DNA from: an uncultured Fretibacterium sp.
GTDB taxonomy: Bacteria > Synergistota > Synergistia > Synergistales > Aminobacteriaceae
DNA length: 64,000 nucleotides
Direction of reading: 5' to 3'
Assembly (NCBI GenBank): GCA_946186205.1
Contig: CAMHMH010000001.1
Span: 372,001-436,000 of the forward strand
Part shown: positions 1 through 64,000 of the stretch, one piece after another
Numbering within the stretch: position 1 is the first letter of the stretch
Layout of the letters: every line of letters begins with the position of its first letter
Notes under the pieces: model-generated
What the model was told of the DNA's origin: nothing
Database searches by the model: none
The model's input: only the letters and a program-made list of their open reading frames with translations
Made by a program: the position numbers and the translations under genes

Positions 1-1
1 T

Positions 2-907
2 GAACCGATCCTAAGCGGACAGATCATCATTAACTTCTACGCTGACCTCCCGCAAATTTCCGGCGTTGACTATAACAAGAGCTACGTTGATTTTGACATC
101 GCCGGCGACAAAACAAATGTTCCTCAAATGTTCGACCCCGAATTTAACGCTAACGTTTACGGAAAAACTAATTACGCTTTCAGGTGCTACTTAAATTCCG
201 TCCAGATGGCTGACGAAATCACTGCAACACTTCATTACGGGGACAACAAAACTGTAGCTCATACATACAGCCTAAAAGAATACATTGACACCCAGCTAAG
301 CAAAAGCAATATATCCCCCGCGCTGAAGAATATTCTTGAGGCAATGAAGGATTACGGACATTATGCGCAGCTCGGCTTGTCTGAAGCTAACGGATGGACT
401 ATCGGCAAAGACCACAAAGAAATGGAATGCGCTAATGTTTACACTGATGATGATCTTCAAGAAACATTGCAGGCCGTGAGAAGCTACGAGATTGTGAGGG
501 ATACGGGAAATTCCGGTATTGAGAGCGTGCCTTACAGACTCAGGCTTGACTCAGACATAACACTTGAGCTTAATATAGTTCCTGCGTCTGATTATTATGG
601 GAGTGTCTTTGCGTCATTGAACGGAGGCAGCGAGAACATGGCCGTAAAAACATCAGGCGGTTATCTCGTGCAGATTTCGGGAATCTCCGCTCATAAGCTC
701 GGCGATACTTACACCGTAACAGTAACAACATCAAGAGGCAGCTTTGACGTTAAAGTCTCGGCTCTTTCATATGTATATACTTCACTCACTTCAGCAAACA
801 CAGCTCCAGGCACTACAGGCAGCCCGGCAATGAAGAAGGCAGTAACTTCCCTGTACAAATACTACATGGCAACAATGGCATACAGGGAAAGCATCGGCAT
901 GAAATGA
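2..907 (+). CDS. C-terminal part of a large surface protein (5' end outside window)
   Basis: The frame is open from base 2 to the TGA at 905-907, so this is the last ~301 residues of a gene that begins before the window. The first in-window ATG (128) is not a credible start because coding sequence continues upstream of it. The sequence is rich in Tyr, Ser, Thr and Asn and looks like beta-sandwich material of secreted proteins. It has a helical stretch (about residues 90-130) and a C-terminal segment with a pattern like 'VQISGI.AHKLGDTYTVTV' that recurs at the ends of large repeat-containing gut-bacterial surface proteins. No transmembrane anchor or sorting signal is visible at the C-terminus. 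No enzyme motif was recognised. It is followed by a small protein gene with its own Shine-Dalgarno. Confidence 0.7.
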   Translation, partial: EPILSGQIIINFYADLPQISGVDYNKSYVDFDIAGDKTNVPQMFDPEFNANVYGKTNYAFRCYLNSVQMADEITATLHYGDNKTVAHTYSLKEYIDTQLSKSNISPALKNILEAMKDYGHYAQLGLSEANGWTIGKDHKEMECANVYTDDDLQETLQAVRSYEIVRDTGNSGIESVPYRLRLDSDITLELNIVPASDYYGSVFASLNGGSENMAVKTSGGYLVQISGISAHKLGDTYTVTVTTSRGSFDVKVSALSYVYTSLTSANTAPGTTGSPAMKKAVTSLYKYYMATMAYRESIGMK

Positions 908-933
908 CACGCACATAAAGGAGGGATTTGCGA

Positions 934-1092
934 ATGAATGCGCACCGCGAAAGAGTCAAAGCTCAGTACGAAAAGCCCGAAGCAGAAGTCATAGCCTTTG
1001 ACGCTGAAGACATAATACGCACGAGCGATACGCCTTTGCCGTGGGGAAGCACTCCCAAGAACAGCGGCTCAAGTTTATTCAATCTGTTCTAA
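934..1092 (+). CDS. Small 52-residue acidic protein, unknown function
   Basis: ATG at 934 is preceded by AAGGAGG (918-924) at good spacing, and the frame runs to TAA at 1090-1092. The peptide begins MNAHRERVKAQYEKPEAEV and has a centre of the form 'EVIAFDAEDIIRTSD' followed by a Pro/Gly/Ser/Asn-rich tail ending in SLFNLF. Short proteins with a 'KPE.EVI.F..EDVI.TS' core are common next to surface-protein genes in anaerobic gut bacteria and are usually left unannotated. It lies 26 bases after the surface-protein gene and before a strong terminator, so the two are probably cotranscribed. Function is unknown; a leader-peptide or secreted-peptide role is only a guess. It was too short for ordinary ORF listing but has a real ribosome binding site. 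Confidence 0.65.
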   Translation: MNAHRERVKAQYEKPEAEVIAFDAEDIIRTSDTPLPWGSTPKNSGSSLFNLF

Positions 1093-1133
1093 GCCCGGAG
1101 AAGGCACAAAATTTTTTTCCCCGAATCACAATG

Positions 1134-1169
1134 CCCCTTCCGCACAAACGGAGGGGGTAATTTTTTTCG
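1134..1169 (+). terminator. Rho-independent terminator
   Basis: A 9-bp stem (1134-1142 with 1149-1157, one G-T pair), 6-base loop, then TAATTTTTTT. It closes the surface-protein/small-protein unit. Confidence 0.85.
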
Positions 1170-1192
1170 CTATATCCCAATCCTAACGGCAA

Positions 1193-1201
1193 TGCTACAA
1201 T
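1193..1201 (+). promoter_or_regulatory. Extended -10 promoter for yedF operon
   Basis: TGCTACAAT matches the TGn-TATAAT extended -10 pattern seen repeatedly in this window. It sits about 40 bases before the yedF start and just after the preceding terminator. No clear -35 box. Confidence 0.5.
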
Positions 1202-1241
1202 CCGTGATATTCCATTTCACACAAAAGGAGTCATCCTCAAC

Positions 1242-1826
1242 ATGACACACATTAACGCAATGGGCAAATTATGCCCGGAACCTGTCATTATGACCAAAGC
1301 CGAAATCGAGAAAGGCACAGCAGACATCACCGTATCAGTCGACAATGACATAGCAGTCTCAAACGTAACGCGTCTCCTTAACAGCAAAGGCTACTCAGTA
1401 ACGCTCGACCGCATACCCGGCTCGCAGGAGCGCAGGCTCACAGCAACACGCGCTGAGTCATGCGAGGTCGCGCCCGAAGCACCCCGCGATGAATTGTTAG
1501 CGATTCTCGTTGCTCATGATGTTCTCGGAGGAAATGACAAAGAGCTTGGCGAAGTGTTGATGAAGGCATTCCTCGGATGCATCTCAAAACTTTCACGCCG
1601 CCCCGCTGTTATGGCATTCATGAATGAGGGAGTGAAGCTCGTGCTGCCGGAGTCATCAGCATGTGAATACATCAAGGAGCTTGAGAAGGCCGGAACAAAA
1701 ATTCTTGTCTGCGGAACATGCACGACTCATTTCAACATCACAGACAAGGTTGCAGTCGGCACAATCTCAAACATGTTCGAGATCATGGAGATGGTTACGG
1801 GAGCAGATAACACGCTCATATTCTGA
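1242..1826 (+). CDS. yedF: Sulfurtransferase-like selenium metabolism protein YedF
   Basis: 194 residues, two domains. Residues 1-70 are a TusA-like fold with the CPEP motif (Cys11) that carries persulfide, or by proposal selenium. Residues 80-194 are a DsrE/DsrF-like domain with a 'VCGTC..HF' Cys pair near residue 158, characteristic of the YedF family. The family is associated with selenium handling or with redox enzymes in anaerobes, but the exact reaction is not established. ATG start with AAAGGAG upstream (about 1224). Its stop overlaps the next start by one base (TGATG), which indicates translational coupling with the activase and reductase that follow. The three genes form one operon. 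Confidence 0.88.
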   Translation: MTHINAMGKLCPEPVIMTKAEIEKGTADITVSVDNDIAVSNVTRLLNSKGYSVTLDRIPGSQERRLTATRAESCEVAPEAPRDELLAILVAHDVLGGNDKELGEVLMKAFLGCISKLSRRPAVMAFMNEGVKLVLPESSACEYIKELEKAGTKILVCGTCTTHFNITDKVAVGTISNMFEIMEMVTGADNTLIF

Positions 1827-2581
1827 TGCTTTACGCTGGAATTGATATAGGCTCAACGGCGGCAAAGGCTGTAATTCTCAGCGAGGACAAATCATCTGTC
1901 ATTGCACGAAAATTAATGCCGTCAGGATGGAACAGCAGACAGACAGCGGACGAGATTCTAGCGTGGCTGTTGTCGGAGGGATATTCGCGCGAGGACTTGA
2001 GAGTCATTGCGACAGGTTACGGGCGAGTCTCAGTGCCTTACGCTGACTCGACTCTCACAGAGATAACATGTCACGGAAAAGGCGCGGCGTTTTTGGGCGG
2101 AAATGATTTGACGGTTATCGACATCGGCGGGCAGGACACAAAAGTTATCGTTCTTCACGGCGGGCGTGTCGTTGATTTTGTTATGAATGACAAATGCTCG
2201 GCAGGAACGGGGAAATTTCTTGAGGTCATGTCTAACCGAATGGGATTAACTTTGCAGGAATTTTTCGCGCTCGCTGAAAAGGGCCATGAGGTGAAAATTT
2301 CGAGCATGTGCACGGTCTTTGCTGAGTCTGAGATCGTCAGCCTTATGGGGCTTGGGACTCCCCGCGAGGATATTGCTTGCGGAGCTGTCGGATCTGTAGC
2401 CGCAAAAGTATCTACACTCGTAAACCGCAAAAGTCCTTCAGGGGTTTACTTTTTGACGGGGGGATTCTGCGAGTCTCCGTTTCTTGTCGAAAAATTGTCC
2501 GCGACTCTCAATGCTGAAGTGAAGACATGCCCTGACGCGAGGTTTGCAGGTGCTATAGGGGCGGCATTGCTGGGAAAATAA
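1826..2581 (+). CDS. Acyl-CoA dehydratase activase / double-cubane reductase activator (BadF/BadG/HgdC ATPase)
   Basis: 251 residues of ASKHA fold. GIDIGSTAAKAV (5-16) is the phosphate loop and DIGGQDTK (about 99-106) is the second nucleotide motif. Cys124 (in KCSAGTGKF) and Cys162 (in SSMCTVFAES) are the two Cys that in HgdC-type homodimers hold a [4Fe-4S] cluster bridging the subunits. Such proteins use ATP hydrolysis to inject a low-potential electron into a partner. The partner here is almost certainly the product of the next gene, 21 bases downstream. The protein is cytoplasmic. The start overlaps the yedF stop. An archerase for a true 2-hydroxyacyl-CoA dehydratase is the alternative, but only one dehydratase-like subunit follows, not two. 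Confidence 0.9.
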   Translation: MLYAGIDIGSTAAKAVILSEDKSSVIARKLMPSGWNSRQTADEILAWLLSEGYSREDLRVIATGYGRVSVPYADSTLTEITCHGKGAAFLGGNDLTVIDIGGQDTKVIVLHGGRVVDFVMNDKCSAGTGKFLEVMSNRMGLTLQEFFALAEKGHEVKISSMCTVFAESEIVSLMGLGTPREDIACGAVGSVAAKVSTLVNRKSPSGVYFLTGGFCESPFLVEKLSATLNAEVKTCPDARFAGAIGAALLGK

Positions 2582-2602
2582 TTTGAAGGGGGAAAAACTA
2601 TC

Positions 2603-3877
2603 ATGGATTACCGCGCTATGTGGGAGTCTCTTGGGATGGACGTTAAGACTCATGATTTGCTCTGTGAGGCTTTGCCCGGCGCATTCGGCAGCGTCTATCT
2701 CTCACAGGATAACAGGCCGGAGGGTATGGATTACTTCTACTCGGTTGTAGCGGCGATACATGGCCTGCGTCCGGCTGAACTTGTCGAACACAAGAAGAAC
2801 GGCGGAAAAGTTGTCGGCACATTCTGCATTCACGTGCCTGACGAAATACCAATAGCAGCAGGAGCAATCGCAACAGGGTTATGCTCTGGGTCTCAGTTCT
2901 GGGTTCCGGGGGGCGAAAAGAAACTGCCTGTCGCAACATGCCCGCTCATCAAGGCCAGCTTAGGCGCAAGATTTGACCGCACATGTCCTTTCTTCAGGCT
3001 CGCTGACATGTTCGTGGGTGAGAATACATGCGACGGAAAAAAGAAAGCGTGGGAGATTCTCGCGGAGGACGCTCCCGTTCACGTCATGGACATTCCGCAG
3101 ATGAAACGCCCGGAGGATTTCGCGCACTGGGAGAATGAACTCAAAGGCTACCTCAAGAAATGCGAGGAACTGACCGGCAACAAGGTTACGCCCGCAAAGT
3201 TACGTGAGGCAATTATCCTCGTCAACAAAAAACGCAAAGCACTTCAGAGGCTCGCAAGTTTCAGGAAGCTCGACAACATTCCGATCACGGGCAAAGATAT
3301 GCTTCTCGTTACGCAGATTGCATTCTACGATGACCCCGCACGAATCACCGAGCAGATTCACAAGCTGTGTGATGAGCTTGAAGAGCGCGCAAAAAATAAT
3401 TTCTCATCATTCCCGAAAGGCACAAAAAGAATCTTGCTGACCGGGACTCCTCTGTCGATTCCTAACTGGAAGATGCACCACATTATTGAGACTTCCGGCG
3501 GGGCTGTTGTCTGCGAGGAAATGTGCACGGGCATTCGCTACTATGAGAAATGCGTTGACGAGTCCGGCTCAACGATTGACGAGATGATTCACAACCTGGC
3601 TCAAAGATACATGGGCGGGATTCACTGCGCTTGCTTCACTCCGAACGCTGAAAGAATCGATGACATCAAACGCCTCGTGAAAGAATACAAAGCTGATGGC
3701 GTTATAGACCTCAATCTCAAATTCTGCAATATCTATGACATTGAGGGCTTCTTTGTCGAGCGTGAACTCAAAGCAGCGGGGATTCCTGTTCTCGGAATTG
3801 AGACGGACTACACAGACCAGGACTCAGAGCAGCTCAAAACGAGAGTCGGCGCGTTCATCGAAATGTTAGGGAACTGA
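2603..3877 (+). CDS. Double-cubane-cluster-type anaerobic reductase (HgdB/2-hydroxyacyl-CoA dehydratase family)
   Basis: 424 residues, the length of the single-subunit HgdB-like family that includes double-cubane cluster proteins (E. coli YjiM relatives). Conserved Cys are visible near residues 75, 94, 113 and 128, in 'VVCEEMCTGIRYYEKC' in the middle, and in 'HCACF' and 'KFCNIYDIEGFF' near the C-terminus. These patterns suit iron-sulfur cluster ligation. Characterised family members reduce small molecules with electrons delivered by the cognate ATPase. The natural substrate is not known. ATG start with GAAGGGGG upstream. Being alone (no second dehydratase subunit) and next to an activase favours the double-cubane assignment over (R)-2-hydroxyacyl-CoA dehydratase. 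The link to yedF raises a sulfur or selenium substrate as a possibility. Confidence 0.82.
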   Translation: MDYRAMWESLGMDVKTHDLLCEALPGAFGSVYLSQDNRPEGMDYFYSVVAAIHGLRPAELVEHKKNGGKVVGTFCIHVPDEIPIAAGAIATGLCSGSQFWVPGGEKKLPVATCPLIKASLGARFDRTCPFFRLADMFVGENTCDGKKKAWEILAEDAPVHVMDIPQMKRPEDFAHWENELKGYLKKCEELTGNKVTPAKLREAIILVNKKRKALQRLASFRKLDNIPITGKDMLLVTQIAFYDDPARITEQIHKLCDELEERAKNNFSSFPKGTKRILLTGTPLSIPNWKMHHIIETSGGAVVCEEMCTGIRYYEKCVDESGSTIDEMIHNLAQRYMGGIHCACFTPNAERIDDIKRLVKEYKADGVIDLNLKFCNIYDIEGFFVERELKAAGIPVLGIETDYTDQDSEQLKTRVGAFIEMLGN

Positions 3878-3908
3878 CGAAAATTTTCACGCCTGTATGA
3901 CGTTCGAG

Positions 3909-3941
3909 TCCCCTTGGCGAATCATGCTGAGGGGATTTTTT
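3909..3941 (+). terminator. Rho-independent terminator
   Basis: TCCCCT (3909-3914) pairs with AGGGGA (3930-3935), followed by a T run. It ends the yedF operon. The fumC promoter starts immediately after it. Confidence 0.75.
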
Positions 3942-3946
3942 GTTGC

Positions 3947-3955
3947 TGTTATAAT
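3947..3955 (+). promoter_or_regulatory. Extended -10 promoter for fumC
   Basis: TGTTATAAT, a perfect TGn-TATAAT, 32 bases before the fumC ATG. The upstream side is occupied by the terminator, so little room is left for a -35 element, as expected for extended -10 promoters. Confidence 0.65.
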
Positions 3956-3987
3956 CCGTAGCATTCACACAACAAGGAGATATTCAC

Positions 3988-5352
3988 ATGGACTACAGGA
4001 CAGAGCGCGACTCAATGGGAGAAATATTAGTGCCGTCAAAAGCATACTGGGGAGCGCAGACTCAAAGAAGCATGGAGAATTTCACGCAGTCAGCCGAAAG
4101 AATGCCCATGCCGATAATACACGCGCTTGCAGTCATCAAGAAGGCTTCAGCAATCGCAAACGCAAAATCATCACGCCTCGACTCAAAACGCAAAGACTTA
4201 ATCACAACCGTATGCGACGAAATTTTGTCGGGCAGATTGGACTCACATTTCCCGCTTACAGTGTGGCAGACAGGCTCAGGGACTCAGACAAACATGAACG
4301 TCAACGAAGTAATCGCGAACAGAGGAAACGAATTAGCCGGCGAAAAATTATTGCACCCGAATGATCACGTCAACATGTCGCAAAGCTCTAATGACACATT
4401 CCCGTCGGCCATGAACATATCAGCCGCAGCAGAAATCACCGGGCATTTGTTCCCCGCTCTTGATGAAGGGATAAGAGTACTCACGCGCTTAATGAACGAG
4501 AATATGAACGTCATCAAGACAGGAAGGACTCACCTTCAGGACGCTGTGCCGATAACATTCGGGCAGGAGATTTCCGCGTGGCTCGAAATGATTTCGCAAG
4601 GAAAAGAATCTATCACTCAGGCCATGACGACCCTGTACCCTCTCGCGCTCGGAGGAACGGCAGTAGGCACCGGGTTAAACGCTCCGAAAGGTTTCGCGGA
4701 AGAGTCAGCGAACGAGATTGCGACTCTCACCGGGCTTCCGTTTGTTACAAGTCATAACAAGTTTCACGCGCTTACGTCAAAGGCATCATTCGCGTATGTT
4801 CACGGTGCGCTGAAGGGACTCGCTGCTGACATGATGAAGATTGCGAACGACATACGCTGGCTTTCTTCCGGGCCGAGGTGCGGACTCGGTGAGATATTTA
4901 TCCCTGAGAATGAGCCGGGAAGCTCCATAATGCCGGGAAAGGTAAACCCGACACAATGCGAAGCGTTGACAATGGCATCGGTTCAGGTGATGGGAAATGA
5001 TTCGGCTATAGGGTTCGCGGCATCGCAGGGAAATTTTCAGCTCAATGTGTTTATGCCGGTGATCGCGTATAACTTTTTGCAGTCTGTGAATATTCTTGCG
5101 GAAGTGTTCACGTTCTTCACACGCAGATGCCTCGAAGGGATTCGGCCTAACACGGAAAAGATGAGCGGGAATTTGTCAAAGTCATTGATGCTCGTTACGG
5201 CTCTCAATCCTCACACAGGGTACGACAAAGCAGCACTCATAGCAAAGAATGCCCACGAGAGAAACATAACGCTGAAAGAGTCTGCGGTGTCATTGGGGAT
5301 TCTTACGGCTGAAGAGTACGACAGGTATATTAATCCTCAAGACATGGTGTAA
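3988..5352 (+). CDS. fumC: Fumarate hydratase, class II
   Basis: 454 residues, usual for class II fumarases. It converts fumarate and L-malate in the cytoplasm by an iron-independent mechanism. Visible markers are the N-terminal 'ERDSMGEI.VP..AYWGAQTQRS', 'GSGTQTNMNVNEVIANR', 'GRTHLQDAVP', and the superfamily signature GSSIMPGKVNPTQCEA (about residues 311-326) with the catalytic Ser loop. ATG is preceded by AAGGAG. It stands alone between terminators with its own extended -10 promoter. Aspartase (AspA) is the nearest alternative; the 'NLNVFMPVI' type segment near the end fits fumarase. Confidence 0.95.
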   Translation: MDYRTERDSMGEILVPSKAYWGAQTQRSMENFTQSAERMPMPIIHALAVIKKASAIANAKSSRLDSKRKDLITTVCDEILSGRLDSHFPLTVWQTGSGTQTNMNVNEVIANRGNELAGEKLLHPNDHVNMSQSSNDTFPSAMNISAAAEITGHLFPALDEGIRVLTRLMNENMNVIKTGRTHLQDAVPITFGQEISAWLEMISQGKESITQAMTTLYPLALGGTAVGTGLNAPKGFAEESANEIATLTGLPFVTSHNKFHALTSKASFAYVHGALKGLAADMMKIANDIRWLSSGPRCGLGEIFIPENEPGSSIMPGKVNPTQCEALTMASVQVMGNDSAIGFAASQGNFQLNVFMPVIAYNFLQSVNILAEVFTFFTRRCLEGIRPNTEKMSGNLSKSLMLVTALNPHTGYDKAALIAKNAHERNITLKESAVSLGILTAEEYDRYINPQDMV

Positions 5353-5366
5353 CGCTTCTGACAAAA

Positions 5367-5427
5367 GCAGGGATGCTTCAGGCATGACATTTTTCACGAA
5401 CGGCATGAATAACCTTGAAGCCCCTGC
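5367..5427. terminator. Imperfect inverted repeat between convergent fumC and pilin gene
   Basis: Arms 5367-5380 and 5416-5427 pair over 12 bp, with a 2-base bulge in the left arm, around a 35-base loop. There is no T tract on either side, so a terminator role is likely by position only. Confidence 0.4.
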
Positions 5428-5443
5428 GGTGAATCTCTCAGTC

Positions 5444-5977
5444 CTATTTGCCGTTTGTACGTATCATGAGCCACACTGCTGTTTGTCCTGTGTATTTGGG
5501 ATATGGCTTAGTAGTGCTATCCTTTTGCGGAGGATTAGCGATATTGTCTGACCCTTTAAGATTTGCGGAGTCGGCGCGGTTCTTGAGCCTTTCTTTGAGC
5601 CCGGTGCTGTCAGAATCATTCCCAACGTTATAACCGGCCCACCATGTGCTTATCTTATTAGTAGCGTCCCAATTATTCAAGACTTTATAGCTGTCTTTAT
5701 CCTGAACTGAGTTCCCGCCGTTGTACATGTACTTCATCACATAAGTTGTCAGCTCGCTAGGGTCATTCGGTGTTTTCGTGAAGTGATCCATGCTGTCGGT
5801 GTAGAAAGTCATGGCCGCCGACGCAAAATTTTGGAGCGTTGCTATTATGTTGCCTGCCTTTGAGGTTTTGACTGACTCGCTGCTTGCCACCATCATCATT
5901 GACGAGAGGACTCCAATCACAGCGATGACTATAAGCATTTCAGCAAGAGTGAATCCCCTGCGAAAATATTTGCTCAT
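5444..5977 (-). CDS. Type IV pilin-like / pseudopilin protein
   Basis: 177 residues with a class III prepilin leader: MSKYFRRG then FTLAEMLIVIAVIGVLSSMMMV. Cleavage by prepilin peptidase would follow Gly8, giving Phe+1 and Glu+5, as in major and minor pilins and T2SS pseudopilins. The hydrophobic helix covers residues 9-30. The rest is a small globular domain rich in Asn, Asp and Lys. ATG is preceded by GAGGAGG. It lies about 120 bases after pilC of the assembly operon on the same strand, separated by a terminator, so it may have its own promoter. The head domain was not recognised, so major pilin versus pseudopilin is undecided. Confidence 0.85.
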   Translation of the reverse strand: MSKYFRRGFTLAEMLIVIAVIGVLSSMMMVASSESVKTSKAGNIIATLQNFASAAMTFYTDSMDHFTKTPNDPSELTTYVMKYMYNGGNSVQDKDSYKVLNNWDATNKISTWWAGYNVGNDSDSTGLKERLKNRADSANLKGSDNIANPPQKDSTTKPYPKYTGQTAVWLMIRTNGK

Positions 5978-6044
5978 GAAAATTCCTCCTCTGAATTAAT
6001 TTATGGATTCTAAAATTTTAGCTCATATCATACTCAATTCAACC

Positions 6045-6078
6045 GAAAAAAATTCCCCCCGAAAATTTTCAGAGGGAA
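6045..6078 (-). terminator. Rho-independent terminator after pilC
   Basis: On the minus strand a 13-bp near-perfect palindrome (6053-6078) of TTCCC...GGGAA type is followed by a run of T (6045-6052). It separates the pilBTC operon from the downstream pilin gene. Confidence 0.75.
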
Positions 6079-6098
6079 AAAATTCAGCGTCAATAATT

Positions 6099-7382
6099 TT
6101 ATGAGAGCTGCACGATTGCTGACGTTACCGGCGCGAAAATTGACACCGCTATTATCGCTATGATTGCTCCGACGAAAACAATCAGCATCGGTTCAAGCAA
6201 TGAGATTGTAGCCTTCACTTGTTCGTCAAGCTCCTGGTCATACCACGTGGCGACTCTCTCAAGCATCGTGTCAAGGTGCCCGGTCTCCTCTCCGATTCGC
6301 ATCATCTGTGATACAAGTATCGGGAAAATTCCTGCCTGCCTCGCTGAGTCTCCGAGTGATATTCCCCTGATAACGCCCTGCCGCAAGTTTGAATATCCCT
6401 GCTCAACCGCTGAATTGTCCGCTGTGCCTTCTGCCATCTCTAGCCCTCGCACTATAGGGACTCCCGCTGAAGTAAGCGCAGAAAGTGTACGGCTCGAACG
6501 CGCCATTGATGCTTTAAGTATTAAGTCCTTCATGACCGGGATTTTCAGTTTCACTCTGTCCATGAATGGCTTTGTGTGCTTGTTTGTCGAAAGGAAGTAA
6601 AGCCCCGCGATTATTCCGATAAATATGCCGGCTACTATGTACCAGTGCGACGAGAACCAGTTGCCTATACCGAACATGATTAACGTTATCTGAGGCAGCT
6701 CAATGTTAAGCGCGGCGAATGTCTCCTCAAATTTCGGCACTAGGAACATGAAGAACAGCACCAAGATTCCTATTGCGAATGTCATTATGAATGCGGGGTA
6801 AAACATCGCGCTTTTGATCTTGCTGCGTAATGCTTCCTGCTTCTCAAGGAGAACTGCTGACTGTTCGAGAGCCTCACCCAATAGTCCGCCTTCCTCGCCC
6901 GCTTCAACGAGGGATATTATCAGGCTGTTGAATGCTTTCTCCTGCCTCATTGCCTGGCTGAGCGGCATTCCTCTGTCTAATCTTCCCTTTATGTTGCTGA
7001 GTGCTTTGCGGAGTGATACGTTCTTTTCTCCTCCTAATATAACGTCTATTGATGTTGAGAGGCTGAGTCCGGCTGTCTCCATTGTGGCAAGCTGACGGAA
7101 GAAAACCATTAACGTTTTGAGAGGGACTCTTCCTCCGCTTAATATGTGTCCTATGTCAACGTTGAGAAGATCCTTGAAGGAGAAGCCTGCGCCCTTGCTG
7201 CCTGATTTGGGCTTTGCTGAAACGGACGGTGCCGCTGCTGCTTTTGCTCTCTGCGCGTTAAGGTTGATGACAATCATTCCCCTGTTCCTGAGAATGCTCA
7301 ATGCTTCCTTTTGGTCTTCAGCGTCAATGAAATCTTCAATCATTTCACCGTCAGAAGCTCTTGCGCGGTACTTGAAGTTCAT
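6099..7382 (-). CDS. pilC: Type IV pilus / type II secretion inner-membrane platform protein (PilC/GspF)
   Basis: 427 residues. The N-terminal ~75 residues ('MNFKYRARASDGEMIEDFIDAEDQKEA') form the small PilC/GspF N-domain, followed by a linker. Two T2SSF helical domains each have a conserved core: 'FFRQLATMETAGLSLSTSIDVI' and 'ASMARSSRTLSALTSAGVPIVRGLEMA'. Hydrophobic segments are at about 200-220, 245-270 and at the C-terminus (395-420). It is the membrane platform that couples the PilB/PilT motors to pilin insertion or removal. It is last in the pilB-pilT-pilC operon, 27 bases after pilT. RBS AGGAG precedes the ATG. Confidence 0.92.
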   Translation of the reverse strand: MNFKYRARASDGEMIEDFIDAEDQKEALSILRNRGMIVINLNAQRAKAAAAPSVSAKPKSGSKGAGFSFKDLLNVDIGHILSGGRVPLKTLMVFFRQLATMETAGLSLSTSIDVILGGEKNVSLRKALSNIKGRLDRGMPLSQAMRQEKAFNSLIISLVEAGEEGGLLGEALEQSAVLLEKQEALRSKIKSAMFYPAFIMTFAIGILVLFFMFLVPKFEETFAALNIELPQITLIMFGIGNWFSSHWYIVAGIFIGIIAGLYFLSTNKHTKPFMDRVKLKIPVMKDLILKASMARSSRTLSALTSAGVPIVRGLEMAEGTADNSAVEQGYSNLRQGVIRGISLGDSARQAGIFPILVSQMMRIGEETGHLDTMLERVATWYDQELDEQVKATISLLEPMLIVFVGAIIAIIAVSIFAPVTSAIVQLS

Positions 7383-7409
7383 TCTGCCTCAACTCCTTTG
7401 TGTGAAAAT

Positions 7410-8627
7410 TTATATCGGTGAGTCGGACGAAAGCAATCTGTCCATGTCCGTCTGATCGTAAGCAAAACTTTTCGCCGTTGCCCGTGAAATTTTGCCCTCC
7501 TTGACCCATCGCGCTAAGTCCTGCTCCATCGTGTGCATGCCTAAACTGATTCCCGTGAGCATGGCATTACGTATGCTGCTGATCTTTCCTTCACGGATGC
7601 TTGCGCGTATTGCTGGTGTCGTGAACATGATTTCAGTCGCGCAGACCCGGCCTTTTATGTCGTCGCGGGGTATGAGCTGCTGAGAGCAAATCCCTATGAG
7701 AGTGTACGCAAGCTGAAGGCGTATTTGATTCTGCTGGTGAGGGGGGAATACGTCAACAATTCTTTCAATCGACTGTGAAGCGTCCTGAGTGTGAAGAGTC
7801 CCGAATACAAGGTGTCCTGTTTCAGCTGAGGTTATTGCCGCGCCGATCGTTTCAAGGTCTCTCATCTCGCCTATGAGTATCACGTCCGGGTCCTGCCTCA
7901 GAACGTGCCGGATGCCTGACGCGAATGTCTCAGTGTCATTGCCGACTTCGCGCTGATGTATTACCGACAATACCGGGGTGTGTATGTATTCTATTGGGTC
8001 TTCTATTGTTACGATGTGCGCTTTGCGTTTTCTGTTGACTTCACTGACGATTGCCGCGAGGGTTGAGCTTTTCCCGTGTCCTGTCGGGCCTGTTACGAGG
8101 AACAATCCGCGGTGCTTCTGTGATACGGTCTTGAGTATCGGAGGCAGTCCCAAATCATCAAGCGTCTTTATGTCTGTCGGCACAAGCCTGAATGTCAATG
8201 AGACTCCGTTCATCTCCCTGTACGCGCTTCCCCTGAACCTTTGAGTCCCGAACGTGAACGCGAAATCAAGATCACCCGTATTTGTGAAGCGTTCGTGCTG
8301 ACGGTCTGTGAGAATCTCGCGGATGAATTTTTCGAGATCTTCCTTCATGAACACAGGCGACGAGTCTATGTAGCTCAGATCTCCGTGAATCCTCAGTGCC
8401 GGGTAACAGCCTGAGCTTAAATGAATATCGCTCGCGCCTTTGCTGATTGCCATCTTGATTAACTCTTTGAGTGCCGGGTTGCTGAAATTCTGACCGCGCT
8501 GTGTGTTTACGGCCGGGGAACTTGTGAACGCTCCGAGATCCGTAAAGCCCGCGTTATTCTCCGGGGCGTTGTTCTGCGCAAGGCTGTTCATGAGATTCTT
8601 CAGAGCCTCGTTGTTAAACTGTTGCAC
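7410..8627 (-). CDS. pilT: Type IV pilus retraction ATPase PilT
   Basis: 405 residues, longer than usual because of a ~45-residue Asn-rich N-terminal extension before the family start ('LKELIKMAISKGASDIHLSSG'). Walker A is GPTGHGKSST (about 180-189), with His in place of the common Ser. The Asp box, Walker B ('DVILIGEMRDLETI') and His box ('AETGHLVFGTLHTQ') are intact. The hexameric ATPase depolymerises the pilus for retraction, twitching or DNA uptake. Its start overlaps the pilB stop by 14 bases. It could serve a PilU-like role, but it is the only PilT-type gene in the window. Confidence 0.93.
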   Translation of the reverse strand: MQQFNNEALKNLMNSLAQNNAPENNAGFTDLGAFTSSPAVNTQRGQNFSNPALKELIKMAISKGASDIHLSSGCYPALRIHGDLSYIDSSPVFMKEDLEKFIREILTDRQHERFTNTGDLDFAFTFGTQRFRGSAYREMNGVSLTFRLVPTDIKTLDDLGLPPILKTVSQKHRGLFLVTGPTGHGKSSTLAAIVSEVNRKRKAHIVTIEDPIEYIHTPVLSVIHQREVGNDTETFASGIRHVLRQDPDVILIGEMRDLETIGAAITSAETGHLVFGTLHTQDASQSIERIVDVFPPHQQNQIRLQLAYTLIGICSQQLIPRDDIKGRVCATEIMFTTPAIRASIREGKISSIRNAMLTGISLGMHTMEQDLARWVKEGKISRATAKSFAYDQTDMDRLLSSDSPI

Positions 8628-10296
8628 TTAATATCTCCTCCAGTGATGTATATCCCGACAGTGCCGCATTGATTCCGGCCTGCCTGAGTGTTTTCATTCC
8701 GTCATTTATTGCCGCCTGCCTGAGCTCCATAGCGTCAGCACCTTTTATTATCATTTCTCGCAAGTGGTCATTGAGTGCCATGATCTCATAGATTCCGCGC
8801 CTGCCCTTGTAACCGTGTCTGCAATTCTGGCATCCCACAGGCTTGAAGGCAGTACTCCCGGCGGGGACTCCAAGTTTCTCGCTCATTGACTCGTCAATCT
8901 CGTATTCTTCCTTGCAGCGGGGGCATAAGCAGCGCACGAGCCTTTGAGCAACAACGCCGGTCAGTGAAGCAGCAAGGAGGAAAGGTGCGACTCCCATGTC
9001 AATCATACGGACAGCCGCGCTCGGTGCATCGTTAGTGTGAAGCGATGACAAAACGAAATGCCCGGTCAGTGCCGAACGTATAGCAATCTGTGCTGTTGGT
9101 GTGTCTCGAATCTCTCCGATCATGATTTTGTCCGGGTCTTGTCGCAAGATTGAGCGTAACGCAGAGTCGAAAGTGAGTCCGGCTTTTTCGTTCACGTTCA
9201 CCTGATTGATTCCTGCGATGTAAAATTCTACGGGGTCTTCTACTGTGATGATGTTAATATCTGGATGGCTGATTCGTTTCAGCATTGAGTAAAGAGTTGT
9301 TGACTTCCCCGAACCTGTAGGGCCAGTAGCGAGCATCATGCCCCAGGGAGTCTCGCAGAACTTGTTGATGTAATTCATGTCGTCTTCCTCAAGCCCTAAC
9401 TGTTCAAGCTCAACGAATGAATTATCACGGTCAAGGATTCTCAAGACTACTTTTTCTCCGCTCATAGTAGGCAATGAACTCACGCGCAAATCTATGTGTC
9501 TTCCGTCAATGATCGTAAGTATTCTTCCATCCTGCGGCTTACGTTTTTCGGCGATGTCCATCCCGGCCATGATCTTAATGCGTGAGATGACTGCGGGCTG
9601 AACGACAGCGGGATATTGGTTATGTATGTACAAAGCTCCGTCGACTCTGAATCTGATTCGGCTCATCTGCTCATAGGCTTCAAAGTGAATGTCTGAAGCT
9701 CCCTCGCGGACTCCCTGCTGTATGGCGTTGTTCACAAGTTCGATTAACGGAGCGTCATCAGGATTCATTGTTGATGTTGTTGCTGTCAGCGGGGTATAAA
9801 CATCTGCCGCGTCCATTGTATCAGTCATCGCGCCTTCAAGGTTTGCGCTGAACTCGTACATTCTCTGAAGGTTTCGCGATATATCGTCCTCGCCTGACGT
9901 GGCTATTCTGAGGTCATGGCCTGTGAGCATCTTTATTTCGTCCTGCGCTGGAAGGTCTAAAGGATCGGACATCGTGATAAGGAGCGTATTATCATCATCA
10001 AGTTTCAGGGGAATAAGCTGTAATCTTTCTGCAACATTTCGGGGGATCATTTTTATCGCGGCATCCTGAGCCTGATACCTGTCTAACTGTATAAACTGCA
10101 ATTCGAGCTGCACGGCTAAAGTTTCTGCCACCTGAGTCGGAGTCAATGCGCCGAGTGAAACAAGAAGCTCTCCGAGTCGTTTGTCTGAAGTTTTCTGAAG
10201 CATGAGGGCTTTGTCTAATGAGTCCTGACTCACAAGGTCATATTCTCTCAATATCTCGCCGAATCTTTTGCGCTGGGAAAAAAATATATCCTGCAA
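8614..10296 (-). CDS. pilB: Type IV pilus extension ATPase PilB (GspE family)
   Basis: 560 residues. The N-terminal MshEN domain (about 1-150: 'FGEILREYDLVSQDSLDKAL..Q') may bind nucleotide or c-di-GMP in relatives. The N2 domain is followed by the ATPase core with Walker A GPTGSGKSTT (about 325-334), Walker B 'DPDKIMIGEIRD' and His box 'ALTGHFVLSSLHTNDAPSA'. A C-terminal zinc module has CPRC...CQNC. It powers pilin polymerisation at the inner membrane. First gene of the operon pilB-pilT-pilC. ATG preceded by AGGAGG. Its minus-strand -10 is probably the AT-rich stretch near 10336-10345. Confidence 0.93.
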   Translation of the reverse strand: MQDIFFSQRKRFGEILREYDLVSQDSLDKALMLQKTSDKRLGELLVSLGALTPTQVAETLAVQLELQFIQLDRYQAQDAAIKMIPRNVAERLQLIPLKLDDDNTLLITMSDPLDLPAQDEIKMLTGHDLRIATSGEDDISRNLQRMYEFSANLEGAMTDTMDAADVYTPLTATTSTMNPDDAPLIELVNNAIQQGVREGASDIHFEAYEQMSRIRFRVDGALYIHNQYPAVVQPAVISRIKIMAGMDIAEKRKPQDGRILTIIDGRHIDLRVSSLPTMSGEKVVLRILDRDNSFVELEQLGLEEDDMNYINKFCETPWGMMLATGPTGSGKSTTLYSMLKRISHPDINIITVEDPVEFYIAGINQVNVNEKAGLTFDSALRSILRQDPDKIMIGEIRDTPTAQIAIRSALTGHFVLSSLHTNDAPSAAVRMIDMGVAPFLLAASLTGVVAQRLVRCLCPRCKEEYEIDESMSEKLGVPAGSTAFKPVGCQNCRHGYKGRRGIYEIMALNDHLREMIIKGADAMELRQAAINDGMKTLRQAGINAALSGYTSLEEILSATV

Positions 10297-10344
10297 ATCC
10301 AGATGCCTCCTTTAGAGTGTGAATGTGTGAATGTGATTATATTA

Positions 10345-11472
10345 TCATAGTATTGACCTGTACGGGTGCGGCCTATGATAGTGCGATATGGTGTGTACAG
10401 CAACAAGCACTATGCTTCGGTAATAATATAAAAGGACGTATGCGACAAGGAGAGCAAGGACTATGAGCTTCAGATGTTTTTCCTTAACAAACTTAGGAAG
10501 TGCCGCCAGTGCTATTACGTTTGCCCATTCGATATACAGCATAAGCCTGTTTGCCACAATCCCGACAAAATTTTTATATGCGAAAACAAACAGGATATTG
10601 AACAGGAAAAAGTTTGCTCCTCCGCCGCCTTCAGGTACAAATACTTTTTTTGCATTCCTGCCGTATAAAAAGAACGCAAAAATCTGTACTAATGCAGCCA
10701 ATTTTGAAGATGTATTAGTTTCAGTGAGAGTGTATCCTAACCCAGAAGCAGTTTCAAAGTAATATCTGTATTTGGCGAGACTTGGAATCGAGTATACAAT
10801 TGACATAATTATTGGCCTTGCCATATACATACCTAAAACTACTGCCATGTAGATGATAATTCTGTACTCGCTGTTTTTTACAACCACATCGGAAGCCATG
10901 AGCATATGAACAAATATGAAATACGCAGCAAATAATATCGCTGAATTATGGAACGAGCAGGCGAGCAACCCGTACATAAGGAATCGTAAATATCTCTTTT
11001 CCTCCAAATGATTCAGACCCATGAAGATAACCGCGCACGCCATTGCCTGACGTATGATCATGTAAGTTTGAATATACAGCATGAACGAAAATATAAATAT
11101 AATCATCGGACATGATATTTTCTTCCTGTGCCTGTACGCCCCTACGTAGACACCCGTAACCGTAACAAGCTGATACATGAACAGCGAGAAATTAGGATGA
11201 TCAGAAATTCTGCTTGAAAGGTAGCACAAAGATTGATACCCTAATTCAGAAAAGATGGTAGCATTCCGTTTTATCAGATAATCCAAGAAATTCGAGTAGC
11301 GCAGAGCCTCATTAAAACTAGGGTAGGCATATACATGCACATCTACAGCAAGATCGGGATGCCTCAGCCCGCCGAGTATGCTCAAAATCAGAATGCTTAT
11401 CGCTGAACACAGAATTATTACGCCCTTGTTTTTTGAGCGTGAAGCAAGGTAAGCAAAAAATGTTGATGACAA
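10345..11472 (-). CDS. EpsG-family polysaccharide polymerase-like membrane protein, start disrupted by (TA)8
   Basis: The clean frame starts at a TTG (11472) with no ribosome site and half of the first membrane helix missing. About ten hydrophobic segments follow. The family signs are 'LGGLRHPDLAVDVHVY' near the start, 'MIIRQAMACAVIFMGL..LEEKRY' and 'ACSFHNSAILFA', all typical of EpsG/Wzy-like proteins that polymerise exopolysaccharide units at the membrane. Upstream on the minus strand are AGGAG (11513-11517) and, 9 bases later, TTG at 11501-11503. That TTG reads through the (TA)8 tract but is out of frame with the rest. One extra TA (or two fewer) would join it in frame, giving an N-terminus 'SDIYIYIYCFLSSTFFAYLASRSKNKG', a normal EpsG first helix. 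The gene is thus probably phase variable and OFF in this copy. It diverges from hisS. Confidence 0.8.
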   Translation of the reverse strand: MSSTFFAYLASRSKNKGVIILCSAISILILSILGGLRHPDLAVDVHVYAYPSFNEALRYSNFLDYLIKRNATIFSELGYQSLCYLSSRISDHPNFSLFMYQLVTVTGVYVGAYRHRKKISCPMIIFIFSFMLYIQTYMIIRQAMACAVIFMGLNHLEEKRYLRFLMYGLLACSFHNSAILFAAYFIFVHMLMASDVVVKNSEYRIIIYMAVVLGMYMARPIIMSIVYSIPSLAKYRYYFETASGLGYTLTETNTSSKLAALVQIFAFFLYGRNAKKVFVPEGGGGANFFLFNILFVFAYKNFVGIVANRLMLYIEWANVIALAALPKFVKEKHLKLIVLALLVAYVLLYYYRSIVLVAVHTISHYHRPHPYRSIL

Positions 11473-11479
11473 AAAGCAG

Positions 11480-11496
11480 TATATATATATATATAT
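11480..11496. repeat. Dinucleotide repeat (TA)8 at start of EpsG-like gene
   Basis: Seventeen bases of perfect TA alternation between the ribosome site/TTG and the body of the EpsG-like coding frame. Repeat number sets the reading frame: 8 is out of frame, 9 or 6 in frame. Confidence 0.9.
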
Positions 11497-11582
11497 CCGA
11501 CAAATTAAAATTCTCCTGTTACAAATTATTGAGCTGTGTTTTATATTATATACGTAAAATTCTATATTAGGAGTGATACATT

Positions 11583-12839
11583 ATGCCTTCAATAAACGCA
11601 CCAAGAGGAACACGCGACATATTGCCCGGTGAGTCGTGGAAGTGGTCTTACATCATCAATACAGCGTCAAAGGTGATGAAAGATTTCGGCTTCCGGGAGA
11701 TTCACCTGCCAGTTTTCGAGCACACGGAATTATTTTCGCGCGGCGTGGGAGAAACTACAGACATCGTAGAGAAGGAGATGTATACGTTCAATGACCGGGC
11801 CGGAAGAAGCATAACCCTGCGCCCTGAAGCTACAGCAGGAGTCATGAGGGCAGCGATTGAGAATAATCTGTGCGTACAGGGAGCGAACGCAAAGCTATGG
11901 AGCTGGGGTCCAATGTTCAGACACGAGAGACCGCAGAAGGGACGATACCGCCAGTTTTACCAGATCGATTCGGAATGTCTCGGAATCGCCGGGCCTGGTG
12001 CTGACGTTGAAATCATATCATTGAGCATTGAGCTGTTCAGGAGACTCGGACTCAGAAATCTTGAAGTTGTCATTAACTCTGTGGGCTGTGAAAAGTGCAG
12101 GCCTGTTTACCGTCAAAAACTCGTGGAATATTTCACCGCTCACGAGTCCGAACTCTGCGAGACATGCAAGGGACGACTCAGCCGCAACCCCCTTCGCATT
12201 CTGGACTGCAAGAACGAATCATGCGGCCGTGTTTCAGACGATGCCCCGGACATTTTCGACTCACTCTGCGATGAATGCCGCGGACATTTCGCGCAAGTAA
12301 GGGAAGGACTCGAACAGCTCGGCTTCACGTACACAATCAACAAACGACTCGTAAGGGGACTCGATTACTACACAAAGACGGCGTATGAGATTCTCTCTGG
12401 GGACTTGGGCGCGCAGAATGCCGTTGCAGGGGGAGGACGTTACGACAATTTGTCTCAGGCAATCGGAGGAGGAAAGATTCCGGGCGTGGGATTTGCGTGC
12501 GGTCTTGACCGTGTTGCTCTTGTTATGGAGGAGCAGGGCTGCACGTTCGGAGAAGCTCCGGGGATTTCGGTTTACTGCGCCGCGCTCGATGATGAATCGC
12601 GTGGAATGATTCAGAGTCTCACGTATGAATTGAGGAAGGCGGGAATCTCTGCTGAATGTGATACGGCTGGCAAAAGTTTCAAGTCTCAGATGAAAATTGC
12701 AGGGGCTTGCAAGTTCGCGTGCATTGTCGGGGCTGACGAGAGAATGAATAACACAGTTGCGGTCAAGAATCTTTCTGACGGGACTCAGGTGAGCGTTCCT
12801 GTTAATGAAGCTGTGAAATATCTTGAGGGCAAAATATGA
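11583..12839 (+). CDS. hisS: Histidyl-tRNA synthetase
   Basis: 418 residues, normal for bacterial HisRS. It charges tRNA-His in the cytoplasm. Motif 1 region 'PRGTRDILP', motif 2 'MFRHERPQKGRYRQFYQIDSE' and histidine-specific segments 'LVRGLDYYT' and 'AVAGGGRYD' are present, followed by motif 3 'GVGFACGLDR' and a C-terminal anticodon-binding domain (about 330-418). ATG with TAGGAGTG upstream. Its last bases overlap the next gene start (ATGA). Its promoter region is shared with the divergent EpsG-like gene. Confidence 0.96.
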   Translation: MPSINAPRGTRDILPGESWKWSYIINTASKVMKDFGFREIHLPVFEHTELFSRGVGETTDIVEKEMYTFNDRAGRSITLRPEATAGVMRAAIENNLCVQGANAKLWSWGPMFRHERPQKGRYRQFYQIDSECLGIAGPGADVEIISLSIELFRRLGLRNLEVVINSVGCEKCRPVYRQKLVEYFTAHESELCETCKGRLSRNPLRILDCKNESCGRVSDDAPDIFDSLCDECRGHFAQVREGLEQLGFTYTINKRLVRGLDYYTKTAYEILSGDLGAQNAVAGGGRYDNLSQAIGGGKIPGVGFACGLDRVALVMEEQGCTFGEAPGISVYCAALDDESRGMIQSLTYELRKAGISAECDTAGKSFKSQMKIAGACKFACIVGADERMNNTVAVKNLSDGTQVSVPVNEAVKYLEGKI

Positions 12840-13100
12840 CAGATGAAGAATTTATTGATTTTGCTGTGAGTGCCGCGTCCGGGCTGAAGTTCACGTACCA
12901 CACTGAGAATGAAGACAACGGAAGCGTAACAGTCTGGGTGAATGAGCTCGCTCTAAGTGTGAACGCTGAGACAAAAGATCAATGCATGGCCGATATTCTC
13001 GACTCCCGAAGGCCGCTACAAGTATACGAATTTTCCCGAAGACACATCAGACGAGGAAATGCCCGCAAAATATTGGGAGCATAAGAGAGACAAAGAATGA
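12836..13100 (+). pseudogene. Small protein gene after hisS, probably frameshifted
   Basis: ATG (12836) overlaps the hisS stop. The first frame gives an acidic N-terminal part to about residue 52 ('MTDEEFIDFAVSAASGLKF'...'DQCMADI') and then turns into an Arg-rich tail ending at 13084 that does not look like native protein. In the +1 frame from about 12990 the sequence reads 'FSTPEGRYKYTNFPEDTSDE' and on to 'EMPAKYWEHKRDKE', stop at 13098-13100, which looks like a natural continuation. I infer a one-base indel near 12985-13000. No family recognised; the size and position after a housekeeping gene would fit an antitoxin-like or orphan small protein. Confidence 0.5.
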
Positions 13101-13126
13101 TAAGCGATGATGATTTAGAAGACTGA

Positions 13127-13162
13127 AGAAAAAATTTCCCCCAAGCCATAAAAGCAAGGGGG
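13127..13162 (-). terminator. Terminator after the phase-variable glycosyltransferase
   Basis: CCCCC (13138-13142) pairs with GGGGG (13158-13162). On the minus strand the hairpin is followed by AAATTTTTT. Confidence 0.6.
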
Positions 13163-13170
13163 ATTCATTT

Positions 13171-14074
13171 TCACTTGTACGAGTCTATTACGTGCTGAAG
13201 AATTGACGAAGGAGTCAGCCTTTCAGAGTCAAATTTATATGACATCTTGTGAAGGTCGCTTAACCCGGCAAAATATTTCATTTTCTCATCGGAATAATCA
13301 TCATATGCTGCCTTGCCCATTTCAATCCACGGGGCATTATCAACATACGGGACTCTGCTCCATTCTTCCGGGTATTTCTTTGCCGCCATCTTGAAGAACA
13401 TGTGAAACAAAAAATAATGTATCAGGTAATTATGACTCTTCCAGTACTCGAACAATAAATCCCTTGTAAGTGTGATTATCGGGTTGTGAGCTTCTGAGAC
13501 AATGAACCAGCTTGATGCGACCATGTAGAAAGGATACAGGTTTGACGTGTTTGACGCGAACAATGGAAGCTGCATAAATTCCGTGAACTTACGCCCGGTA
13601 CAGAAGACAGTAGAGTCTATCCATGTCCCGCCGTGCTGTATGAGAAGCTCTGCTCTGATTATGTCGCTAAAATGAGTGTGAGAGATGATGCCTCTGTTGT
13701 GCTTGTCGATGATGTAACCTGGAAGGCTGATATAGTCTGAGATGTTGTACTGATCGAGCGTGATGATCTTCTTGTCGGGACACCAGAAGTGCAATGACCT
13801 AAGGCAGGCTTTGCATACTGGCGGAGCATTGTCCTCACCCTGAAGCCACAAACGCCAGATTATATCTTTACCCCCCCCCCCCCCCTTGCTGAGTAATTTT
13901 ACTGAGCTTGTACTCGGATATGAACGGGCGGTATTTTCTGCTGAGGTATAAATACATTAGGTTGCTCGCAGTTTCCCATGGAAGAATGTTATACAATATC
14001 CTCAAAGGTATTTCATTGTATCTTCCCTCAGAAAGAAGCTCATGAATTTTTCTGATTTTGCTTGTTATGCTCAT
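13171..14074 (-). CDS. Capsular polysaccharide-type glycosyltransferase, interrupted by a 15-G tract (phase OFF)
   Basis: Two frames make one gene. From ATG 14074 (AAGGAGGC upstream) 68 residues are read, ending in five Gly codons and TAA at 13868-13870. The remaining ~227 residues continue in another frame ('KDIIWRLWLQGEDNAPP'). The break is exactly at a run of 15 G (coding sense). With 14 or 17 G the frames fuse into a 300-residue protein aligned end to end with its 297-residue paralog at 14139-15032. Family features: 'IIWRLWLQGED', 'FSDIIRAELLIQHGGTWIDSTV' (Caps_synth/Gly_transf_sug type, GG.W.D motif), so it probably transfers a sugar to a surface glycan. Its 3' end is almost identical to that of the paralog. 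Confidence 0.85.
13871..13885. repeat. Homopolymeric tract, 15 C on + (15 G in coding sense)
   Basis: Fifteen consecutive C inside a glycosyltransferase gene. The paralog has unrelated, non-repetitive codons at this point. Tract length 3n+2 keeps the frame open; 15 closes it. Confidence 0.95.
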
Positions 14075-14103
14075 AATTTACGCCTCCTTGATAAAAAGTA
14101 TAA

Positions 14104-14132
14104 ATCCCCCTCACATTTTTCACAAGGGGGAT
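14104..14132 (-). terminator. Hairpin between the two glycosyltransferase copies
   Basis: ATCCCCCT (14104-14111) pairs with AGGGGGAT (14125-14132). The trailing T tract on the minus strand is weak (TTTAT), so attenuation is as likely as termination. Confidence 0.5.
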
Positions 14133-14138
14133 GCATTT

Positions 14139-15032
14139 TCACTTGCACGAGTCTATTACGTGCTGAAGAATTGACGAAGGAGTCAGCCTTTCAGAGTCAA
14201 ATTTATATGTCAGCTTGTGAAAATCGCTTATCCCCTCAAAATATTTCATTCTCTCTTCCGAATAGTCATAATACATGAAGTGCTGCATTTCGTGAGGAGG
14301 ACCGTTTGAGACATACGGGACTTTCTGCCATTCATCCGGGTATGCTTCAGCCGACATCTTGAAGAACATGTGAAACAAAAAGTAATGTGTAGGATAATCA
14401 TACTTCTTCCAGTAGTCAAAAAGCAAATCCCTTGTTAGAGTGATTACCGGGTTATTTGCATCTGAGACTATGAACCAGTTTGAAGCAATGCACGTAAAAC
14501 TTTTCATCTGAAACACGAATAACGGAAGTCGCGTAACATCTTCAAAATTCCTCCCTGTGCAGTAAACAGTAGAGTCGATCCATATGCCTCCGTATTTTGT
14601 GAGAAGCTCAGCCCTTATTATGTCGCTGAAATGCGCGTGAGGAATTATGCCCTGCTCATGTTTCCTGATGATGTATTCAGGAAGCGCAATGTAATCTGAA
14701 ATATTATTTATGTCGAGAGTGACAATTTTCTTTTCGGGATGCCAGAGCCGTAATGACTTCAAACATGCTTTGCAGAGTTCCGGCTCATTATCTTCACCCT
14801 GAAGCCACAAACGCCAGATTATATTTTCATGCCCTGCTCCCGATGAAGGCAAGTTTTCCGAAACATGCGTGGATATGAACGGGCTGTATTTCCTGTGAAG
14901 GTGTGAATAGATTGCATTCTCTATGATTTTGACCGAAGTAACTTTGAAGAATACTCTGCGTAAAATTTCTTTGTATTGTCCTTCTGAAAGAAGCCTGCGG
15001 AACTTCCTGATTTTTTGCGCGGGGCTTTTCAT
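14139..15032 (-). CDS. Capsular polysaccharide-type glycosyltransferase (intact paralog)
   Basis: 297 residues, no repeat tract. The N-terminal ~65 residues are basic and amphipathic ('KIRKFRRLLSEGQYKEILRR'). Then comes the catalytic region with 'NIIWRLWLQGEDNEPE', 'SDIIRAELLTKYGGIWIDST' and 'YCTGRNFEDV', as in Caps_synth (PF05704-like) transferases with a DxD-like 'WIDST' motif. Predicted to add a sugar residue to capsule or other surface polysaccharide, at the cytoplasmic face of the membrane. It lies upstream of the interrupted copy on the same strand, and the last ~70 coding bases of the two copies are nearly identical. Probably cotranscribed with speE upstream or separated by the hairpin at 15055-15085. 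Confidence 0.82.
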   Translation of the reverse strand: MKSPAQKIRKFRRLLSEGQYKEILRRVFFKVTSVKIIENAIYSHLHRKYSPFISTHVSENLPSSGAGHENIIWRLWLQGEDNEPELCKACLKSLRLWHPEKKIVTLDINNISDYIALPEYIIRKHEQGIIPHAHFSDIIRAELLTKYGGIWIDSTVYCTGRNFEDVTRLPLFVFQMKSFTCIASNWFIVSDANNPVITLTRDLLFDYWKKYDYPTHYFLFHMFFKMSAEAYPDEWQKVPYVSNGPPHEMQHFMYYDYSEERMKYFEGISDFHKLTYKFDSERLTPSSILQHVIDSCK

Positions 15033-15054
15033 TTTTCACCAGCTCTATAAACAA

Positions 15055-15085
15055 TAAGCCCCCTCACTCTTTCAGCAAGGGGACT
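15055..15085 (-). terminator. Weak terminator-like hairpin after speE
   Basis: CCCCT (15060-15064) pairs with AGGGG (15078-15082). No strong T tract on the minus strand; position after speE suggests partial termination. Confidence 0.35.
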
Positions 15086-15089
15086 CAAT

Positions 15090-15941
15090 CTACCGTATTA
15101 ACTCTTCAAGGAACGGAGGCAAAATGAAACTTGCGCGGTGAATCTCGTTCGTGTAGTACCGTGTCGGCGTTACGGTTCTCAATGGCTCGAAGGAAGTCTC
15201 ACGCATTGAAGCGAGTCCGTATGTCCACATCCCTGAAGGGTACGTAGGAACGACTCCCCAGTACATTTTCACGCACGGAAAAACTTTCCTCATCTCCCTT
15301 ATCGCCTGAATCATCAAGTCAGTATCGGTGAAGGGAGACTCTGTTAATTCCGCGAGCACGGCCGAGTCAGTCATAACCCTTTTGACATCCTCATAAAATT
15401 TTGACTGGAACAAACCCGCCGCAAAGTCTACAGGGTCAGTGCTGTCGATAATAACAACGTCGTAACGGTCGCCAGTCTCACGAATGAATTTCATCGCGTC
15501 CATGCATTTCACATCAGCACGCGAGTCACTGAACGCACAGCCCGCAAACGGCAGATATTTTTTCGACGACTCTATGACTCTCTCGTCAATGTCAATCAAT
15601 GTGCACTTCTTCACGCACGTATGCTTCAGAACCTCGCGCATAATCGCGCCGTCCCCGCCTCCGATAATCATGACATTCTCAGGGTCAGGATGAGCGCAGA
15701 TCGGAACATGCGACATCATCTCTGAGTACGTGAACTCGTCTTTTTCCGTGAGCTGATACGCTCCGTCAAGCATTAACGCCCGGCCATATTCATACGTGTC
15801 AGCAATCAATAAATCCTGGTACGGAGTCTTCTCTGTGTGAATGAGACTCTTAACGCGCATTGAGAGCTTGAGATTGTCGGAGCTGTACTCACTTAGCCAC
15901 AACTCATTGTCGCGCTTCGGCCTCGTAACGTATTCGCTCAT
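15090..15941 (-). CDS. speE: Polyamine aminopropyltransferase (spermidine synthase)
   Basis: 283 residues from the ATG at 15941, which overlaps the stop of the preceding flavodiiron gene (ATGA); the frame is open a further 13 codons upstream but those lie inside that gene. It transfers aminopropyl from decarboxylated S-adenosylmethionine to putrescine. Motifs: 'YQDLLIADTYEYGRALMLDGAYQLTEKDEF.Y.EM', the SAM-binding 'VMIIGGGDGAIMREVLKH', 'DVVIIDSTDPV' with the catalytic Asp, and 'MYWGVVPTYPSGMW'. All expected family motifs are present. The pairing with a flavodiiron protein has no known functional reason. Confidence 0.94.
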   Translation of the reverse strand: MSEYVTRPKRDNELWLSEYSSDNLKLSMRVKSLIHTEKTPYQDLLIADTYEYGRALMLDGAYQLTEKDEFTYSEMMSHVPICAHPDPENVMIIGGGDGAIMREVLKHTCVKKCTLIDIDERVIESSKKYLPFAGCAFSDSRADVKCMDAMKFIRETGDRYDVVIIDSTDPVDFAAGLFQSKFYEDVKRVMTDSAVLAELTESPFTDTDLMIQAIREMRKVFPCVKMYWGVVPTYPSGMWTYGLASMRETSFEPLRTVTPTRYYTNEIHRASFILPPFLEELIR

Positions 15942-17131
15942 TCGGAAATCGCTTCTCCCAAATTCCTGCCCATCTCGCACAGCTTGTCCATGTCATCAGG
16001 AGTCGGAGATGTGTACACTTCTACTTCAGGGCCGACGAGAGTCAGCTTGCTTTTCTCCGCGTAATCATGAAGGGCTGTCAATGCTCCCTTGCTCCATGAA
16101 TAGCTTCCTGCGATGCCGATAAATTTATTCTTGGGCATACGGTTTAAGAGTTTCGCGCAAAGTGCTTCCATCGGAGGAAACAAGAGAGTGTTATACGTGC
16201 AGGCCATGAGCGCAAAGCCTTTGAACCTCCATATGTCCCGCAAAATATATGAAGGGTCTGTGCGTGATACATCATAGACTCTTACGTCAGCGATTCCAGC
16301 CTCTGCGAGTCCCGTGCAGACTCCCTCGGCCATTTTCCGCGTGTTGCCGTACATTGATCCGTAAACTACAACAGCTCCTTTATCGCCCTCGTACCTGCTC
16401 CATTTGTCATAAAGTGAGATTACTTTGCTGATGTCCTTCCTGAAGAGAGTGCCGTGTGAAGGGAATATGTTTGTGATTGGGAGTCCTCCGAGTTTCTTCA
16501 GTGCGACCTGCACAATGTTTGAATACTTTGCGACAATGCAGGCGTAATATCTGAGCATCTCATCTTCCCAGCGCGCCGGGTTTTTCTCGTCGTCAAAAAT
16601 TCCTGCCTCGTGCGCTCCGAATCCGCCGAATGAATCATTCGAGAACAAAACGCCCGTTGTTGTGTCGAACGTAACCATGCTTTCAGGCCAGTGAAGCATA
16701 GGGACTGTGAAGAATCTCAGGACATGGCCGCCAAGGTCTAAAGTGTCTCCGTCCTTCACGGTGATAATGTCATCGGTGATTCCGTGATAGCCTTTGAGCA
16801 TGGGAAGAGTCTTAGCGTTTGCGATGAATTTCAGCGACGGCCAAATAGATCTGAGCTGCGCGATCAGTCCTGCGTGATCGGGTTCCATGTGATTAACGAC
16901 AAGATAGTTGAGCGTCCTGTGTCCCAATGCCTGAGTCAGTTTGTTCACGTAATCGTCAAGGTAAGGGCCTTTCACTGTGTCAATTGCTGCTGTTGCTGTC
17001 GTTCCGAGAACTGCATAAGCGTTGTAGGCGACTCCCTGCGGAAGCGGCCAGAGGGACTCGAACAAGTCAGTCTCGTGGTCATTCACTCCGAGCCACCATG
17101 TATCTTTGTTCACCTTTATGGGTTTGTACAT
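15938..17131 (-). CDS. FprA-type flavodiiron protein (A-type, O2/NO reductase)
   Basis: 397 residues. The N-terminal metallo-beta-lactamase-like domain (1-250) has 'VNHMEPDHAGL' (HxExDHxG diiron ligands), a His in 'LHWPESM' and a late His ('FPSHGTLF'). The C-terminal flavodoxin domain (250-397) has the FMN loop 'VYGSMYGNTRKMAEGV'. These enzymes reduce O2 to water or NO to N2O in anaerobes, protecting them from oxygen and nitrosative stress. No extra rubredoxin domain is fused. ATG with AGGAGG upstream. First gene of a unit with speE. Confidence 0.94.
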   Translation of the reverse strand: MYKPIKVNKDTWWLGVNDHETDLFESLWPLPQGVAYNAYAVLGTTATAAIDTVKGPYLDDYVNKLTQALGHRTLNYLVVNHMEPDHAGLIAQLRSIWPSLKFIANAKTLPMLKGYHGITDDIITVKDGDTLDLGGHVLRFFTVPMLHWPESMVTFDTTTGVLFSNDSFGGFGAHEAGIFDDEKNPARWEDEMLRYYACIVAKYSNIVQVALKKLGGLPITNIFPSHGTLFRKDISKVISLYDKWSRYEGDKGAVVVYGSMYGNTRKMAEGVCTGLAEAGIADVRVYDVSRTDPSYILRDIWRFKGFALMACTYNTLLFPPMEALCAKLLNRMPKNKFIGIAGSYSWSKGALTALHDYAEKSKLTLVGPEVEVYTSPTPDDMDKLCEMGRNLGEAISE

Positions 17132-17457
17132 TGGTGAGTGTTCCTCCTAATATATTTGGGATTGTTTGTTGATGGTCATTGTATCATGGCAAAAAAATTT
17201 ATATGAAGGCATAAAAAATGACAAGGCTTTGTGCTATAATATCAATCGTCAAATTTTTGTTATGCACACGACTTAAGGGGAGATTTCTCCTTCTAAGGTC
17301 TTCCTTGTCTTGTGCTTATTATAACACATGGCAAGAAAAGCGTGAATGCTGTGTGCAAAAAATTTATTGCGTGGTTTGGTTAAGGTGTAGGAACAAAGAG
17401 TCATTCAGGAGCAACAAGAGGCAACAAGGGCAACAAAATCAGAAGGAGGAAACAATC
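17132..17457 (+). other. Upstream region of orphan pilin gene: promoter, hairpin, GCAACAA repeats
   Basis: No credible gene. It contains the start region of the divergent flavodiiron gene, an extended -10 (17232-17240), a weak hairpin (AAGGGGAG...CTCCTT near 17275-17296), a second AT-rich TATAAC box near 17319, and three closely spaced GCAACAA units (17412-17436) just before the pilin ribosome site. A 5' leader of about 210 bases is implied if the first promoter is used. Confidence 0.5.
17232..17240 (+). promoter_or_regulatory. Extended -10 promoter upstream of pilin-like gene
   Basis: TGCTATAAT, a perfect TGn-TATAAT. Its distance from the pilin ATG (about 215 bases) implies a long leader. 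Confidence 0.55.
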
Positions 17458-17886
17458 ATGAAGAGGACAAGAAAAGGCTTCACGTTGGTCGAGCTGTTAA
17501 TAGTCATTGCGATAATGGCAGCTCTTTCAGGGTCAATGATGATCGCAGGAAGCACAGGGACAAAGAAAGCTGACGTAGCCAAAGTTGCAACAGGTATCGC
17601 GACAGTCGGCAATGCGGTCAATTTGTTTATTACAATAAGCGGAGATACAGCGGATGCACTGACATATTTCAATGGCCATTCTGAAGACTTCGTTACTATT
17701 CCCAATCGCCAGAGGTACAAAGTTACAAGAGATGAGGCAAGTGCTACGGCTGCTGCGAGATGGTACGTAAGCTATGATGTTACCAAAGCACCGATCTCCG
17801 GTGATGCCGCGGCAATCGCAATGATCAAGAAAGTCTCAGAAGATAACGGTTACGTTGGCAGTAAAGGTCTGAGGGTTTACTTCTAA
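17458..17886 (+). CDS. Type IV pilin-like / pseudopilin protein (orphan)
   Basis: 142 residues from the ATG at 17458, chosen because AAGGAGG lies 8 bases upstream and the prepilin leader follows directly: MKRTRKG then FTLVELLIVIAIMAALSGSMM. Cleavage after Gly7 gives Phe+1 and Glu+5. The hydrophobic helix spans 8-28, then a small domain beginning 'KKADVAKVATGIATVGNAVN'. The architecture matches the pilin-like gene at 5444-5977 ('SSMMMVASSESVKTSKAGNI' versus 'SGSMMIAGSTGTKKADVAKV'), so the two are probably paralogs used by the same PilBTC machine 7 kb away. It has its own promoter region. Confidence 0.85.
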   Translation: MKRTRKGFTLVELLIVIAIMAALSGSMMIAGSTGTKKADVAKVATGIATVGNAVNLFITISGDTADALTYFNGHSEDFVTIPNRQRYKVTRDEASATAAARWYVSYDVTKAPISGDAAAIAMIKKVSEDNGYVGSKGLRVYF

Positions 17887-17946
17887 ATCTGACATCAGAC
17901 ACATAACGAAAAGCAATCAACCTATAATCAAACAACACAATACACA

Positions 17947-17978
17947 GAGAGTCCCTTAACGCCTATTAGGGGACTCTC
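17947..17978. terminator. Hairpin between convergent pilin gene and uvrB
   Basis: A 13-bp stem (17947-17959 with 17966-17978, one G-T pair) and 6-base loop. It is positioned to end both converging genes, although the T tracts are short. Confidence 0.6.
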
Positions 17979-17986
17979 ACTTTATG

Positions 17987-19984
17987 TTAGGGCTTCTTGT
18001 TCTCACGTTCCTTCTCAGCTATTGCGTCCCGGAGAATCGCAGCACGCTCAAAGTCAAGTTTGTCTACAGCGTCCCACATTGCCCGCTCAAGCTCTGACAC
18101 GCTCATTTTCCCCGGCGATTTCGTTTTGCGACTCCCTTCACGACTTCCCGAATGACTCACATCTCCGTATGCAGCTGAAAGTTCCGCTGGCAATAAATCC
18201 TTCACGCTCTTTGTTATGCTTACGGGCGTTATGTTGTTCTCCTCGTTGTACGAAACCTGACGCGCTCGCCTCCTCTTTGTCTCGTTCACTGCCTGCGCTA
18301 TGCTGTCCGTCATGTTGTCCGCGTAAAGTATCACCCTGCTGTTCACGTTGCGAGCTGCCCGGCCCATTATCTGAATCAATGAACGGTACGAGCGCAAGTA
18401 GCCTTCACGGTCAGCGTCAAGAATCGCTACAAATGTTACTTCAGGCAAATCCATTCCCTCACGCAAAAGATTTATCCCGACAAGAACATCTATTTTTCCA
18501 GCGCGAAGATCACGAATCAATTCGGCACGCTCAAAAGTATTCAGCTCAGAATGTATATACTTCACTCGAAACTTTAACTCCTTCAGGAAGTCGGCTAAAT
18601 CCTCTGAGGCTTTCTTCGTCAGAGTCAAAACTAGTGAACGCTCGCCCCTCTTCACATTCTCACGCAGCTTATCTATGACATCATCAACTTGATTCTCAGC
18701 GGGCAGCACTTCAACTTCAGGATCAGGAATCCCCGTCGGGCGTATTATCTGCTCGGCTATAACGCTTGATGACTGAAGCTCATAATCTCCCGGAGTCGCT
18801 GATACAAATATTGCCTGGTTAATTCGCGACTCAAATTCGTTCCATTGAAGCGGCCTGTTGTCCATGCATGAAGGGAGCCTGAACCCGTTCTCAACAAGTA
18901 CATTCTTGCGGGCTTTGTCGCCGTTGTACATTCCGTGCACCTGCGGCAGTGTTATGTGAGACTCGTCGACTATCATCAAGAAATCTTCAGGGAAAAAGTC
19001 AATCAGAGTCCCCGGCGGCTGTCCGTGCTTCCTTCCGTCAAGATACACCGAGTAATTCTCAATCCCCGAACAGTAGCCCGCCTCCGTCAGCATTTCGAGA
19101 TCATATAGAGTCCTCATCTTTATTCGTTGTGCCTCAACAAATTTTCCCCGCGCTGTAAATTCGTCAATAATCCGCGACAGTTCCTCCTGAATCTTTGGTG
19201 CTGACTCAGAAATTGCATTATCCTGCGTAACATAATGCTGCGCCGGGAATATGCTCGCCTCGTTCACGTTCTCTATCACATGGCCGGTCAATGGGTGCGT
19301 GATGTCAATGCGTTCGATCTCGTCATCAAAAAATGTTACCCGTATGCATGTCTCATCTTCATATGCCGGAAATACTTCTACAGTATCGCCCCTGACCCGG
19401 AACTTCCCCGGCTCCGGCGTAAAGTCCGTGCGCTCGTAATAATTTCCCACAAGACGCGCTAAAAATTCCCGCTCGTCTAACTTGTCGCCAGCGTGGAATG
19501 AGATTATTGCGTCCTCGTAGGTCTCTTTGAGTCCGAGTCCGTAAATGCACGACACACTAGCAACAACAATAACATCATGACGCTCAATTAATGCCTTTGT
19601 CGCAGAGAGCCTGAGTCTTTCTATGCGGTCATTCACGGAAGCGTCCTTCTCAATGTATGTATCTGTCTGCGGTATGTATGCTTCTGGCTGGTAATAGTCG
19701 TAGTAGCTCACGAAATATCTTACGGCGTTTTCCGGGAAGAATGCTTTGAACTCGCTGTAAAGCTGCGCCGCTAATGTCTTGTTGTGCGCGAGGATCAACG
19801 CGGGGCGGTCAAGGTTTGCGATTACGTTTGCGACTGTGAATGTTTTGCCGCTCCCTGTAACACCTTTCAGAGTCTGGAAACGATTCCCGGCCATGATGCT
19901 TTGAGTCAATGACTCGATTGCCTGGGGCTGATCTCCTGACGGCGGCCACTGCGAATGAAGCACGAAATGTTTTTGAGTCTTCAA
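17987..19984 (-). CDS. uvrB: UvrABC excision nuclease subunit B
   Basis: 665 residues. The damage-verifying helicase-like subunit of nucleotide excision repair. '[10 protein letters not shown]' is followed by Walker A '[10 protein letters not shown]' (about 41-50), the beta-hairpin region '[21 protein letters not shown]', 'DESHITLPQ', helicase motifs to '[31 protein letters not shown]', and a C-terminal UVR motif ('[22 protein letters not shown]') that contacts UvrC. The start is TTG with AAGGGA upstream; no ATG lies nearer to the conserved N-terminus. Not next to uvrA here. Confidence 0.96.
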
Positions 19985-20005
19985 TATGAATTTGTCCCTT
20001 CAATA

Positions 20006-20305
20006 ATGGATGACGATATTATAATCAGCTCAGAAATTTTTGACGGAAGGTATGATTCCTCATGGCCAGAAAACGCGCACTTCAGAATCCCGACATATGA
20101 CCCGGAAAAATATGCTTACGGAGTTTATGACCCTGAGAGCGGCATTGTAAACTTTCGTAACATTTTTTGGTTTACAAATCTTGAACACCATCTGCGCAAC
20201 GAGATAATGATTCTCTTCAGGCGTTACCATCAAGACACGTCGAAATATCCTCACTATGATAACTACGATGCTATAGAGGTCAGAAAGATAGCAGACTTCA
20301 TTTAA
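20006..20305 (+). pseudogene. Fragment of an EcoRI-type adenine-specific DNA methyltransferase
   Basis: About 99 residues from ATG 20006 (the frame is open slightly further upstream into uvrB antisense). The segment 'NFRNIFWFTNLEHHLRNEI' and 'KYPHYDNYDAIEVRKIADFI' resembles the 'WFTNLD..R......YPKYDNYDAIEV..TADIP' block of the EcoRI methyltransferase family (PF13651-like). In intact members this block is followed by 'DYDG.MGVPITFLDKY'; here a stop follows directly and no catalytic NPPF-type SAM region is present upstream. It is therefore a remnant, not a working enzyme. Recognition rests on remembered family sequence. Confidence 0.6.
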
Positions 20306-20400
20306 TGTTGATGAATCATCAAAGCCCGCGTGAATTGTGATAATATATATCAACATGTCAGCATTGTTATTTTCACCCGAAAGCGGAGGCTCAATCACAA

Positions 20401-21333
20401 ATGCAGGAAGTCAAAAAAGTTACCACTGAGGCCGGGACTAATGAATGGCAGTTAGTCGTGTTTGTTCTCGGCGATCAGTCTTTCGCAATCAACGTTGACA
20501 AGACGCGGGAAATTCTGCGCTGGCCCGGGGTGCGTTCGATCCCTGATGCCCCTGTTGCGCTCATAGGCATTACATCAGTTCGCGGAGAAGTTCTCCCGAT
20601 GGTAGACTTACGAATCTTTTTAGGTATCCCCCCTGTTACGCCGATGGAACAGAGCAAAGTAATCATAGCTGAGTTCAATGAAGTGAAGCTCGGCTTTGTT
20701 GTTGACGCTGTAGAAAGGATATACCGAATCAAATCAGAAGACCTTGACGCGAGCATGACGGGAAAATATTTAGGTGACTGGATATTGTACGTAATCAAGC
20801 GCGACTCACGTAATGTATTGCTTCTGGACTATGAAGCTATTGTGCAAACGATAAGCCCGCAGCTGGTCATTCAGCATTCAGGAGACCCGGGAAAAGCTGT
20901 TGCTATGATGGAGGGAGTCGGGCATCCCGGAGACTATCACATTATTGTTGCGGAAGACTCGCCGCTTATCCGCAAGCAGGTTGAGGACGCATTAATGGCG
21001 AGCGGATTCACTGACCTTCATATATGCCCGGACGGGAAGGTTGCGTATGACGCGATTGTCGGAGCTAATGAACACTGCGACTTGCTGATTACCGATGTCG
21101 AAATGCCGAGGCTTGACGGACTCACACTGACGAGGCGCATAAAGGAGAACCCCGAAACGAAATCCATACCGATAATAGTCTTCTCGTCAATCATGGCCAA
21201 TGACATCAAGAACAAGGCCGCCAGCGTCGGAGCAAATTACCAGGTAACGAAGCCGGAAATAACACAGCTCGTTGAATGCGTCGTGAAAGTCATACGTGAG
21301 AAGCAAGAGCGTGAATCGGAGGCAGCAAGCTGA
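20401..21333 (+). CDS. cheV: Chemotaxis coupling/response regulator protein CheV
   Basis: 310 residues. An N-terminal CheW-like domain (about 15-155: 'LVVFVLGDQSFAINVDKTREILRWPGVRSIP', 'GITSVRGEVLPMVDLR') is fused to a C-terminal receiver domain (180-300) with 'VAEDSPLIRKQVEDAL', the phospho-acceptor Asp in 'LLITDVEMPRLDG', and 'IIVFSSI'. CheV couples receptors to CheA and adapts through phosphorylation. It fits the flagellin gene in this window; no other che genes are seen here. ATG with CGGAGG upstream. The last bases overlap the presumed start of the next gene. Confidence 0.92.
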   Translation: MQEVKKVTTEAGTNEWQLVVFVLGDQSFAINVDKTREILRWPGVRSIPDAPVALIGITSVRGEVLPMVDLRIFLGIPPVTPMEQSKVIIAEFNEVKLGFVVDAVERIYRIKSEDLDASMTGKYLGDWILYVIKRDSRNVLLLDYEAIVQTISPQLVIQHSGDPGKAVAMMEGVGHPGDYHIIVAEDSPLIRKQVEDALMASGFTDLHICPDGKVAYDAIVGANEHCDLLITDVEMPRLDGLTLTRRIKENPETKSIPIIVFSSIMANDIKNKAASVGANYQVTKPEITQLVECVVKVIREKQERESEAAS

Positions 21334-22013
21334 TATTACCATTCTGGAGTTCTGAACTGTACGTAGAAATATCGCCGTGGTTTCCTTTCGGCAAAGATTA
21401 TGAGCCTGTATCGGTCAACAGATTCTACAACTCAACGCTGAAGAGCATAGCCGGGTCATGTATAGATCTTGACAGCGAGTTTTTGTTCATGGCCTCGCCT
21501 CTGACGGGGTGCGTTGGGAATCTTCCTCGTGAAAATTTCTTCAGGTATCAGCCGGACAGCTCATTCAGTCTGGGCTTTCTGATGATACTGGGATATTCTG
21601 AGAAGGTCGAGAGGGCTGTGATATTGTCGCTTGGTCTCACAGGCTCTAAGAGCGGACTCAATGCGGGCATTACGGCGTGTTCAATGTGGAGCCGGGGAAT
21701 CTACAAAGGCACGACGAAAGTTATAGCTGTTGCGGGTGATGATCCATTTTATGACTGTTCAGGCTATCTTGAAATATTGTCGCGTGTTCTTAGTGATGTG
21801 AAGGGTGTAATAGGCACTCCGGGTCAGTCGTATTACGCTGAGAAGTTCGGCTATGACCGTTTCTTTATGAGATGGGAGAATGACAGCCCGTATGACATAT
21901 CAGCAAGCCGGGTTATTTCGGAGTTTGAGCTTGACGGGACTCGTGAGATTGTCGGGGGCGCGTCAACGGAAGATTTTCCGCCGTTCATGGGCGCGTCAGT
22001 GAGCATACAATAA
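21330..22013 (+). CDS. Unrecognised ~227-residue protein between cheV and rpoD
   Basis: The frame is open from 21315 to TAA at 22011-22013. The only start with a good ribosome site (GGAGG at 21318-21322) is CTG at 21330, which overlaps the cheV stop (CTGA). The first conventional start is TTG at 21483, which has no ribosome site and would discard ~51 residues of normal-looking protein ('[21 protein letters not shown]'). No domain recognised. Features: Trp/Tyr/Phe-rich, short hydrophobic stretch near '[22 protein letters not shown]', C-terminal '[18 protein letters not shown]'. Translational coupling with cheV suggests a shared role, which remains unknown. Start codon uncertain. Confidence 0.6.
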
Positions 22014-22029
22014 GGAGAGGTGTTTATTC

Positions 22030-23289
22030 TTGGCAAGAAAGAAGAAAGACGAAACAGAAGCGTTGCAGGAAATACAAGAGACCGAGACCGAAACAGAGAC
22101 AAAGACAAAAACCAAAACGAAATCAAAGAAGACCCCGAAAGTAAAACCGACAGCAACAGAAGACCATAAAGCAGAAGCCGAAACCGAATCCCCTGAAAAC
22201 ACGCCGGAAGGCAGCGGCTCAGACTCTGTAGACGGACTACTTGACGAGGGAAGCGGAAGAGGTTATGTGACTCATGATGACATAGAGCGTCATATACCTG
22301 TTGAGACGTGGGACGCGGATACGCTCGACAGGATTTTCACTAACCTTCAGGAGATGGGCATTGATGTTGTGGACAAGGCCGAAATCGGGAAGATGCCTTC
22401 TCAGACTGACACGCGCGAGGAATTTATACCGACCGTTGACAGCGAGATGGGAAAACTTGATGACATTCCGCTCACTGACCCTGTGAGAATGTACTTGCGC
22501 GAGATCGGAAAAGTATCACTCTTAACGGCAGCTGAGGAAGTAGACTTGGCGAAAAAAATGGAGAACGGCGACGTAGAAGCAAAGAAGAGACTCATTGACG
22601 CGAATTTGAGACTCGTTGTTAGTATTGCGAAAAAATATATCGGGCGCGGGATGCTCTTTCTTGATTTGATTCAGGAGGGCAATTTAGGACTGATACGCGC
22701 TGTAGAAAAGTTTGATTACCGCAGGGGCTTCAAGTTCAGCACATATGCTACGTGGTGGATAAGGCAGGCTATAACGAGGGCGATTGCTGACCAGGCAAGA
22801 ACGATTCGAGTCCCCGTCCACATGGTAGAGACAATAAACAAAATGGTAAGGATGTCGCGCTTGCTTGTTCAGGAACTTGGCCGCGAGCCTACAGACGAGG
22901 AAATAGCCGCAAGAATGGGGATTGAGCCTTCACGTGTCGAGGAGATAAGACGCATATCACAATTACCCGTATCACTTGAGACACCTATAGGCGAGGAGGA
23001 AGACTCACAGCTCGGAGACTTCATAGAGGATCACGAACTCCCAAGCCCTGACGAGGCCGCCGCGGGTCATTTGCTTCATGAACAGATAGAAGACATGCTC
23101 TCGACTCTTTCAGACCGTGAAAGGGAAGTGCTTCATTTCAGGTTCGGGCTTGAAGACGGACATTCATACACGCTTGAGGAAGTCGGCAAAAAGTTTAACG
23201 TAACAAGAGAGAGAATCCGCCAGATAGAAGCGAAAGCACTCAGGAAATTACGACAGCCCAGCAAAAAACTGAAGGATTTTCTGGACTAG
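22030..23289 (+). CDS. rpoD: Primary RNA polymerase sigma factor (sigma-70)
   Basis: 419 residues. A charged low-complexity N-terminus with alternating Glu/Thr and Lys/Thr (about 10-60) replaces a long region 1.1. Region 1.2 '[22 protein letters not shown]'-like, region 2 '[55 protein letters not shown]', region 3 and region 4.2 '[26 protein letters not shown]' are all intact. TTG start at 22030 after AAGGAGAG. It recognises TTGACA/TATAAT promoters, consistent with the extended -10 boxes found through the window. Confidence 0.95.
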
Positions 23290-23298
23290 GGGGAGGCA

Positions 23299-24381
23299 AT
23301 GTCGGCTGAAAGTTTTGTGAAGACCGTGAAAGGCGCAAGGCGGGGAATGTCGCTCGCGCAGAAGCTGCATTACAGGCTCGGAGCGGTTGTGCTTGTGCTT
23401 CTGGGACTTCTCTGCGGGAGCGCGTTCTTTGTGTGGTGGCTTGAGAAAGATTTCAGGGGATCATATTTTGACTCGCTGTGGACGATCATGTTCACGCTTA
23501 TAGGGCAGGGCGAATTTGCTTCATATCCTCACACATTCGGCGGAAAAATTATAGTGTTCCTGATTTCTATTTTCGGCGTGGCAATTCTCGGAGTCGTTTT
23601 TGCTGAAGTGCTCCAGAGAATCATTAACAGCAAGATACGACAGATATTAGGGGAGATGATGGGTATAAATACGTGCAAGTTTGAAGGCCATGTGCTTTTG
23701 TGCGGGTGGAATGCGAGAGCGTCTCACATACTCCGCGAGCTTTTAGCCGGGGGGACTCAGGCGGCATTAATCGCAAAGGAAAGACCCAATGACCTCGACA
23801 ATAACGTTTTCTTTGTTCAGGGGAATCCTTCAGAGCGTGAGACACTTTTGCGCGGAGGAATACAGAAAGCACAGAGCGCAATAATCCTCAAAGACTCAAA
23901 TTTCGGCGAGGATGATTCGCACTCTATACTCACTGCGCTTGCTGTTGAGGACACTGCCCCGGACGTTTACACGGTGATGGAACTCGACAACCCGGACAAC
24001 GAACGCTACGCAAGGTACGCGCATGTTGATGACATTCTGTACTCTGACAGCTTGATAGCAAACATTACGGCCATGTGCACACAGAATGAAGGCATCTCGG
24101 CTTTCATCAAAGATATTCTGTCGACGGCGGATGACGGGCACAGCTTCGCATCGTTTGATGTCCCTGAAGATTACAGAGGCAAAACGATCAGCGAGATGTT
24201 CAATTACCTTAAGGGCGAGGGCGGACTGCCTGTAGGAGTCTTGACACCTCCGAAACTTGACGGGCATGTCCCTTCGTCTGAATGGGTCTCGCAGGTCAAT
24301 CCCCCTGAGAATATGGTCATCACTCTTCCGATGAAGGTCGTGTGCATTGTGAAAGACAGCTACGGGGATAACGGCGTGTAA
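23299..24381 (+). CDS. Two-helix ion channel with RCK (TrkA-N) domain, unusual selectivity filter
   Basis: 360 residues. Membrane helix at about 28-50 ('LGAVVLVLLGLLCGSAFFVWW'), pore loop 'SLWTIMFTLIGQGEFASYP', second helix 'KIIVFLISIFGVAILGVVFAEVLQ', then a cytosolic RCK nucleotide/ion-sensing domain (about 120-260: 'GHVLLCGWNARASHILREL', 'GNPSERETLLRGG'). The layout is that of MthK/Kch-type potassium channels, but the filter reads TLIGQGEF where TVGYGD-like sequence is expected. Ion selectivity is therefore uncertain. ATG preceded by GGGGGAGG, 9 bases after rpoD, so cotranscribed with it. Confidence 0.82.
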   Translation: MSAESFVKTVKGARRGMSLAQKLHYRLGAVVLVLLGLLCGSAFFVWWLEKDFRGSYFDSLWTIMFTLIGQGEFASYPHTFGGKIIVFLISIFGVAILGVVFAEVLQRIINSKIRQILGEMMGINTCKFEGHVLLCGWNARASHILRELLAGGTQAALIAKERPNDLDNNVFFVQGNPSERETLLRGGIQKAQSAIILKDSNFGEDDSHSILTALAVEDTAPDVYTVMELDNPDNERYARYAHVDDILYSDSLIANITAMCTQNEGISAFIKDILSTADDGHSFASFDVPEDYRGKTISEMFNYLKGEGGLPVGVLTPPKLDGHVPSSEWVSQVNPPENMVITLPMKVVCIVKDSYGDNGV

Positions 24382-24383
24382 TC

Positions 24384-24704
24384 ATGTATGAAGAAGATTT
24401 GACGGAAAAAAGGATTAATTCGCCGGAAGATTATCAGGGTTTAAGCGATGAGAAAAAAGAGCGTTTATGTGATTGGATAAGATGCAATATTTTTCCGCGC
24501 AAGACTCCCAATCACGAGCATTCAAGCTACAAACTGAAGCACTTTTTTGAACATGATAAAGGTGGCTTCTATATAACTAACGGGCAATTCAAAGGAGCTA
24601 TGATTGCCTGCAGTTTTGAGCCTGTCAATGAAAACGAATTGAACTGGCACTTCCGCATAAGCCAGAAATCACCAGTATTTCACAGAGGGTTATCATGTCT
24701 GTAG
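24384..24704 (+). CDS. Small phage-like hypothetical protein (106 aa)
   Basis: 106 residues starting at ATG 24384, 2 bases after the channel gene. 'DYQGLSDEKKERLCDWIRCNIFPRKTPN..HSSYKLKHFFEH...GFYITNGQFKGAM' resembles small proteins of phage and mobile elements that I remember without an assigned function. No membrane segment. Overlaps the next small gene by 10 bases. The pair may be a mobile-element remnant inserted into this transcription unit. Confidence 0.65.
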   Translation: MYEEDLTEKRINSPEDYQGLSDEKKERLCDWIRCNIFPRKTPNHEHSSYKLKHFFEHDKGGFYITNGQFKGAMIACSFEPVNENELNWHFRISQKSPVFHRGLSCL

Positions 24705-24865
24705 ATTACAGCAGGGAAGTTACGAAAGAAGAAGCAGAAAAGATGACAGCAGACGAACTTTTACAGTATGCCATCAAGACAGTCAAATTACTTCGGACAC
24801 CTACGACAAGCGAGCTTATGAAAAGCAAATACTTCATCTTCCCCGGAGTAAACAGAAAAGATTAA
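24695..24865 (+). CDS. Small hypothetical protein (56 aa)
   Basis: ATG 24695 with AGAGGG upstream, stop at 24863-24865. Sequence begins MSVDYSREVTKEEAEKMTAD and ends 'SKYFIFPGVNRKD'. Predominantly helical and charged. Overlaps the preceding small gene by 10 bases and ends before a strong terminator, so both form a two-gene unit, possibly a phage-derived pair or toxin-antitoxin-like pair; there is no direct evidence for either. Confidence 0.55.
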   Translation: MSVDYSREVTKEEAEKMTADELLQYAIKTVKLLRTPTTSELMKSKYFIFPGVNRKD

Positions 24866-24879
24866 CAGCCAGCAAAGAA

Positions 24880-24917
24880 GGGAGACTCCCAAAAAGGAAT
24901 CTCCCAATTTTTTTTTT
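24880..24917 (+). terminator. Rho-independent terminator
   Basis: GGGAGA (24880-24885) pairs with TCTCCC (24900-24905), followed by AA and ten T. Ends the cheV-rpoD-channel-small gene unit. Confidence 0.85.
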
Positions 24918-24920
24918 GCA

Positions 24921-25742
24921 CTAAGCGCGCCACAATTCCCACTTCAATAATTTGTCCGTCAGAAAATCATCAAGCAATGGCAGCATCATATCATCAATTT
25001 CTTCCGGGATACCGTACATTCCTTCAGCGATTGAGCACGATATAGCCGCTAACGTGTCAGCATCCCCGCAAAGTGATACAGCCTTCCTCGTTACGTCCTC
25101 AAAGTCATTCCCTTCAAGAAAAGCTGTTATTGCTTCCGGGACTGTCTCTTGGCAGGTCTCAACGTGAGAATAAAACGGGCGGATCTCATCAAGCGTCCTC
25201 GACAAGTCATAGCCGTAACGATTCGTGATGTATGATTTTATTTCGGGCTTGCTTGCTCCTGTTCGTGCCATGAAAATTGCTGACGCTGTAGCCTGCGCTC
25301 CCTTTATGCCTTCGGGGTGATTGTGCGAGACTTCCGCGCTTATTCCCGCAAAACGTTCTACAGTTTCAAGGTCATCAAACGCCCACGCTACTGGTGATAC
25401 CCTCATGGCCGATCCGTTCCCGAAACTGTTATAAGGCTGGGGCTTGTCCCTCAGTAACCAGTACATGAACCGAGCACCGTAACCCGCATAAGGATAACGC
25501 CGGGCAAATTCGCGCATTGATTTCTTCACGGCCTCGCGGAATTTCTTTTCGTCGGCAGAAGCTCCCCTCTTGGGACTCACATTCATTAACGCATCGGCAA
25601 CAGCGAGAGTCAGAACAGTATCATCAGTGAAGTGTGATACGCCTTCAAGCACAAGGGGAAATTTCATGCTGTGCGCTTCGTCACGCCGCCTGTCAAACTC
25701 ATACGGGCTTCCTACAATATCTCCTACGATTGCTCCTAACAT
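24921..25742 (-). CDS. ADP-ribosylglycohydrolase family protein (second copy)
   Basis: 273 residues. 'MLGAIVGDIVGSPYEFDRR' starts the ARH fold. Metal-binding 'HFTDDTVLTLAVADAL' and the C-terminal 'CGDADTLAAISCSIAEGMYG' supply the Asp residues that hold two Mg ions in DraG/ARH enzymes. These remove ADP-ribose from proteins or small molecules. It is adjacent (3 bases) to a paralog with the same architecture ('GSAMRVSPVAWAFDDLETVERFA' in both), evidence of tandem duplication. The target is unknown; no ADP-ribosyltransferase is visible nearby. Confidence 0.9.
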   Translation of the reverse strand: MLGAIVGDIVGSPYEFDRRRDEAHSMKFPLVLEGVSHFTDDTVLTLAVADALMNVSPKRGASADEKKFREAVKKSMREFARRYPYAGYGARFMYWLLRDKPQPYNSFGNGSAMRVSPVAWAFDDLETVERFAGISAEVSHNHPEGIKGAQATASAIFMARTGASKPEIKSYITNRYGYDLSRTLDEIRPFYSHVETCQETVPEAITAFLEGNDFEDVTRKAVSLCGDADTLAAISCSIAEGMYGIPEEIDDMMLPLLDDFLTDKLLKWELWRA

Positions 25743-25745
25743 TTC

Positions 25746-26555
25746 TCAGTTCCTCCATTGCTCCCACTTGCAGACTATATACTTCAAATCGTGATGTAAC
25801 TTTTCATACGCTTCAACCTGAATCAGCGTAGGTATTCCGAAAAAAGGCTCTGCGATTGATCCTGCTATTGATGATAATGTGTCAGAATCCCCGCCGAGTG
25901 ATACCGCCTTGCGTATAACGTCCTCGAAATTCTCGCCCTCAAGGAACGCCGTGAATGCTTCAGGAACAGAGCCGGGACATGATGAGCTGTATTTGTACTC
26001 CGGGCGAATCTCGTCAAGAGTCCGCGACAAGTCATAACCGTATTTCCCCGTTATGTAGCCGCGTATTTCGTCCTTTGTGTGTCCTGTCCTCGCAAGAAAC
26101 ACCGCGCCAGCTACCGAGCACGCGCCCTTTATGCCTTCCGGGTGATCGTGAGTCGGAAGGGCTGAAATCTCCGCGAACCTCTCGACAGTCTCAAGATCAT
26201 CGAACGCCCAAGACAACGGGGAGACTCTCATGGCCGATGCATTTCCCCAGCTCTGATAGGGGTGAGGCTCTTTAGCGTGAAGCCATGCCGTGAAGCCGCG
26301 TCCGTAACCTGCGTCAGGAAACTTCCAGCCCATATTGCGCATTGTCCAGACGAATGAGCGCGAGAATCTTTCCTCCGTTACGGTGTCTTTGCGAGTCCTC
26401 ATGCAGAACATTAACGAACGCGCCGCCGCAAGAGTCATAACAGTGTCATCGGTGAAATGAGACTTTTCGGAGAATAACGGAAAATCCATCGTCTTTATGG
26501 CTTCATGCTCATACGCGCTGCCGATTATGTCCCCTACTACTGCTCCGAGCATCAA
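25746..26555 (-). CDS. ADP-ribosylglycohydrolase family protein (first copy)
   Basis: 269 residues. 'MLGAVVGDIIGSAYEH', 'KSHFTDDTVMTLAAARSLM' and 'GGDSDTLSSIAGSIAEPFFG' carry the family's acidic metal ligands. 'GNASAMRVSPLSWAFDDLETVERFAEISALPTHDHPEGIKG' is shared almost word for word with the next gene. Middle gene of the unit DUF362-ARH-ARH. Catalytic residues appear intact, so both copies are probably active, perhaps on different substrates (Arg-ADP-ribose, O-acetyl-ADP-ribose or similar). Start ATG overlaps or abuts the end of the DUF362 gene. Confidence 0.9.
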   Translation of the reverse strand: MMLGAVVGDIIGSAYEHEAIKTMDFPLFSEKSHFTDDTVMTLAAARSLMFCMRTRKDTVTEERFSRSFVWTMRNMGWKFPDAGYGRGFTAWLHAKEPHPYQSWGNASAMRVSPLSWAFDDLETVERFAEISALPTHDHPEGIKGACSVAGAVFLARTGHTKDEIRGYITGKYGYDLSRTLDEIRPEYKYSSSCPGSVPEAFTAFLEGENFEDVIRKAVSLGGDSDTLSSIAGSIAEPFFGIPTLIQVEAYEKLHHDLKYIVCKWEQWRN

Positions 26556-27533
26556 TTAACCCTCGAAGGGCTTGACTCCTTTCACAGCGTCGGCCGGGTA
26601 AATTCTTGAGTCTCCGTTGTCTGTGTCAATTAATACGTACCTGTCATTGCCCATGCCTAACTCTTTCATGTATGTCAATTGTCTGTGGCCATGACGTGAT
26701 TCGATTCTCTCTACTAAGTCATGATTGAAGTGTTCCGGCATTGCGTAAACCAAATCAACGGAAGCCGAGTCGATTGCAAGAATATCAAGCGAGGCAAGTA
26801 TACCGACATTAGGAGTTACGACAGGTTCAGCCGCTACGCCCTCGCAGTCGCATGATACTGACATGTTCCGCATTACGTTGATGAATGAAATGTGAGGCGC
26901 AAAATAATCAACAGTGGCCTTTGCTGACTCCGTCATACGCTCCATGAACTCTTCTTTGCATATGTCCCACTGATCGGGCTGACCGGGTGTTGTGTGAATC
27001 ATTGCTTTACCTATTCTGCCGTCAGCGCATCCGATTCCGATATTCTTTACTGAGCCTCCAAAACCGCCCATTGCATGTCCTTTGAAGTGAGTCAGCACTA
27101 ACAGAGAATCATAATTGAGCATGTTTTTGCCTACAGACATTTCTTTGAAGTGATGACCGCCCTTAACGGGTATCATTGCTGTTCCGTCCTCGTCCATTAT
27201 GTCGACGGGGGCGAATGTCCAGCCGTTGACCTTTATGGCTTCGCGGTGCTGTTCTGTAGTGTAGCGTCCTCCTTCGTAGTATGCGTTTGTCTCGACGATG
27301 TGCGCTCCGGGGATGTCGTTCTCGATTAACGATTTGACCCAGGGGCGCGGGATAATGTTCGGGCCGTGAGGTTCACCCGTGTGAAGTTTTACGGCGGTCT
27401 TCCCGGTGATGTGCTGATTGATTCGTGCGTAAAGTTTTCTGAGGCCGTCTGCTGACAAGTCGCGAGTGAAGTACACGATTGACTCGTTGCCTTTGCGTGA
27501 TGAGTAAGGCAAGTATTTGCTTCCATCTGTCAT
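26556..27533 (-). CDS. DUF362 domain-containing protein
   Basis: 325 residues. 'LTHFKGHAMGGFGGSVKNIGIGCADGRIGKAMIH' and 'IPGAHIVETNAYYEGGRYTTEQH' are typical of DUF362 proteins, many of which carry a C-terminal 2[4Fe-4S] ferredoxin domain. This one has only 'CDCEG' in the middle and no ferredoxin Cys cluster at its C-terminus. Function unknown; relatives are suspected redox or metal proteins. ATG with AGGAGG upstream. First gene of the unit with two ADP-ribosylglycohydrolases. Confidence 0.85.
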   Translation of the reverse strand: MTDGSKYLPYSSRKGNESIVYFTRDLSADGLRKLYARINQHITGKTAVKLHTGEPHGPNIIPRPWVKSLIENDIPGAHIVETNAYYEGGRYTTEQHREAIKVNGWTFAPVDIMDEDGTAMIPVKGGHHFKEMSVGKNMLNYDSLLVLTHFKGHAMGGFGGSVKNIGIGCADGRIGKAMIHTTPGQPDQWDICKEEFMERMTESAKATVDYFAPHISFINVMRNMSVSCDCEGVAAEPVVTPNVGILASLDILAIDSASVDLVYAMPEHFNHDLVERIESRHGHRQLTYMKELGMGNDRYVLIDTDNGDSRIYPADAVKGVKPFEG

Positions 27534-27601
27534 GATGAAATCTTCCTCCTGTGATTGTGATTGCTATTTATTGGTGTGAAAAGTATTCTAGCATACGTGA
27601 A

Positions 27602-27635
27602 AAGCAAAAGCCCCGCCCGCATGAATGGACGAGGC
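27602..27635 (-). terminator. Terminator after tRNA-Arg
   Basis: Minus-strand 9-bp stem (27610-27618 with 27627-27635, two G-T pairs) followed by TTTTGCTTTT. Confidence 0.7.
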
Positions 27636-27652
27636 CGTGAATGTCATAATGA

Positions 27653-27728
<76 letters not shown>

Positions 27729-27759
27729 AGGCTTGCATCGTACAAGTACGGTATGAAGA

Positions 27760-27768
27760 ATTATAGCA
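27760..27768 (-). promoter_or_regulatory. Extended -10 promoter for tRNA-Arg
   Basis: TGCTATAAT on the minus strand, 32 bases upstream of the mature tRNA 5' end. A plus-strand extended -10 lies back to back with it. Confidence 0.6.
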
Positions 27769-27770
27769 TA

Positions 27771-27779
27771 TGATATAAT
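27771..27779 (+). promoter_or_regulatory. Extended -10 promoter upstream of GT10 gene
   Basis: TGATATAAT, divergent from the tRNA promoter. A transcript from about 27786 would include AAAGGAG (27798-27804), the ATG at 27820 and the pentanucleotide repeat. Confidence 0.5.
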
Positions 27780-27805
27780 CATCGCGAAAAATCCTAGAAA
27801 GGAGC

Positions 27806-27834
27806 TTGACACAAGGAAAATGGCTGTGTATAAT
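27806..27834 (+). promoter_or_regulatory. Consensus sigma-70 promoter TTGACA-N17-TATAAT at the GT10 repeat
   Basis: TTGACA at 27806-27811 and TATAAT at 27829-27834 with exactly 17 bases between them. The start of transcription would fall at about 27841, inside the CCACA repeat. Confidence 0.6.
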
Positions 27835-27835
27835 T

Positions 27836-27859
27836 CCACACCACACCACACCACACCAC
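27836..27859. repeat. Pentanucleotide repeat (CCACA)4 plus CCAC
   Basis: Four perfect CCACA units and a partial fifth, lying between a perfect promoter/ATG (27820) and the body of the GT10 frame. The ATG frame is out of register with the GT10 frame at this repeat number; one unit fewer puts them in register. Confidence 0.85.
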
Positions 27860-27863
27860 CTTA

Positions 27864-28958
27864 TTGCCTGAATACAGGGTAACATTTCTGCATTATCTTT
27901 GCACTAGTATTGACGCAAAAGAGCTTGCGCGCATGATGTACCTTCGTGATAAGGAACTGACAGACAGGCTTGTAATTGATAATGAAAATCCTGACTATAT
28001 TATAGTAAGTGAGACGTGCTTTTCGCACTTGGAGGATAGCCTGAGGCTGAAAGATTACTTGCGCAGAAGAAAAGACAGCATATTTATATTTCGCTGCCAT
28101 GAATGCATTGACCCCGACTTGAATCTGTTTGATTACGCGCTTGTATGGAATTCTGATCTTGTATGCGGGGACAGAGTAGCGCACATTGTGCCTTATATCA
28201 GCGTCAGCAGGGAGGGTACTGTCATCAGCGATATTACGCGTGAGGAAGCTCGCAGGAAGCTCGATTCGAATCCGGGCTTCTGCAATTTCGTATATTCCCA
28301 TCAGTCAGAACCCAGAGATACATTCTTCAGGCTGCTATCACAGTACAAGCGTGTAGACTCTCTCGGCCCGCACATGAATAATTCTGACGCTCCTGTCAGC
28401 AGAGACGCTGAAGACTGGTACGCTCTGAGCATAAAAATGAAATCCGGCTACAAGTTCAGCATAGCAATGGAGAACTCAAGCTATAAGGGATACACTACCG
28501 AAAAGATAGTCAGCTCGCTTCAGGCTCATACCGTCCCGATTTACTGGGGTGATCCGGCTGTAACAGATTTCATAAACCCGAAAGCATTCATTAACTGCAA
28601 CGATTATCCTTCATTTGACGCAGTAATAGAGCGGGTGAAAGAAATCGACAATGATGACGAATTATGGCTTGATATGGTAACCCAGCCGATGCAGACAGAA
28701 GAACAGCATGACAAGATATTACGCATGCGTGATGAGAATGACGCGTTCATACGCAATATATTCACTCAGGACATAAAGAAAGCAAAAAGACGGCCTGTAG
28801 GAATATGGCCCGATACATTCATAAATAATTTTACAGGGGTTCTCGGCACACTTCATCCCTTTCGCATAAAGGCAAAGCGCGCTATACGCAAAGCACTGCG
28901 CAGATTTGTTCCGGTAAAATCAAGATCCGCGCTGAAGAAATTTCTCCATATGTCATAA
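27864..28958 (+). CDS. Glycosyltransferase family 10 (fucosyltransferase-like), repeat-controlled start
   Basis: 364 residues from the TTG at 27864. The C-terminal half carries the FucT signature: 'KFSIAMENSSYKGYTTEKIVSSLQAHTVPIYWGDPAVTDFINPKAFIN', as in bacterial alpha-1,3/4-fucosyltransferases; a polybasic C-terminus ('RRPVGIWP', 'RIKAKRAIRKALRRF') could contact the membrane. It probably decorates a surface polysaccharide. The TTG has no ribosome site. ATG 27820 (AAGGA upstream) would read through the CCACA repeat into this frame if one unit were lost, giving about 377 residues. Start and expression state are therefore uncertain. Homologous transferases in other bacteria are known phase-variable genes. 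Confidence 0.82.
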   Translation: MPEYRVTFLHYLCTSIDAKELARMMYLRDKELTDRLVIDNENPDYIIVSETCFSHLEDSLRLKDYLRRRKDSIFIFRCHECIDPDLNLFDYALVWNSDLVCGDRVAHIVPYISVSREGTVISDITREEARRKLDSNPGFCNFVYSHQSEPRDTFFRLLSQYKRVDSLGPHMNNSDAPVSRDAEDWYALSIKMKSGYKFSIAMENSSYKGYTTEKIVSSLQAHTVPIYWGDPAVTDFINPKAFINCNDYPSFDAVIERVKEIDNDDELWLDMVTQPMQTEEQHDKILRMRDENDAFIRNIFTQDIKKAKRRPVGIWPDTFINNFTGVLGTLHPFRIKAKRAIRKALRRFVPVKSRSALKKFLHMS

Positions 28959-28969
28959 TGAACACAAAA

Positions 28970-29001
28970 AAGCCCTTCCCGATTTCATTCAGGAGGGGCT
29001 T
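28970..29001. terminator. Bidirectional terminator
   Basis: A 10-bp stem (28970-28979 with 28992-29001, one G-T) between convergent genes. An A run on the left provides the T tract for the minus-strand antiporter gene. Confidence 0.7.
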
Positions 29002-29008
29002 CACATTT

Positions 29009-30478
29009 CTATATTATTCCCTGCGCTATCTTTGAGAAGAAATTTATCAGAGGCTCGGAATACATCCCGTAAAGGAACGAACCCGCTGCCAAAATCCCAA
29101 GAGGCAGCAACATCTCATAGCCCGGATCTTTCACGCCCTTGTTCGCTGTCTTGAAGTCAAATTTTTGCCCCGGCATAATGAATATGCTGAATATCGAGAA
29201 CACATACAGCACCGTAAGCACCGCCGAAATCATCAGCATGGCAATTCCCGCATGACCCATTGAGAGCATTGCCGAAGCCGTTCCGAGCTGCCACTTGCCC
29301 ATGAAGCCCGCCGACGGTGGAAGACCGCATAACGCAAGCCCCGAAATCAACAGCGCAAGAAATGTTTTCGGCATTCCGAGTCCAAGCCCGCGCATGTCAA
29401 AAAGATATTCCCTCTCAGTCTGGCACAACACAGCCCCCGCGCAGAAGAATAAATTTATCTTCATCACCGCATGGCCGCCCATGTGAGTCAACGCCCCTGT
29501 GAGTCCTTCAGGTGTCAGCAAAAGAACTCCAAGCAGAATATATGAAAGCTGGCTAATCGTTGAGTATGCGAATCTCCGCTTTAAGTGCTGAGTCGAAAGT
29601 GCTTTTGACGAGCCGTAAATTATCGTGATGCATACCATCGTGAAAGCTGCATATTGCGCCCAAGTCCCCGCTAAAGTCTCAGGCTCAAAGACGTACCATG
29701 TCAGACGAATCACAGCAAAGACTCCGGCCTTCACGACAGCTACAGCGTGCAACAAAGCCGTAACGGGAGTCGGAGCAACTGACGCGGAAGGCAGCCACCC
29801 ATGAAACGGAAATACAGCGGCTTTCACGCCAAATCCCAAGAAGCCCAAGAACCAAGCAGCCAATAACATATTATCCGGCTTGTTCGGCCAGATTCCGAAT
29901 GTCCCGCCAAGTGTGAATGACTCGCCGCCTCCCTGCGACATCGCATAGGTCAGAGCAATGAACGCGCACGCAGCACCAGCTACTGAGTACGTCAGATACT
30001 TACGCCCGGCATATCTCGCGCGCCCGTCCATCTCGTGCATCACAAGAGGAAGAGTCGTCAGTGTCATGATCTCGTAGAACAAGTACAGCGTAAGAAGGTC
30101 AGACGACAGCGCAATGCCCGAAACGACTCCGTAAGTCAGAACGAACCAGCCGAAAAATGATGTCTCGCGGTGCTCATGGCTCATATACTCGAATGCGTAT
30201 AGAGTCGTCAGAGGCCACAACACAGCAATCAATACGGCGAATACCATTCCGAGTCCGTCAAGCCTAAGTGAAAATCCTGCGCGTTCTGAGAACCTGAAGA
30301 GAGTCAGCGCGTTTGAAGGAGGATAAACCACAAGGAGCAATATTGCCAGCGTGTTCAGGATTACGCATGACTCTATGAATATGTTGCGATGAGTCCGGCT
30401 CTTGAAGTTAAGAGTTGTAATGAGAAGGGCGGAAATTGCCGGGATAATTATCGGGAGAAGGAGTAATTTTTCGTTCAT
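29009..30478 (-). CDS. Proton-conducting antiporter-like subunit (NuoN/NuoM/MrpD family)
   Basis: 489 residues, about 14 hydrophobic helices. 'YEIMTLTTLPLVMHE' (with the Glu conserved in these antiporters), 'GFGVKAAVFPFHGWLPSASVAPTPVTALLHAVAVVKAGVFAVIRL' and 'FAYSTISQLSYILLGV' are hallmarks of the complex I ND2/4/5 and Mrp antiporter fold. It moves H+ or Na+ across the cytoplasmic membrane as part of a larger complex. No partner Nuo, Mbh or Mrp subunits adjoin it; a second such protein lies 5.6 kb away on the other strand. Just downstream of a small coiled-coil membrane protein. Confidence 0.85.
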   Translation of the reverse strand: MNEKLLLLPIIIPAISALLITTLNFKSRTHRNIFIESCVILNTLAILLLVVYPPSNALTLFRFSERAGFSLRLDGLGMVFAVLIAVLWPLTTLYAFEYMSHEHRETSFFGWFVLTYGVVSGIALSSDLLTLYLFYEIMTLTTLPLVMHEMDGRARYAGRKYLTYSVAGAACAFIALTYAMSQGGGESFTLGGTFGIWPNKPDNMLLAAWFLGFLGFGVKAAVFPFHGWLPSASVAPTPVTALLHAVAVVKAGVFAVIRLTWYVFEPETLAGTWAQYAAFTMVCITIIYGSSKALSTQHLKRRFAYSTISQLSYILLGVLLLTPEGLTGALTHMGGHAVMKINLFFCAGAVLCQTEREYLFDMRGLGLGMPKTFLALLISGLALCGLPPSAGFMGKWQLGTASAMLSMGHAGIAMLMISAVLTVLYVFSIFSIFIMPGQKFDFKTANKGVKDPGYEMLLPLGILAAGSFLYGMYSEPLINFFSKIAQGII

Positions 30479-30485
30479 GGCCGTA

Positions 30486-30758
30486 TCACCTCATAAAACG
30501 TATTGAAATGCTCAAAAGGAAAATTGATACGAAAAATATCACCGCTATAAGTGCAACATCCCAGCCCAAGCTAAAGTGCCTGCCCTCAAGTGATTGTATT
30601 TTTCCCCGCAAGTCGTCTATATCTCTGTCTATCCTCTGAATTTCCCGGCTCATTTGCGCTAGTGAAGCCTCTATTCTTGAGACAGCCAAATTAATGCGTT
30701 CGTCAATCCTCCGCAGCTCGGCATTATGGACATCTTTACGCACAAATTCTTCACTCAT
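30486..30758 (-). CDS. Small coiled-coil protein with C-terminal membrane helix
   Basis: 90 residues from the ATG at 30758, chosen for its AAGGAGG; the open frame extends 6 codons further but through the ribosome site. Residues 1-65 are a charged coiled coil ('IDERINLAVSRIEASLAQMSREIQRIDRDIDDLRGKIQSLE'-type heptads), residues 70-88 a membrane helix ('DVALIAVIFFVSIFLLSIS'). 7 bases upstream of the antiporter-like gene, so probably cotranscribed. Could be an accessory or assembly factor; similar short proteins also occur in phages. Confidence 0.65.
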   Translation of the reverse strand: MSEEFVRKDVHNAELRRIDERINLAVSRIEASLAQMSREIQRIDRDIDDLRGKIQSLEGRHFSLGWDVALIAVIFFVSIFLLSISIRFMR

Positions 30759-30835
30759 GGTGCAGTCCTCCTTCATTCAAATTTTTGTGGAATGACTGAA
30801 TTATACCCTACACACTATCTACTACACACTAGCCG

Positions 30836-31666
30836 CTAGATTTTCACGCGCTCACGGTCGGGATGCTCGCCGCTCCAGCCGACCGGGGGCATATTCTCAA
30901 TGCGTGATATGTCCTCATCGTCAAGCGAAAAATTCACACACGCTAAATTCTCGCGCATACGTTCGGGGCTTGAGGCTTTCGGCAATGGCATAACGTTTTC
31001 ATGAAGGCAGAATCTCAGACACACTTGCGCCGGCGTAACGTGATACTTCATAGCAAGCTCGCGAATAAGAACGTCATCAAGGACTCGCTTCCTTCCGAGA
31101 GGACTCCAAGCCTGAACCTGAATCCCTTTCTGCCTGTAATAACTCAGTGCGAATGCCTGCAAATGTCCCGGGTGAAACTCAATCTGCGCGACCGACGGCA
31201 TTACCTCACAGCGTGAAAATATATTCTCAGCGTGATACGGAAGGAAGTTGCTCAGTCCCAGCACCTTTATTTTTCCCTGAGAGTACAGATGCTCCATTGC
31301 CCGCCATGTTTCGAGGCCTGATGATTTCCAGTCGTCAAGCTCAAGATTAGGTCTTGGCCAGTGAATCAGATATACATCAACGTAATCGCTTCTGAGATTC
31401 TCAAGCGTACGTGCGAATGCGTTAATCGTATTGTCATAACCCATGTCGGATTTCCAGACCTTTGACGCAATGAATACATCCTCACGCTTAATGCCCGAAT
31501 GAGTGAGAGCCTCTGCGATTTCGGACTCGTTCCCGTAAAATGAAGCTGTGTCGAAATATCTGTAGCCTTCAGACAGCGCGGCCATGATTGAGCCGTGATT
31601 TGCTTTGTACGTTCCGAAACCGATGGCAGGAATTTTGAGTCCGCTGTTAAGAGTCAGAGTGCGCAT
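30836..31666 (-). CDS. Aldo/keto reductase
   Basis: 276 residues from the ATG at 31666 (AGGAGG upstream); the longer open frame has no ribosome site. TIM barrel with the AKR tetrad: Asp and Tyr in 'YFDTASFYGNE', Lys in 'VFIASKVW', His in 'VYLIHWPRP'. 'LGLSNFLPYH' and the NADPH-binding 'PLPKASSPERMREN' follow. It reduces aldehydes or ketones with NADPH in the cytoplasm; resembles the 2,5-diketo-gluconate reductase group. Monocistronic. Confidence 0.93.
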   Translation of the reverse strand: MRTLTLNSGLKIPAIGFGTYKANHGSIMAALSEGYRYFDTASFYGNESEIAEALTHSGIKREDVFIASKVWKSDMGYDNTINAFARTLENLRSDYVDVYLIHWPRPNLELDDWKSSGLETWRAMEHLYSQGKIKVLGLSNFLPYHAENIFSRCEVMPSVAQIEFHPGHLQAFALSYYRQKGIQVQAWSPLGRKRVLDDVLIRELAMKYHVTPAQVCLRFCLHENVMPLPKASSPERMRENLACVNFSLDDEDISRIENMPPVGWSGEHPDRERVKI

Positions 31667-31696
31667 TATGAGTCCTCCTTCTGAATTTGGGAATGT

Positions 31697-32130
31697 GAAA
31701 GATATAATACATTCATTCCGTGAAACTTTACAGCCAGCCAATGACAAAGACGCGGAAACATTAACGCCCTTCACGCAGAATGCTAACGAAATTCCGAGTG
31801 ATTACAGTTACGATTATTCACGCGGGGGAATTAATGCCCTCAAAATTTCTGACGGCTGCAAAATCATTGCGGGGCTTCCTGAAATTTTCTGTTAAGCTGC
31901 CCGGAATGTATGACTTTGAGACTGAATTGTCCGATGACGTTCAGACTGGTGAAGAAATGATTTGCATCGTTAATCCTTCAGAACCTTCCGACGATGACGA
32001 AATCACAGAACTTTATGATGACGCGGGAATGGAAGTAACCAAAGACCCGCAAAGCAGGAAAATTATTCTCTCTTTGTGGCTCAGGGAAGGGATAATATAT
32101 GCTCCTGTTGTCGTTGTAAAAGAATATTAA
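31697..32130 (+). pseudogene. Probable frameshifted small protein gene
   Basis: Two overlapping frames read as continuous natural protein. Frame 1 from GTG 31697 gives '...FRETLQPANDKDAETL', 'SDYSYDYSRGGINALKISDG' and stops at 31893-31895. Frame 2 continues with 'VKLPGMYDFETELSDDVQTG', 'EMICIVNPSEPSDDDEITEL' and 'LREGIIYAPVVVVKEY', stopping at 32128-32130. The switch lies near 31880-31890, in AAATTTTC. No ATG or ribosome site was found for frame 1, and a TATAAT (31704-31709) overlaps its only GTG. The second half alone can be read from ATG 31834. No family recognised. Confidence 0.4.
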
Positions 32131-32307
32131 ATTTCAAGGTGAGATATACCGAAAAATTTGACAGAATGAAAAAGCAAGTGTAAAATTCCGGCTCAAATCA
32201 ATTCAGACACATATTGCGAATGTAAACAATATCTTTTCGGACTAACCTTTCAGAGAATGCAACAGCCGGGGAACATCGCAAACTCCCCGGCTTGAAACCT
32301 TCCACTG

Positions 32308-32757
32308 CTATTTGTTGAGGAACGCTGTAACTCTTTCTTTCACTTTCGAGCCATCTGCCTGTCCTTTAGCTTTCGACATTACGGCCTTCATCAGCTTGCC
32401 CATATCTTTTGGCGACGAGGCGTTAATCTCTTTTGCGGCCTCAGAAATTATTGCGTCAATCTCATCATCACCGAGCTGTTTGGGCAGATAGGGTTCAAGT
32501 ATGCTTATCTCTGAAAGCTCAGACTCCGCGCGGTCAATTGCTCCCCCGGCTTTGTACTGCTCGGCCGCGTCTTTTCTCTGCTTGATGAGACGGCGTATCA
32601 CTGTGTGAACGTCATCGTCTGTGATTTCGACTCCCTTGCCTTTGTCAGCCTGTAATTTCTGCAATTCGGCCTTCAGCATTCGGAGCGTTGAGAGTTTCGG
32701 CTCTTCGCGTAATTTCATGGCCTTGGTCAAATCGTGTGTTATGTCCTGTGTGAGCAT
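32308..32757 (-). CDS. yqeY: GatB/YqeY domain-containing protein
   Basis: 149 residues. 'KLSTLRMLKAELQKLQADKG', 'RRLIKQRKDAAEQYKAGGR'-like and 'EISILEPYLPKQLGDDEIDAII' followed by 'KDMGKLMKAVMSKAKGQADGSKV' match the YqeY family, helical proteins that share the GatB tail domain and probably contact tRNA. It follows rpsU, the usual neighbour. ATG with AGGAGG upstream. Confidence 0.92.
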   Translation of the reverse strand: MLTQDITHDLTKAMKLREEPKLSTLRMLKAELQKLQADKGKGVEITDDDVHTVIRRLIKQRKDAAEQYKAGGAIDRAESELSEISILEPYLPKQLGDDEIDAIISEAAKEINASSPKDMGKLMKAVMSKAKGQADGSKVKERVTAFLNK

Positions 32758-32778
32758 TAATATTCCTCCTTAAGTCAA

Positions 32779-32807
32779 CAAAAAACGGGAGCATCTTTCA
32801 GCCCCCG
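32779..32807 (-). terminator. Terminator/attenuator between rpsU and yqeY
   Basis: Minus-strand hairpin CGGGGGC...GCTCCCG (32801-32807 with 32786-32792) followed by TTTTTTG. Confidence 0.7.
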
Positions 32808-32821
32808 CAAATGTTCAAATT

Positions 32822-33019
32822 CTAGCCTGGATTCCTTCTCCGCATACTCTTGCGCTTACGGGCTGCCTCTGCGCGTTTTATCTTCTTGGCATCGCTGGGC
32901 TTCTCGTAATGTTCGCGCTTGCGTGCTTCCCGGAGCGTTCCTACTTTGGCAACTTCACGCCTGAATCTTTTCAGAGTCTCTTCGAGCTGCTCGCCTTCTT
33001 TGCGTACAACAGTAGTCAT
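32822..33019 (-). CDS. rpsU: Small ribosomal subunit protein bS21
   Basis: 65 residues, basic. '[31 protein letters not shown]' and a poly-basic tail '[12 protein letters not shown]' are diagnostic of S21, which helps mRNA engagement on the 30S subunit. Located in the common HIT-rpsU-yqeY order. AGGGAGGG upstream of the ATG. Confidence 0.96.
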
Positions 33020-33066
33020 GATTCACATTCCCTCCCTTCGGGTTCTCTTACAGCATGGGAACTCAG

Positions 33067-33405
33067 TTAGCCCGGAGGCCAGCCGAGATTACGTCCTGCC
33101 AGCAGGTGCAGGTGAAGGTGAGGTACTGACTGCCCGCCCTGTTCGCCTGTGTTGATTACCATACGGTAGCCGTTCTCTTCCAGTCCTAACTTACGGGCAA
33201 TTTTTACGGCACTGCTCATTAAGCTGCTCCACACTGAAGAATCATCGACAGCTGCGGAGGAGGCTATATGCTTCTTTGGGATTACAAGCACATGAACGGG
33301 AGCCTGCGGATTCACGTCATTAAAGGCCGCTACGTTTTCATCTTCATAGACAAAATTTGACGGGATCTCGCCGCGGGCTATCTTGCAGAAAATACAATCA
33401 CTCAT
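33067..33405 (-). CDS. HIT family nucleotide-binding protein (HINT-like)
   Basis: 112 residues from the ATG at 33405; the longer frame lacks a ribosome site whereas GGAGG lies just upstream of this one. 'CIFCKIARGEIPSNFVYEDENVAAFNDVNPQAPVHVLVIPKKHI' and the catalytic triad motif 'HLHLHLLAGR' are intact. HINT enzymes hydrolyse nucleoside phosphoramidates. Head of the rpsU-yqeY group. Confidence 0.95.
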   Translation of the reverse strand: MSDCIFCKIARGEIPSNFVYEDENVAAFNDVNPQAPVHVLVIPKKHIASSAAVDDSSVWSSLMSSAVKIARKLGLEENGYRMVINTGEQGGQSVPHLHLHLLAGRNLGWPPG

Positions 33406-33547
33406 GAATTTTTTTGCGCCTCCTCTGAATTGACATGATGATTTTATACCAGATTGATATAGTTCACAATTCAAATATACTTAATTTTCTGCTGTGTCTT
33501 CAAATTCACAAATCATGCCAAGCATCAAATTCATCTCATTCATAGAG

Positions 33548-33582
33548 ATTGTAAACTCCGCGTTAAAAAATTAGTTTACAAT
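33548..33582. repeat. Perfect 10-bp inverted repeat with 15-base spacer
   Basis: ATTGTAAACT (33548-33557) and AGTTTACAAT (33573-33582). It lies in the ~260-base gap between the start of the HIT gene and the end of the metallo-hydrolase gene, both on the minus strand. No T tract on the side expected for a terminator, so an operator for the HIT-rpsU unit is possible. The rest of the gap shows only a short GC-rich hairpin near 33617-33640 and no gene. Confidence 0.6.
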
Positions 33583-33669
33583 TAAAATTTCTATGACAGC
33601 GGCGCGGGCGCAAAGACAGCTGTAATGAACGGCTAATGTGATTTCACGGTCCGCAGTGTTTTTTGTGAA

Positions 33670-34497
33670 TCAGAATCCTTCCTCTTTCAGCATCATCGCA
33701 AGAAGTTCATCCCTCTTAGCGTCGAGAGTCCTTCCCCACGCTTCGGAATCAATAAAGCCGTCCCCGCTCCCGTCATCCGACTCAGAAGCTCCGAAGAAAT
33801 CATAGCCGCTGAATCTCGCAGGGTATGAAGGCAGTACGACATCAACATGAATATCCCTCACATTCTCGATGCTCATAAGATATGTATCACGCATTGAGAT
33901 GGGTATACCGCTCCTCGCCATTACATCACGCGCAAGGAATGAAGCACCTATACCGCCGTGATGAGCGCACGTAAGCACCTTGCCTTTGTGTTTCACGTCA
34001 AAGAAGAATGACGTTGTTCCGGGAGTATGTCCGGGGCAGTGAAGGGGCTTTATCTGAATGTCCCCGCAGTCAATCACGCTGCTATAGTCGTAGAAGTTTG
34101 TTACTTTGAACTCCGGCACAGTGTCTTCAAACATCATCATGTACCTGCTTTCTGTGAGGTAAAATTCATCGTGCTTTCCGAGCCATATCTCACAGCCGCT
34201 GAGATCGTGAATCGCTTTTGCTCCTCCGCAGTGATCGTAATGCGCGTGAGTGATCAAGAGCCTGCGAATCTTCCCGGGGTCAAAGCCCAATGACTTTATG
34301 CTGTCGATAAGAAGATTTGCCGTCTGACTCATTGTGGCGTTTATGAGTATTAAGCCTTCTTTTGTGTCGAGGAGATATGACGATACCCAGTAATTGCCGA
34401 CATAATAAACATTCTCGATTACGTGAAAGGGTTTGAGGTAAAGCTCTTGGGGATTCTTCATCCAGTGTGCAATCTGTTCGCCGAACGTAAGAAACAT
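33670..34497 (-). CDS. Metallo-beta-lactamase-fold hydrolase (subclass B3-like)
   Basis: 275 residues from the ATG at 34497 (AGAAGG upstream; the longer frame has no better start). Zinc motif 'ITHAHYDHCGGAK', then 'LHCPGHTPGTTSFFF' and a third His region 'CAHHGGIG'. The pattern resembles the B3 lactamase/AHL-lactonase-like branch. No signal peptide, so it acts in the cytoplasm, which argues against a periplasmic lactamase; a lactonase, thioesterase or phosphodiesterase role is equally likely. Divergent from the large antiporter-like gene. Confidence 0.85.
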   Translation of the reverse strand: MFLTFGEQIAHWMKNPQELYLKPFHVIENVYYVGNYWVSSYLLDTKEGLILINATMSQTANLLIDSIKSLGFDPGKIRRLLITHAHYDHCGGAKAIHDLSGCEIWLGKHDEFYLTESRYMMMFEDTVPEFKVTNFYDYSSVIDCGDIQIKPLHCPGHTPGTTSFFFDVKHKGKVLTCAHHGGIGASFLARDVMARSGIPISMRDTYLMSIENVRDIHVDVVLPSYPARFSGYDFFGASESDDGSGDGFIDSEAWGRTLDAKRDELLAMMLKEEGF

Positions 34498-34639
34498 ATT
34501 GCTGCCTTCTTTCTGCGTATGATTGTCTGTTTTTGAGGGATGCGCGTTAATATAGCAGAATATTTTTTGCGCCACAAGTATAATAATGCCATCACACAAA
34601 TCACATTTCAAAAATTTTTCGCAGGAGGGACATTTATAC

Positions 34640-36613
34640 ATGAGGGGAAATCTTGCGCTTTTATTTCTCGTGCTCTGGCCGATGTTCGGCGGGCTTGTGT
34701 CGTATTACGCCGGCAAGAAGAGTCGTCTTGTACGTGATTGCATGGCCGATTCAGTCTGCGTGATTGAGCTTGCCGCTGTCTTGTCATTGTGGGGGAGTCT
34801 CGGCTCAGAATTATTCATCCCGGGAGTTTGCGGACTCGGAATGAAGCTGAAGATTGACGGATTCAGATTCATATACGCCGTAATAATCGCTTTCATGTGG
34901 TCGGCGACAACAATTTTCTCACGCGAATATTTGCAGCATCATCACAACCGTAACCGCTATTATTTGTTCGTGCTTCTGACTCTCGGCTCAATAATGGGAG
35001 TTTTCATTTCCGGGGATCTGTTCACGACGTTCATGTTCTTTGAGATGATGTCTCTTTTCTCGTACATAATGGTTGTGCAGGATGAGACTCACGAGGCACA
35101 GAGGGCAGCGCAAACTTATCTTGCCATTGCGATAATCGGCGGGCTTGTTACTCTGACGGGATTAATATTGCTGTATAACTTCACCGGGACTCTTGACATT
35201 GACTCGCTGGCGAAGTTCACGCTTCAGGACAAATCGCCGCTGTATGTTCCGGGCTTCTTGGTGTTCGTAGGATTTGCGGCCAAAGCTGCTATATTCCCCT
35301 CTCATATCTGGCTGCCTACAGCGCACACTGCTGCCCCTGCTCCTTCAAGCGCGTTGCTGTCCGGGCTTCTCACAAAATCCGGGCTTTTCGGGATCATCGT
35401 ATTGTCGTCAGGAATCTTCATGCACGACTCTCAATGGGGCTTCATGCTCTTGATACTTGCGGTCATAACTATGGTATTAGGGGCTGTGCTTGCTGTCTTC
35501 TCCGTCAACATAAAACGGACTCTCGCTTGTTCGTCAATGTCTCAGCTTGGATTCATTCTCACGGGTATAGCAATGCAGTGCTTCTTAGGACATGAGAATG
35601 ATTTGGCAGTAAGAGGGACTATTCTGTACATGGTCGGTCATTCGTTAATCAAATTGGTGTTGTTCCTCTGCGCGGGAGTCGTTCACATGAACACGCACAA
35701 ACTGAATCTCAACGACATTCGCGGATTCGGGCGGGGAAAAAGGGTGCTCATGTTTGCGTTTGTGATGGGCGGACTCGGCCTGATGGGATTCCCGTTAATC
35801 AATGGCTACTTAGGGAAGACTCTAATTCATGAAGCAATCGTTGAACATCTTCACGCATTATCGCACGGAGCCGGGACTCTTCCTTTCATGACGGCGGGCG
35901 CGGAAAAATTTTTGTTCTCAGTCTGTGAATGGCTCTTCCTGATTTCGGGAGGACTCACTACGGCTTACGTGATTAAGTTGTTCGTTGCTTTGTTCGTTGC
36001 GAAGCCTGCTGAAGGAATGCGCCAGAAAGATATTTATATCTCATGGCCGAACGCGGTAATTTTAACGTTGTCGGCATTGCTTCTCCCTGCGATAGGGTTC
36101 TTCACGTCAGAGATCGGCGACAAGATAGCGTTTCTCGGTTCATCGTTCATGCACGGCCCTGAACATCATCATGCTGTGAATTATTTTGTGTTTGAGAATC
36201 TTGAGGGGGCTTTGATTTCTCTGACGATTGGAGTCGCTGTTTACTTTTTGTTTATACGCCGTGCGCTTCAGTCCGAGAGGGTGAAAGGCGAGATTGTGTA
36301 CTTTGATTTGTGGCCTTCATGGCTGAACATCGAGAATGCAATCTTCCGTCCTGTTATCGGATTGATACTTCCGTTTGTCGGTTCATTGTTCGCAAAAATT
36401 GTTGACCTCATTACCGCCGGGCCTGTAACGCTGTTATTGTCTCAAGCCTCGCGGATCAAATTCATTCGTCCTCCTGAAGATACAGACTTCGGATATTATC
36501 AGGACGAGGCCGAACAGGAAACAATAAGCACGCTTCTTCCGTCGAGTCTTGCTTACGGGTTAATGACATTCGCGGCGGGTCTGCTGTTTGTGATTGCGTT
36601 CATGATGATGTGA
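34640..36613 (+). CDS. Large proton-conducting antiporter-like subunit (NuoL/HyfB/MrpA-like)
   Basis: 657 residues from the ATG at 34640, with GGAGGG 11 bases before; the open frame extends 18 codons upstream without a ribosome site. About 16 hydrophobic helices. 'FFEMMSLFSYIMVVQDETHEA', 'GFAAKAAIFPSHIWLPTAHTAAPAPSSALLSGLLTKSGLFGI' and 'LACSSMSQLGFILTG' are the antiporter core; the extra C-terminal ~200 residues with 'YFDLWPSWLNIENAIFRPV' resemble the extensions of HyfB/EhrA/MbhH-like proteins. It should conduct H+ or Na+. No other complex subunit adjoins. Confidence 0.85.
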   Translation: MRGNLALLFLVLWPMFGGLVSYYAGKKSRLVRDCMADSVCVIELAAVLSLWGSLGSELFIPGVCGLGMKLKIDGFRFIYAVIIAFMWSATTIFSREYLQHHHNRNRYYLFVLLTLGSIMGVFISGDLFTTFMFFEMMSLFSYIMVVQDETHEAQRAAQTYLAIAIIGGLVTLTGLILLYNFTGTLDIDSLAKFTLQDKSPLYVPGFLVFVGFAAKAAIFPSHIWLPTAHTAAPAPSSALLSGLLTKSGLFGIIVLSSGIFMHDSQWGFMLLILAVITMVLGAVLAVFSVNIKRTLACSSMSQLGFILTGIAMQCFLGHENDLAVRGTILYMVGHSLIKLVLFLCAGVVHMNTHKLNLNDIRGFGRGKRVLMFAFVMGGLGLMGFPLINGYLGKTLIHEAIVEHLHALSHGAGTLPFMTAGAEKFLFSVCEWLFLISGGLTTAYVIKLFVALFVAKPAEGMRQKDIYISWPNAVILTLSALLLPAIGFFTSEIGDKIAFLGSSFMHGPEHHHAVNYFVFENLEGALISLTIGVAVYFLFIRRALQSERVKGEIVYFDLWPSWLNIENAIFRPVIGLILPFVGSLFAKIVDLITAGPVTLLLSQASRIKFIRPPEDTDFGYYQDEAEQETISTLLPSSLAYGLMTFAAGLLFVIAFMMM

Positions 36614-36630
36614 GTTTGAGAAATGAGTCG

Positions 36631-36660
36631 GCGGTCTCTTTTTGTGGAGGCCGTTTTTTT
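36631..36660 (+). terminator. Rho-independent terminator
   Basis: CGGTCTC (36632-36638) pairs with GAGGCCG (36647-36653), followed by seven T. Confidence 0.8.
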
Positions 36661-36687
36661 GTGCTTGGGAAAAATAAATTGCTGCCA

Positions 36688-36696
36688 TGCTATAAT
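36688..36696 (+). promoter_or_regulatory. Extended -10 promoter for DUF4422 gene
   Basis: TGCTATAAT, 38 bases before the DUF4422 start, just after the preceding terminator. Confidence 0.6.
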
Positions 36697-36733
36697 CACA
36701 GCTAAAATTTTATGCAATGAAAGGTGGTTTATA

Positions 36734-37696
36734 ATGCCTCAAGAGGAGTTTACATTTCAGAAAACGGACAGCCCAAACTCTGACCTGAAGATTCTCGTCT
36801 GCTACAACAAGCCGTATACAATGCCTCCGCTTGATGATGGTATATTGCTTCCTGTTCAAGGCGGAAAAGCTATCTCACAATATGATCTGGGCTTCCAGGC
36901 TGACAACGAAGTCAACGGGCAGCCCTGCGACAACATAAGCGGAAAGAATGACAGCTATTCCGAGATGAGCGTTATGTATTGGGCGTGGAAGAATCTCAAG
37001 AGATTATATCCTGATGTGAAGTATGTCGGACTTTCTCATTACAGGCGATTCTTTGCGTTCCGTAATGTTCCGTTTTCAGAATCTATAGAGAGAGCCGAGA
37101 GTGATATAGAAAGCTACAGAATAAATCCTCGGGAAGTAATCAGTATTCTTGAGAGCGGACGAATAATTATTCCGAAGAAAAAAAACTATCCTTACTCCCT
37201 CATGATAGATTTCAGCGTGTGCCACGTGAGTGACGACTACAAAACCACAAGGGAAGTAATAAGAACTAAATTCCCGGATTACTATGATGACTTCATAACA
37301 GTGATGGAACATAATAATAAAATGTCTCATTACAACATGTTCATAATGAAGTATGAGGACTTCGAGAAATATTGCGAATGGGTTTTTGCTGTGATGTCAG
37401 AAGTTGAGTCATTGATACCGTATCAGCATTACAACAGGCAGCAAAAGCGTATCTTAGGATCCATAACCGAGAGGCTGTTAAATGTTTATGTCAGAAAGAA
37501 CAAACTGAAGCCAGTATATTCGAGCGTATATTTTTATGACAAAGATGTTAAGCCGGGCGGATTTCTGAGGAGATTCGGAAAGTTTATATTTTGTGTTGCT
37601 AAAACATTAAGGAACAACCTTCTGTTCATGATCCTTACATCCAATTCGATAAATCTCAAGAGAAGAATCAAGAATTTATTTTCACGTTCACGCTGA
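36734..37696 (+). CDS. DUF4422 domain-containing glycosyltransferase
   Basis: 320 residues from the ATG at 36734 (AAAGGTGG upstream and promoter at 36688-36696); the 37 codons open before it precede the promoter. 'LKILVCYNKPY.MP..DGILLPVQGG', 'NISGKNDSYSEMSVMYWAWKN', 'YVGLSHYRRFF' and 'IIPKKKNYP' identify the DUF4422 family found in capsule and LPS clusters. It is predicted to transfer hexose or galactofuranose onto a surface glycan. Alone between two terminators. Unlike the other glycosyltransferases here, no simple repeat lies at its start. Confidence 0.85.
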   Translation: MPQEEFTFQKTDSPNSDLKILVCYNKPYTMPPLDDGILLPVQGGKAISQYDLGFQADNEVNGQPCDNISGKNDSYSEMSVMYWAWKNLKRLYPDVKYVGLSHYRRFFAFRNVPFSESIERAESDIESYRINPREVISILESGRIIIPKKKNYPYSLMIDFSVCHVSDDYKTTREVIRTKFPDYYDDFITVMEHNNKMSHYNMFIMKYEDFEKYCEWVFAVMSEVESLIPYQHYNRQQKRILGSITERLLNVYVRKNKLKPVYSSVYFYDKDVKPGGFLRRFGKFIFCVAKTLRNNLLFMILTSNSINLKRRIKNLFSRSR

Positions 37697-37708
37697 CACA
37701 AAAACTTT

Positions 37709-37747
37709 CAGGCGGTCTTGCTTAATCGCGGGGCCGTTTTTTTTTTT
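37709..37747 (+). terminator. Rho-independent terminator
   Basis: CGGTC (37713-37717) pairs with GGCCG (37732-37736), then eleven T. Confidence 0.75.
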
Positions 37748-37787
37748 ATGAAGCGTGAATTTGCCGGATTTATTTTTTCTGCCTCAT

Positions 37788-37796
37788 GCCCGATAA
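37788..37796 (+). promoter_or_regulatory. Possible sigma-28 type -10 for flagellin
   Basis: GCCCGATAA resembles the flagellar sigma-28 -10 element GCCGATAA and lies 42 bases before the flagellin GTG. No TAAA at the usual -35 distance is evident, so this is tentative. Confidence 0.4.
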
Positions 37797-37837
37797 TAAA
37801 CATAATCCAGTATCTTGACACAAAAGGAATGATCACC

Positions 37838-39541
37838 GTGATTATCAACAACAATCTTACAGCGTTATCCGCCCTGAACGCTACGAGAGCTGCGGACAAT
37901 ATGATGACGAAATCGGTTCAGCCTTTAGCGACGGGACTCAAAGTAAACTCTGCTGCTGATGATGCATCCGGGCTGTCGATAAGTGAGAACATGCGCGCTC
38001 AGATCAAGGGCTATGACATGGCCGTAAGAAATGCGCAGGACGGTATATCAATGCTGAGGGTTGCGGAAGGTGCGCTCGGTGATACAAGCGATATACTTCA
38101 CAGGATGCGCGAGCTTGCAATTCACGCCAATAATGACTCACTCACTATGCAGGACAGGACTCACGTTCAGGAAGAATTAGACGGACTCAGAGAACAGATC
38201 AATCACATATCAGACTATACGAACTTCAACACAAAAAGACTGCTTAACGGAAATTTAGGTGCTTTGTGGTCATCTGACGACTCAAAAATAAAAGTGCGTG
38301 TTAAAGGCGGACTCTTAACGATAGATGAGGAGGGCAGGACTTCAAACAGCGAGTCAAATTACAGGCTCGAAATACGCTCGGACCCGGGCAAAGCTCAAGT
38401 ACAAAAGAGCAGCATAATGACAGTAACAGAAACTATGCTTATTGAGAATGAAAGCAATGAAGAAAGTGAAGAGGACTCCGGCGCAATAGAAGTATATTAC
38501 GACAAAGCATTATGGGAGATCGACCAGTTTTATGACTCTGAAGGCTCATTCCTTGTTGAAGAACCTCAGAAGCTCACGCTGATACAGGGCGACGGGAAAA
38601 CCGCAAGCGTTATGATTTACCGTGAAGACACACTGCAGGACACAGCCTCAAAAATCAACACGGCTATAGCTGAGGGACTCGGGCAGAAAGTTTACACGAA
38701 TGACGCGCATCAGTTCGCAGTGATTTCTGACGGAACCGGGAACACGCCGGAGTCTGTCTTCTCACGGTCTGCAATCTATGATGATGACGGCAGCATTACG
38801 GGCTACGACATAAAATCGACTCTCGTTATTCGTAGCGCAGTTCAGGGTACTGAGGGAGAAATATATTTTGCGGGCAACGACAATCTCATTCACGCATTCG
38901 GCCTCAATACGATTCAGGACTCGGAGGAAGGAACGTACAGAGTCTCAATCTATAACGCGCACACGGGAGAAGCTGTTGTATCTGACATGAAGGTTACAGG
39001 CCATGAGCTTGGCGGAATAATTCACCCGAATATTGATGTCGATTTTGATCCTATGGCCGGGACTGCCGCGAATTGGGACGAGTCTACAAAGCAGTACTTG
39101 ATGACATCAACAGGAACTTACACGGCAAATATTCATCTTGCTGACAACGGACTCACTTTTCAGACTGGAACGAATCAGGCGGAAACTTTCAGCGTTCAGT
39201 TCGGGAATGTCTCAGCAAATATGCTCGGAGTTGACCGCGTGAACGTAATGACACGGGAGCTTGCAGAAAAATCCGTAACCTACATTGACGAAGCAATAGA
39301 CAGCATCGTCAAGCAGAGGACTCAAATTGTCTCTTACTCAAACGCGCTCGAACATTCAATCGCAAATCTCACAGTCTCAGGCCAGAATCTCACAGACTCA
39401 AGAAGCCGTATAACTGATGCTGATTACGCTAAATCGGCAATGAGATTCATTGAGTTCCAGATTTTGAGCCGCGCAGAAAGTGCTGTGCTCACTCAGGCAA
39501 ACCAACAGCCCGAAGCAGTTTTCAGTCTCATAAATTCGTAG
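37838..39541 (+). CDS. Flagellin
   Basis: 567 residues from the GTG at 37838, chosen because AAAAGGA ends 9 bases before it and because the protein then begins with the canonical flagellin N-terminus 'MIINNNLTALSALNATRAADN'; the ATG at 37829 touches the ribosome site. Conserved D0/D1 helices at both ends: 'QPLATGLKVNSAADDASGLSISENMRAQI' to 'NFNTKRLLNG', and C-terminal 'RTQIVSYSNALEHSIANLTVSGQNLTDSRSRITDADYAK'. The ~290-residue centre (about 140-430) is the exposed variable domain, rich in Asp, Glu and Thr. It assembles into the flagellar filament. No other flagellar genes are in the window. Confidence 0.93.
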   Translation: MIINNNLTALSALNATRAADNMMTKSVQPLATGLKVNSAADDASGLSISENMRAQIKGYDMAVRNAQDGISMLRVAEGALGDTSDILHRMRELAIHANNDSLTMQDRTHVQEELDGLREQINHISDYTNFNTKRLLNGNLGALWSSDDSKIKVRVKGGLLTIDEEGRTSNSESNYRLEIRSDPGKAQVQKSSIMTVTETMLIENESNEESEEDSGAIEVYYDKALWEIDQFYDSEGSFLVEEPQKLTLIQGDGKTASVMIYREDTLQDTASKINTAIAEGLGQKVYTNDAHQFAVISDGTGNTPESVFSRSAIYDDDGSITGYDIKSTLVIRSAVQGTEGEIYFAGNDNLIHAFGLNTIQDSEEGTYRVSIYNAHTGEAVVSDMKVTGHELGGIIHPNIDVDFDPMAGTAANWDESTKQYLMTSTGTYTANIHLADNGLTFQTGTNQAETFSVQFGNVSANMLGVDRVNVMTRELAEKSVTYIDEAIDSIVKQRTQIVSYSNALEHSIANLTVSGQNLTDSRSRITDADYAKSAMRFIEFQILSRAESAVLTQANQQPEAVFSLINS

Positions 39542-39701
39542 CTTCTCACAAAACATTTCATACTCGCTAAGAAAATTATTTGCGTAATTTCCGCTGATAG
39601 TAAATGTGCGTTCAGTGGATTTCTTTTGACTCACTCTGTAATAATATATTCCCATTCCATTAACACAATCACAAATTAATTCACAGGGAGGAAATCTCGC
39701 C

Positions 39702-41276
39702 ATGAAAAAATTATTATGCGCGTTCCTTTTCGTTATCGTTGTCGCGGGTGCGTCGTTTGCTTTTGACCTGAACAACCCGCCAGTTGTGAAAATTTCCGGC
39801 GGCCAGCTGATGGGCTTCATGAACGGAAAAACATTCACATTCTTGGGAATACCTTACGCACAGGCAAAAAGATTCGAGCCTCCTCAGAAAGTCCCGGCTT
39901 GGGACGGCGTGAAGTCCGCTCAGTCTTACGGCCCAATCTGCCCGATACAGAATCAAACAGAAGTCGGAGCTGATGAATTTGTCTGGCCTCATAGATATTG
40001 GGTGCAGAATGAGAACTGCATGAACCTCAATGTCTGGACGCAGTCAATCAATGAAGGCGACAAAAAGCCCGTAATAGTTTTCTTTCACGGCGGCGGCTAC
40101 CGAAACGGATCGTCAATCGAGTCGGCGGCTTATGACGGCAAGAATCTCAGCGAGTACGGAGATGTTGTTGTTGTTACGGTCAATCACAGGCTGAATATTC
40201 TGGGCTTCCTCGACCTTTCACGGTTCGGCGAAAAGTACAAGGACACCGCTAATATCGGAATGCAGGATCTTGTTGCGTCGCTGAAATGGATTCAGGAGAA
40301 CATAAAATACTTCGGAGGAGACCCCGCAAACGTAACAATATTCGGCCAGTCAGGCGGCGGCGGAAAAGTCAACAACCTTATGCGTATGCCGTCAGCAAAA
40401 GGAACATTCCACAAGGCAGCAGCACTCAGCAGCTCGTACGGATTAATCACAAAGGAGCTTAACGACAAAATAGTCAAAGGCACTCTCGAAAAGTTAGGGC
40501 TTAAGGACGTTTCAGAGCTTGAGACTTACGACTACTACAACATGATGAACGCGGCGCAAGCTGTGTGCTCTGAGCTTGGCACGAACTGGACACCTGAAGC
40601 AGACGGAGTAATCATTCAGGAGAAATTATGCGCGTGGGCTGATGAGATCCCGTTCATAGGAAGCACAGTATTTTCTGAGTTCAACTACAACTGGAGAGTC
40701 GCGGGGCCGGGTAAAAATACATGGACAGATGACGAGGCCATGAAGAATCTTAAGGACAAGTACGGCGACAAAGCAGAAGGAATCGCGGAGGAGTTCAGGA
40801 AAGTATTTCCGGGGCGCAAACTCGCTGACGCATATTTCTATTACGGAGCGGCACCAGTCAGCAGCACAATATACTACATATGCAGGCGCGGACTTGAAGA
40901 GACTGTTTTAGCAGAGAAGACAGCAACCGCAAAAGCTCCTGTGTTTGAGTACCTGTTTGATTATGAAGTCCCGGTTAACGGGGGCGTTCTTTCGTTCCAT
41001 TGCTCGGATCTGATTTACATCTTCCACAACGTAGACATCCCGGTGGTATCAATTGCGACCGCTGGAGATGATGACGCGCACAAAATGCAGGACGTTACAG
41101 CCGACGCATTTCTCGCTTTCATGAGGACGGGGAATCCTTCAACAGAAAAACTTGAATGGAAGCCATACACGCCGGCAGAGAAAAACATAATGATCTTCTC
41201 GCGCGAGAGCAAGTGCAGAATCTTGGGTGATGAGAAACTCTATACACTCATGGACGATGCCGTCAACAAAAAGTAA
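39702..41276 (+). CDS. Secreted type B carboxylesterase
   Basis: 524 residues. Signal peptide 'MKKLLCAFLFVIVVAGASFA' then the alpha/beta-hydrolase fold: 'TFLGIPYAQAKRFEPPQ', oxyanion 'VIVFFHGGGYRNGSS', nucleophile elbow 'TIFGQSGGGGKV' (Ser in GQSGG), and the catalytic His in 'LSFHCSDLIYIF'. Hydrolyses carboxylic esters outside the cytoplasmic membrane. ATG with GGGAGG upstream. Monocistronic, ending at a bidirectional terminator. Confidence 0.92.
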   Translation: MKKLLCAFLFVIVVAGASFAFDLNNPPVVKISGGQLMGFMNGKTFTFLGIPYAQAKRFEPPQKVPAWDGVKSAQSYGPICPIQNQTEVGADEFVWPHRYWVQNENCMNLNVWTQSINEGDKKPVIVFFHGGGYRNGSSIESAAYDGKNLSEYGDVVVVTVNHRLNILGFLDLSRFGEKYKDTANIGMQDLVASLKWIQENIKYFGGDPANVTIFGQSGGGGKVNNLMRMPSAKGTFHKAAALSSSYGLITKELNDKIVKGTLEKLGLKDVSELETYDYYNMMNAAQAVCSELGTNWTPEADGVIIQEKLCAWADEIPFIGSTVFSEFNYNWRVAGPGKNTWTDDEAMKNLKDKYGDKAEGIAEEFRKVFPGRKLADAYFYYGAAPVSSTIYYICRRGLEETVLAEKTATAKAPVFEYLFDYEVPVNGGVLSFHCSDLIYIFHNVDIPVVSIATAGDDDAHKMQDVTADAFLAFMRTGNPSTEKLEWKPYTPAEKNIMIFSRESKCRILGDEKLYTLMDDAVNKK

Positions 41277-41300
41277 ACATTAACGCAAAACCTCACACAC

Positions 41301-41335
41301 AAAAACCCCCCGGCCGAAAAACCGAGGGGCTTTTT
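41301..41335. terminator. Bidirectional terminator
   Basis: CCCCCCGG (41306-41313) pairs with CCGAGGGG (41322-41329), one mismatch. TTTTT follows on the plus side and AAAAA precedes, serving the convergent minus-strand gene. Confidence 0.8.
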
Positions 41336-41348
41336 ATTTCTTCAAACG

Positions 41349-42368
41349 CTAGAATTTCACGATAACTTTCATGTAGCTGCCCGGATTTTTCTCGATGTCC
41401 CGGATTACTTCAGGCGCTTCTTCAGCCGTAACTGTTTTCGTCAGCATCTTCTCCATGTCAACACGACGCGAGTGAATCAGCTCTAACGCCTCTTCAAACT
41501 CGTTCGCACTGTTCCGCCCTCCGCGTATGTCAAGCTCCTTCTTCGTTATCATGTCTGTAGGAAGGCTCGTCTCTTTCTTAGGCCAGCCCGTCAATGTGAT
41601 TCTCCCTGCGTGCGAGGCATAATCAAGCGATGAACGTATTGCCGAATTTGCCCCGGAGCATTCTACAACTAATTGTGCCATGTCGCCTTTCGTGATTTCC
41701 GCGATTCGTTTCGCAGCGTCCTCGTTTGCTGAGTTGATTGTGTACTCGATCCCGGCCTTTTCGCGCGCAAAGTCGAGTCTTTCCTGCACAATGTCAATCA
41801 GTATCGCGTGCCCTCCGTATGCCTGCGCTGTCATGGCCGCCGCGAGTCCTATAGGGCCTGCTCCCGTAACAGCGCAAAATTCCCCGGCCTTGAATGCCCC
41901 GCGGTGAATCCCGTGCATGCTTATCGTGAGAGGCTCAGCCATTGCCGCCTGCTCAAACGTCATACCTTCAGGCATCTTCACGAGCATGTGCGCAGGGTGG
42001 CAGAAATATTCCCTCATTCCACCGTCAACATGAACTCCGAGAGTCCGCAATGACGTGCAGCAGTTTGTTCGTCCTATTCTGCATGGGTAGCAGTGGTCGC
42101 AGTGCAGGTACGGATCTACTACTACCTTGTCGCCCGGCTTGAGTCCTTTGGGGTTGTCAGCAGGAATTGAGACTATCACGCCCGCTAATTCATGGCCGAT
42201 TATGCGCGGATAACTCACGAGATTATTTGCTCCCCTGAACGCGCCTATGTCTGAACCGCATATCCCGGCCGCCTCGATTTTCAGCAACGCTTCATTTTCT
42301 GACGGCTTCACTTCAGGAACGTCAATGCATTCTACTTCAAACGGTTTCACTATTCGTACTGCCTTCAT
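41349..42368 (-). CDS. Zinc-dependent alcohol dehydrogenase (L-galactonate/sorbitol dehydrogenase-like)
   Basis: 339 residues, MDR superfamily. Catalytic zinc: Cys in 'AGICGSD' and 'IGHELAGVI'. Structural zinc: 'CDHCYPCRIGRTNCC'. NAD-binding 'VTGAGPIGLAAAMTAQAYGG'. 'YPCRIGRTNCCTSLRTLGVHVDGGMREY' resembles sugar-acid oxidoreductases such as LgoD/YjjN. Probably oxidises a sugar alcohol or aldonate in the cytoplasm. Its start overlaps the end of the Ig-domain gene by 32 bases, an unusual pairing of a metabolic enzyme with a surface protein. YhcH further upstream supports a sugar-acid theme. Confidence 0.9.
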   Translation of the reverse strand: MKAVRIVKPFEVECIDVPEVKPSENEALLKIEAAGICGSDIGAFRGANNLVSYPRIIGHELAGVIVSIPADNPKGLKPGDKVVVDPYLHCDHCYPCRIGRTNCCTSLRTLGVHVDGGMREYFCHPAHMLVKMPEGMTFEQAAMAEPLTISMHGIHRGAFKAGEFCAVTGAGPIGLAAAMTAQAYGGHAILIDIVQERLDFAREKAGIEYTINSANEDAAKRIAEITKGDMAQLVVECSGANSAIRSSLDYASHAGRITLTGWPKKETSLPTDMITKKELDIRGGRNSANEFEEALELIHSRRVDMEKMLTKTVTAEEAPEVIRDIEKNPGSYMKVIVKF

Positions 42369-43947
42369 TTTTCGCGCCTCGTTTCTTGATTGTGTAAGCT
42401 AATATTATCATACTCAGAATCCCGGCCATGTTGCAGCCTGTATACGTGCCCTGCATAGGCGGCAATTCCTGCTTGGGATTGTCAGTTTTGCTCTGCTCTG
42501 TCGTCTTGGGCTTGTCAGTTTTTGCCGGCTCTGTCGCTTTCGTCTGGCCTGTTATTACCCGGGCTGTGATTAACGGCTCATATCTCACACCGCCTTCAAG
42601 ATACACATTCGCTGTAACTCTGTGATTCGCAGGGACTGTAATAATCTCTTTGTCATCAGAATCCTTGAACGTGTATATTTCTCCGTCCGACTCGATTCCG
42701 TAAGGGAATGAATGCCACTCTATATAGCTTCCTTCCGGGACATTCTCATCAATGCTCACAGTGAAATCATATCTTCCGTCATGACTCATAACAAACGCAG
42801 GTATTATTGCCGCCGTAACATATTCGTGCGGGACATTCTCAAAGACTCTGAGGGAGAATCTCCGCGACGCTTTTCCCCCCGAATTTTGCGCGGAAGCGTT
42901 CAGAGTGAACTGCCCGGCCTCTTCTGGGACTCCATGTATTACGCCTTCCTTGCTGAAGCTGAGACCGTCAGGAATTTTCCCGCGAAATGACCAGATTATT
43001 CCGTTCCCGTTCTCCGCATGTAGCTCCGCTGTGTAGTCCTCGCTCACAAAACCTTCGGGCAACGCTGAGGTTGTTATTTTCGGCCTGCGGGTCTTTACGC
43101 TGAAAAGAATATCGCGTGATGTCCTGCCGTTATCATTCATGGCCGTAACGTTTATCTTCTCCCGGAAATCTGATACAGGCACTCCCGAAATTATTCCAGT
43201 CTCAGAATCTAAGCTCAGTCCTTCAGGAAGAAAATCACAGCTCCATGCTGCTCTCTCATTCCCGGCAGTCTCAAGCGTGAACGTGAAATCCTCACCCGTG
43301 AAAGCCTGCCTTATTGATGATGTTGATATTCTCAGCGGCCTTTTGCGCCTGATGTCCCGGCTCTGAGGCTTAATATCAATGCTCTTTGCTTCATGTGCTG
43401 AAATGTCCGGGCTTTTCGGTTTTGACTCAGTGATTGGGGCGGTGTTCTCCTGTTTTGGTTCTGATACGCTGAGAGTGAATGTATTTTTTTCCCGCCTCGA
43501 TCTGATTTGCTCCGTAATCACAACTGTGAAAACCCCGGCTTTTTTCGGACTGCCCGTGATTTTTCCTGATGATGAAATCTTGAGTCCTTCAGGGAGTCCA
43601 GATGCCGAAAATCTCGCGCCTCTTCTTGATGGTTTGAGAGTGTGTGAATATGTTTCGCCGACAACACCGGGCGGAAGCGTTTTTCCTGAAGGCTGAATTT
43701 TTTCCGGGGGTTTTGCTGACGGTGGCTTTGGCTTGCTGTCGAGAGTCCATTTTCCCGGAATATCTATCTTCATGGGCGGAACGTTATTGCCCGAATCATT
43801 ACGGCGGAATATCACTGCATCCCGCGAGTCTGAATAGCTCAGTATCAGCATGTCGCCGGAAATCTCAAGCCTCGTCGTTACTTCCGCTGAAGAAATTCCT
43901 GCTGACATAAGAGCCGCCATCATCAGCAGGGAAATTATCACGCGCAT
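42337..43947 (-). CDS. Secreted Ig-like (He_PIG) repeat protein with C-terminal anchor
   Basis: 536 residues. Signal peptide 'MRVIISLLMMAALMSAGISSAEV'. At least three 80-90 residue repeats with the pattern 'A.GLPEGLKIS.SGKITGSPKKAGVFTV' (He_PIG-type Ig fold) span about 75-370. A Lys/Thr/Pro-rich linker ('QTKATEPAKTDKPKTTEQ') precedes the C-terminus 'YTGCNMAGILSMIILAYTIKKRG', where a Cys directly before a hydrophobic helix and basic tail resembles the Synergist-CTERM sorting signal. Anchored at the cell surface, function unknown. Lies 4 bases downstream of yhcH. Confidence 0.8.
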   Translation of the reverse strand: MRVIISLLMMAALMSAGISSAEVTTRLEISGDMLILSYSDSRDAVIFRRNDSGNNVPPMKIDIPGKWTLDSKPKPPSAKPPEKIQPSGKTLPPGVVGETYSHTLKPSRRGARFSASGLPEGLKISSSGKITGSPKKAGVFTVVITEQIRSRREKNTFTLSVSEPKQENTAPITESKPKSPDISAHEAKSIDIKPQSRDIRRKRPLRISTSSIRQAFTGEDFTFTLETAGNERAAWSCDFLPEGLSLDSETGIISGVPVSDFREKINVTAMNDNGRTSRDILFSVKTRRPKITTSALPEGFVSEDYTAELHAENGNGIIWSFRGKIPDGLSFSKEGVIHGVPEEAGQFTLNASAQNSGGKASRRFSLRVFENVPHEYVTAAIIPAFVMSHDGRYDFTVSIDENVPEGSYIEWHSFPYGIESDGEIYTFKDSDDKEIITVPANHRVTANVYLEGGVRYEPLITARVITGQTKATEPAKTDKPKTTEQSKTDNPKQELPPMQGTYTGCNMAGILSMIILAYTIKKRGAKNEGSTNSETV

Positions 43948-43951
43948 GAAT

Positions 43952-44404
43952 TTACGCTTTCACCTTGATTATTACCTTCCTGACTTTTTCCGGGGCATTC
44001 ACAGCGCACCTTGACATGTGAGCTTCCCCGGGCGCGACAATAACGAAATCGCCCGCGTTGAGGAGAATGCTTCCATAATTTTCCGGCCTGTCAAGAAAGT
44101 ACAGATCACGTTCGGGATGAGCCTCTGAAACTTTGAGCCCTTCAGAAGGACAAACGCAGAAATATTCACGGCCCTCTGCTACATACTGAATGTCAAAATT
44201 TTCGTTGTGCGATTCGAATCTTCCTTCCTCAGCGGATATTGTCTCGTAGATTTGAACGTCAGCGATTAATCCCGCTCCGGGTATTTCGGTCTTGCCTTCA
44301 GGAAGTGAGCTTATGTCGGTTTCTGAAAGCCATTTGAGCCCCGCGCTGAATTTGTCCGCAAGGTATGAATATTTCCCGGCGTTTTTTATGCTGCATGAGT
44401 ACAT
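43952..44404 (-). CDS. YhcH/YjgK/YiaL family protein
   Basis: 150 residues, cupin-like EbgC/NanQ family. 'FESHNENFDIQYVAEGREYF' with His and Glu metal ligands and 'FVIVAPGEAHMSRCAVNAPEKVRKVIIKV' are typical. Members act on sugars, e.g. in sialic acid or beta-galactoside catabolism, possibly as anomerases. ATG preceded by GGGAGG. First gene of a unit with the Ig-domain protein and the alcohol dehydrogenase. Confidence 0.9.
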   Translation of the reverse strand: MYSCSIKNAGKYSYLADKFSAGLKWLSETDISSLPEGKTEIPGAGLIADVQIYETISAEEGRFESHNENFDIQYVAEGREYFCVCPSEGLKVSEAHPERDLYFLDRPENYGSILLNAGDFVIVAPGEAHMSRCAVNAPEKVRKVIIKVKA

Positions 44405-44520
44405 GATGATTCCTCCCTGAAAAGTTTTTGAGTCATTCAGGAAAAATTATACCGTCAAAATATCACCTTTCACAGCAAATCTTAATCAGCGATTCATTCT
44501 TGGGACTCTTGAAGCGAACC

Positions 44521-44750
44521 GACGACTCAAAATTGAAGCTCTCAAAACCTAGCCGATGAGTCAAAACCGAATCAGCGAGTCAAAATTTAACGAGTCAAAA
44601 CCAAGCTGGCGAGTCAAAACCGAATCGACAAGTCAAAACTGAAACGCTCAAAACCAAGCTGGCGAATCAAAACCAAATCAGCGAGTCAAAATTCAAACGC
44701 TCAAAACCAAGCTGGCGAATCAAAAGCAAACCAACAAGCCGAAATTTGAG
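44521..44750. repeat. Minisatellite, 53-bp period, upstream of mazG
   Basis: Copies 44555-44608 (54 bp), 44609-44661 (53), 44662-44714 (53) and partial copies at 44521-44554 and 44715-44750. Each copy contains three ~18-base sub-units built on 'GCGAGTCAAAACC'. The two middle copies end in the identical 'ACGCTCAAAACCAAGCTG'. No gene in the 44405-44823 gap. The array has no open frame of interest on either strand. Confidence 0.85.
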
Positions 44751-44774
44751 TCATCAATTAGCCGCAAATACTGC

Positions 44775-44783
44775 TGATATAAT
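44775..44783 (+). promoter_or_regulatory. Extended -10 promoter for mazG
   Basis: TGATATAAT, directly after the minisatellite. It lies inside the longest possible mazG frame, which places the real start downstream of about 44790. Confidence 0.6.
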
Positions 44784-44823
44784 TTCGTCATCACAAAAAT
44801 TTTCACGCAAGAAGGGTTCAATC

Positions 44824-45633
44824 ATAGAAAGCTCACATTACTTTGACGAAATCGTGAACATCATCGAGAGACTCCGCGCTCCCGGCGGCTGCCCTTGGGA
44901 CAGGAAACAGACTCTTGAGACTCTGCGGACATCCATAACTGAAGAAGCCTACGAACTAGCAGACGCAATCACGAAAAAGGACATGGCCGGAATCCGGGAA
45001 GAAGCTGGAGACTTGCTGCTTCAGGTTGTATTTGTCGCCTCGCTCGCGAAAGATGCCGGGGCTTTTGACATGAAAGACGTTGTGCGCACGGTCTGCGACA
45101 AGTTAATCCGCCGTCATCCTCATGTTTTCGGGAATGTCAAAGCAGAGGACAGCGAAGAAGTTTTGCGAAACTGGGAGAAGATCAAAGCAGAGGAACGAGC
45201 AGAGAAGCACGAAAATTTGTCGATACTTGCGGGAGTCCCGGACGGTTTGCCGCCGTTGCTGAAGGCCTACAGGATGCAGGGAAAAGTGAAGCATGTCGGG
45301 TTTGACTGGCCTGCGGGAGAAACAGAGCCCCTTTTCACGAAACTTGACGAGGAAATCAGCGAGCTCAAAGAAGCTGCGAAAGAGAATGACCCCGATCACA
45401 TGACAGAAGAATTAGGCGATGTGTTATTCATGGCCGTAAACATTGCGAGAAGGCTCAATGTTGACCCTGACGCGGCATTGAATGTTGTGTGCGAGAAATT
45501 CAGAAAGCGTTTCATGATTATGGAGGAATTAGCCCGGAATGAAGGCAAACCCATTTCAGACTATACACTTGATGAGCTTGATTCATTCTGGGCAGCCGCA
45601 AAAGAGAGGCTCAAGGGTGAGAAAAATTCTTAA
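44824..45633 (+). CDS. mazG: Nucleoside triphosphate pyrophosphohydrolase MazG
   Basis: 269 residues if started at 44824. It removes pyrophosphate from non-canonical NTPs. Two MazG domains: 'RLRAPGGCPWDRKQTLETLRTSITEEAYELADAI' with 'EEAGDLLLQVVF' (EExxE...ExxD Mg motif) and 'LDEEISELKEAA...EELGDVLFMAVNIARRL'. The start is unclear. The frame opens at TTG 44746 but that precedes the promoter at 44775-44783. The best-spaced codon after AGAAGGG (44809-44816) is ATA at 44824, giving the expected N-terminus 'ESSHYFDEIVNIIERLR'. GTG 44854 is the next normal start and would trim 10 residues. The stop overlaps that of the convergent LRR gene. Confidence 0.88.
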   Translation: MESSHYFDEIVNIIERLRAPGGCPWDRKQTLETLRTSITEEAYELADAITKKDMAGIREEAGDLLLQVVFVASLAKDAGAFDMKDVVRTVCDKLIRRHPHVFGNVKAEDSEEVLRNWEKIKAEERAEKHENLSILAGVPDGLPPLLKAYRMQGKVKHVGFDWPAGETEPLFTKLDEEISELKEAAKENDPDHMTEELGDVLFMAVNIARRLNVDPDAALNVVCEKFRKRFMIMEELARNEGKPISDYTLDELDSFWAAAKERLKGEKNS

Positions 45634-48083
45634 TGTCTCCTGAGCATAACGGCAAACGCTAAGGCTAATCCGGCCATGCTGATAACTCCTGAACTGCATC
45701 CCCCTCCGCCGCTGCCGCTTACTCCAGACCGTGAAGGTGATGGAGCGTCAGTAATTTCAACGCTGACAGTTACGGAATCTGATGTGCCGTAATCATTCTC
45801 AGCCGTAACAATGATACTTCCTGAATATGCTTCTATAGGTTCGCCGCTTACTGTGAGGGTCAAACCGTTTATGATCTTCTCAAGTCCTGCGGGCATAATA
45901 TCGGGGCTTGTCGTCCATGTTACTGCTGAGTCGCTCTTTGTTGTGATTGTTACGGGAGTGATTGCGCTGCCGTCTGCTGTTCCTGTAATTGTTGACGCTG
46001 AGAGACTGAGCACGGGGATTGATGGTTCCGGGTCAGGCGTTGGCGTTGGTGTTGGAGTTGGTGTTACGGAGGCTGACTCAATAGCGATGCTGACTGTTGC
46101 AGGGTCTGAGTCTCCGTTCACGTTTCTTGCTGTAACTGTTACAACTCCTGAATATGCTTCTGTAGGCTCGCCGCTGATTGTGAGAGTCCAATCTGTGAAT
46201 GATTTCGAGAGTCCTGCGGGCATATTTGCGGGGCTTGTCGTCCATGTTACCGGGGTTTCGCTGTCTGCTGTAATCGTTACGGGAGTTACTGCTCCTGATT
46301 TTGCTTTTCCCCGAATCGCTGAGGCTGTCGGAGTCAGCGCGGGCTTTCTGCCGGAAACGTCCCAGATGAGTCTGACCTTCATGCAAAGAGGAGTCGTGCT
46401 TCCCTCGTAGTAAAGTCCGCTGTCGTAGTCGTACTCAATCACAGACGGTGCGGCCTTGAATGTTACGGTGTTGCTCAAAGCGTCGTATGATTCAACCGCA
46501 ACCCCTCCGCCTTTCACCGAGTCCATCACAACGCGGGCTGCCTCTAATGAACTCATGCCAAGATCGCGGAAGCTGAATGTCCTTGACCTGCTGCCTGTCA
46601 TGTATCTTGTCTGAGGTGAAATTGAGATTGCAGCGTTTCCTGAAGAGTTGCTGTTCACGCGGATATTGATATTCTTTGAGAGGTCAATAGCTACTAGGCT
46701 GTTATTCCTGATGTCAAGACTCTTTATTCTCTCGTGCCTGCTGAAATCGAGCGACTGTATTTTGTTGTTCGGGACTATGATGCTTTCAAGCATGAGATTG
46801 TTGCTAACGTCTAACGCTTCAATAGAGTCTTTAGTGAGGTCAAGAGTTTTAAGCTGTGTGAACGGGGTTATGTCGATTGAGTCAATTTCGCTTCTTCCTG
46901 TCATTTTGAAGTCAGTAAGTCCCGTCAGAGTCTTGAAGCCTTGAGGCCAAATGAATCCCATATTACCCGACAAATCAAGAATGCTCAGCCCGGTATCGCC
47001 CGTAAGATTCAGCGACTTCAATGCAGAACTAGAAGGAACCGCCAAGTCATAAAGGCTGGTCATTCCGCTGAAGTCCGCAGACGCTAACAGTGATGCTTCT
47101 GAAACGTCAGCAGTGCTTATGTAGTCCGATGCGTCAATGCCGCTGTTCTTCAGGTTGATGATACGCAGCGCGGGAGTAAGGTTAATGCTGTCCCCTATAT
47201 ACTGAGCAATCTCGCTGCCTGTTCCGCCTAATGCAGGTGTCATAACATTACGGCCGACTGCCGCAGGGTAAGAAGTTTCTTCAGCTTTGAATGTTGTGCC
47301 TTTCTTGACCGTTGTTGTTACATGGTGAGCTATGCAGCCGAATGTGTGATTGATACTGTCGAACGAACTAATGACGATGCCGTTATTTATTGTAATGCTT
47401 ATTTCTGAGTCAAGAGCATAGCCTGCGCGGTTAAGTTTCGGCGTGTTGCTGAGGTCTAAAGTTTCGAGTGATGAGAGGGGAGCCGCAATAACTTTGCTCA
47501 CAGTTTTTACGCCTGACATATTCGGAGCTGGCAAGTCTGTGCTGGCTGCTGCGCTTCGTACCAAAGCGAGGTTGACTGCTTTCAGGTTTGAACATCCGCT
47601 CGCGTTCACCGAGACGATTCTAGGAACATAGTACAGGCTCAGCGTGAAATTCGCCGCGCTTCCGCTGAGGTCGAGTCCTCTCAGTCTGTCGAACGACGGC
47701 GCAAAATCACCGCTGTATGAAGCAGGAAGTGTTATCTTCAGTTCTTTAAGCTCCGTGAACATGTCCAGCGATCCGAAATCGAATGACGTTAAGCCGCTGA
47801 GGTCAGCCGTGTCGAAATTAATCGAAGCTACATTGGCAGGGGTTATGCTGAGTGAATATGTGCCTGAATGAATCGCGCCTGCGTTAGGAGCATTCATACT
47901 GAGTGAGATTGTGTCAGGTGAAATGAGAGTCGCTGTGATTGTATTCCCGTCCTCGTCTTTGAGCTGTGAGTCTTGAACAGCCCGCGCCAATTTTGCGGAG
48001 AGCGTTATATTTTCAGCCGACGCTGTGAAAGTTATCGAGGCTGTTATAACGAAGGAGAGAACGAACAAAAGAATACGTTTCAT
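45630..48083 (-). CDS. Leucine-rich-repeat/Ig surface protein with Synergist-CTERM-like anchor
   Basis: 817 residues from the ATG at 48083 with AGGAGG 7 bases upstream (17 further codons are open without a ribosome site). Signal peptide 'MKRILLFVLSFVITASITFTASA'. Residues ~70-480 contain irregular LRRs ('LTSFDFGSLDMFTELKELKI', 'LKTLDLTKDSIEALDVSNN'). Two Ig-like repeats follow ('PVTWTTSPANMPAGL', 'AVTWTTSPDIMPAGL') separated by a TPTPTP linker. The C-terminus, about five Gly/Ser then Cys and a hydrophobic helix ending LRRH, matches the Synergist-CTERM sorting signal. Probably a surface adhesin or scaffold. Confidence 0.85.
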   Translation of the reverse strand: MKRILLFVLSFVITASITFTASAENITLSAKLARAVQDSQLKDEDGNTITATLISPDTISLSMNAPNAGAIHSGTYSLSITPANVASINFDTADLSGLTSFDFGSLDMFTELKELKITLPASYSGDFAPSFDRLRGLDLSGSAANFTLSLYYVPRIVSVNASGCSNLKAVNLALVRSAAASTDLPAPNMSGVKTVSKVIAAPLSSLETLDLSNTPKLNRAGYALDSEISITINNGIVISSFDSINHTFGCIAHHVTTTVKKGTTFKAEETSYPAAVGRNVMTPALGGTGSEIAQYIGDSINLTPALRIINLKNSGIDASDYISTADVSEASLLASADFSGMTSLYDLAVPSSSALKSLNLTGDTGLSILDLSGNMGFIWPQGFKTLTGLTDFKMTGRSEIDSIDITPFTQLKTLDLTKDSIEALDVSNNLMLESIIVPNNKIQSLDFSRHERIKSLDIRNNSLVAIDLSKNINIRVNSNSSGNAAISISPQTRYMTGSRSRTFSFRDLGMSSLEAARVVMDSVKGGGVAVESYDALSNTVTFKAAPSVIEYDYDSGLYYEGSTTPLCMKVRLIWDVSGRKPALTPTASAIRGKAKSGAVTPVTITADSETPVTWTTSPANMPAGLSKSFTDWTLTISGEPTEAYSGVVTVTARNVNGDSDPATVSIAIESASVTPTPTPTPTPDPEPSIPVLSLSASTITGTADGSAITPVTITTKSDSAVTWTTSPDIMPAGLEKIINGLTLTVSGEPIEAYSGSIIVTAENDYGTSDSVTVSVEITDAPSPSRSGVSGSGGGGCSSGVISMAGLALAFAVMLRRH

Positions 48084-48280
48084 AAAGATTCCTCCTGTTA
48101 TTTTAGGAATGTGCAATATTATAAGATAACGCAAAAGAAAATCATCGTCAGTGAAAGCAAACGAGTCCCGTGAACATTATCCCGCTGTCTTAATGTCTCA
48201 CGGGCTGAAAGCGACTCTGCTTAACGGGACAGTGAAAGCCTATCGATAACGGAGCGCATTAATTTTCCCCGCAAATAAAG

Positions 48281-48286
48281 TATAAT
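48281..48286 (+). promoter_or_regulatory. -10 box for the carboxyltransferase operon
   Basis: TATAAT 40 bases before the start codon. No strong -35. The remainder of 48084-48325 shows no gene. Confidence 0.5.
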
Positions 48287-48325
48287 ACTGACAAATTCCA
48301 CAACAAACAAAAGGAGAATAATTTT

Positions 48326-49723
48326 ATGGCAGGAGAAAAGAGAGTAAGAATAACTGAAACCGGCCTGCGCGATGCTCACCAGTCATTAATCGCAACGAGA
48401 ATGCGCACTGATGATATGCTCCCTGTTCTTGAGTACATGGACAATGCGGGCTATTGGGCTTTAGAGATGTGGGGCGGAGCGACTTTCGACTCTGCGATGA
48501 GATTCCTTGACGAAGATCCTTGGGAGAGACTCAGACTCATTCGCGCACGTATCAAGAACGCAAAGTTACAGATGCTCTTGCGCGGTCAGAATCTTGTGGG
48601 CTATCGTCATTACGCTGATGATGTTGTCCGTGAGTTCGTGAAAAAAGCTGTCGGCAATGGAATTGATATTATCCGCTGCTTTGACGCACTGAATGACCTC
48701 CGTAATGTTGAAGTTGCCGCTGACCAGATAAAGAAAGAGGGAGCGCACTTGCAGCTTTGCATGAGCTACACGCTTTCACCCGTTCACACGCTCGAATCAT
48801 TTGCGGGAATGGCCAAACGTATGCAGGAAATGGGAGCTGACTCGATAGCGATTAAGGACATGGCCGGGCTGATTGGCCCCGTAGATTGTTCACGACTCGT
48901 CAAGGCCATCAAAGAGAAAGTAGACATACCTGTGGAGCTTCACAGCCATTACACGACGGGACTCGCGAGCATGGCATATCTTGCGGGGATCGAAGCGGGC
49001 GCGGAAATCGTAGACACAGCAATATCACCGTTCGCGCTCGGAACAAGCCAGCCCCCGACAGAGTCAATTGTTGCTGCTCTTGCTGACTCAGCTTGGGACA
49101 CAGGGATCGACATTGAGAAGCTGTTACCGATAACGAATCACTTCAAGAAGCTGCGCGAAAAGTACAAAGCCTTATTGCCGGAAATCGCCGGAGTCGACAT
49201 CAACATTCTGCGCTATCAGATCCCCGGCGGAATGTACTCGAACATGGTCAACCAGTTACGCGAAATGAACGCGCTCGACAAACTCGAAGCCGTGCTTAAT
49301 GAAGTGCCCGTTGTGCGCAAGGCTATGGGTTATCCTCCGCTCGTAACGCCTTCTTCACAGATGGTAGGGACTCAGGCAACTGTGAACGTTTTGCGAGGGA
49401 GATGGAAGAGCTTCCCGAAAGAAATCAAGCAGTACTTCTTAGGGTATTACGGACAGCCCCCCGCGCCGATGGACCCGGAAGTTCAGAAGATGGCAATCGG
49501 GAATGAAGAGCCAATAACATGCAGGCCGGGTGAAAAGATTCCGCCCGAAATGGAGCAGGCACGCAAGGACGCACAGCCGTGGATGACAGAACCTGAAGAC
49601 GCATTGACGTGGATAATGTTCCCGCAGGTCGCAAAAGATTTCCTCCCGAAGAAGTACGCGAGAGTCCACAAGCGCGACACCGGGCTACAGGCACAGGCGG
49701 CACCGGAGGCATACCCGGCGTAA
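48326..49723 (+). CDS. Oxaloacetate decarboxylase alpha / pyruvate carboxylase carboxyltransferase subunit
   Basis: 465 residues. 'ETGLRDAHQSLIATRMRTDDML', 'ALEMWGGATFDSAMRFL.EDPWERL', 'MLLRGQNLVGYRHYADDVV', Lys in 'SIAIKDMAGL' and metal His in 'ELHSHYTTGLASMAY' define the carboxyltransferase domain. The protein ends after the post-barrel region with no C-terminal biotinyl (MKM) domain, so biotin must sit on a separate subunit not encoded here. Role: transfer of CO2 between biotin and pyruvate/oxaloacetate, either in Na+-pumping decarboxylase or in a split carboxylase. ATG with AAAGGAG. Its TAA overlaps the phoH ATG. Confidence 0.9.
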   Translation: MAGEKRVRITETGLRDAHQSLIATRMRTDDMLPVLEYMDNAGYWALEMWGGATFDSAMRFLDEDPWERLRLIRARIKNAKLQMLLRGQNLVGYRHYADDVVREFVKKAVGNGIDIIRCFDALNDLRNVEVAADQIKKEGAHLQLCMSYTLSPVHTLESFAGMAKRMQEMGADSIAIKDMAGLIGPVDCSRLVKAIKEKVDIPVELHSHYTTGLASMAYLAGIEAGAEIVDTAISPFALGTSQPPTESIVAALADSAWDTGIDIEKLLPITNHFKKLREKYKALLPEIAGVDINILRYQIPGGMYSNMVNQLREMNALDKLEAVLNEVPVVRKAMGYPPLVTPSSQMVGTQATVNVLRGRWKSFPKEIKQYFLGYYGQPPAPMDPEVQKMAIGNEEPITCRPGEKIPPEMEQARKDAQPWMTEPEDALTWIMFPQVAKDFLPKKYARVHKRDTGLQAQAAPEAYPA

Positions 49724-50682
49724 TGGATATACCTTTCACGGGGGACGCACTGACTCAGGCGAGATTGCTCGGAATTAATGATGAGAATTTCCGCACGATC
49801 GAGTCGCGTTATCCCGTATCACTGTCAGTAAAAAGCGGGGTCGTTCACGTGAGCGGCCCTGATTCTGAACCCGTAAGGCTCGCAGGTCATCTTATACGTG
49901 AATTGATTTCAGCCGCCGAAAAAGGACACGAGATTCACACAGATGACATACGCGCCGCAATGGACGCACAAGCAGAAGGCCATGAACTGAATCTCTCAGC
50001 ACTTTACAGCGAAATCATTTGCACAACATCACGAGGCAAGCCCATACGCGCAAAGACTCCCGGCCAGCGTTCATACATCAAAGCCATTCGCGACAACTTT
50101 ATACTCTTCGCAACAGGCCCGGCAGGAACAGGGAAGACATATCTTGCTGTCTGCGAGGCTGTCTCAATGCTCAAAGCCGGGAAAGTGAACAGGGTTGTTC
50201 TTGTCCGTCCTGCTGTTGAAGCGGGCGAGAGTCTCGGATATTTGCCCGGTGATTTGCGCGAGAAGGTAGAGCCTTATGTGAGACCGCTGTATGATGCCTT
50301 CTATGATTTGCTGTCGCCCGAAAAATTTTTGCGTTACGCCGACAAGGGAGTAATTGAGATTGTGCCGCTTGCCTACATGAGAGGGAGAACGCTTAATGAG
50401 AGCTTCATAATTCTTGACGAGGCGCAGAACACGACTCCCCGTCAAATGAAGATGTTTCTGACCCGGCTCGGTTTCGGCTCAAAAGCTGTAGTTACGGGAG
50501 ATATTACGCAGGTTGATTTGCCCGGCTCTTCACCGTCAGGGCTGAAAAGCGTGCGTGAAATCTTAGGAGGCATTAAGGGTATAGGCTTCATTGATTTGAC
50601 TCATGCTGACGTTGTGCGTCATGAGATTGTGCAGAAAATTGTTCAGGCATATTCACGTTACGAGGAGGAAAACAAGCTGTGA
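49723..50682 (+). CDS. PhoH family protein (PhoH-like ATPase)
   Basis: 319 residues from the ATG overlapping the preceding stop (TAATG). A KH-like N-terminal part (1-100) is followed by the PhoH ATPase: 'KAIRDNFILFATGPAGTGKTYLA' (Walker A), 'RVVLVRPAVEAGESLGYLPGDLREKVEPYVRPLYDA', 'SFIILDEAQNTTPRQMKMFLTRLG' (Walker B) and 'VVTGDITQVDLP'. Members are RNA-linked ATPases commonly found beside ybeY, as here two genes downstream. The open frame extends into the carboxyltransferase gene but only this start has context. GGAGG lies 12 bases upstream. Confidence 0.93.
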   Translation: MDIPFTGDALTQARLLGINDENFRTIESRYPVSLSVKSGVVHVSGPDSEPVRLAGHLIRELISAAEKGHEIHTDDIRAAMDAQAEGHELNLSALYSEIICTTSRGKPIRAKTPGQRSYIKAIRDNFILFATGPAGTGKTYLAVCEAVSMLKAGKVNRVVLVRPAVEAGESLGYLPGDLREKVEPYVRPLYDAFYDLLSPEKFLRYADKGVIEIVPLAYMRGRTLNESFIILDEAQNTTPRQMKMFLTRLGFGSKAVVTGDITQVDLPGSSPSGLKSVREILGGIKGIGFIDLTHADVVRHEIVQKIVQAYSRYEEENKL

Positions 50683-52781
50683 AACGCCGCGTATTAATCC
50701 CTTCCGAACGTAATTTTTTCGAGCGCATAAACTTTTCGGCATTCATAGAGTACACAACGCCGGTTATATTTCTCCTCATTGCGGGTATATTGATAGTCAT
50801 AGCGCAATGGGCAGTCCTCAACAGCAGGGGAGACAGCTTCAAGGTCGGAGGATTCGCACCCAAGACCTACAGAGTCATAACACCAATGCGCTACGATGAC
50901 CGAGAGTCAGCAGAGAAGCTCCGGGCTATGGTTGGTGAAAGCGTCGCGGGCGTTGATGTTCATGATGTCTCAGCAAAAGAAAGGCTAATGCACAGGCTCG
51001 AACTCTTAGGCGATATTAAAGATGTACAGTCAGCAAAAAGCTCTGAATATCTTTCTGTTTTTCCTGAAGGACTCATTGCGGCATTCCTGAGACTCCCTGA
51101 AGACAGGAAGGCAGAAATTCTCAACGCTTCATACACGGCGGGAGTCTCATATCTTGAACGTCTCGAACAGGAAAAAGTTTACACGTCAAATTATCACCTC
51201 ACGAACTCAATACTATGGGACGAAATCAACAAGGCAAATATCCCGGTGAATGACGCAAATTTCATCTACCAGATTTTAGCGGGGTTCGGGAATCTCAACA
51301 TAAGGCATGATGACGAACTCACAGAAATTGCGCGTCAGGCAGCTGTTGATGAAGTGCCTACGATTGACCGCAAGCTGGAGACAGGCGACGTGATAATCAG
51401 CAAGGGTGAAATTGTTACTCAGCAGACGGCGGAGCTTCTCAGGCTTCAGGGATATACGGAAGACATTTTCCCGTTCAACGAAATTTTTGCGGTGATACTG
51501 TGCGTTATGTCGCTTCCTTTGTGGATGAAAATTCTCAGCATGGGAGCGGGCGAACATAAACCGGCTTGGCGTTCAGTAGTGTTCATTGTGATTACGGCAT
51601 GGATATTTGAGACTGTAGCGGCAAAGTTCGGGATTTACGGCGCAGGTACATTGGCGGCTTCAAGCGTTGCGCTTCTCTGCATTGATGACTATATGGCGTT
51701 CTGCGTCGCTGTTGTGTCGTCGGCTTCAGGAGTCTTTGTTGTTACGGGGCAGGCAGTAACAAACATAATACTTCTCGGAGCAATGGCAATCTTCACGCCC
51801 ACGATAGGATTTTACGTTCTCAGAAATTTAGAGTCCCGCCGTCAGGTCTCGTACAAAATTGTAGTGATGGCTCTGATTCTGACTCTTCTGCGAATGACTC
51901 TCAGATATTTTCAGGGAACGCCCTATACTTTGAGAAGTTTTTCTGTTGGTGCGCTGATGTTCTTTGCGTTTGAGGCCGGCTCCGCTCATATGATGATGGG
52001 AGTCCTTCAATACTTCGAGGAATATCTCGGCACTCTCTCAATCATGAGCATACGAGAAATCAGCAACCCTTCAAGCCCTTTGCTTAGAGATTTGCAGCGT
52101 CATGCGCCGGGGACTTATCAGCACAGCCTTACGATAGCGACATTAATTGAGGCCGTCGGAATGGAGTTAGGGATGGACACGAATCTATTGAGGGCTGGCG
52201 CGTATTATCATGACATAGGGAAGCTCCGTAAGCCTGAATATTTTGTTGAGAATCAGGGCGGAGGAGTCAACATTCACGACTCAATGACTCCTATGTTAAG
52301 CTCGCTTGCTATTATCTCTCACGTTAAGGACGGACTCGAACTCGCATGGGAAGCAAAATTGCCGAAAAGAATACGCGACTTCATCGCAGAACATCACGGT
52401 GACACAAGCACAAGATACTTCTACAACAAAGCGATGGCAGCCGGCGAACATGTAGAATGGAGTCAGTTCTGTTATCCCGGCCCTAAGCCTCAGTCAAGAG
52501 AGACCGCACTATTAATGATAACGGACTCCGTTGAAGCGGCTGTGAGGGCGGCGAATATACGCGAGCTTCAGTCAGATGATTCCAATGACGGAAAAGGACA
52601 GGCCGTAAGCAAAATTGAAAGCATAGTAGCACAGGTGATACAGAGCAAAATAAATGAGAACCAGTTCGAGAACGTAGCATTTACGATGAAAGATTTCACT
52701 GTGATAAAACAGACTCTAATCTCGGTATTAATATCAATGTACCACACGCGCAAAGTAAAGAAGATCGAGCGCAGGAAATAA
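50679..52781 (+). CDS. 7TM-HD family phosphohydrolase (PgpH/YqfF, c-di-AMP phosphodiesterase)
   Basis: 700 residues. GTG start overlaps the phoH stop, GAGGAGG 10 bases before. N-terminal helix (about 22-42), extracytoplasmic region (45-250), seven helices (about 265-450), and a C-terminal HD domain: 'HAPGTYQHSLTIATLIEA', 'GAYYHDIGKL' (HD), 'IISHVKDG' and 'IAEHHGDT'. PgpH-type enzymes hydrolyse c-di-AMP, so this gene is the window's evidence for c-di-AMP signalling. It occupies the standard phoH-yqfF-ybeY order. Confidence 0.93.
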   Translation: MKRRVLIPSERNFFERINFSAFIEYTTPVIFLLIAGILIVIAQWAVLNSRGDSFKVGGFAPKTYRVITPMRYDDRESAEKLRAMVGESVAGVDVHDVSAKERLMHRLELLGDIKDVQSAKSSEYLSVFPEGLIAAFLRLPEDRKAEILNASYTAGVSYLERLEQEKVYTSNYHLTNSILWDEINKANIPVNDANFIYQILAGFGNLNIRHDDELTEIARQAAVDEVPTIDRKLETGDVIISKGEIVTQQTAELLRLQGYTEDIFPFNEIFAVILCVMSLPLWMKILSMGAGEHKPAWRSVVFIVITAWIFETVAAKFGIYGAGTLAASSVALLCIDDYMAFCVAVVSSASGVFVVTGQAVTNIILLGAMAIFTPTIGFYVLRNLESRRQVSYKIVVMALILTLLRMTLRYFQGTPYTLRSFSVGALMFFAFEAGSAHMMMGVLQYFEEYLGTLSIMSIREISNPSSPLLRDLQRHAPGTYQHSLTIATLIEAVGMELGMDTNLLRAGAYYHDIGKLRKPEYFVENQGGGVNIHDSMTPMLSSLAIISHVKDGLELAWEAKLPKRIRDFIAEHHGDTSTRYFYNKAMAAGEHVEWSQFCYPGPKPQSRETALLMITDSVEAAVRAANIRELQSDDSNDGKGQAVSKIESIVAQVIQSKINENQFENVAFTMKDFTVIKQTLISVLISMYHTRKVKKIERRK

Positions 52782-52809
52782 TCAGAAACACGAAAGAGGT
52801 CAGTTATAC

Positions 52810-53313
52810 TTGAAGTTATCAGTAACAATTGATGCCCCTGAAGACTCAGACGGCAGCAGCACTGCAAACCCAGGAGATTGTACCGGCACAAAAATTTTCA
52901 GTTCAGACAAAGTAACAGGAGTCCTTGAAGAATATCTGCGTGAAATTTACCCGGCCTGTGAGAACTACGAGACCGCAGAAATTTCTTTGACCTTCATGGA
53001 CGCTGACGAAATACGCGCACTCAACCGCGACTACAGAGACGTTGACGAGTCTACAGATGTCTTGTCATTCCCGATGCTTGATGACGCGGGCGAAATGATG
53101 AGTCCCGTGTTAATGCTCGGCGACATTGTGATATGCCCGGAGGAAGTTACGCGGCTTCACCCGGAGCTGTCTCAGACTGAAGGAATCTGCCTGATGATAG
53201 CCCATTCGTTTTTGCACCTTCTCGGATATGACCATGACACAGAGGAAAGGCAAGCGGCCATGTGGCAGAAGCAGGACGAAATCACGCGCAGGATTCTGGA
53301 GGTGCTGAAGTAA
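52810..53313 (+). CDS. ybeY: Endoribonuclease YbeY (rRNA maturation)
   Basis: 167 residues. TTG start at 52810 with AAAGAGGT upstream. The zinc motif 'AHSFLHLLGYDHD' (HxxxHxxxxxH) and 'YRDVDESTDVLSFPM' are diagnostic. It processes 16S rRNA 3' ends and helps ribosome quality control. The N-terminal ~30 residues are longer and more acidic than usual. Its stop overlaps the next start (TAATG). Confidence 0.93.
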   Translation: MKLSVTIDAPEDSDGSSTANPGDCTGTKIFSSDKVTGVLEEYLREIYPACENYETAEISLTFMDADEIRALNRDYRDVDESTDVLSFPMLDDAGEMMSPVLMLGDIVICPEEVTRLHPELSQTEGICLMIAHSFLHLLGYDHDTEERQAAMWQKQDEITRRILEVLK

Positions 53314-54575
53314 TGCCGGAGATCATTATCGGTTTCGTTGTACTGTTCTTCCTGTCAGCATTCTTCAGCGGCGCAGAGACATCAATAACTGCTACAGGCA
53401 CGGGGAAATTGCGCACATTCATTGAGACCGGGAAATATCGTTATCTCAACTCGACGTTTCAATGGCTGATTGATGACACGCAAGAGGCTCTCACTGTCTG
53501 CCTTATCGCGAACAACATCGTGAACATTTCCGCGAGCGCATTGGCTTCAGGGATTGCGCTTGAGATTTTCGGCCCTGCTGCTGTCGTTGCGGTTGTTCCT
53601 GTGATGACTGTTCTTATTGTGATATTCGGCGAGATACTCCCAAAGAGCGCGGCAATGGTTTACTCCGAGAATGTTTTGATTGTTGCGGCTCCGATTCTCC
53701 GTGTGCTTGCGTTTTTGATTTCACCGCTGGCGTGGGCAATGAAGAAATGCGTAACGGCTATAGGCTTCCTGCTTCACATAAATTTGGGAGGCCAGCAAGT
53801 TTTTGTTACCCGCGATGAGATAGAACAGCTCGTGAAGATAGGCGAGGAGTCCGGCGCATTAGAGGCAAACGAACGGAGAATGATTGACGGGATAATAGAC
53901 TTTGACGAGACGAGAGTCCACGAGATAATGATACCGCGTACCGACATGATAGCGATTGCAGCCGACTCGACTCTTGAGGAAGCCGTTAAGGTTTTCATTG
54001 ACGAGGGACATTCGCGAATACCTGTTTACGAGGAGAGTCCCGACAACATAATCGGAATACTTTACGTGAAGGACACACTGAAGAATCTCAGCGCGGGCGA
54101 TCTGTCTTCAGGAGTCCGGGAGCTTCTCCGCAAGCCTATCTTTGTGCCTGAGACTATAAGGACACCTGAGCTTCTCGAAAACATGAGGCGCGAGCATAAA
54201 CACATTGCTGTTATTGTTGACGAGTACGGCGGAGTCGCTGGCATTGTTACGATGGAAGATATACTAGAGCAGATAGTCGGAGAGATTCAAGACGAGTATG
54301 ACGAGGAAGCCCCGGAGATTCAGAAACTTGATGACGGTTCGTATATGGTGCAGGGGATAATGAGCCTTGAAGATCTGAACGAGGAATTAGGGACGGACTT
54401 TCACAGCGATGACGCGGAGACAATCGGAGGGCTTGTGCTTACGATTTCGGGGAGCTTTCCTGACGAGGGGGAAATATTTTACTACGAGGGCTGGACGATT
54501 CGGGTCATGGGGCTTGAGGATCACAGAATAACTTTGCTCAATCTCTCAAAGAAAGAAGAGCCAATCACAGAATAA
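53313..54575 (+). CDS. CNNM/HlyC-CorC family transporter (DUF21-CBS-CorC)
   Basis: 420 residues from the ATG overlapping the ybeY stop. DUF21/CNNM membrane domain (1-180: 'FFLSAFFSGAETSITATGTGKL', 'VIFGEILPKSAAMVYSE'), CBS pair (about 195-330: 'RTDMIAIAADSTLEEAVKVFIDEGHSRIPVYEESPDNIIGILYVKD') and a C-terminal CorC/HlyC domain (340-420). Family members are linked to Mg2+ or other cation export. Often annotated hemolysin, which is misleading. Ends the operon at a strong terminator. Confidence 0.92.
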   Translation: MPEIIIGFVVLFFLSAFFSGAETSITATGTGKLRTFIETGKYRYLNSTFQWLIDDTQEALTVCLIANNIVNISASALASGIALEIFGPAAVVAVVPVMTVLIVIFGEILPKSAAMVYSENVLIVAAPILRVLAFLISPLAWAMKKCVTAIGFLLHINLGGQQVFVTRDEIEQLVKIGEESGALEANERRMIDGIIDFDETRVHEIMIPRTDMIAIAADSTLEEAVKVFIDEGHSRIPVYEESPDNIIGILYVKDTLKNLSAGDLSSGVRELLRKPIFVPETIRTPELLENMRREHKHIAVIVDEYGGVAGIVTMEDILEQIVGEIQDEYDEEAPEIQKLDDGSYMVQGIMSLEDLNEELGTDFHSDDAETIGGLVLTISGSFPDEGEIFYYEGWTIRVMGLEDHRITLLNLSKKEEPITE

Positions 54576-54595
54576 TCAGCGCGAAAAATGCCCGG

Positions 54596-54628
54596 CCTCC
54601 TCTGTAAACGCAGGGGAGGTTTTTTTTT
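54596..54628 (+). terminator. Rho-independent terminator
   Basis: 9-bp stem CCTCCTCTG/CAGGGGAGG (54596-54604 with 54611-54619) and nine T. Confidence 0.9.
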
Positions 54629-54633
54629 GTGTG

Positions 54634-54642
54634 TGCTATAAT
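54634..54642 (+). promoter_or_regulatory. Extended -10 promoter (distal)
   Basis: TGCTATAAT directly after the terminator of the preceding operon. Confidence 0.5.
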
Positions 54643-54701
54643 TTTCTCATCCAATTTATTATCAGCAAACATAAATTTCACGCTTTCAAGCAGGAAGGAC
54701 G

Positions 54702-54730
54702 ATGACAATTTAGTTGAAATGTGCTATTAT
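54702..54730 (+). promoter_or_regulatory. Promoter ATGACA-N17-TGCTATTAT-type before the ACAGC repeat
   Basis: ATGACA at 54702-54707, 17-base spacer, TATTAT at 54725-54730 with TG at 54722-54723. The transcription start would fall just before the repeat. Confidence 0.45.
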
Positions 54731-54741
54731 ACAAAATTTAG

Positions 54742-54773
54742 ACAGCACAGCACAGCACAGCACAGCACAGCAC
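54742..54773. repeat. Pentanucleotide repeat (ACAGC)6
   Basis: Six perfect ACAGC units plus AC, about 200 bases before the start of the giant Ig-repeat gene and 11 bases after a promoter -10. Confidence 0.9.
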
Positions 54774-54973
54774 GAGCCTAACTATTGTCTTTTTTCAGTC
54801 CTGCAAAACTAATATCCATTCAAGAAACATAATCACGCTTCGTTTATTGGGGAAGGTTTCATCATACAGTCGCGAGGAAAAGCCGCCTTAACGAGTCGTG
54901 AATGATTCACACGCGCGCAAAAAGGGCATTACGGATTTCATTTCACGATTTTCATATGGAAGGTGAAAAATTT

Positions 54974-57900
54974 ATGAGGCGAAATAAATTTGCTTTTCTC
55001 TTTGCGTTAATGACGTTGTTGTTCTGCGGTGCTTCGTTTGCTTCTGAGCTTGCGGACGACATGACGATAGCCGGAAATTTCGCGCGGGGCTACACCGTCA
55101 ACAATTGGTACTCTGAGAGCGTTACGGTTTCGGGAGGGACTCAGGATTACACGTTCAACATAACAGAAGGCGGGCTTCCTCCGGGATTCTTCATTCGTCA
55201 GAGCGGGACTTATTTCTACCTTGAGGGCATTCCGAACACAGCAGGCACGTGGAAATTCACGCTGAGAGTCACAGACAGGCGGGACATGTACGCCGAGCGC
55301 AAATTGTCTGTAACTATTGACGATACGAACTACAAGGCCGATGACATGACTCTTTCGGGAGCGTTCACGGCTTCAGGCGAGACGGGGAAATGGTACGAGA
55401 GCAGGATTTACACGGAAGGCGGGACTCAAGGCTACACGTTCAATGTTACGGGGACTCTTCCTCCGGGGCTGTATATCTACAAGTACGGCAGTGATTTCTA
55501 TCTTCAGGGAGTGCCGACACAGACCGGGGATTACACTTTCACGCTGAAGGTTACGGACAGGCGCAACTCTTACGCGGAGATTAGCAGCACCGTAAGCATT
55601 ACAGCGGGCGACAGCTACAAAGATCCTTCAGAGGCTGAGGACATGGCCATAACGGGAGATCTTCCGACAGGCAGAAGGATTAATGAAAGCTATTCGGGAA
55701 GCGTGAGCCTCACAGGTTATGATGACAGCACAGTATGGAGCATTGTTGACGGGAGTCTTCCTCCGGGCTTGTCATTGTCCGGTGGCAGATACGGCTGCGA
55801 CATCCGGGGCATACCCAATACGGGAGGCACATACCGATTCACGCTGAGGGCAACAGCGAGCAGAAATGTTTACGTTGAACGGCAGTTTGTCATAAAAATT
55901 AACGCTTCTCCCTTTGAGGCTGAAGACATGTCGATAACGGACAACTTCACGACAAACAAAATGATCAACGAGAGCTACAGCAGCTATGTTCATCTCAACG
56001 GCTACACCGACAATGTAACATGGACTCTCGCTGAAGGGACTCTCCCGCCGGGACTCTCATTAAGATCAGGAAATTATTATATTGAGCTTTACGGCATACC
56101 CAACACGGGCGGAACGTACACATTCACACTGAGGGCTACTGACAGCAGAAATTCTTACGTTGAGAGGCCGTTCACCGTGAAGATAAATGACACGCCTTTT
56201 GAGGCTGAAGACATGTCGATAACGGGAGATTTCACGACCGGCACAAGGATTAACGACAGCTATTACGGTCAAGTCAATGTCAACGGCTATGAAGGAAATG
56301 TATACTGGACGCTTGCTGACGGTGCATTGCCTGACGGATTATCGCTCCGGCCTTCAGGGTCAACGGCATATATACGCGGCATTCCCAACAAGGGCGGCAC
56401 GTACACATTCACATTGAGGGCAACTGATTCACGAAACGCGTATATAGAGCGTCAGTTTCTCATCAAGATTAACGACACGCCGTACAAAGATGATGGAATG
56501 TCAATCACGGGCGATTTCGATACGGGGAAAAATGTAAGTGAGAGTTACTACAGCTATGTCTTTGCCAGCAGCTATGCAGGAAGTATATACTGGACTCATG
56601 TCAGCGGAGCATTGCCTGACGGATTATCGCTCCGGCCTGATGGGAGATACGCATACATACGCGGCATTCCAAACAAGCCCGGCACATACAAATTCACGCT
56701 CAGAGCAACAGACACACGCAACGCATACACCGAGCGCGAGTTCTCGATAACCATCAACGGCGATGAACCTTCAGCACCATCATCAACAGACGACATGATA
56801 TTGAGCGGGGCATTCCCTGACGGCTACACGATCAACAACTGGTACTCAAGCTATATTCAGGCCAGTGGGGGCGAATCGGATTACACGTTCAAGATTACGG
56901 GCGGGACTCTTCCTCCGGGATTCTATATTCGTCAGGACGGCTCATATTTCTACCTTGAAGGAATCCCGAACACGGCGGGAACATACACATTCAAGCTGAG
57001 AGTCATTGACAGCCGCAAGACTTACGCAGAGCGCGAATTTACCGTGAAGATCAACAGCTCGCACTACGTTACAACGGACATGTCATTATCGGGGAAATTC
57101 CCTGACGCTTACACGATTAACCCGTGGTACTCGAATTATATTCAGGCGAACGGCGGCGAGGGTGATTACACGTTCAACATCACGGCGGGTTCACTTCCTC
57201 CGGGATTCTTCATTCGTCAAAATGGCTCATATTTCTACCTTGAGGGCATTCCGTCAGCACCGGGGACTTATACATTCAGCTTGAGAGTCACTGACAGGCG
57301 AAACGCATACACGGAGCGTTCATTCACTATTAACATCAAGGGAAGCGCGGCACCGGCTCCTGACCCTGAAGACCCAGTAACGATAATCACATCATCATTA
57401 CCGAACGGCAAAGAGGGCGAAGCATATTCCGCGTCAATATCCGTAACAGCTGATACAAGTACAGGACTCACGTGGGTGATTACGGGACTTCCTGACGGAC
57501 TCAGCTACACAACGAACGGAAAGACCTGCACAATTTCAGGCAAGCCGACAGCAGCAGGAACTTACACCGTGAAAGTGAATGTAGCAAATACTGAGACTGA
57601 AGACACGAAAGAGTTTACGCTTACGGTTGAAGAGCCTGACGAGGAAGAGGACACAATAACCATAACAACATCTTCACTTGCTGTAGCCTCAACAGGTGAA
57701 TCATACAGCCAGACTCTTAAGGCTGAAGGCACAGTAACATCATGGAAGATTACTGGCGGTGATTTGCCTGAAGGATTAACGCTTGACGAATCAACGGGAA
57801 CAATCAGCGGCACAGTCTCAGAAAATGCCATTGAGCATAACGCGGACGAGCTGAAAGATTACACGTTCGAGGTTACAGCGTCAAATTCTTCAAGCTCAAC

Positions 57901-60634
57901 AGTAAAGAAGCTCACGATAAGCGTATTGGAGCCGATAAAATTCATCACGGACTCAGCTCTTCCGAATGCAAAAGTCGGTGAAGAGTATAAAGCTGTAATT
58001 TCCGTAAGCGGCACAATGAGAGTCAATGTAACATGGATTGTCGTGAATCTCCCGGCAGGAATCGAACCTCTTATGCCTGAAGGATTAAGCTATACTACTA
58101 ACGGCAGGACATGCACAATTTCAGGAACGCCGGAAAAAGCCGGGAATTATGTTCTTAAAGTTGACGCAGGTACTATTGATACAGAAGACAGCAGAAACTT
58201 CACGCTCACTGTCGAGGCAGCTCCCGAACCTGTAGAGATCTCAACAAGCTCTCTTGAAGCAGCCGCAACAGGAAAAGAATATACTCAGACTCTTTCAGCC
58301 TTAGGGAGTCCAACATCATGGAAGGTAACAAGCGGTAATCTTCCTGAAGGACTCGCGCTCAATGAATCGACAGGAACAATCAGCGGCAAGGTGTCAGAAA
58401 ATATTTTGACGAAACACGAGGGGAAAAATTATTATCCGTCAAAAGAATACTCGTTCAACGTTACGGCCTCGAATGCTTCCGGCGGATCTGACAGCGAAAC
58501 TTTCTCAATCACCGTTTACGTTCCTGCGAGAATCATCACTGAGTCATTGCCGAATGCTGTAGAGGATAAAGAGTACTCCACAGAAATTGAAGGCACAGGA
58601 ACAGGAAATCCGCTCACGTTCATGATACTGACGAACAAAAACGATATGCCGTCAGGACTCGAATGGACTTACAACGAGAAAGGAAATATTCAGCTCACAG
58701 GAACGCCGAAATATGAAGGCACTTACAGAATCAGAGTCGCAATCGGAAATATTTACAGCGAGGAAGAAAAATATCTGACTCTCACCGTCGAGGCAAAGCC
58801 GACTCCATCTCTCAAGCCGCAAATCTCAGTTCCGAAAAGCAGCAAAGCATATGCCGGAAAAGATTACACAATGCAGTTCGGCGTAACAGGAACGACCCCT
58901 ATAACTTGGGAGATAAGCGGCAATGTTCCTCCGGGACTCACGTTCGACACATCATCAGGAAAATTAAGCGGAACAGTTGAAGCTGTAGACGAGGGAAAAA
59001 ATGCTCACGTTCATTTGTCGTACAACTTCACAGTTACGGCCAAGAACAGAGGAGGCACTGACAGCGCGAATGTGTTCATTTCGGTCTGGTATCTTCCTGA
59101 AATAACGACAGGCTCAAATCTTCCTGAAGCAGAATTGAATGCAGGCTACAATCAGGAGATTACAGCAGCCGGTACTGAGTTCACTATGGCATGGAAAAAA
59201 TTATCCGGCAGCCTTCCTAAGGGACTCACTCTCACAATGCGGAAGAACAAGAGAACCTGCGCGATTACAGGCTCACCAACAGAGACAGGGACTTTCACAT
59301 TCACGCTTGAATTGTCGAATGAAGTCGGACTGCCATACAGCACAGTAACAAAAACATTCACGCTCACCGTCAAAAATCCTGACGAGACCGGCACAGGAAA
59401 GCCCGAAATCACAACAGAGACTCTTCCCAACGGTGAAACAGGCGCGGCATATATCGCAATGCTTGAAGCGTCAGGACAGAAGCCAATAACGTGGAGCAAG
59501 TCAGGAAAATTCCCAAGCGGACTCAAGCTCGACAAGTACGGAACTATTGTAGGTCTTCCGAAAAAAGCAGGCGTGTACAATTTCACAGTAACAGCTTCAA
59601 ACAAAATCAACAAAAAGACCGTGAAAACATCAAAGGCATTCACAATCATCATAACCGGCGAGACATACAAGAAGCCTTCAATAAATTCTGTGAAAGCTCC
59701 CGCCGCAATTGTAAACCAGCCTTACAGCCTCCAGCTTTCAGCAAAAGGGACTAATACTGAAGCATGTCCGATAACTTGGAGTTTTGCGAATGAGAAATAC
59801 CCGGCAGGACTCTATATCACTGAAGACGGACTCATAACAGGAACTCCGAAAGAAGCCGGAAAATTCAGCGTGAAAGTCAAGGCTGAGAACAATATCGGAT
59901 CAGCTGCAAAGTCAATCACCATTAAGGTAGACGGTGAAGAGCCTGAAATCATGAATGAAGAGCTTTCTGACGGCACTATAAAGACAGCCTACAGCGAGGA
60001 GCTTATAGCCAACGGAACAGCCCCGATAACGTGGACAAAATCCGGCAAGTTCCCTTCAGGACTCAAGCTCAACAAGAAAACGGGCGCGATAACAGGGAGT
60101 CCGACAAAGGCCGGGACTTTCACGTTCAAGATCACGGCCAAGAACAAATACGGCAAGGATGTTCAGATGTTCACGATTTATGTCGGCAGCGTCATTGCTT
60201 CAGCACTTCCCGAAAATGAACCGGCTGAAACTAAACCGCTTGCAGAAATTGCGCAAAACGATTCCGAACCTGAGACTCAGAATTACGCAGTCCCGGATGA
60301 AACTAAACAGACTGGAATCGATCCGGGGATTGAGGCTCATAACTCCGAGATTGATTTGTGCGTTGTGAGCGGCGATGAAGAACTCAGAGGAGAGATTTAC
60401 GCTCCTGAAGGACAGCCCTTGACGTTCAGGATTGGGACATGGCCGGGCGTTAATGATTCGGACATTGAGATATTCATTGCTGACGAGGCCATAGCACTTG
60501 AAGTTGATGATGACACATTCATAGTTCCGGGCGAGCTCGTGCGCGATGAGTTTGTCATTTACGCAAAGGCTAACGGAATGAAAACTATTGAGCTTTATGT
60601 TGTCGCTGAAGAAGAAGAAGAAGAACAGCAGTAA
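54974..60634 (+). CDS. Giant secreted Ig-repeat protein
   Basis: 1886 residues from the ATG at 54974, chosen for GGAAGGTG 8 bases upstream and the signal peptide 'MRRNKFAFLFALMTLLFCGA' that follows. Residues ~28-810 hold eight ~95-residue repeats that start '(D/E)DM.(I/L)(S/T)G.F' and contain 'LPPGFFIRQ.GSYFYLEGIPNTAGTYTF.LRVTDRR'. Residues ~820-1720 hold about ten He_PIG-type repeats ('ITTSSL...G..Y...L.A.G..P.TW', 'G.ITG.P..AG.Y.F.V'). A distinct acidic C-terminal domain ends in Glu/Gln repeats, with no membrane anchor. Probably a secreted or surface adhesin. Shorter relatives are at 42337-43947 and 45630-48083. Confidence 0.85.
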   Translation: MRRNKFAFLFALMTLLFCGASFASELADDMTIAGNFARGYTVNNWYSESVTVSGGTQDYTFNITEGGLPPGFFIRQSGTYFYLEGIPNTAGTWKFTLRVTDRRDMYAERKLSVTIDDTNYKADDMTLSGAFTASGETGKWYESRIYTEGGTQGYTFNVTGTLPPGLYIYKYGSDFYLQGVPTQTGDYTFTLKVTDRRNSYAEISSTVSITAGDSYKDPSEAEDMAITGDLPTGRRINESYSGSVSLTGYDDSTVWSIVDGSLPPGLSLSGGRYGCDIRGIPNTGGTYRFTLRATASRNVYVERQFVIKINASPFEAEDMSITDNFTTNKMINESYSSYVHLNGYTDNVTWTLAEGTLPPGLSLRSGNYYIELYGIPNTGGTYTFTLRATDSRNSYVERPFTVKINDTPFEAEDMSITGDFTTGTRINDSYYGQVNVNGYEGNVYWTLADGALPDGLSLRPSGSTAYIRGIPNKGGTYTFTLRATDSRNAYIERQFLIKINDTPYKDDGMSITGDFDTGKNVSESYYSYVFASSYAGSIYWTHVSGALPDGLSLRPDGRYAYIRGIPNKPGTYKFTLRATDTRNAYTEREFSITINGDEPSAPSSTDDMILSGAFPDGYTINNWYSSYIQASGGESDYTFKITGGTLPPGFYIRQDGSYFYLEGIPNTAGTYTFKLRVIDSRKTYAEREFTVKINSSHYVTTDMSLSGKFPDAYTINPWYSNYIQANGGEGDYTFNITAGSLPPGFFIRQNGSYFYLEGIPSAPGTYTFSLRVTDRRNAYTERSFTINIKGSAAPAPDPEDPVTIITSSLPNGKEGEAYSASISVTADTSTGLTWVITGLPDGLSYTTNGKTCTISGKPTAAGTYTVKVNVANTETEDTKEFTLTVEEPDEEEDTITITTSSLAVASTGESYSQTLKAEGTVTSWKITGGDLPEGLTLDESTGTISGTVSENAIEHNADELKDYTFEVTASNSSSSTVKKLTISVLEPIKFITDSALPNAKVGEEYKAVISVSGTMRVNVTWIVVNLPAGIEPLMPEGLSYTTNGRTCTISGTPEKAGNYVLKVDAGTIDTEDSRNFTLTVEAAPEPVEISTSSLEAAATGKEYTQTLSALGSPTSWKVTSGNLPEGLALNESTGTISGKVSENILTKHEGKNYYPSKEYSFNVTASNASGGSDSETFSITVYVPARIITESLPNAVEDKEYSTEIEGTGTGNPLTFMILTNKNDMPSGLEWTYNEKGNIQLTGTPKYEGTYRIRVAIGNIYSEEEKYLTLTVEAKPTPSLKPQISVPKSSKAYAGKDYTMQFGVTGTTPITWEISGNVPPGLTFDTSSGKLSGTVEAVDEGKNAHVHLSYNFTVTAKNRGGTDSANVFISVWYLPEITTGSNLPEAELNAGYNQEITAAGTEFTMAWKKLSGSLPKGLTLTMRKNKRTCAITGSPTETGTFTFTLELSNEVGLPYSTVTKTFTLTVKNPDETGTGKPEITTETLPNGETGAAYIAMLEASGQKPITWSKSGKFPSGLKLDKYGTIVGLPKKAGVYNFTVTASNKINKKTVKTSKAFTIIITGETYKKPSINSVKAPAAIVNQPYSLQLSAKGTNTEACPITWSFANEKYPAGLYITEDGLITGTPKEAGKFSVKVKAENNIGSAAKSITIKVDGEEPEIMNEELSDGTIKTAYSEELIANGTAPITWTKSGKFPSGLKLNKKTGAITGSPTKAGTFTFKITAKNKYGKDVQMFTIYVGSVIASALPENEPAETKPLAEIAQNDSEPETQNYAVPDETKQTGIDPGIEAHNSEIDLCVVSGDEELRGEIYAPEGQPLTFRIGTWPGVNDSDIEIFIADEAIALEVDDDTFIVPGELVRDEFVIYAKANGMKTIELYVVAEEEEEEQQ

Positions 60635-60652
60635 ACATTCCAGCACAAGAAA

Positions 60653-60677
60653 ATCCCCTCGGCGAGAACCGGGGGGA
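60653..60677. terminator. Bidirectional terminator between Ig-repeat gene and dnaK
   Basis: ATCCCCTCGG pairs with CCGGGGGGAT around a 6-base loop, with weak T tracts on both sides. Confidence 0.65.
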
Positions 60678-60709
60678 TTCACTTTTCACTTCACACTGTC
60701 TGCTGCTCA

Positions 60710-62548
<1,839 letters not shown>

Positions 62549-62560
62549 TTATTGTCTCCT

Positions 62561-63082
62561 TTACTTTTTTCCTACGATTACTTTTGACGGCCTCAATACT
62601 TTTTCTTTTGTCCTGTAACCTTTGAGGACTTCTGAAATAATTTTCCCGTCAAGCTCAGGGTCATTCACTTTTTCCGTGCTCGCCGCGTCATGAAGTGAAG
62701 GGTCAAAAATTTCTCCCTCAGTCTTTATCACGCTGACTCCGAGTCCCTCAAGCACTCCTACAAATTGACGCTGTACCATCTCAACACCTTTCACGATACT
62801 TTCTGAGTCTTCACTGCTTGCTGACAATGCGCGGTCTAAGTTATCGAGAACCGGCAATATCTGTGTGATTACTTCCTCTTTTGCGCGGGTACGTGTCTCT
62901 GTGCGTTCCTTTATTGTTCGCTGACGGAAGTTGAAGAAATCCGCCCTCACTGTTTTGATTTCCTTCTTGAGGCTGTCAATCTCTTCTTTCAGTTTGTCGG
63001 CTTCAGTCTGTGAATCATCTTCAGAAATTTCGGGTTCTGATTCTTCCGCAACGTCTAATTTTTCCTCATCCATTTTCATCAC
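62561..63082 (-). CDS. grpE: Nucleotide exchange factor GrpE
   Basis: 173 residues. An acidic N-terminus (1-35), a long coiled coil, then 'RTKEEVITQILPVLDNLDRAL'-like and 'GEIFDPSLHDAASTEK' to 'VLKGYRTKEKVLRPSKVIVGK'. It releases ADP from DnaK. Start overlaps the hrcA stop by four bases, 15 bases before dnaK. Confidence 0.95.
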   Translation of the reverse strand: MMKMDEEKLDVAEESEPEISEDDSQTEADKLKEEIDSLKKEIKTVRADFFNFRQRTIKERTETRTRAKEEVITQILPVLDNLDRALSASSEDSESIVKGVEMVQRQFVGVLEGLGVSVIKTEGEIFDPSLHDAASTEKVNDPELDGKIISEVLKGYRTKEKVLRPSKVIVGKK

Positions 63083-64000
63083 CTCCCTGAAGAGTCTTCA
63101 TCAAGCGCATCAACTACACTCTCAAGAACGCTGATAGATTTCTCGTAGTCCATCCTCAGCGGCCCGATTAAACCTAACACGGCCTTTTGCTGACGAGGCC
63201 TCGCGGGTATGAGAATCATTGCGTTATCCTCCATGCCCTCGGTTTCATTTTCCTCGCCCAATGTGATATTGAGTGCTTTGCTTTCCCGGCATTTCTCTAT
63301 GAGACGTGCTAAAGGCTTCTCCTGCTCCAGAAGATTCAAGACTGCCTGAATGCGTGAGATTGTCTGGAACTGAGGCAAGTCCAGAATATTTCTTGCTCCT
63401 GCGCTGAAGAACTTGTAGTTTTGCTCCGTGAGAAATTTATCAAGCTCCGTTATCGCGCTCCTGCATGAAGTTTCAGCCTCAGTGAGTCCCGATGATGCAT
63501 ACTGCGAGAGAATCTCTTTGACCTCGCTCCAAGAATGGCCGCCCGCAAATGTATTGATCCTCCTGCTGAAATCCTCAAGTGTCTTCGCGTCAACCTCATA
63601 AGGAAGCGTGAACTGCGAATGATGAACGAGTCCCCCCTTAAGCACAATGAGCGCAAGAACGTTATTCCCTCCCATGAGAATAAAATCAATGTGCTGAATC
63701 TCTGCGCTTTCGAGAGCCGGAACAGCCGCAACCGCCACGCAGTTTGTGAGCCTCGCCATAAGGTGCGTAACATGTGTCAATAAATCTTCAATGCCGCTCC
63801 TGCTTCCGAGAATCTCCTGCCTTATGTCCTCGCTGTGAAGATGACTCCTCGCCCTTGATGTTACGGAGTCGATGTATACCCGGTATGCTTTTGCTGTTGG
63901 GAGTCTTCCTGATGATGAGTGAGGCTGATAAAAATATCCCATCTCTTCAAGGTCTGACATTTCGTTGCGAATCGTCGCGGGGCTGAGTCCCTTGATGTAT
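63079..64000 (-). CDS. hrcA: Heat-inducible transcription repressor HrcA (5' end outside window)
   Basis: About 307 residues are visible; the frame is open to the window edge, and the sequence before the first in-window ATG ('YIKGLSPATIRNEMSDLEEMGYF') is the HrcA winged-helix, so the start lies beyond 64000. 'QPHSSSGRLPTAKAYRVYIDS' and the GAF-like C-terminal region with 'LIGPLRMDYEKSISVLE' are family features. It represses the heat-shock operon by binding CIRCE, which should lie just outside the window upstream. Confidence 0.93.
   Translation of the reverse strand, partial: YIKGLSPATIRNEMSDLEEMGYFYQPHSSSGRLPTAKAYRVYIDSVTSRARSHLHSEDIRQEILGSRSGIEDLLTHVTHLMARLTNCVAVAAVPALESAEIQHIDFILMGGNNVLALIVLKGGLVHHSQFTLPYEVDAKTLEDFSRRINTFAGGHSWSEVKEILSQYASSGLTEAETSCRSAITELDKFLTEQNYKFFSAGARNILDLPQFQTISRIQAVLNLLEQEKPLARLIEKCRESKALNITLGEENETEGMEDNAMILIPARPRQQKAVLGLIGPLRMDYEKSISVLESVVDALDEDSSGR

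Follow-up and report, generated by a model that had tools for sequence, protein, structure and literature searches.

Poly-G tracts in a glycosyltransferase gene and across a genus of Synergistota, most of them with a shared upstream element

Described homopolymer switches and their closest parallels

Phase variation through slippage at homopolymers is regarded as a passive process, for which any long run suffices. To our knowledge, the tracts of Campylobacter and Helicobacter have no common upstream element. The phase-variable promoters of Neisseria (porA, fetA and opc type) use homopolymers as spacers. In Campylobacter and Helicobacter, the poly-G/C contingency loci constitute a phasome (PMC6321876, PMC2823697). 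The genus considered here, that of an uncultured Fretibacterium sp., resembles these organisms in having many tracts of about 10 or more G in or before genes for surface glycans, surface proteins and restriction-modification, where switching would act through reading frame or promoter spacing; unlike them, it belongs to a different phylum. Another likeness is found in the Neisseria promoters, since here too a C tract can occupy the spacer between the -35 (TTGACA) and -10 (TATAAT) boxes, although in this genus the -10 box is fused with a tract-associated element. The G4 motif of Neisseria gonorrhoeae pilE with its cis sRNA promoter (PMC3547852) offers a third parallel, in that a G-rich tract and a cis element lie at a set distance. 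However, pilE undergoes gene conversion at one locus via the G4 motif, whereas the tracts described below consist of G alone and occupy dozens of loci, with no donor copies implied. These runs are mostly 10-13 G long and without separated GGG runs, and no -35-like box was seen upstream of them. The open-access papers searched yielded nothing joining Synergistota with phase variation, or Synergistaceae with a poly-G tract, in keeping with the first-pass annotation of this DNA, which knew of no such system in the phylum.

The glycosyltransferase gene and its G15 tract

The window, meaning the whole 64-kb stretch of DNA that was analysed, contains a single G or C run of at least 7, a G15 tract within a glycosyltransferase gene (Table 1). 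The next longest such run is 6, and the number of runs like G15 expected by chance in the window is about 5e-5 (an estimate assuming independent bases at the window's composition). Two T runs, T10 and T11, also occur in the window, at 24908-24917 and 37737-37747. A contingency locus is marked by a tract whose length sets the reading frame of an otherwise intact gene, and this holds here: on translation, the product is 70 residues with G13, 300 with G14, 68 with G15, 71 with G16, 301 with G17 and 69 with G18. As assembled, the N-terminal frame ends in GGGGG followed by a stop. OFF alleles should be null because the tract precedes the catalytic domain.

Table 1. Features of the glycosyltransferase locus, in window positions.
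Feature	Position	Strand	Basis
Glycosyltransferase gene (Caps_synth, PF05704), inferred to be phase-variable, OFF as assembled	13171..14074	-	G14/G17 300/301 aa vs G15 68 aa; Pfam
G15 tract (C15 on + strand), after codon 63, 5' of catalytic domain	13871..13885	-	Sequence
Truncated product with 15 G, 68 aa	13868..14074	-	ORF listing
Downstream open frame with catalytic domain, 226 aa, from TTG	13171..13851	-	ORF listing; Pfam
Ribosome-binding site AAGGAGG, 8 nt before ATG	14083..14089	-	Sequence
Tract-associated element TCAGTAAAATTACTCA (consensus TACGTAAWWTWACYNA)	13890..13905	-	12.8 bits, model without own species
Intact tandem paralogue, 297 aa, without tract	14139..15032	-	ORF listing; Pfam; alignment

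The adjoining paralogue provides a measure of what the restored gene would encode. Its product aligns end to end with the 300-residue protein, with 184 identities in 302 alignment columns (61%), and both genes match the Caps_synth profile in Pfam, the paralogue at 1.4e-73 and the C-terminal piece of the interrupted gene at 1.5e-65 over profile positions 53-277 of 278. There is no sign that a tract cassette was inserted into the gene, since linkers are of almost the same length whether or not a tract is present. An initial scan of genome_contigs gave no match to the paralogue. The surroundings include an EpsG-like gene (10345-11472) and genes of type II secretion or type IV pilus systems. Much of this had been proposed in the first-pass annotation, which placed the gene correctly, described it as broken at 15 G and in frame with 14 or 17, and matched the fused 300 residues to the neighbour over their full length; translation and alignment bear these statements out. 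Its 68-residue N-terminal frame with a ribosome site was likewise confirmed. The two frames do meet at the 15 G as it held, but the C-terminal one is listed with 226 residues, not the 227 it had given.

Poly-G tracts across the genus and their upstream element

The source genome (2.75 Mb, 19 contigs) has 24 runs of at least 9 G, comprising 23 of at least 10 G and one G9, together with one G8 run. Six genomes of the genus show 1-7 G8 runs each versus 23-58 runs of at least 10 G. Tract number ranges from 0 to 58 among congeners, and other families of the order mostly have 0-6 per genome. The complete genome of congener G020 is free of tracts and several other congeners have few; therefore, the genus can do without the system. 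Contigs of these relatives were deposited as Synergistaceae, Synergistales or uncultured Fretibacterium MAGs, many of them from ruminants. Sampling was limited to one genome per species, to MAG assemblies without reads, and to tracts fetched by position and not from every genome.

Homologues of the glycosyltransferase gene from six congeners allow the tract to be compared at the same site, where it is in frame with G11, G9 and G11 and out of frame with G10, G14 and G8. One homologue copy has its tract interrupted as GGGGTGGGGG and is frame-shifted, another has an assembly gap exactly at the tract site, and two copies are without a tract. In the homologue on contig C24 of G025, the tract has been lost and the frame is broken there, leaving a motif-like CAGTATAATTAC, as in a locked-off copy. 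More broadly, when homologous tract sites were paired across species (and not strains), 50 of the 62 pairs proved unequal in length and 45 of the 62 unequal in frame. The tracts sampled from seven species number 206 and run from 9 to 23 in length. Coding sequence on the G strand accounts for 131, for which 0, 1 or 2 extra G are needed in 47, 39 and 45 cases, respectively; in 18 a TTGACA-like box lies directly past the tract, in most cases paired with TATAAT on the opposite side; 11 lie in genes on the C strand; and 46 are other or short.

The genes with tracts, as judged by Pfam, encode capsule and other glycosyltransferases, GT2, GT92, LicD, FkbM methyltransferase, CotH, a beta-helix surface protein, HsdS and TPP enzymes, a concentration in surface-structure or modification genes that rests on Pfam tallies without a formal background test. 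On contig C3 of the source genome, an HsdS gene for type I restriction specificity bears G19 on its non-coding strand, flanked on either side by element-like sequence, and may constitute a phasevarion. What the first-pass annotation treated as a single locus is part of a genus-wide set, in which most tracts have a shared upstream element that it did not notice. Its interpretation of the gene as subject to slipped-strand phase variation remains the best reading, given the same-site lengths of G8-G14 in congeners, the 23 tracts in the genome and the differing lengths in 50 of 62 pairs, with within-clone switching being inferred.

The upstream element has a 16-bp consensus drawn from 147 clear sites, with frequencies at its key positions of 0.97 (G), 0.92 (A), 0.84 (T) and 0.73 (A). 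In the window's copy the conserved G is position 13902, with the tract beginning 17 nt further downstream, and the score of this copy is matched or exceeded by 0.07% of the window's AT-rich 30-mers. TACGTA-like six-mers are enriched about 25-39 times directly 5' of tracts. An unsupervised motif search in seven species separately recovered one and the same upstream pattern each time, most weakly in G031, and no consistent pattern downstream of the tracts. When each species was scored with models from the other six, p values against AT-rich background ranged from 3e-4 to 8e-18, and 40-76% of held-out upstream flanks exceeded the 95th percentile of that background versus 0-6% at 80-110 nt upstream; these p values may be somewhat inflated by orthologous tracts common to species. 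About a third of the sampled tracts have no recognisable element.

This element is a DNA motif and not a protein motif. It is found in unrelated gene families, in two reading frames and at non-coding tracts. The GTAA core of coding tracts starts at codon position 1 in 20 and at position 2 in 28, with none at position 3 (0/14), where it would give an in-frame TAA, and 34 non-coding tracts also have GTAA. A protein-level motif is ruled out by the two codon phases together with the occurrence in non-coding DNA. Each species has its own spacing between the conserved G and the tract, equal for coding and non-coding tracts: the source genome, G032 and G010 have 16-17 nt, and G017, G022 and G027 have 13-14 nt. 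The core is nearly palindromic (GTAAWWTTAC), from which a dimeric binder is inferred.

Its taxonomic range was surveyed in 183 genomes of the order with a pattern of GTAA followed by G10 within 8-14 nt. The genus gave 99 matches versus 7 in a reversed-pattern control (the forward column against the control's reverse column, read as counting each tract once), with a match in 34 of its 43 genomes; beyond the genus, isolated matches occur in 8 of 58 genera. Within the order, the element is concentrated in the source genus, and at 12 outgroup loci read in detail the upstream flank was absent or matched only at chance level. A phage origin was rejected, as viral_contigs gave only 3 chance-like matches. 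Spread across phyla was also rejected, since the many Planctomycetaceae MAG matches among those listed from genome_contigs proved to be copies of a single repeated family whose flank differs and whose score is near background. The MAG in question, Ct408_bin98, has 97 tracts of at least 10 G, and most of those read belong to one repeated family ending ...CGTAAA.CA-G12-CTATATGGAGTGGAGAGTTGAGAAC. Chloroflexi/Anaerolineae MAGs present, at five loci, a common site, GCATTACGTAATATGCAGCAAC followed by G10-G13 of varying length, which is likely a phase-variable orthologue. Helicobacter saguini has 102 tracts of at least 10 G; in the ten that were read the element is absent (median score 0.8, one of ten above 5), and the flanks are mostly AC-Gn-TA(A) or AC-Gn-TAAT, which suggests that tract flanks are constrained there too.

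Mechanism, alternatives and meaning

There is good reason for confidence that the gene is a contingency glycosyltransferase gene within a genus-wide set of poly-G switches in which the element serves as a cis site. This explanation is built on the anatomy of the gene, its frames, the number and position of tracts, the way their lengths differ between species, and the element with its geometry, all of which are observed. The best-supported part is phase variation of the gene, for which sequence comparison gives good evidence; within-clone switching, the slippage mechanism and an effect on glycans are inferred. Slippage would lengthen or shorten the G tract by one base or a few, so that about one length in three would put the N-terminal leader and the catalytic domain in a single frame (ON), the others ending at about 70 residues (OFF). 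The intact adjoining paralogue may give a constant background activity, to which the variable copy would add a sugar, or whose sugar it would alter, in part of the population. Similar switches are proposed across the genus, most in coding frames and some in -35/-10 promoter spacers, and most of their tracts have the 16-bp TACGTAAWWTWACYNA 12-18 nt upstream. The presence of the same element upstream of most tracts suggests that something recognises these sites. A factor that binds the element in cis may act at the tract and set its mutability or length, which is inferred and not shown, and no trans-acting factor has been identified.

Tracts with the element average 11.5 in length (sd 1.5, n=140) compared with 12.9 (sd 2.8, n=66) for those without it (p=0.001), and runs of at least 16 G number 1 of 140 and 11 of 66, respectively. 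That the element limits or sets tract length is a hint, not a demonstration, because some of the long tracts lie at contig ends and may be artefacts. A more specific proposal is that a dedicated factor peculiar to the genus, for instance a protein that binds or nicks DNA, recognises the element and creates, maintains or limits the tracts at a fixed distance from it. The near-palindromic core, the fixed species-specific spacing, the sharp lower limit at about 10 G and the tighter lengths point in this direction, yet the proposal is tentative and probably not correct as it stands. Two other sources of tracts were considered. Loss of mismatch repair does not explain them, as MutS_I is present in the source genome and in all 36 congeners searched (two as fragments only). 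Nor is a reverse transcriptase required to write the tracts: G017 is rich in tracts but has no RVT_1, G027 has only a weak match to it, and the presence of reverse transcriptases does not follow tract number. The source genome has an RVT_1 domain at G000:C1:295133-295732 (6e-17).

Homopolymer calls from short reads are unreliable, so the true length could be 14, or the gene could be dead with 15 fixed. Moreover, several tracts in the assemblies of the genus, including 2 of the 24 in the source genome versus 0.02 expected, are no more than 60 bp from contig ends, and poly-G read artefacts are possible there. The G15 run, however, sits inside an 829-kb contig, its site is kept in other species with differing lengths in independent assemblies, and the catalytic frame is intact across 226 codons. 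The tract is real even if 15 was miscounted, and an artefact or fixed pseudogene is judged unlikely. Programmed transcriptional slippage or ribosomal frameshifting could instead yield a full-length protein from any tract length, and it is established that long homopolymers can promote slippage of RNA polymerase (see also PMC3711429). Such a fixed recoding signal would hold one frame relation, which is not what is seen: the shift needed is spread over 0, 1 and 2 (47/39/45) with tract lengths of 9 to 23, and the same element and spacing recur at non-coding and promoter tracts. Recoding is, as a result, barely credible.

The remaining alternatives concern the element itself. It could be part of a promoter whose transcript, starting next to or in the tract, exposes the G tract in the manner of the G4-linked sRNA of pilE, which requires such a transcript (PMC3547852). 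The reverse complement found at promoter-class tracts, GTATAATTAC, includes a -10 box, but no -35 box is seen on the G strand, where per-position content 20-28 nt upstream is low and scores 80-110 nt upstream are at background. The element of coding tracts is also rarely TATAAT, and its most conserved bases, GTA, differ from those of the -10 box, leaving a promoter role doubtful though still worth entertaining. The motif might otherwise reflect ancestry and not function, with tracts and flanks having spread together by duplication or gene conversion. While some tracts do lie in paralogous or orthologous genes, common descent of the flanks is very unlikely to be the answer: the element occurs in unrelated families, in non-coding DNA and in two codon phases, similarity does not extend past about 16 bp, the element is retained while flanks diverge, and its spacing shifts species by species as a whole.

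The occurrence of one element at a set distance from tracts in any gene or frame suggests that the position or stability of the tracts is under the control of a recognisable site. If a dedicated factor does exist, the tracts would represent an encoded, site-directed mutation system as opposed to passive slippage at chance repeats. The set described here adds a large phase-variable repertoire to a phylum for which the open-access papers searched gave none. In these bacteria of ruminant and other guts, phages and host immunity would favour switching of the cell surface.

Follow-up and report, generated by a model that had tools for sequence, protein, structure and literature searches.

The GT10 (alpha-1,3/1,4-fucosyltransferase-like) gene of an uncultured Fretibacterium sp. 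very probably stands under a translational phase-variation switch, one of a genus-wide set of leaders that precede mostly cell-surface glycan genes. The gene was studied in a stretch of 64,000 nucleotides (positions 372,001 to 436,000 of contig CAMHMH010000001.1, assembly GCA_946186205.1), referred to below as the window. Phase variation through repeat slippage has been studied in detail in a few pathogens; here one recurring design appears to serve a gut-bacterial genus for switching a large number of surface-glycan genes. Judged from the sequences, the kind of switch is a known one (a translational repeat switch), and what appears to be new is a shared leader with a promoter abutting the repeat and with many different repeat units.

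The GT10 locus and its orthologues

The following elements were located in the window and are used throughout.

27653 to 27728, minus strand: tRNA-Arg (CCG), found with ARAGORN; divergent neighbour by which the syntenic GT10 site is recognised in related species
27771 to 27779, plus strand: P1, an extended -10 element (TGATATAAT), putative promoter of the translatable mRNA, with a start at about 27786
27798 to 27804, plus strand: Shine-Dalgarno (SD) sequence AAAGGAG, conserved in the leader family and in most repeat-free orthologues
27806 to 27811, plus strand: -35 element of P2, TTGACA, from the sequence scan
27820 to 27882, plus strand: ATG 27820 and the 20-codon OFF-phase frame with its stop, from the sequence and the leader family
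27829 to 27834, plus strand: -10 element of P2, TATAAT, 1 nt before the repeat
27836 to 27859, plus strand: (CCACA)4.8 tract, the proposed slipping element, found with TRF
27864 to 28958, plus strand: GT10 frame (PF00852), open back through the repeat
54719 to 54781, plus strand: a second cassette of the same type, an upstream frame holding part of an (ACAGC)6.4 tract (54742 to 54773)

The anatomy and the frames of the locus, like the family and the register states of the orthologues described below, were read directly from the sequences. The tract consists of four CCACA units followed by CCAC (TRF score 48, 100% match), and the distance from ATG 27820 to TTG 27864 is 44 (2 mod 3). Because the ATG and GT10 frames thus differ by 2, the gene is out of register (OFF) in this assembly, and ATG 27820 yields a product of 20 residues, MAVYNSTPHHTTPPYCLNTG*. 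The GT10 frame itself is intact, with 364 codons from TTG 27864 to the stop at 28956-28958. Four CCACA units between the ATG and the GT10 frame, the frame offset of 2 and a perfect TTGACA-N17-TATAAT (27806-27834) had all been reported in a preliminary description of this DNA and were found as reported. Its calculation that one unit fewer opens a continuous frame was also reproduced, with an offset of 39 and 377 open codons to the same stop, as arithmetic only. AAGGA, which it noted upstream of the ATG, is present at 27813 but is not conserved, whereas the relatives share AAAGGAG (27798-27804).

In the proposed switch, transcription from P1 would give an mRNA carrying the SD and the start codon ATG 27820, from which the ribosome would read on through the CCACA tract. 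Slipped-strand changes of 5 bases per unit would then place the GT10 frame in or out of register; 4.8 units would be the OFF state, with the 20-residue product, and a suitable shift in unit number (modulo 3) would restore register, with a presumed effect on the glycan.

The GT10 frame matches PF00852 with 70.7 bits (E 1.6e-19), above the curated cut-off of 23.9, and its nearest solved relative is the alpha1,3-fucosyltransferase of PDB entry 2nzw (E 4e-21, residues 137-278), which we take to be the Helicobacter pylori enzyme. The product is accordingly annotated as a GT10 fucosyltransferase-like enzyme, with transfer of fucose from GDP-fucose as its predicted activity.

Related species were searched at the same site. 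A CCACA tract is found at the tRNA-Arg-flanked GT10 site of two of them (G021 and G010), and in both the ATG before the tract is in frame with GT10 (380 and 391 codons, respectively). A third genome (G003) has a CCACA tract before a GT10 gene, out of frame; a fourth (G002) lacks the tract, and there a GTG preceded by AAGGAG shares the frame of GT10. Both register states therefore exist, between species: in frame at loci L019 and L023, out of frame at L112 and at the locus of the window. The tRNA-Arg gene lies beside GT10 in six of the seven loci scanned (L018, L019, L021, L022, L023 and L024; not L020). In the repeat-free orthologues the upstream promoter P1 is kept, the SD is mostly kept and the TATAAT of P2 is lost, its absence being seen by eye in 4/4 such loci (L020, L021, L022 and L024).

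That the GT10 gene is a decaying pseudogene with a chance repeat is very improbable. The ATG frame does stop after 20 codons, as such a reading would have it, but the 364-codon frame is intact, in-frame versions exist in related species and the leader recurs across the genus.

Internal poly-C/G tracts of 11-14 are present in other GT10 homologues from the genus (L028, L031/L047 and L046), some of which are split into two pieces at the tract. The GT10 family may thus be switched in several ways within one genus.

The leader family across the genus

Judged by its leader, the GT10 locus is one member of a genus-wide family of putative switches, which the preliminary description had overlooked. 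The shared order of elements is an upstream -10 (P1), AAAGGAG, TTGACA, ATG, TATAAT (P2) and then the repeat. A search for AAAGGA(N)CTTGACA returned nine places, one of them inside coding sequence; seven of the other eight run straight into a tandem repeat, and the eighth (L015) is repeat-free and fused in frame to a pyruvyl transferase.

A sequence-only model (R1) was built from 10 leaders and run on 43 genomes of the genus. At E<=0.01 it matched in 23/43 genomes, two of which (G037 and G042) count as false matches, as the places matched in them (L154 and L155) show no leader features. The 80 leaders fetched were the best 80 of at least about 150 matches, one place (G029:C247) being exchanged for G000:C7. 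Together with 11 earlier leaders they made 91 rows, from which five were dropped (L012, L103 and L116 as duplicate leaders, L154 and L155 for want of leader features) to give a set of 86, which includes the 10 leaders behind the model. Loci related by descent are counted separately in this set, and the choice made by the model is biased towards leaders whose -35 and -10 are good, a bias that only the 464-kb census described below and the GT10 orthologues escape.

With the fetched part being the best 80 of at least about 150 matches, a repeat follows 72/86 non-duplicate leaders (74/91 with all rows; 63/76 once the leaders used to build R1 are removed). Among these 72 (drawn from the same best 80 plus the 11 earlier leaders) the unit is 5 bases long in 41, 7 in 30 and 2 in one, so that none is a multiple of 3, and all 22 distinct units are stop-free in every frame. 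When the letters of the units were shuffled, a mean of 3.1 units contained a stop (P(0) = 0.018), and 9/22 reverse complements contain one. An ATG lies in the -35/-10 spacer of 83/86 leaders, and 77/92 spacer ATGs are in one frame despite offsets of 8, 11 or 14, both counts again being for the best 80 of at least about 150 matches plus the 11.

Leaders were divided into two classes. In class I, to which the GT10 locus belongs, the frame of the gene is open through the repeat; 11 or 12 of 38 such loci (best 80 of at least about 150, plus 11) are in frame, depending on which ATG of L151 is used, the one at offset 15 (out of frame) or the one at offset 8 (in frame). This share is about the one third expected of a free frame switch. 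Among repeat-free leaders with an open frame the ATG is in frame in 4/7 (same best-80-plus-11 set). Of those out of frame, L137 and L143 hold repeat remnants and L123 has its own start. These three out-of-frame cases weigh against the switch reading, as does the long distance from SD to ATG (about 15 nt at the GT10 locus and in most leaders, about 9 where the ATG is at offset 8). The orthologues, the frame behaviour of the leader family and the unit lengths nevertheless support the translational switch that the preliminary description had put forward as one of its two readings.

The downstream gene of class II loci (24) retains a start of its own after the repeat. One repeat-exiting frame is open to within 10 nt of that start in 22/24 loci (shuffles: mean 10.0, maximum 17), often as an ATGA overlap, and 16/24 frame ends fall within -2 to +4 of it (shuffles: mean 7.1, maximum 13); many of these loci are orthologous, so that the 24 are not independent. 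As assembled, eight of the 24 loci stand in the coupling register. The arrangement suggests phase variation through translational coupling, a mode that would not apply to the GT10 locus and for which no precedent was found among the papers that a literature search listed.

The most frequent families among the 74 downstream frames scanned are bacterial sugar transferases (6), MBOAT acyltransferases (6), GT2 (4) and nitroreductases (4), with pyruvyl transferases (3), GT10 (3), GT61 (3), GT11 (2), methyltransferases and LicD (1) among the further targets. These families are in keeping with variation of the surface glycan. The four nitroreductase-family frames behind a cassette have no obvious surface-glycan function.

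For ten of the 80 fetched leaders (the best 80 of at least about 150) the contig ends no more than 130 nt downstream, against 0.57 expected, an excess that would fit assemblies breaking at tracts which are unstable or repeated. Within a genome, spacers and units resemble each other slightly more than between genomes (0.567 vs 0.516, permutation P 0.006), and the same unit recurs more often within a genome (0.152 vs 0.091 between, P 0.02), which suggests copying or conversion between cassettes inside genomes.

Two wider distributions were considered and set aside. Outside the genus, 1/38 genomes of other genera matched at E<=0.01 (G075), and the stretch concerned (L202) is ordinary sequence without a repeat. 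The exact leader pattern had 0 matches in viral_contigs, and a virus-borne cassette was rejected.

Promoters P1 and P2

Perfect TTGACA-N16-18-TATAAT sites number 17 in the Fretibacterium genome, and six of them run directly into a 5- or 7-base tandem repeat. For an unselected census, all arrays in 464 kb of its sequence (the window and 20 further stretches) were collected. Nine have a unit of 5, 7 or 8 and at least 3.6 copies. A sigma70-like site lies just upstream of all nine (score 10-12 of 12; background P(score >=10) = 0.00225), and in 8/9 the -10 adjoins or overlaps the repeat (-2 to +2 nt), whereas in the remaining one it is 11 nt away. The spacer holds an ATG in 7/9 of these sites; at L191 and L196 its place is taken by GTG or TTG. 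None of the 11 remaining arrays (units 4, 6 and 12) scores above 8 on either strand. The embedded promoter beside the repeats is no accident, and the census led to rejection of CCACA as a chance repeat.

A perfect TATAAT occurs 10-50 nt upstream of the SD, at the position of P1, in 51/85 leaders (best 80 of at least about 150, plus 11), compared with 40/5000 random positions. The -10 of P2 lies at N16 or N17 and, counted from the ATG, falls in codon frame 0 in 34 leaders, in frame 2 in 33 and in frame 1 in 3; since the spacing is kept whatever the codon frame, what is conserved is the DNA rather than the peptide. Leaders with a repeat have a better -10 match than leaders that lack one (P = 0.024), and across 72 leaders the match falls slightly with copy number (rho -0.25, P = 0.03). 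Since repeat-free GT10 loci retain P1 and in most cases the SD but, by eye, have lost the -10 of P2, P2 seems tied to the repeat and not to expression. P2 is a conserved part of the cassette.

The preliminary description had held that slippage could alter either translation or transcription. Translation fits better. A promoter-spacing switch was rejected, as the tract is outside the -35/-10 spacer and starts 1 nt downstream of the -10. A second transcriptional reading takes P2 as a real promoter whose mRNA begins inside the repeat and is translated from TTG 27864, the repeat number tuning the 5'-UTR or leader. The TTG exists, P2 is a perfect sigma70 consensus like the tRNA promoters of the same genome, and the sigma70-like sites upstream of 9/9 census repeats are in keeping with it. 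A start at TTG 27864 is nevertheless unlikely, as no SD precedes it and it would cut into a conserved LLP motif that reaches upstream of the TTG; in the repeat-free orthologue L022 the motif is spelled TTA TTA, which argues that this stretch belongs to the protein itself, rather than preceding a TTG start. A tuned UTR also leaves unexplained why no unit is a multiple of 3, why the units are stop-free, why the ATGs keep one frame and why frames overlap downstream starts, and the -10 of P2 is missing in repeat-free orthologues that retain P1. This reading is therefore regarded as quite improbable. Against the translational switch it may be held that P2 transcripts would begin inside the repeat and that the switch has no need of them.

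Two further functions of P2 were considered. As an addition of our own to the translational switch, the open complex at P2 might melt the tract and raise slippage while expression comes from P1. We put this forward tentatively: the -10 abuts or overlaps the repeat in 8/9 unselected cases, stays at N16 or N17 whatever the codon frame, matches better where a repeat is present and is absent from the 4/4 repeat-free GT10 loci, whereas the negative correlation with copy number opposes the simplest form of the idea and the model search favours leaders with a -10. P2 might instead keep up basal transcription regardless of phase, of use chiefly to genes with an SD of their own (class II). The 24 class II genes with a start after the repeat could be translated from such a transcript, but P2 is also found in class I, where its transcript is without an SD before the gene, and this function is possible rather than expected. 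That the genus, one of gut Synergistaceae, built its set of switches from a single cassette in which P2, a housekeeping promoter lying over the translation start, melts the tract and sets its slippage rate, with the mRNA coming from the upstream promoter and with either in-frame fusion or an upstream ORF that ends at or misses the next start as output, is a doubtful synthesis. A strong promoter beside every such repeat raises a testable question, namely whether cells employ promoters to render selected repeats hypermutable.

At many loci a conserved box is found within about 15 nt downstream of the repeat (ATTAT in 19/64 flanks, shuffle mean 3.0; TTATT in 21/64, shuffle mean 3.8), which together with the TATAAT before the repeat makes a short inverted repeat that flanks the tract. 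A general antisense promoter in the ATTATT box was considered and, by eye, was not consistent.

Known repeat switches and further loci

The opa genes of Neisseria, a single gene family, carry a pentanucleotide (CTCTT) in a coding leader that is part of the signal peptide, and a 1997 study by Belland reportedly links promoter strength to opa phase variation, to go by its title, a link in keeping with the proposed action of P2 on slippage. The leaders described here resemble opa in having a pentanucleotide coding tract directly after the start and many loci per genome, and differ in having unrelated enzymes as targets and a promoter that lies over the stretch from SD to repeat. Switching of H. 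pylori fucosyltransferases occurs through homopolymer tracts inside the gene. The GT10 locus shares with them the enzyme family and the switching of frame, and differs in its pentanucleotide leader; phase-variable GT10 fucosyltransferases of H. pylori are reported in PMC2583950.

For Haemophilus influenzae, PMC2651432 describes translational phase variation of LPS genes and hsdM by tetra-, penta- and heptanucleotide tracts, with a (GACGA)4 tract that switches at a high rate. On that account the systems are alike in having an in-frame repeat with a unit that is not a multiple of 3, frame shifts by unit change and surface glycan targets; the present one belongs to another phylum, and many genes and many units share one leader with an SD, a start codon and an overlapping promoter next to the repeat. 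The same source places a heptanucleotide tract in the promoter region of hmw1A and hmw2A, where it modulates the level of expression and is not read in frame (PMC2651432). There, as here, the tract is near promoters and upstream of the gene; unlike in hmw1A/hmw2A so described, the frames, the stop-free units and the stop/start overlaps found here point to translation.

In one Beggiatoaceae genome, many arrays of TAACTGA heptamers lie just upstream of start codons (PMC4679880). There a single stop-containing unit upstream of the start is a proposed protein-binding site, and the abstract proposes no coding through it (PMC4679880). A full-text and wider literature search, with subscription papers mostly outside its reach, returned no paper on phase variation in Synergistota.

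The leader of the second cassette of the window, before (ACAGC)6.4, is a divergent copy with a sigma70-like ATGACA-N17-TATTAT (score 10 of 12). It lies about 200 nt before a frame of 1886 residues (ATG 54974) with a signal-peptide-like start; no frame from the tract reaches ATG 54974, and the longest ends at 54889.

A search for three exact units found a single further CCACA tract in the Fretibacterium genome, (CCACA)7.4 on contig C4, which shares the leader and precedes, out of frame, an initiating bacterial sugar transferase (L008, 6693-7818; C4:46692-47817). Loss of this transferase step could affect the whole glycan. Loci at the start of contig C2 (L012) and the end of C10 (L017) of the same genome share 1500 identical bases and the same leader, with a (CGAACCA)n tract cut off by the contig end, either as a duplicated locus or as an assembly effect.

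At 13871-13885 of the window, a minus-strand frame that resembles a polysaccharide enzyme is interrupted by a run of 15 C (G on the coding strand); as the two halves are in different frames, a second, homopolymeric switch is likely, OFF in this assembly. At 44512-44738 lies a tandem array of 53/106-base units rich in GAGTCAAAACC.
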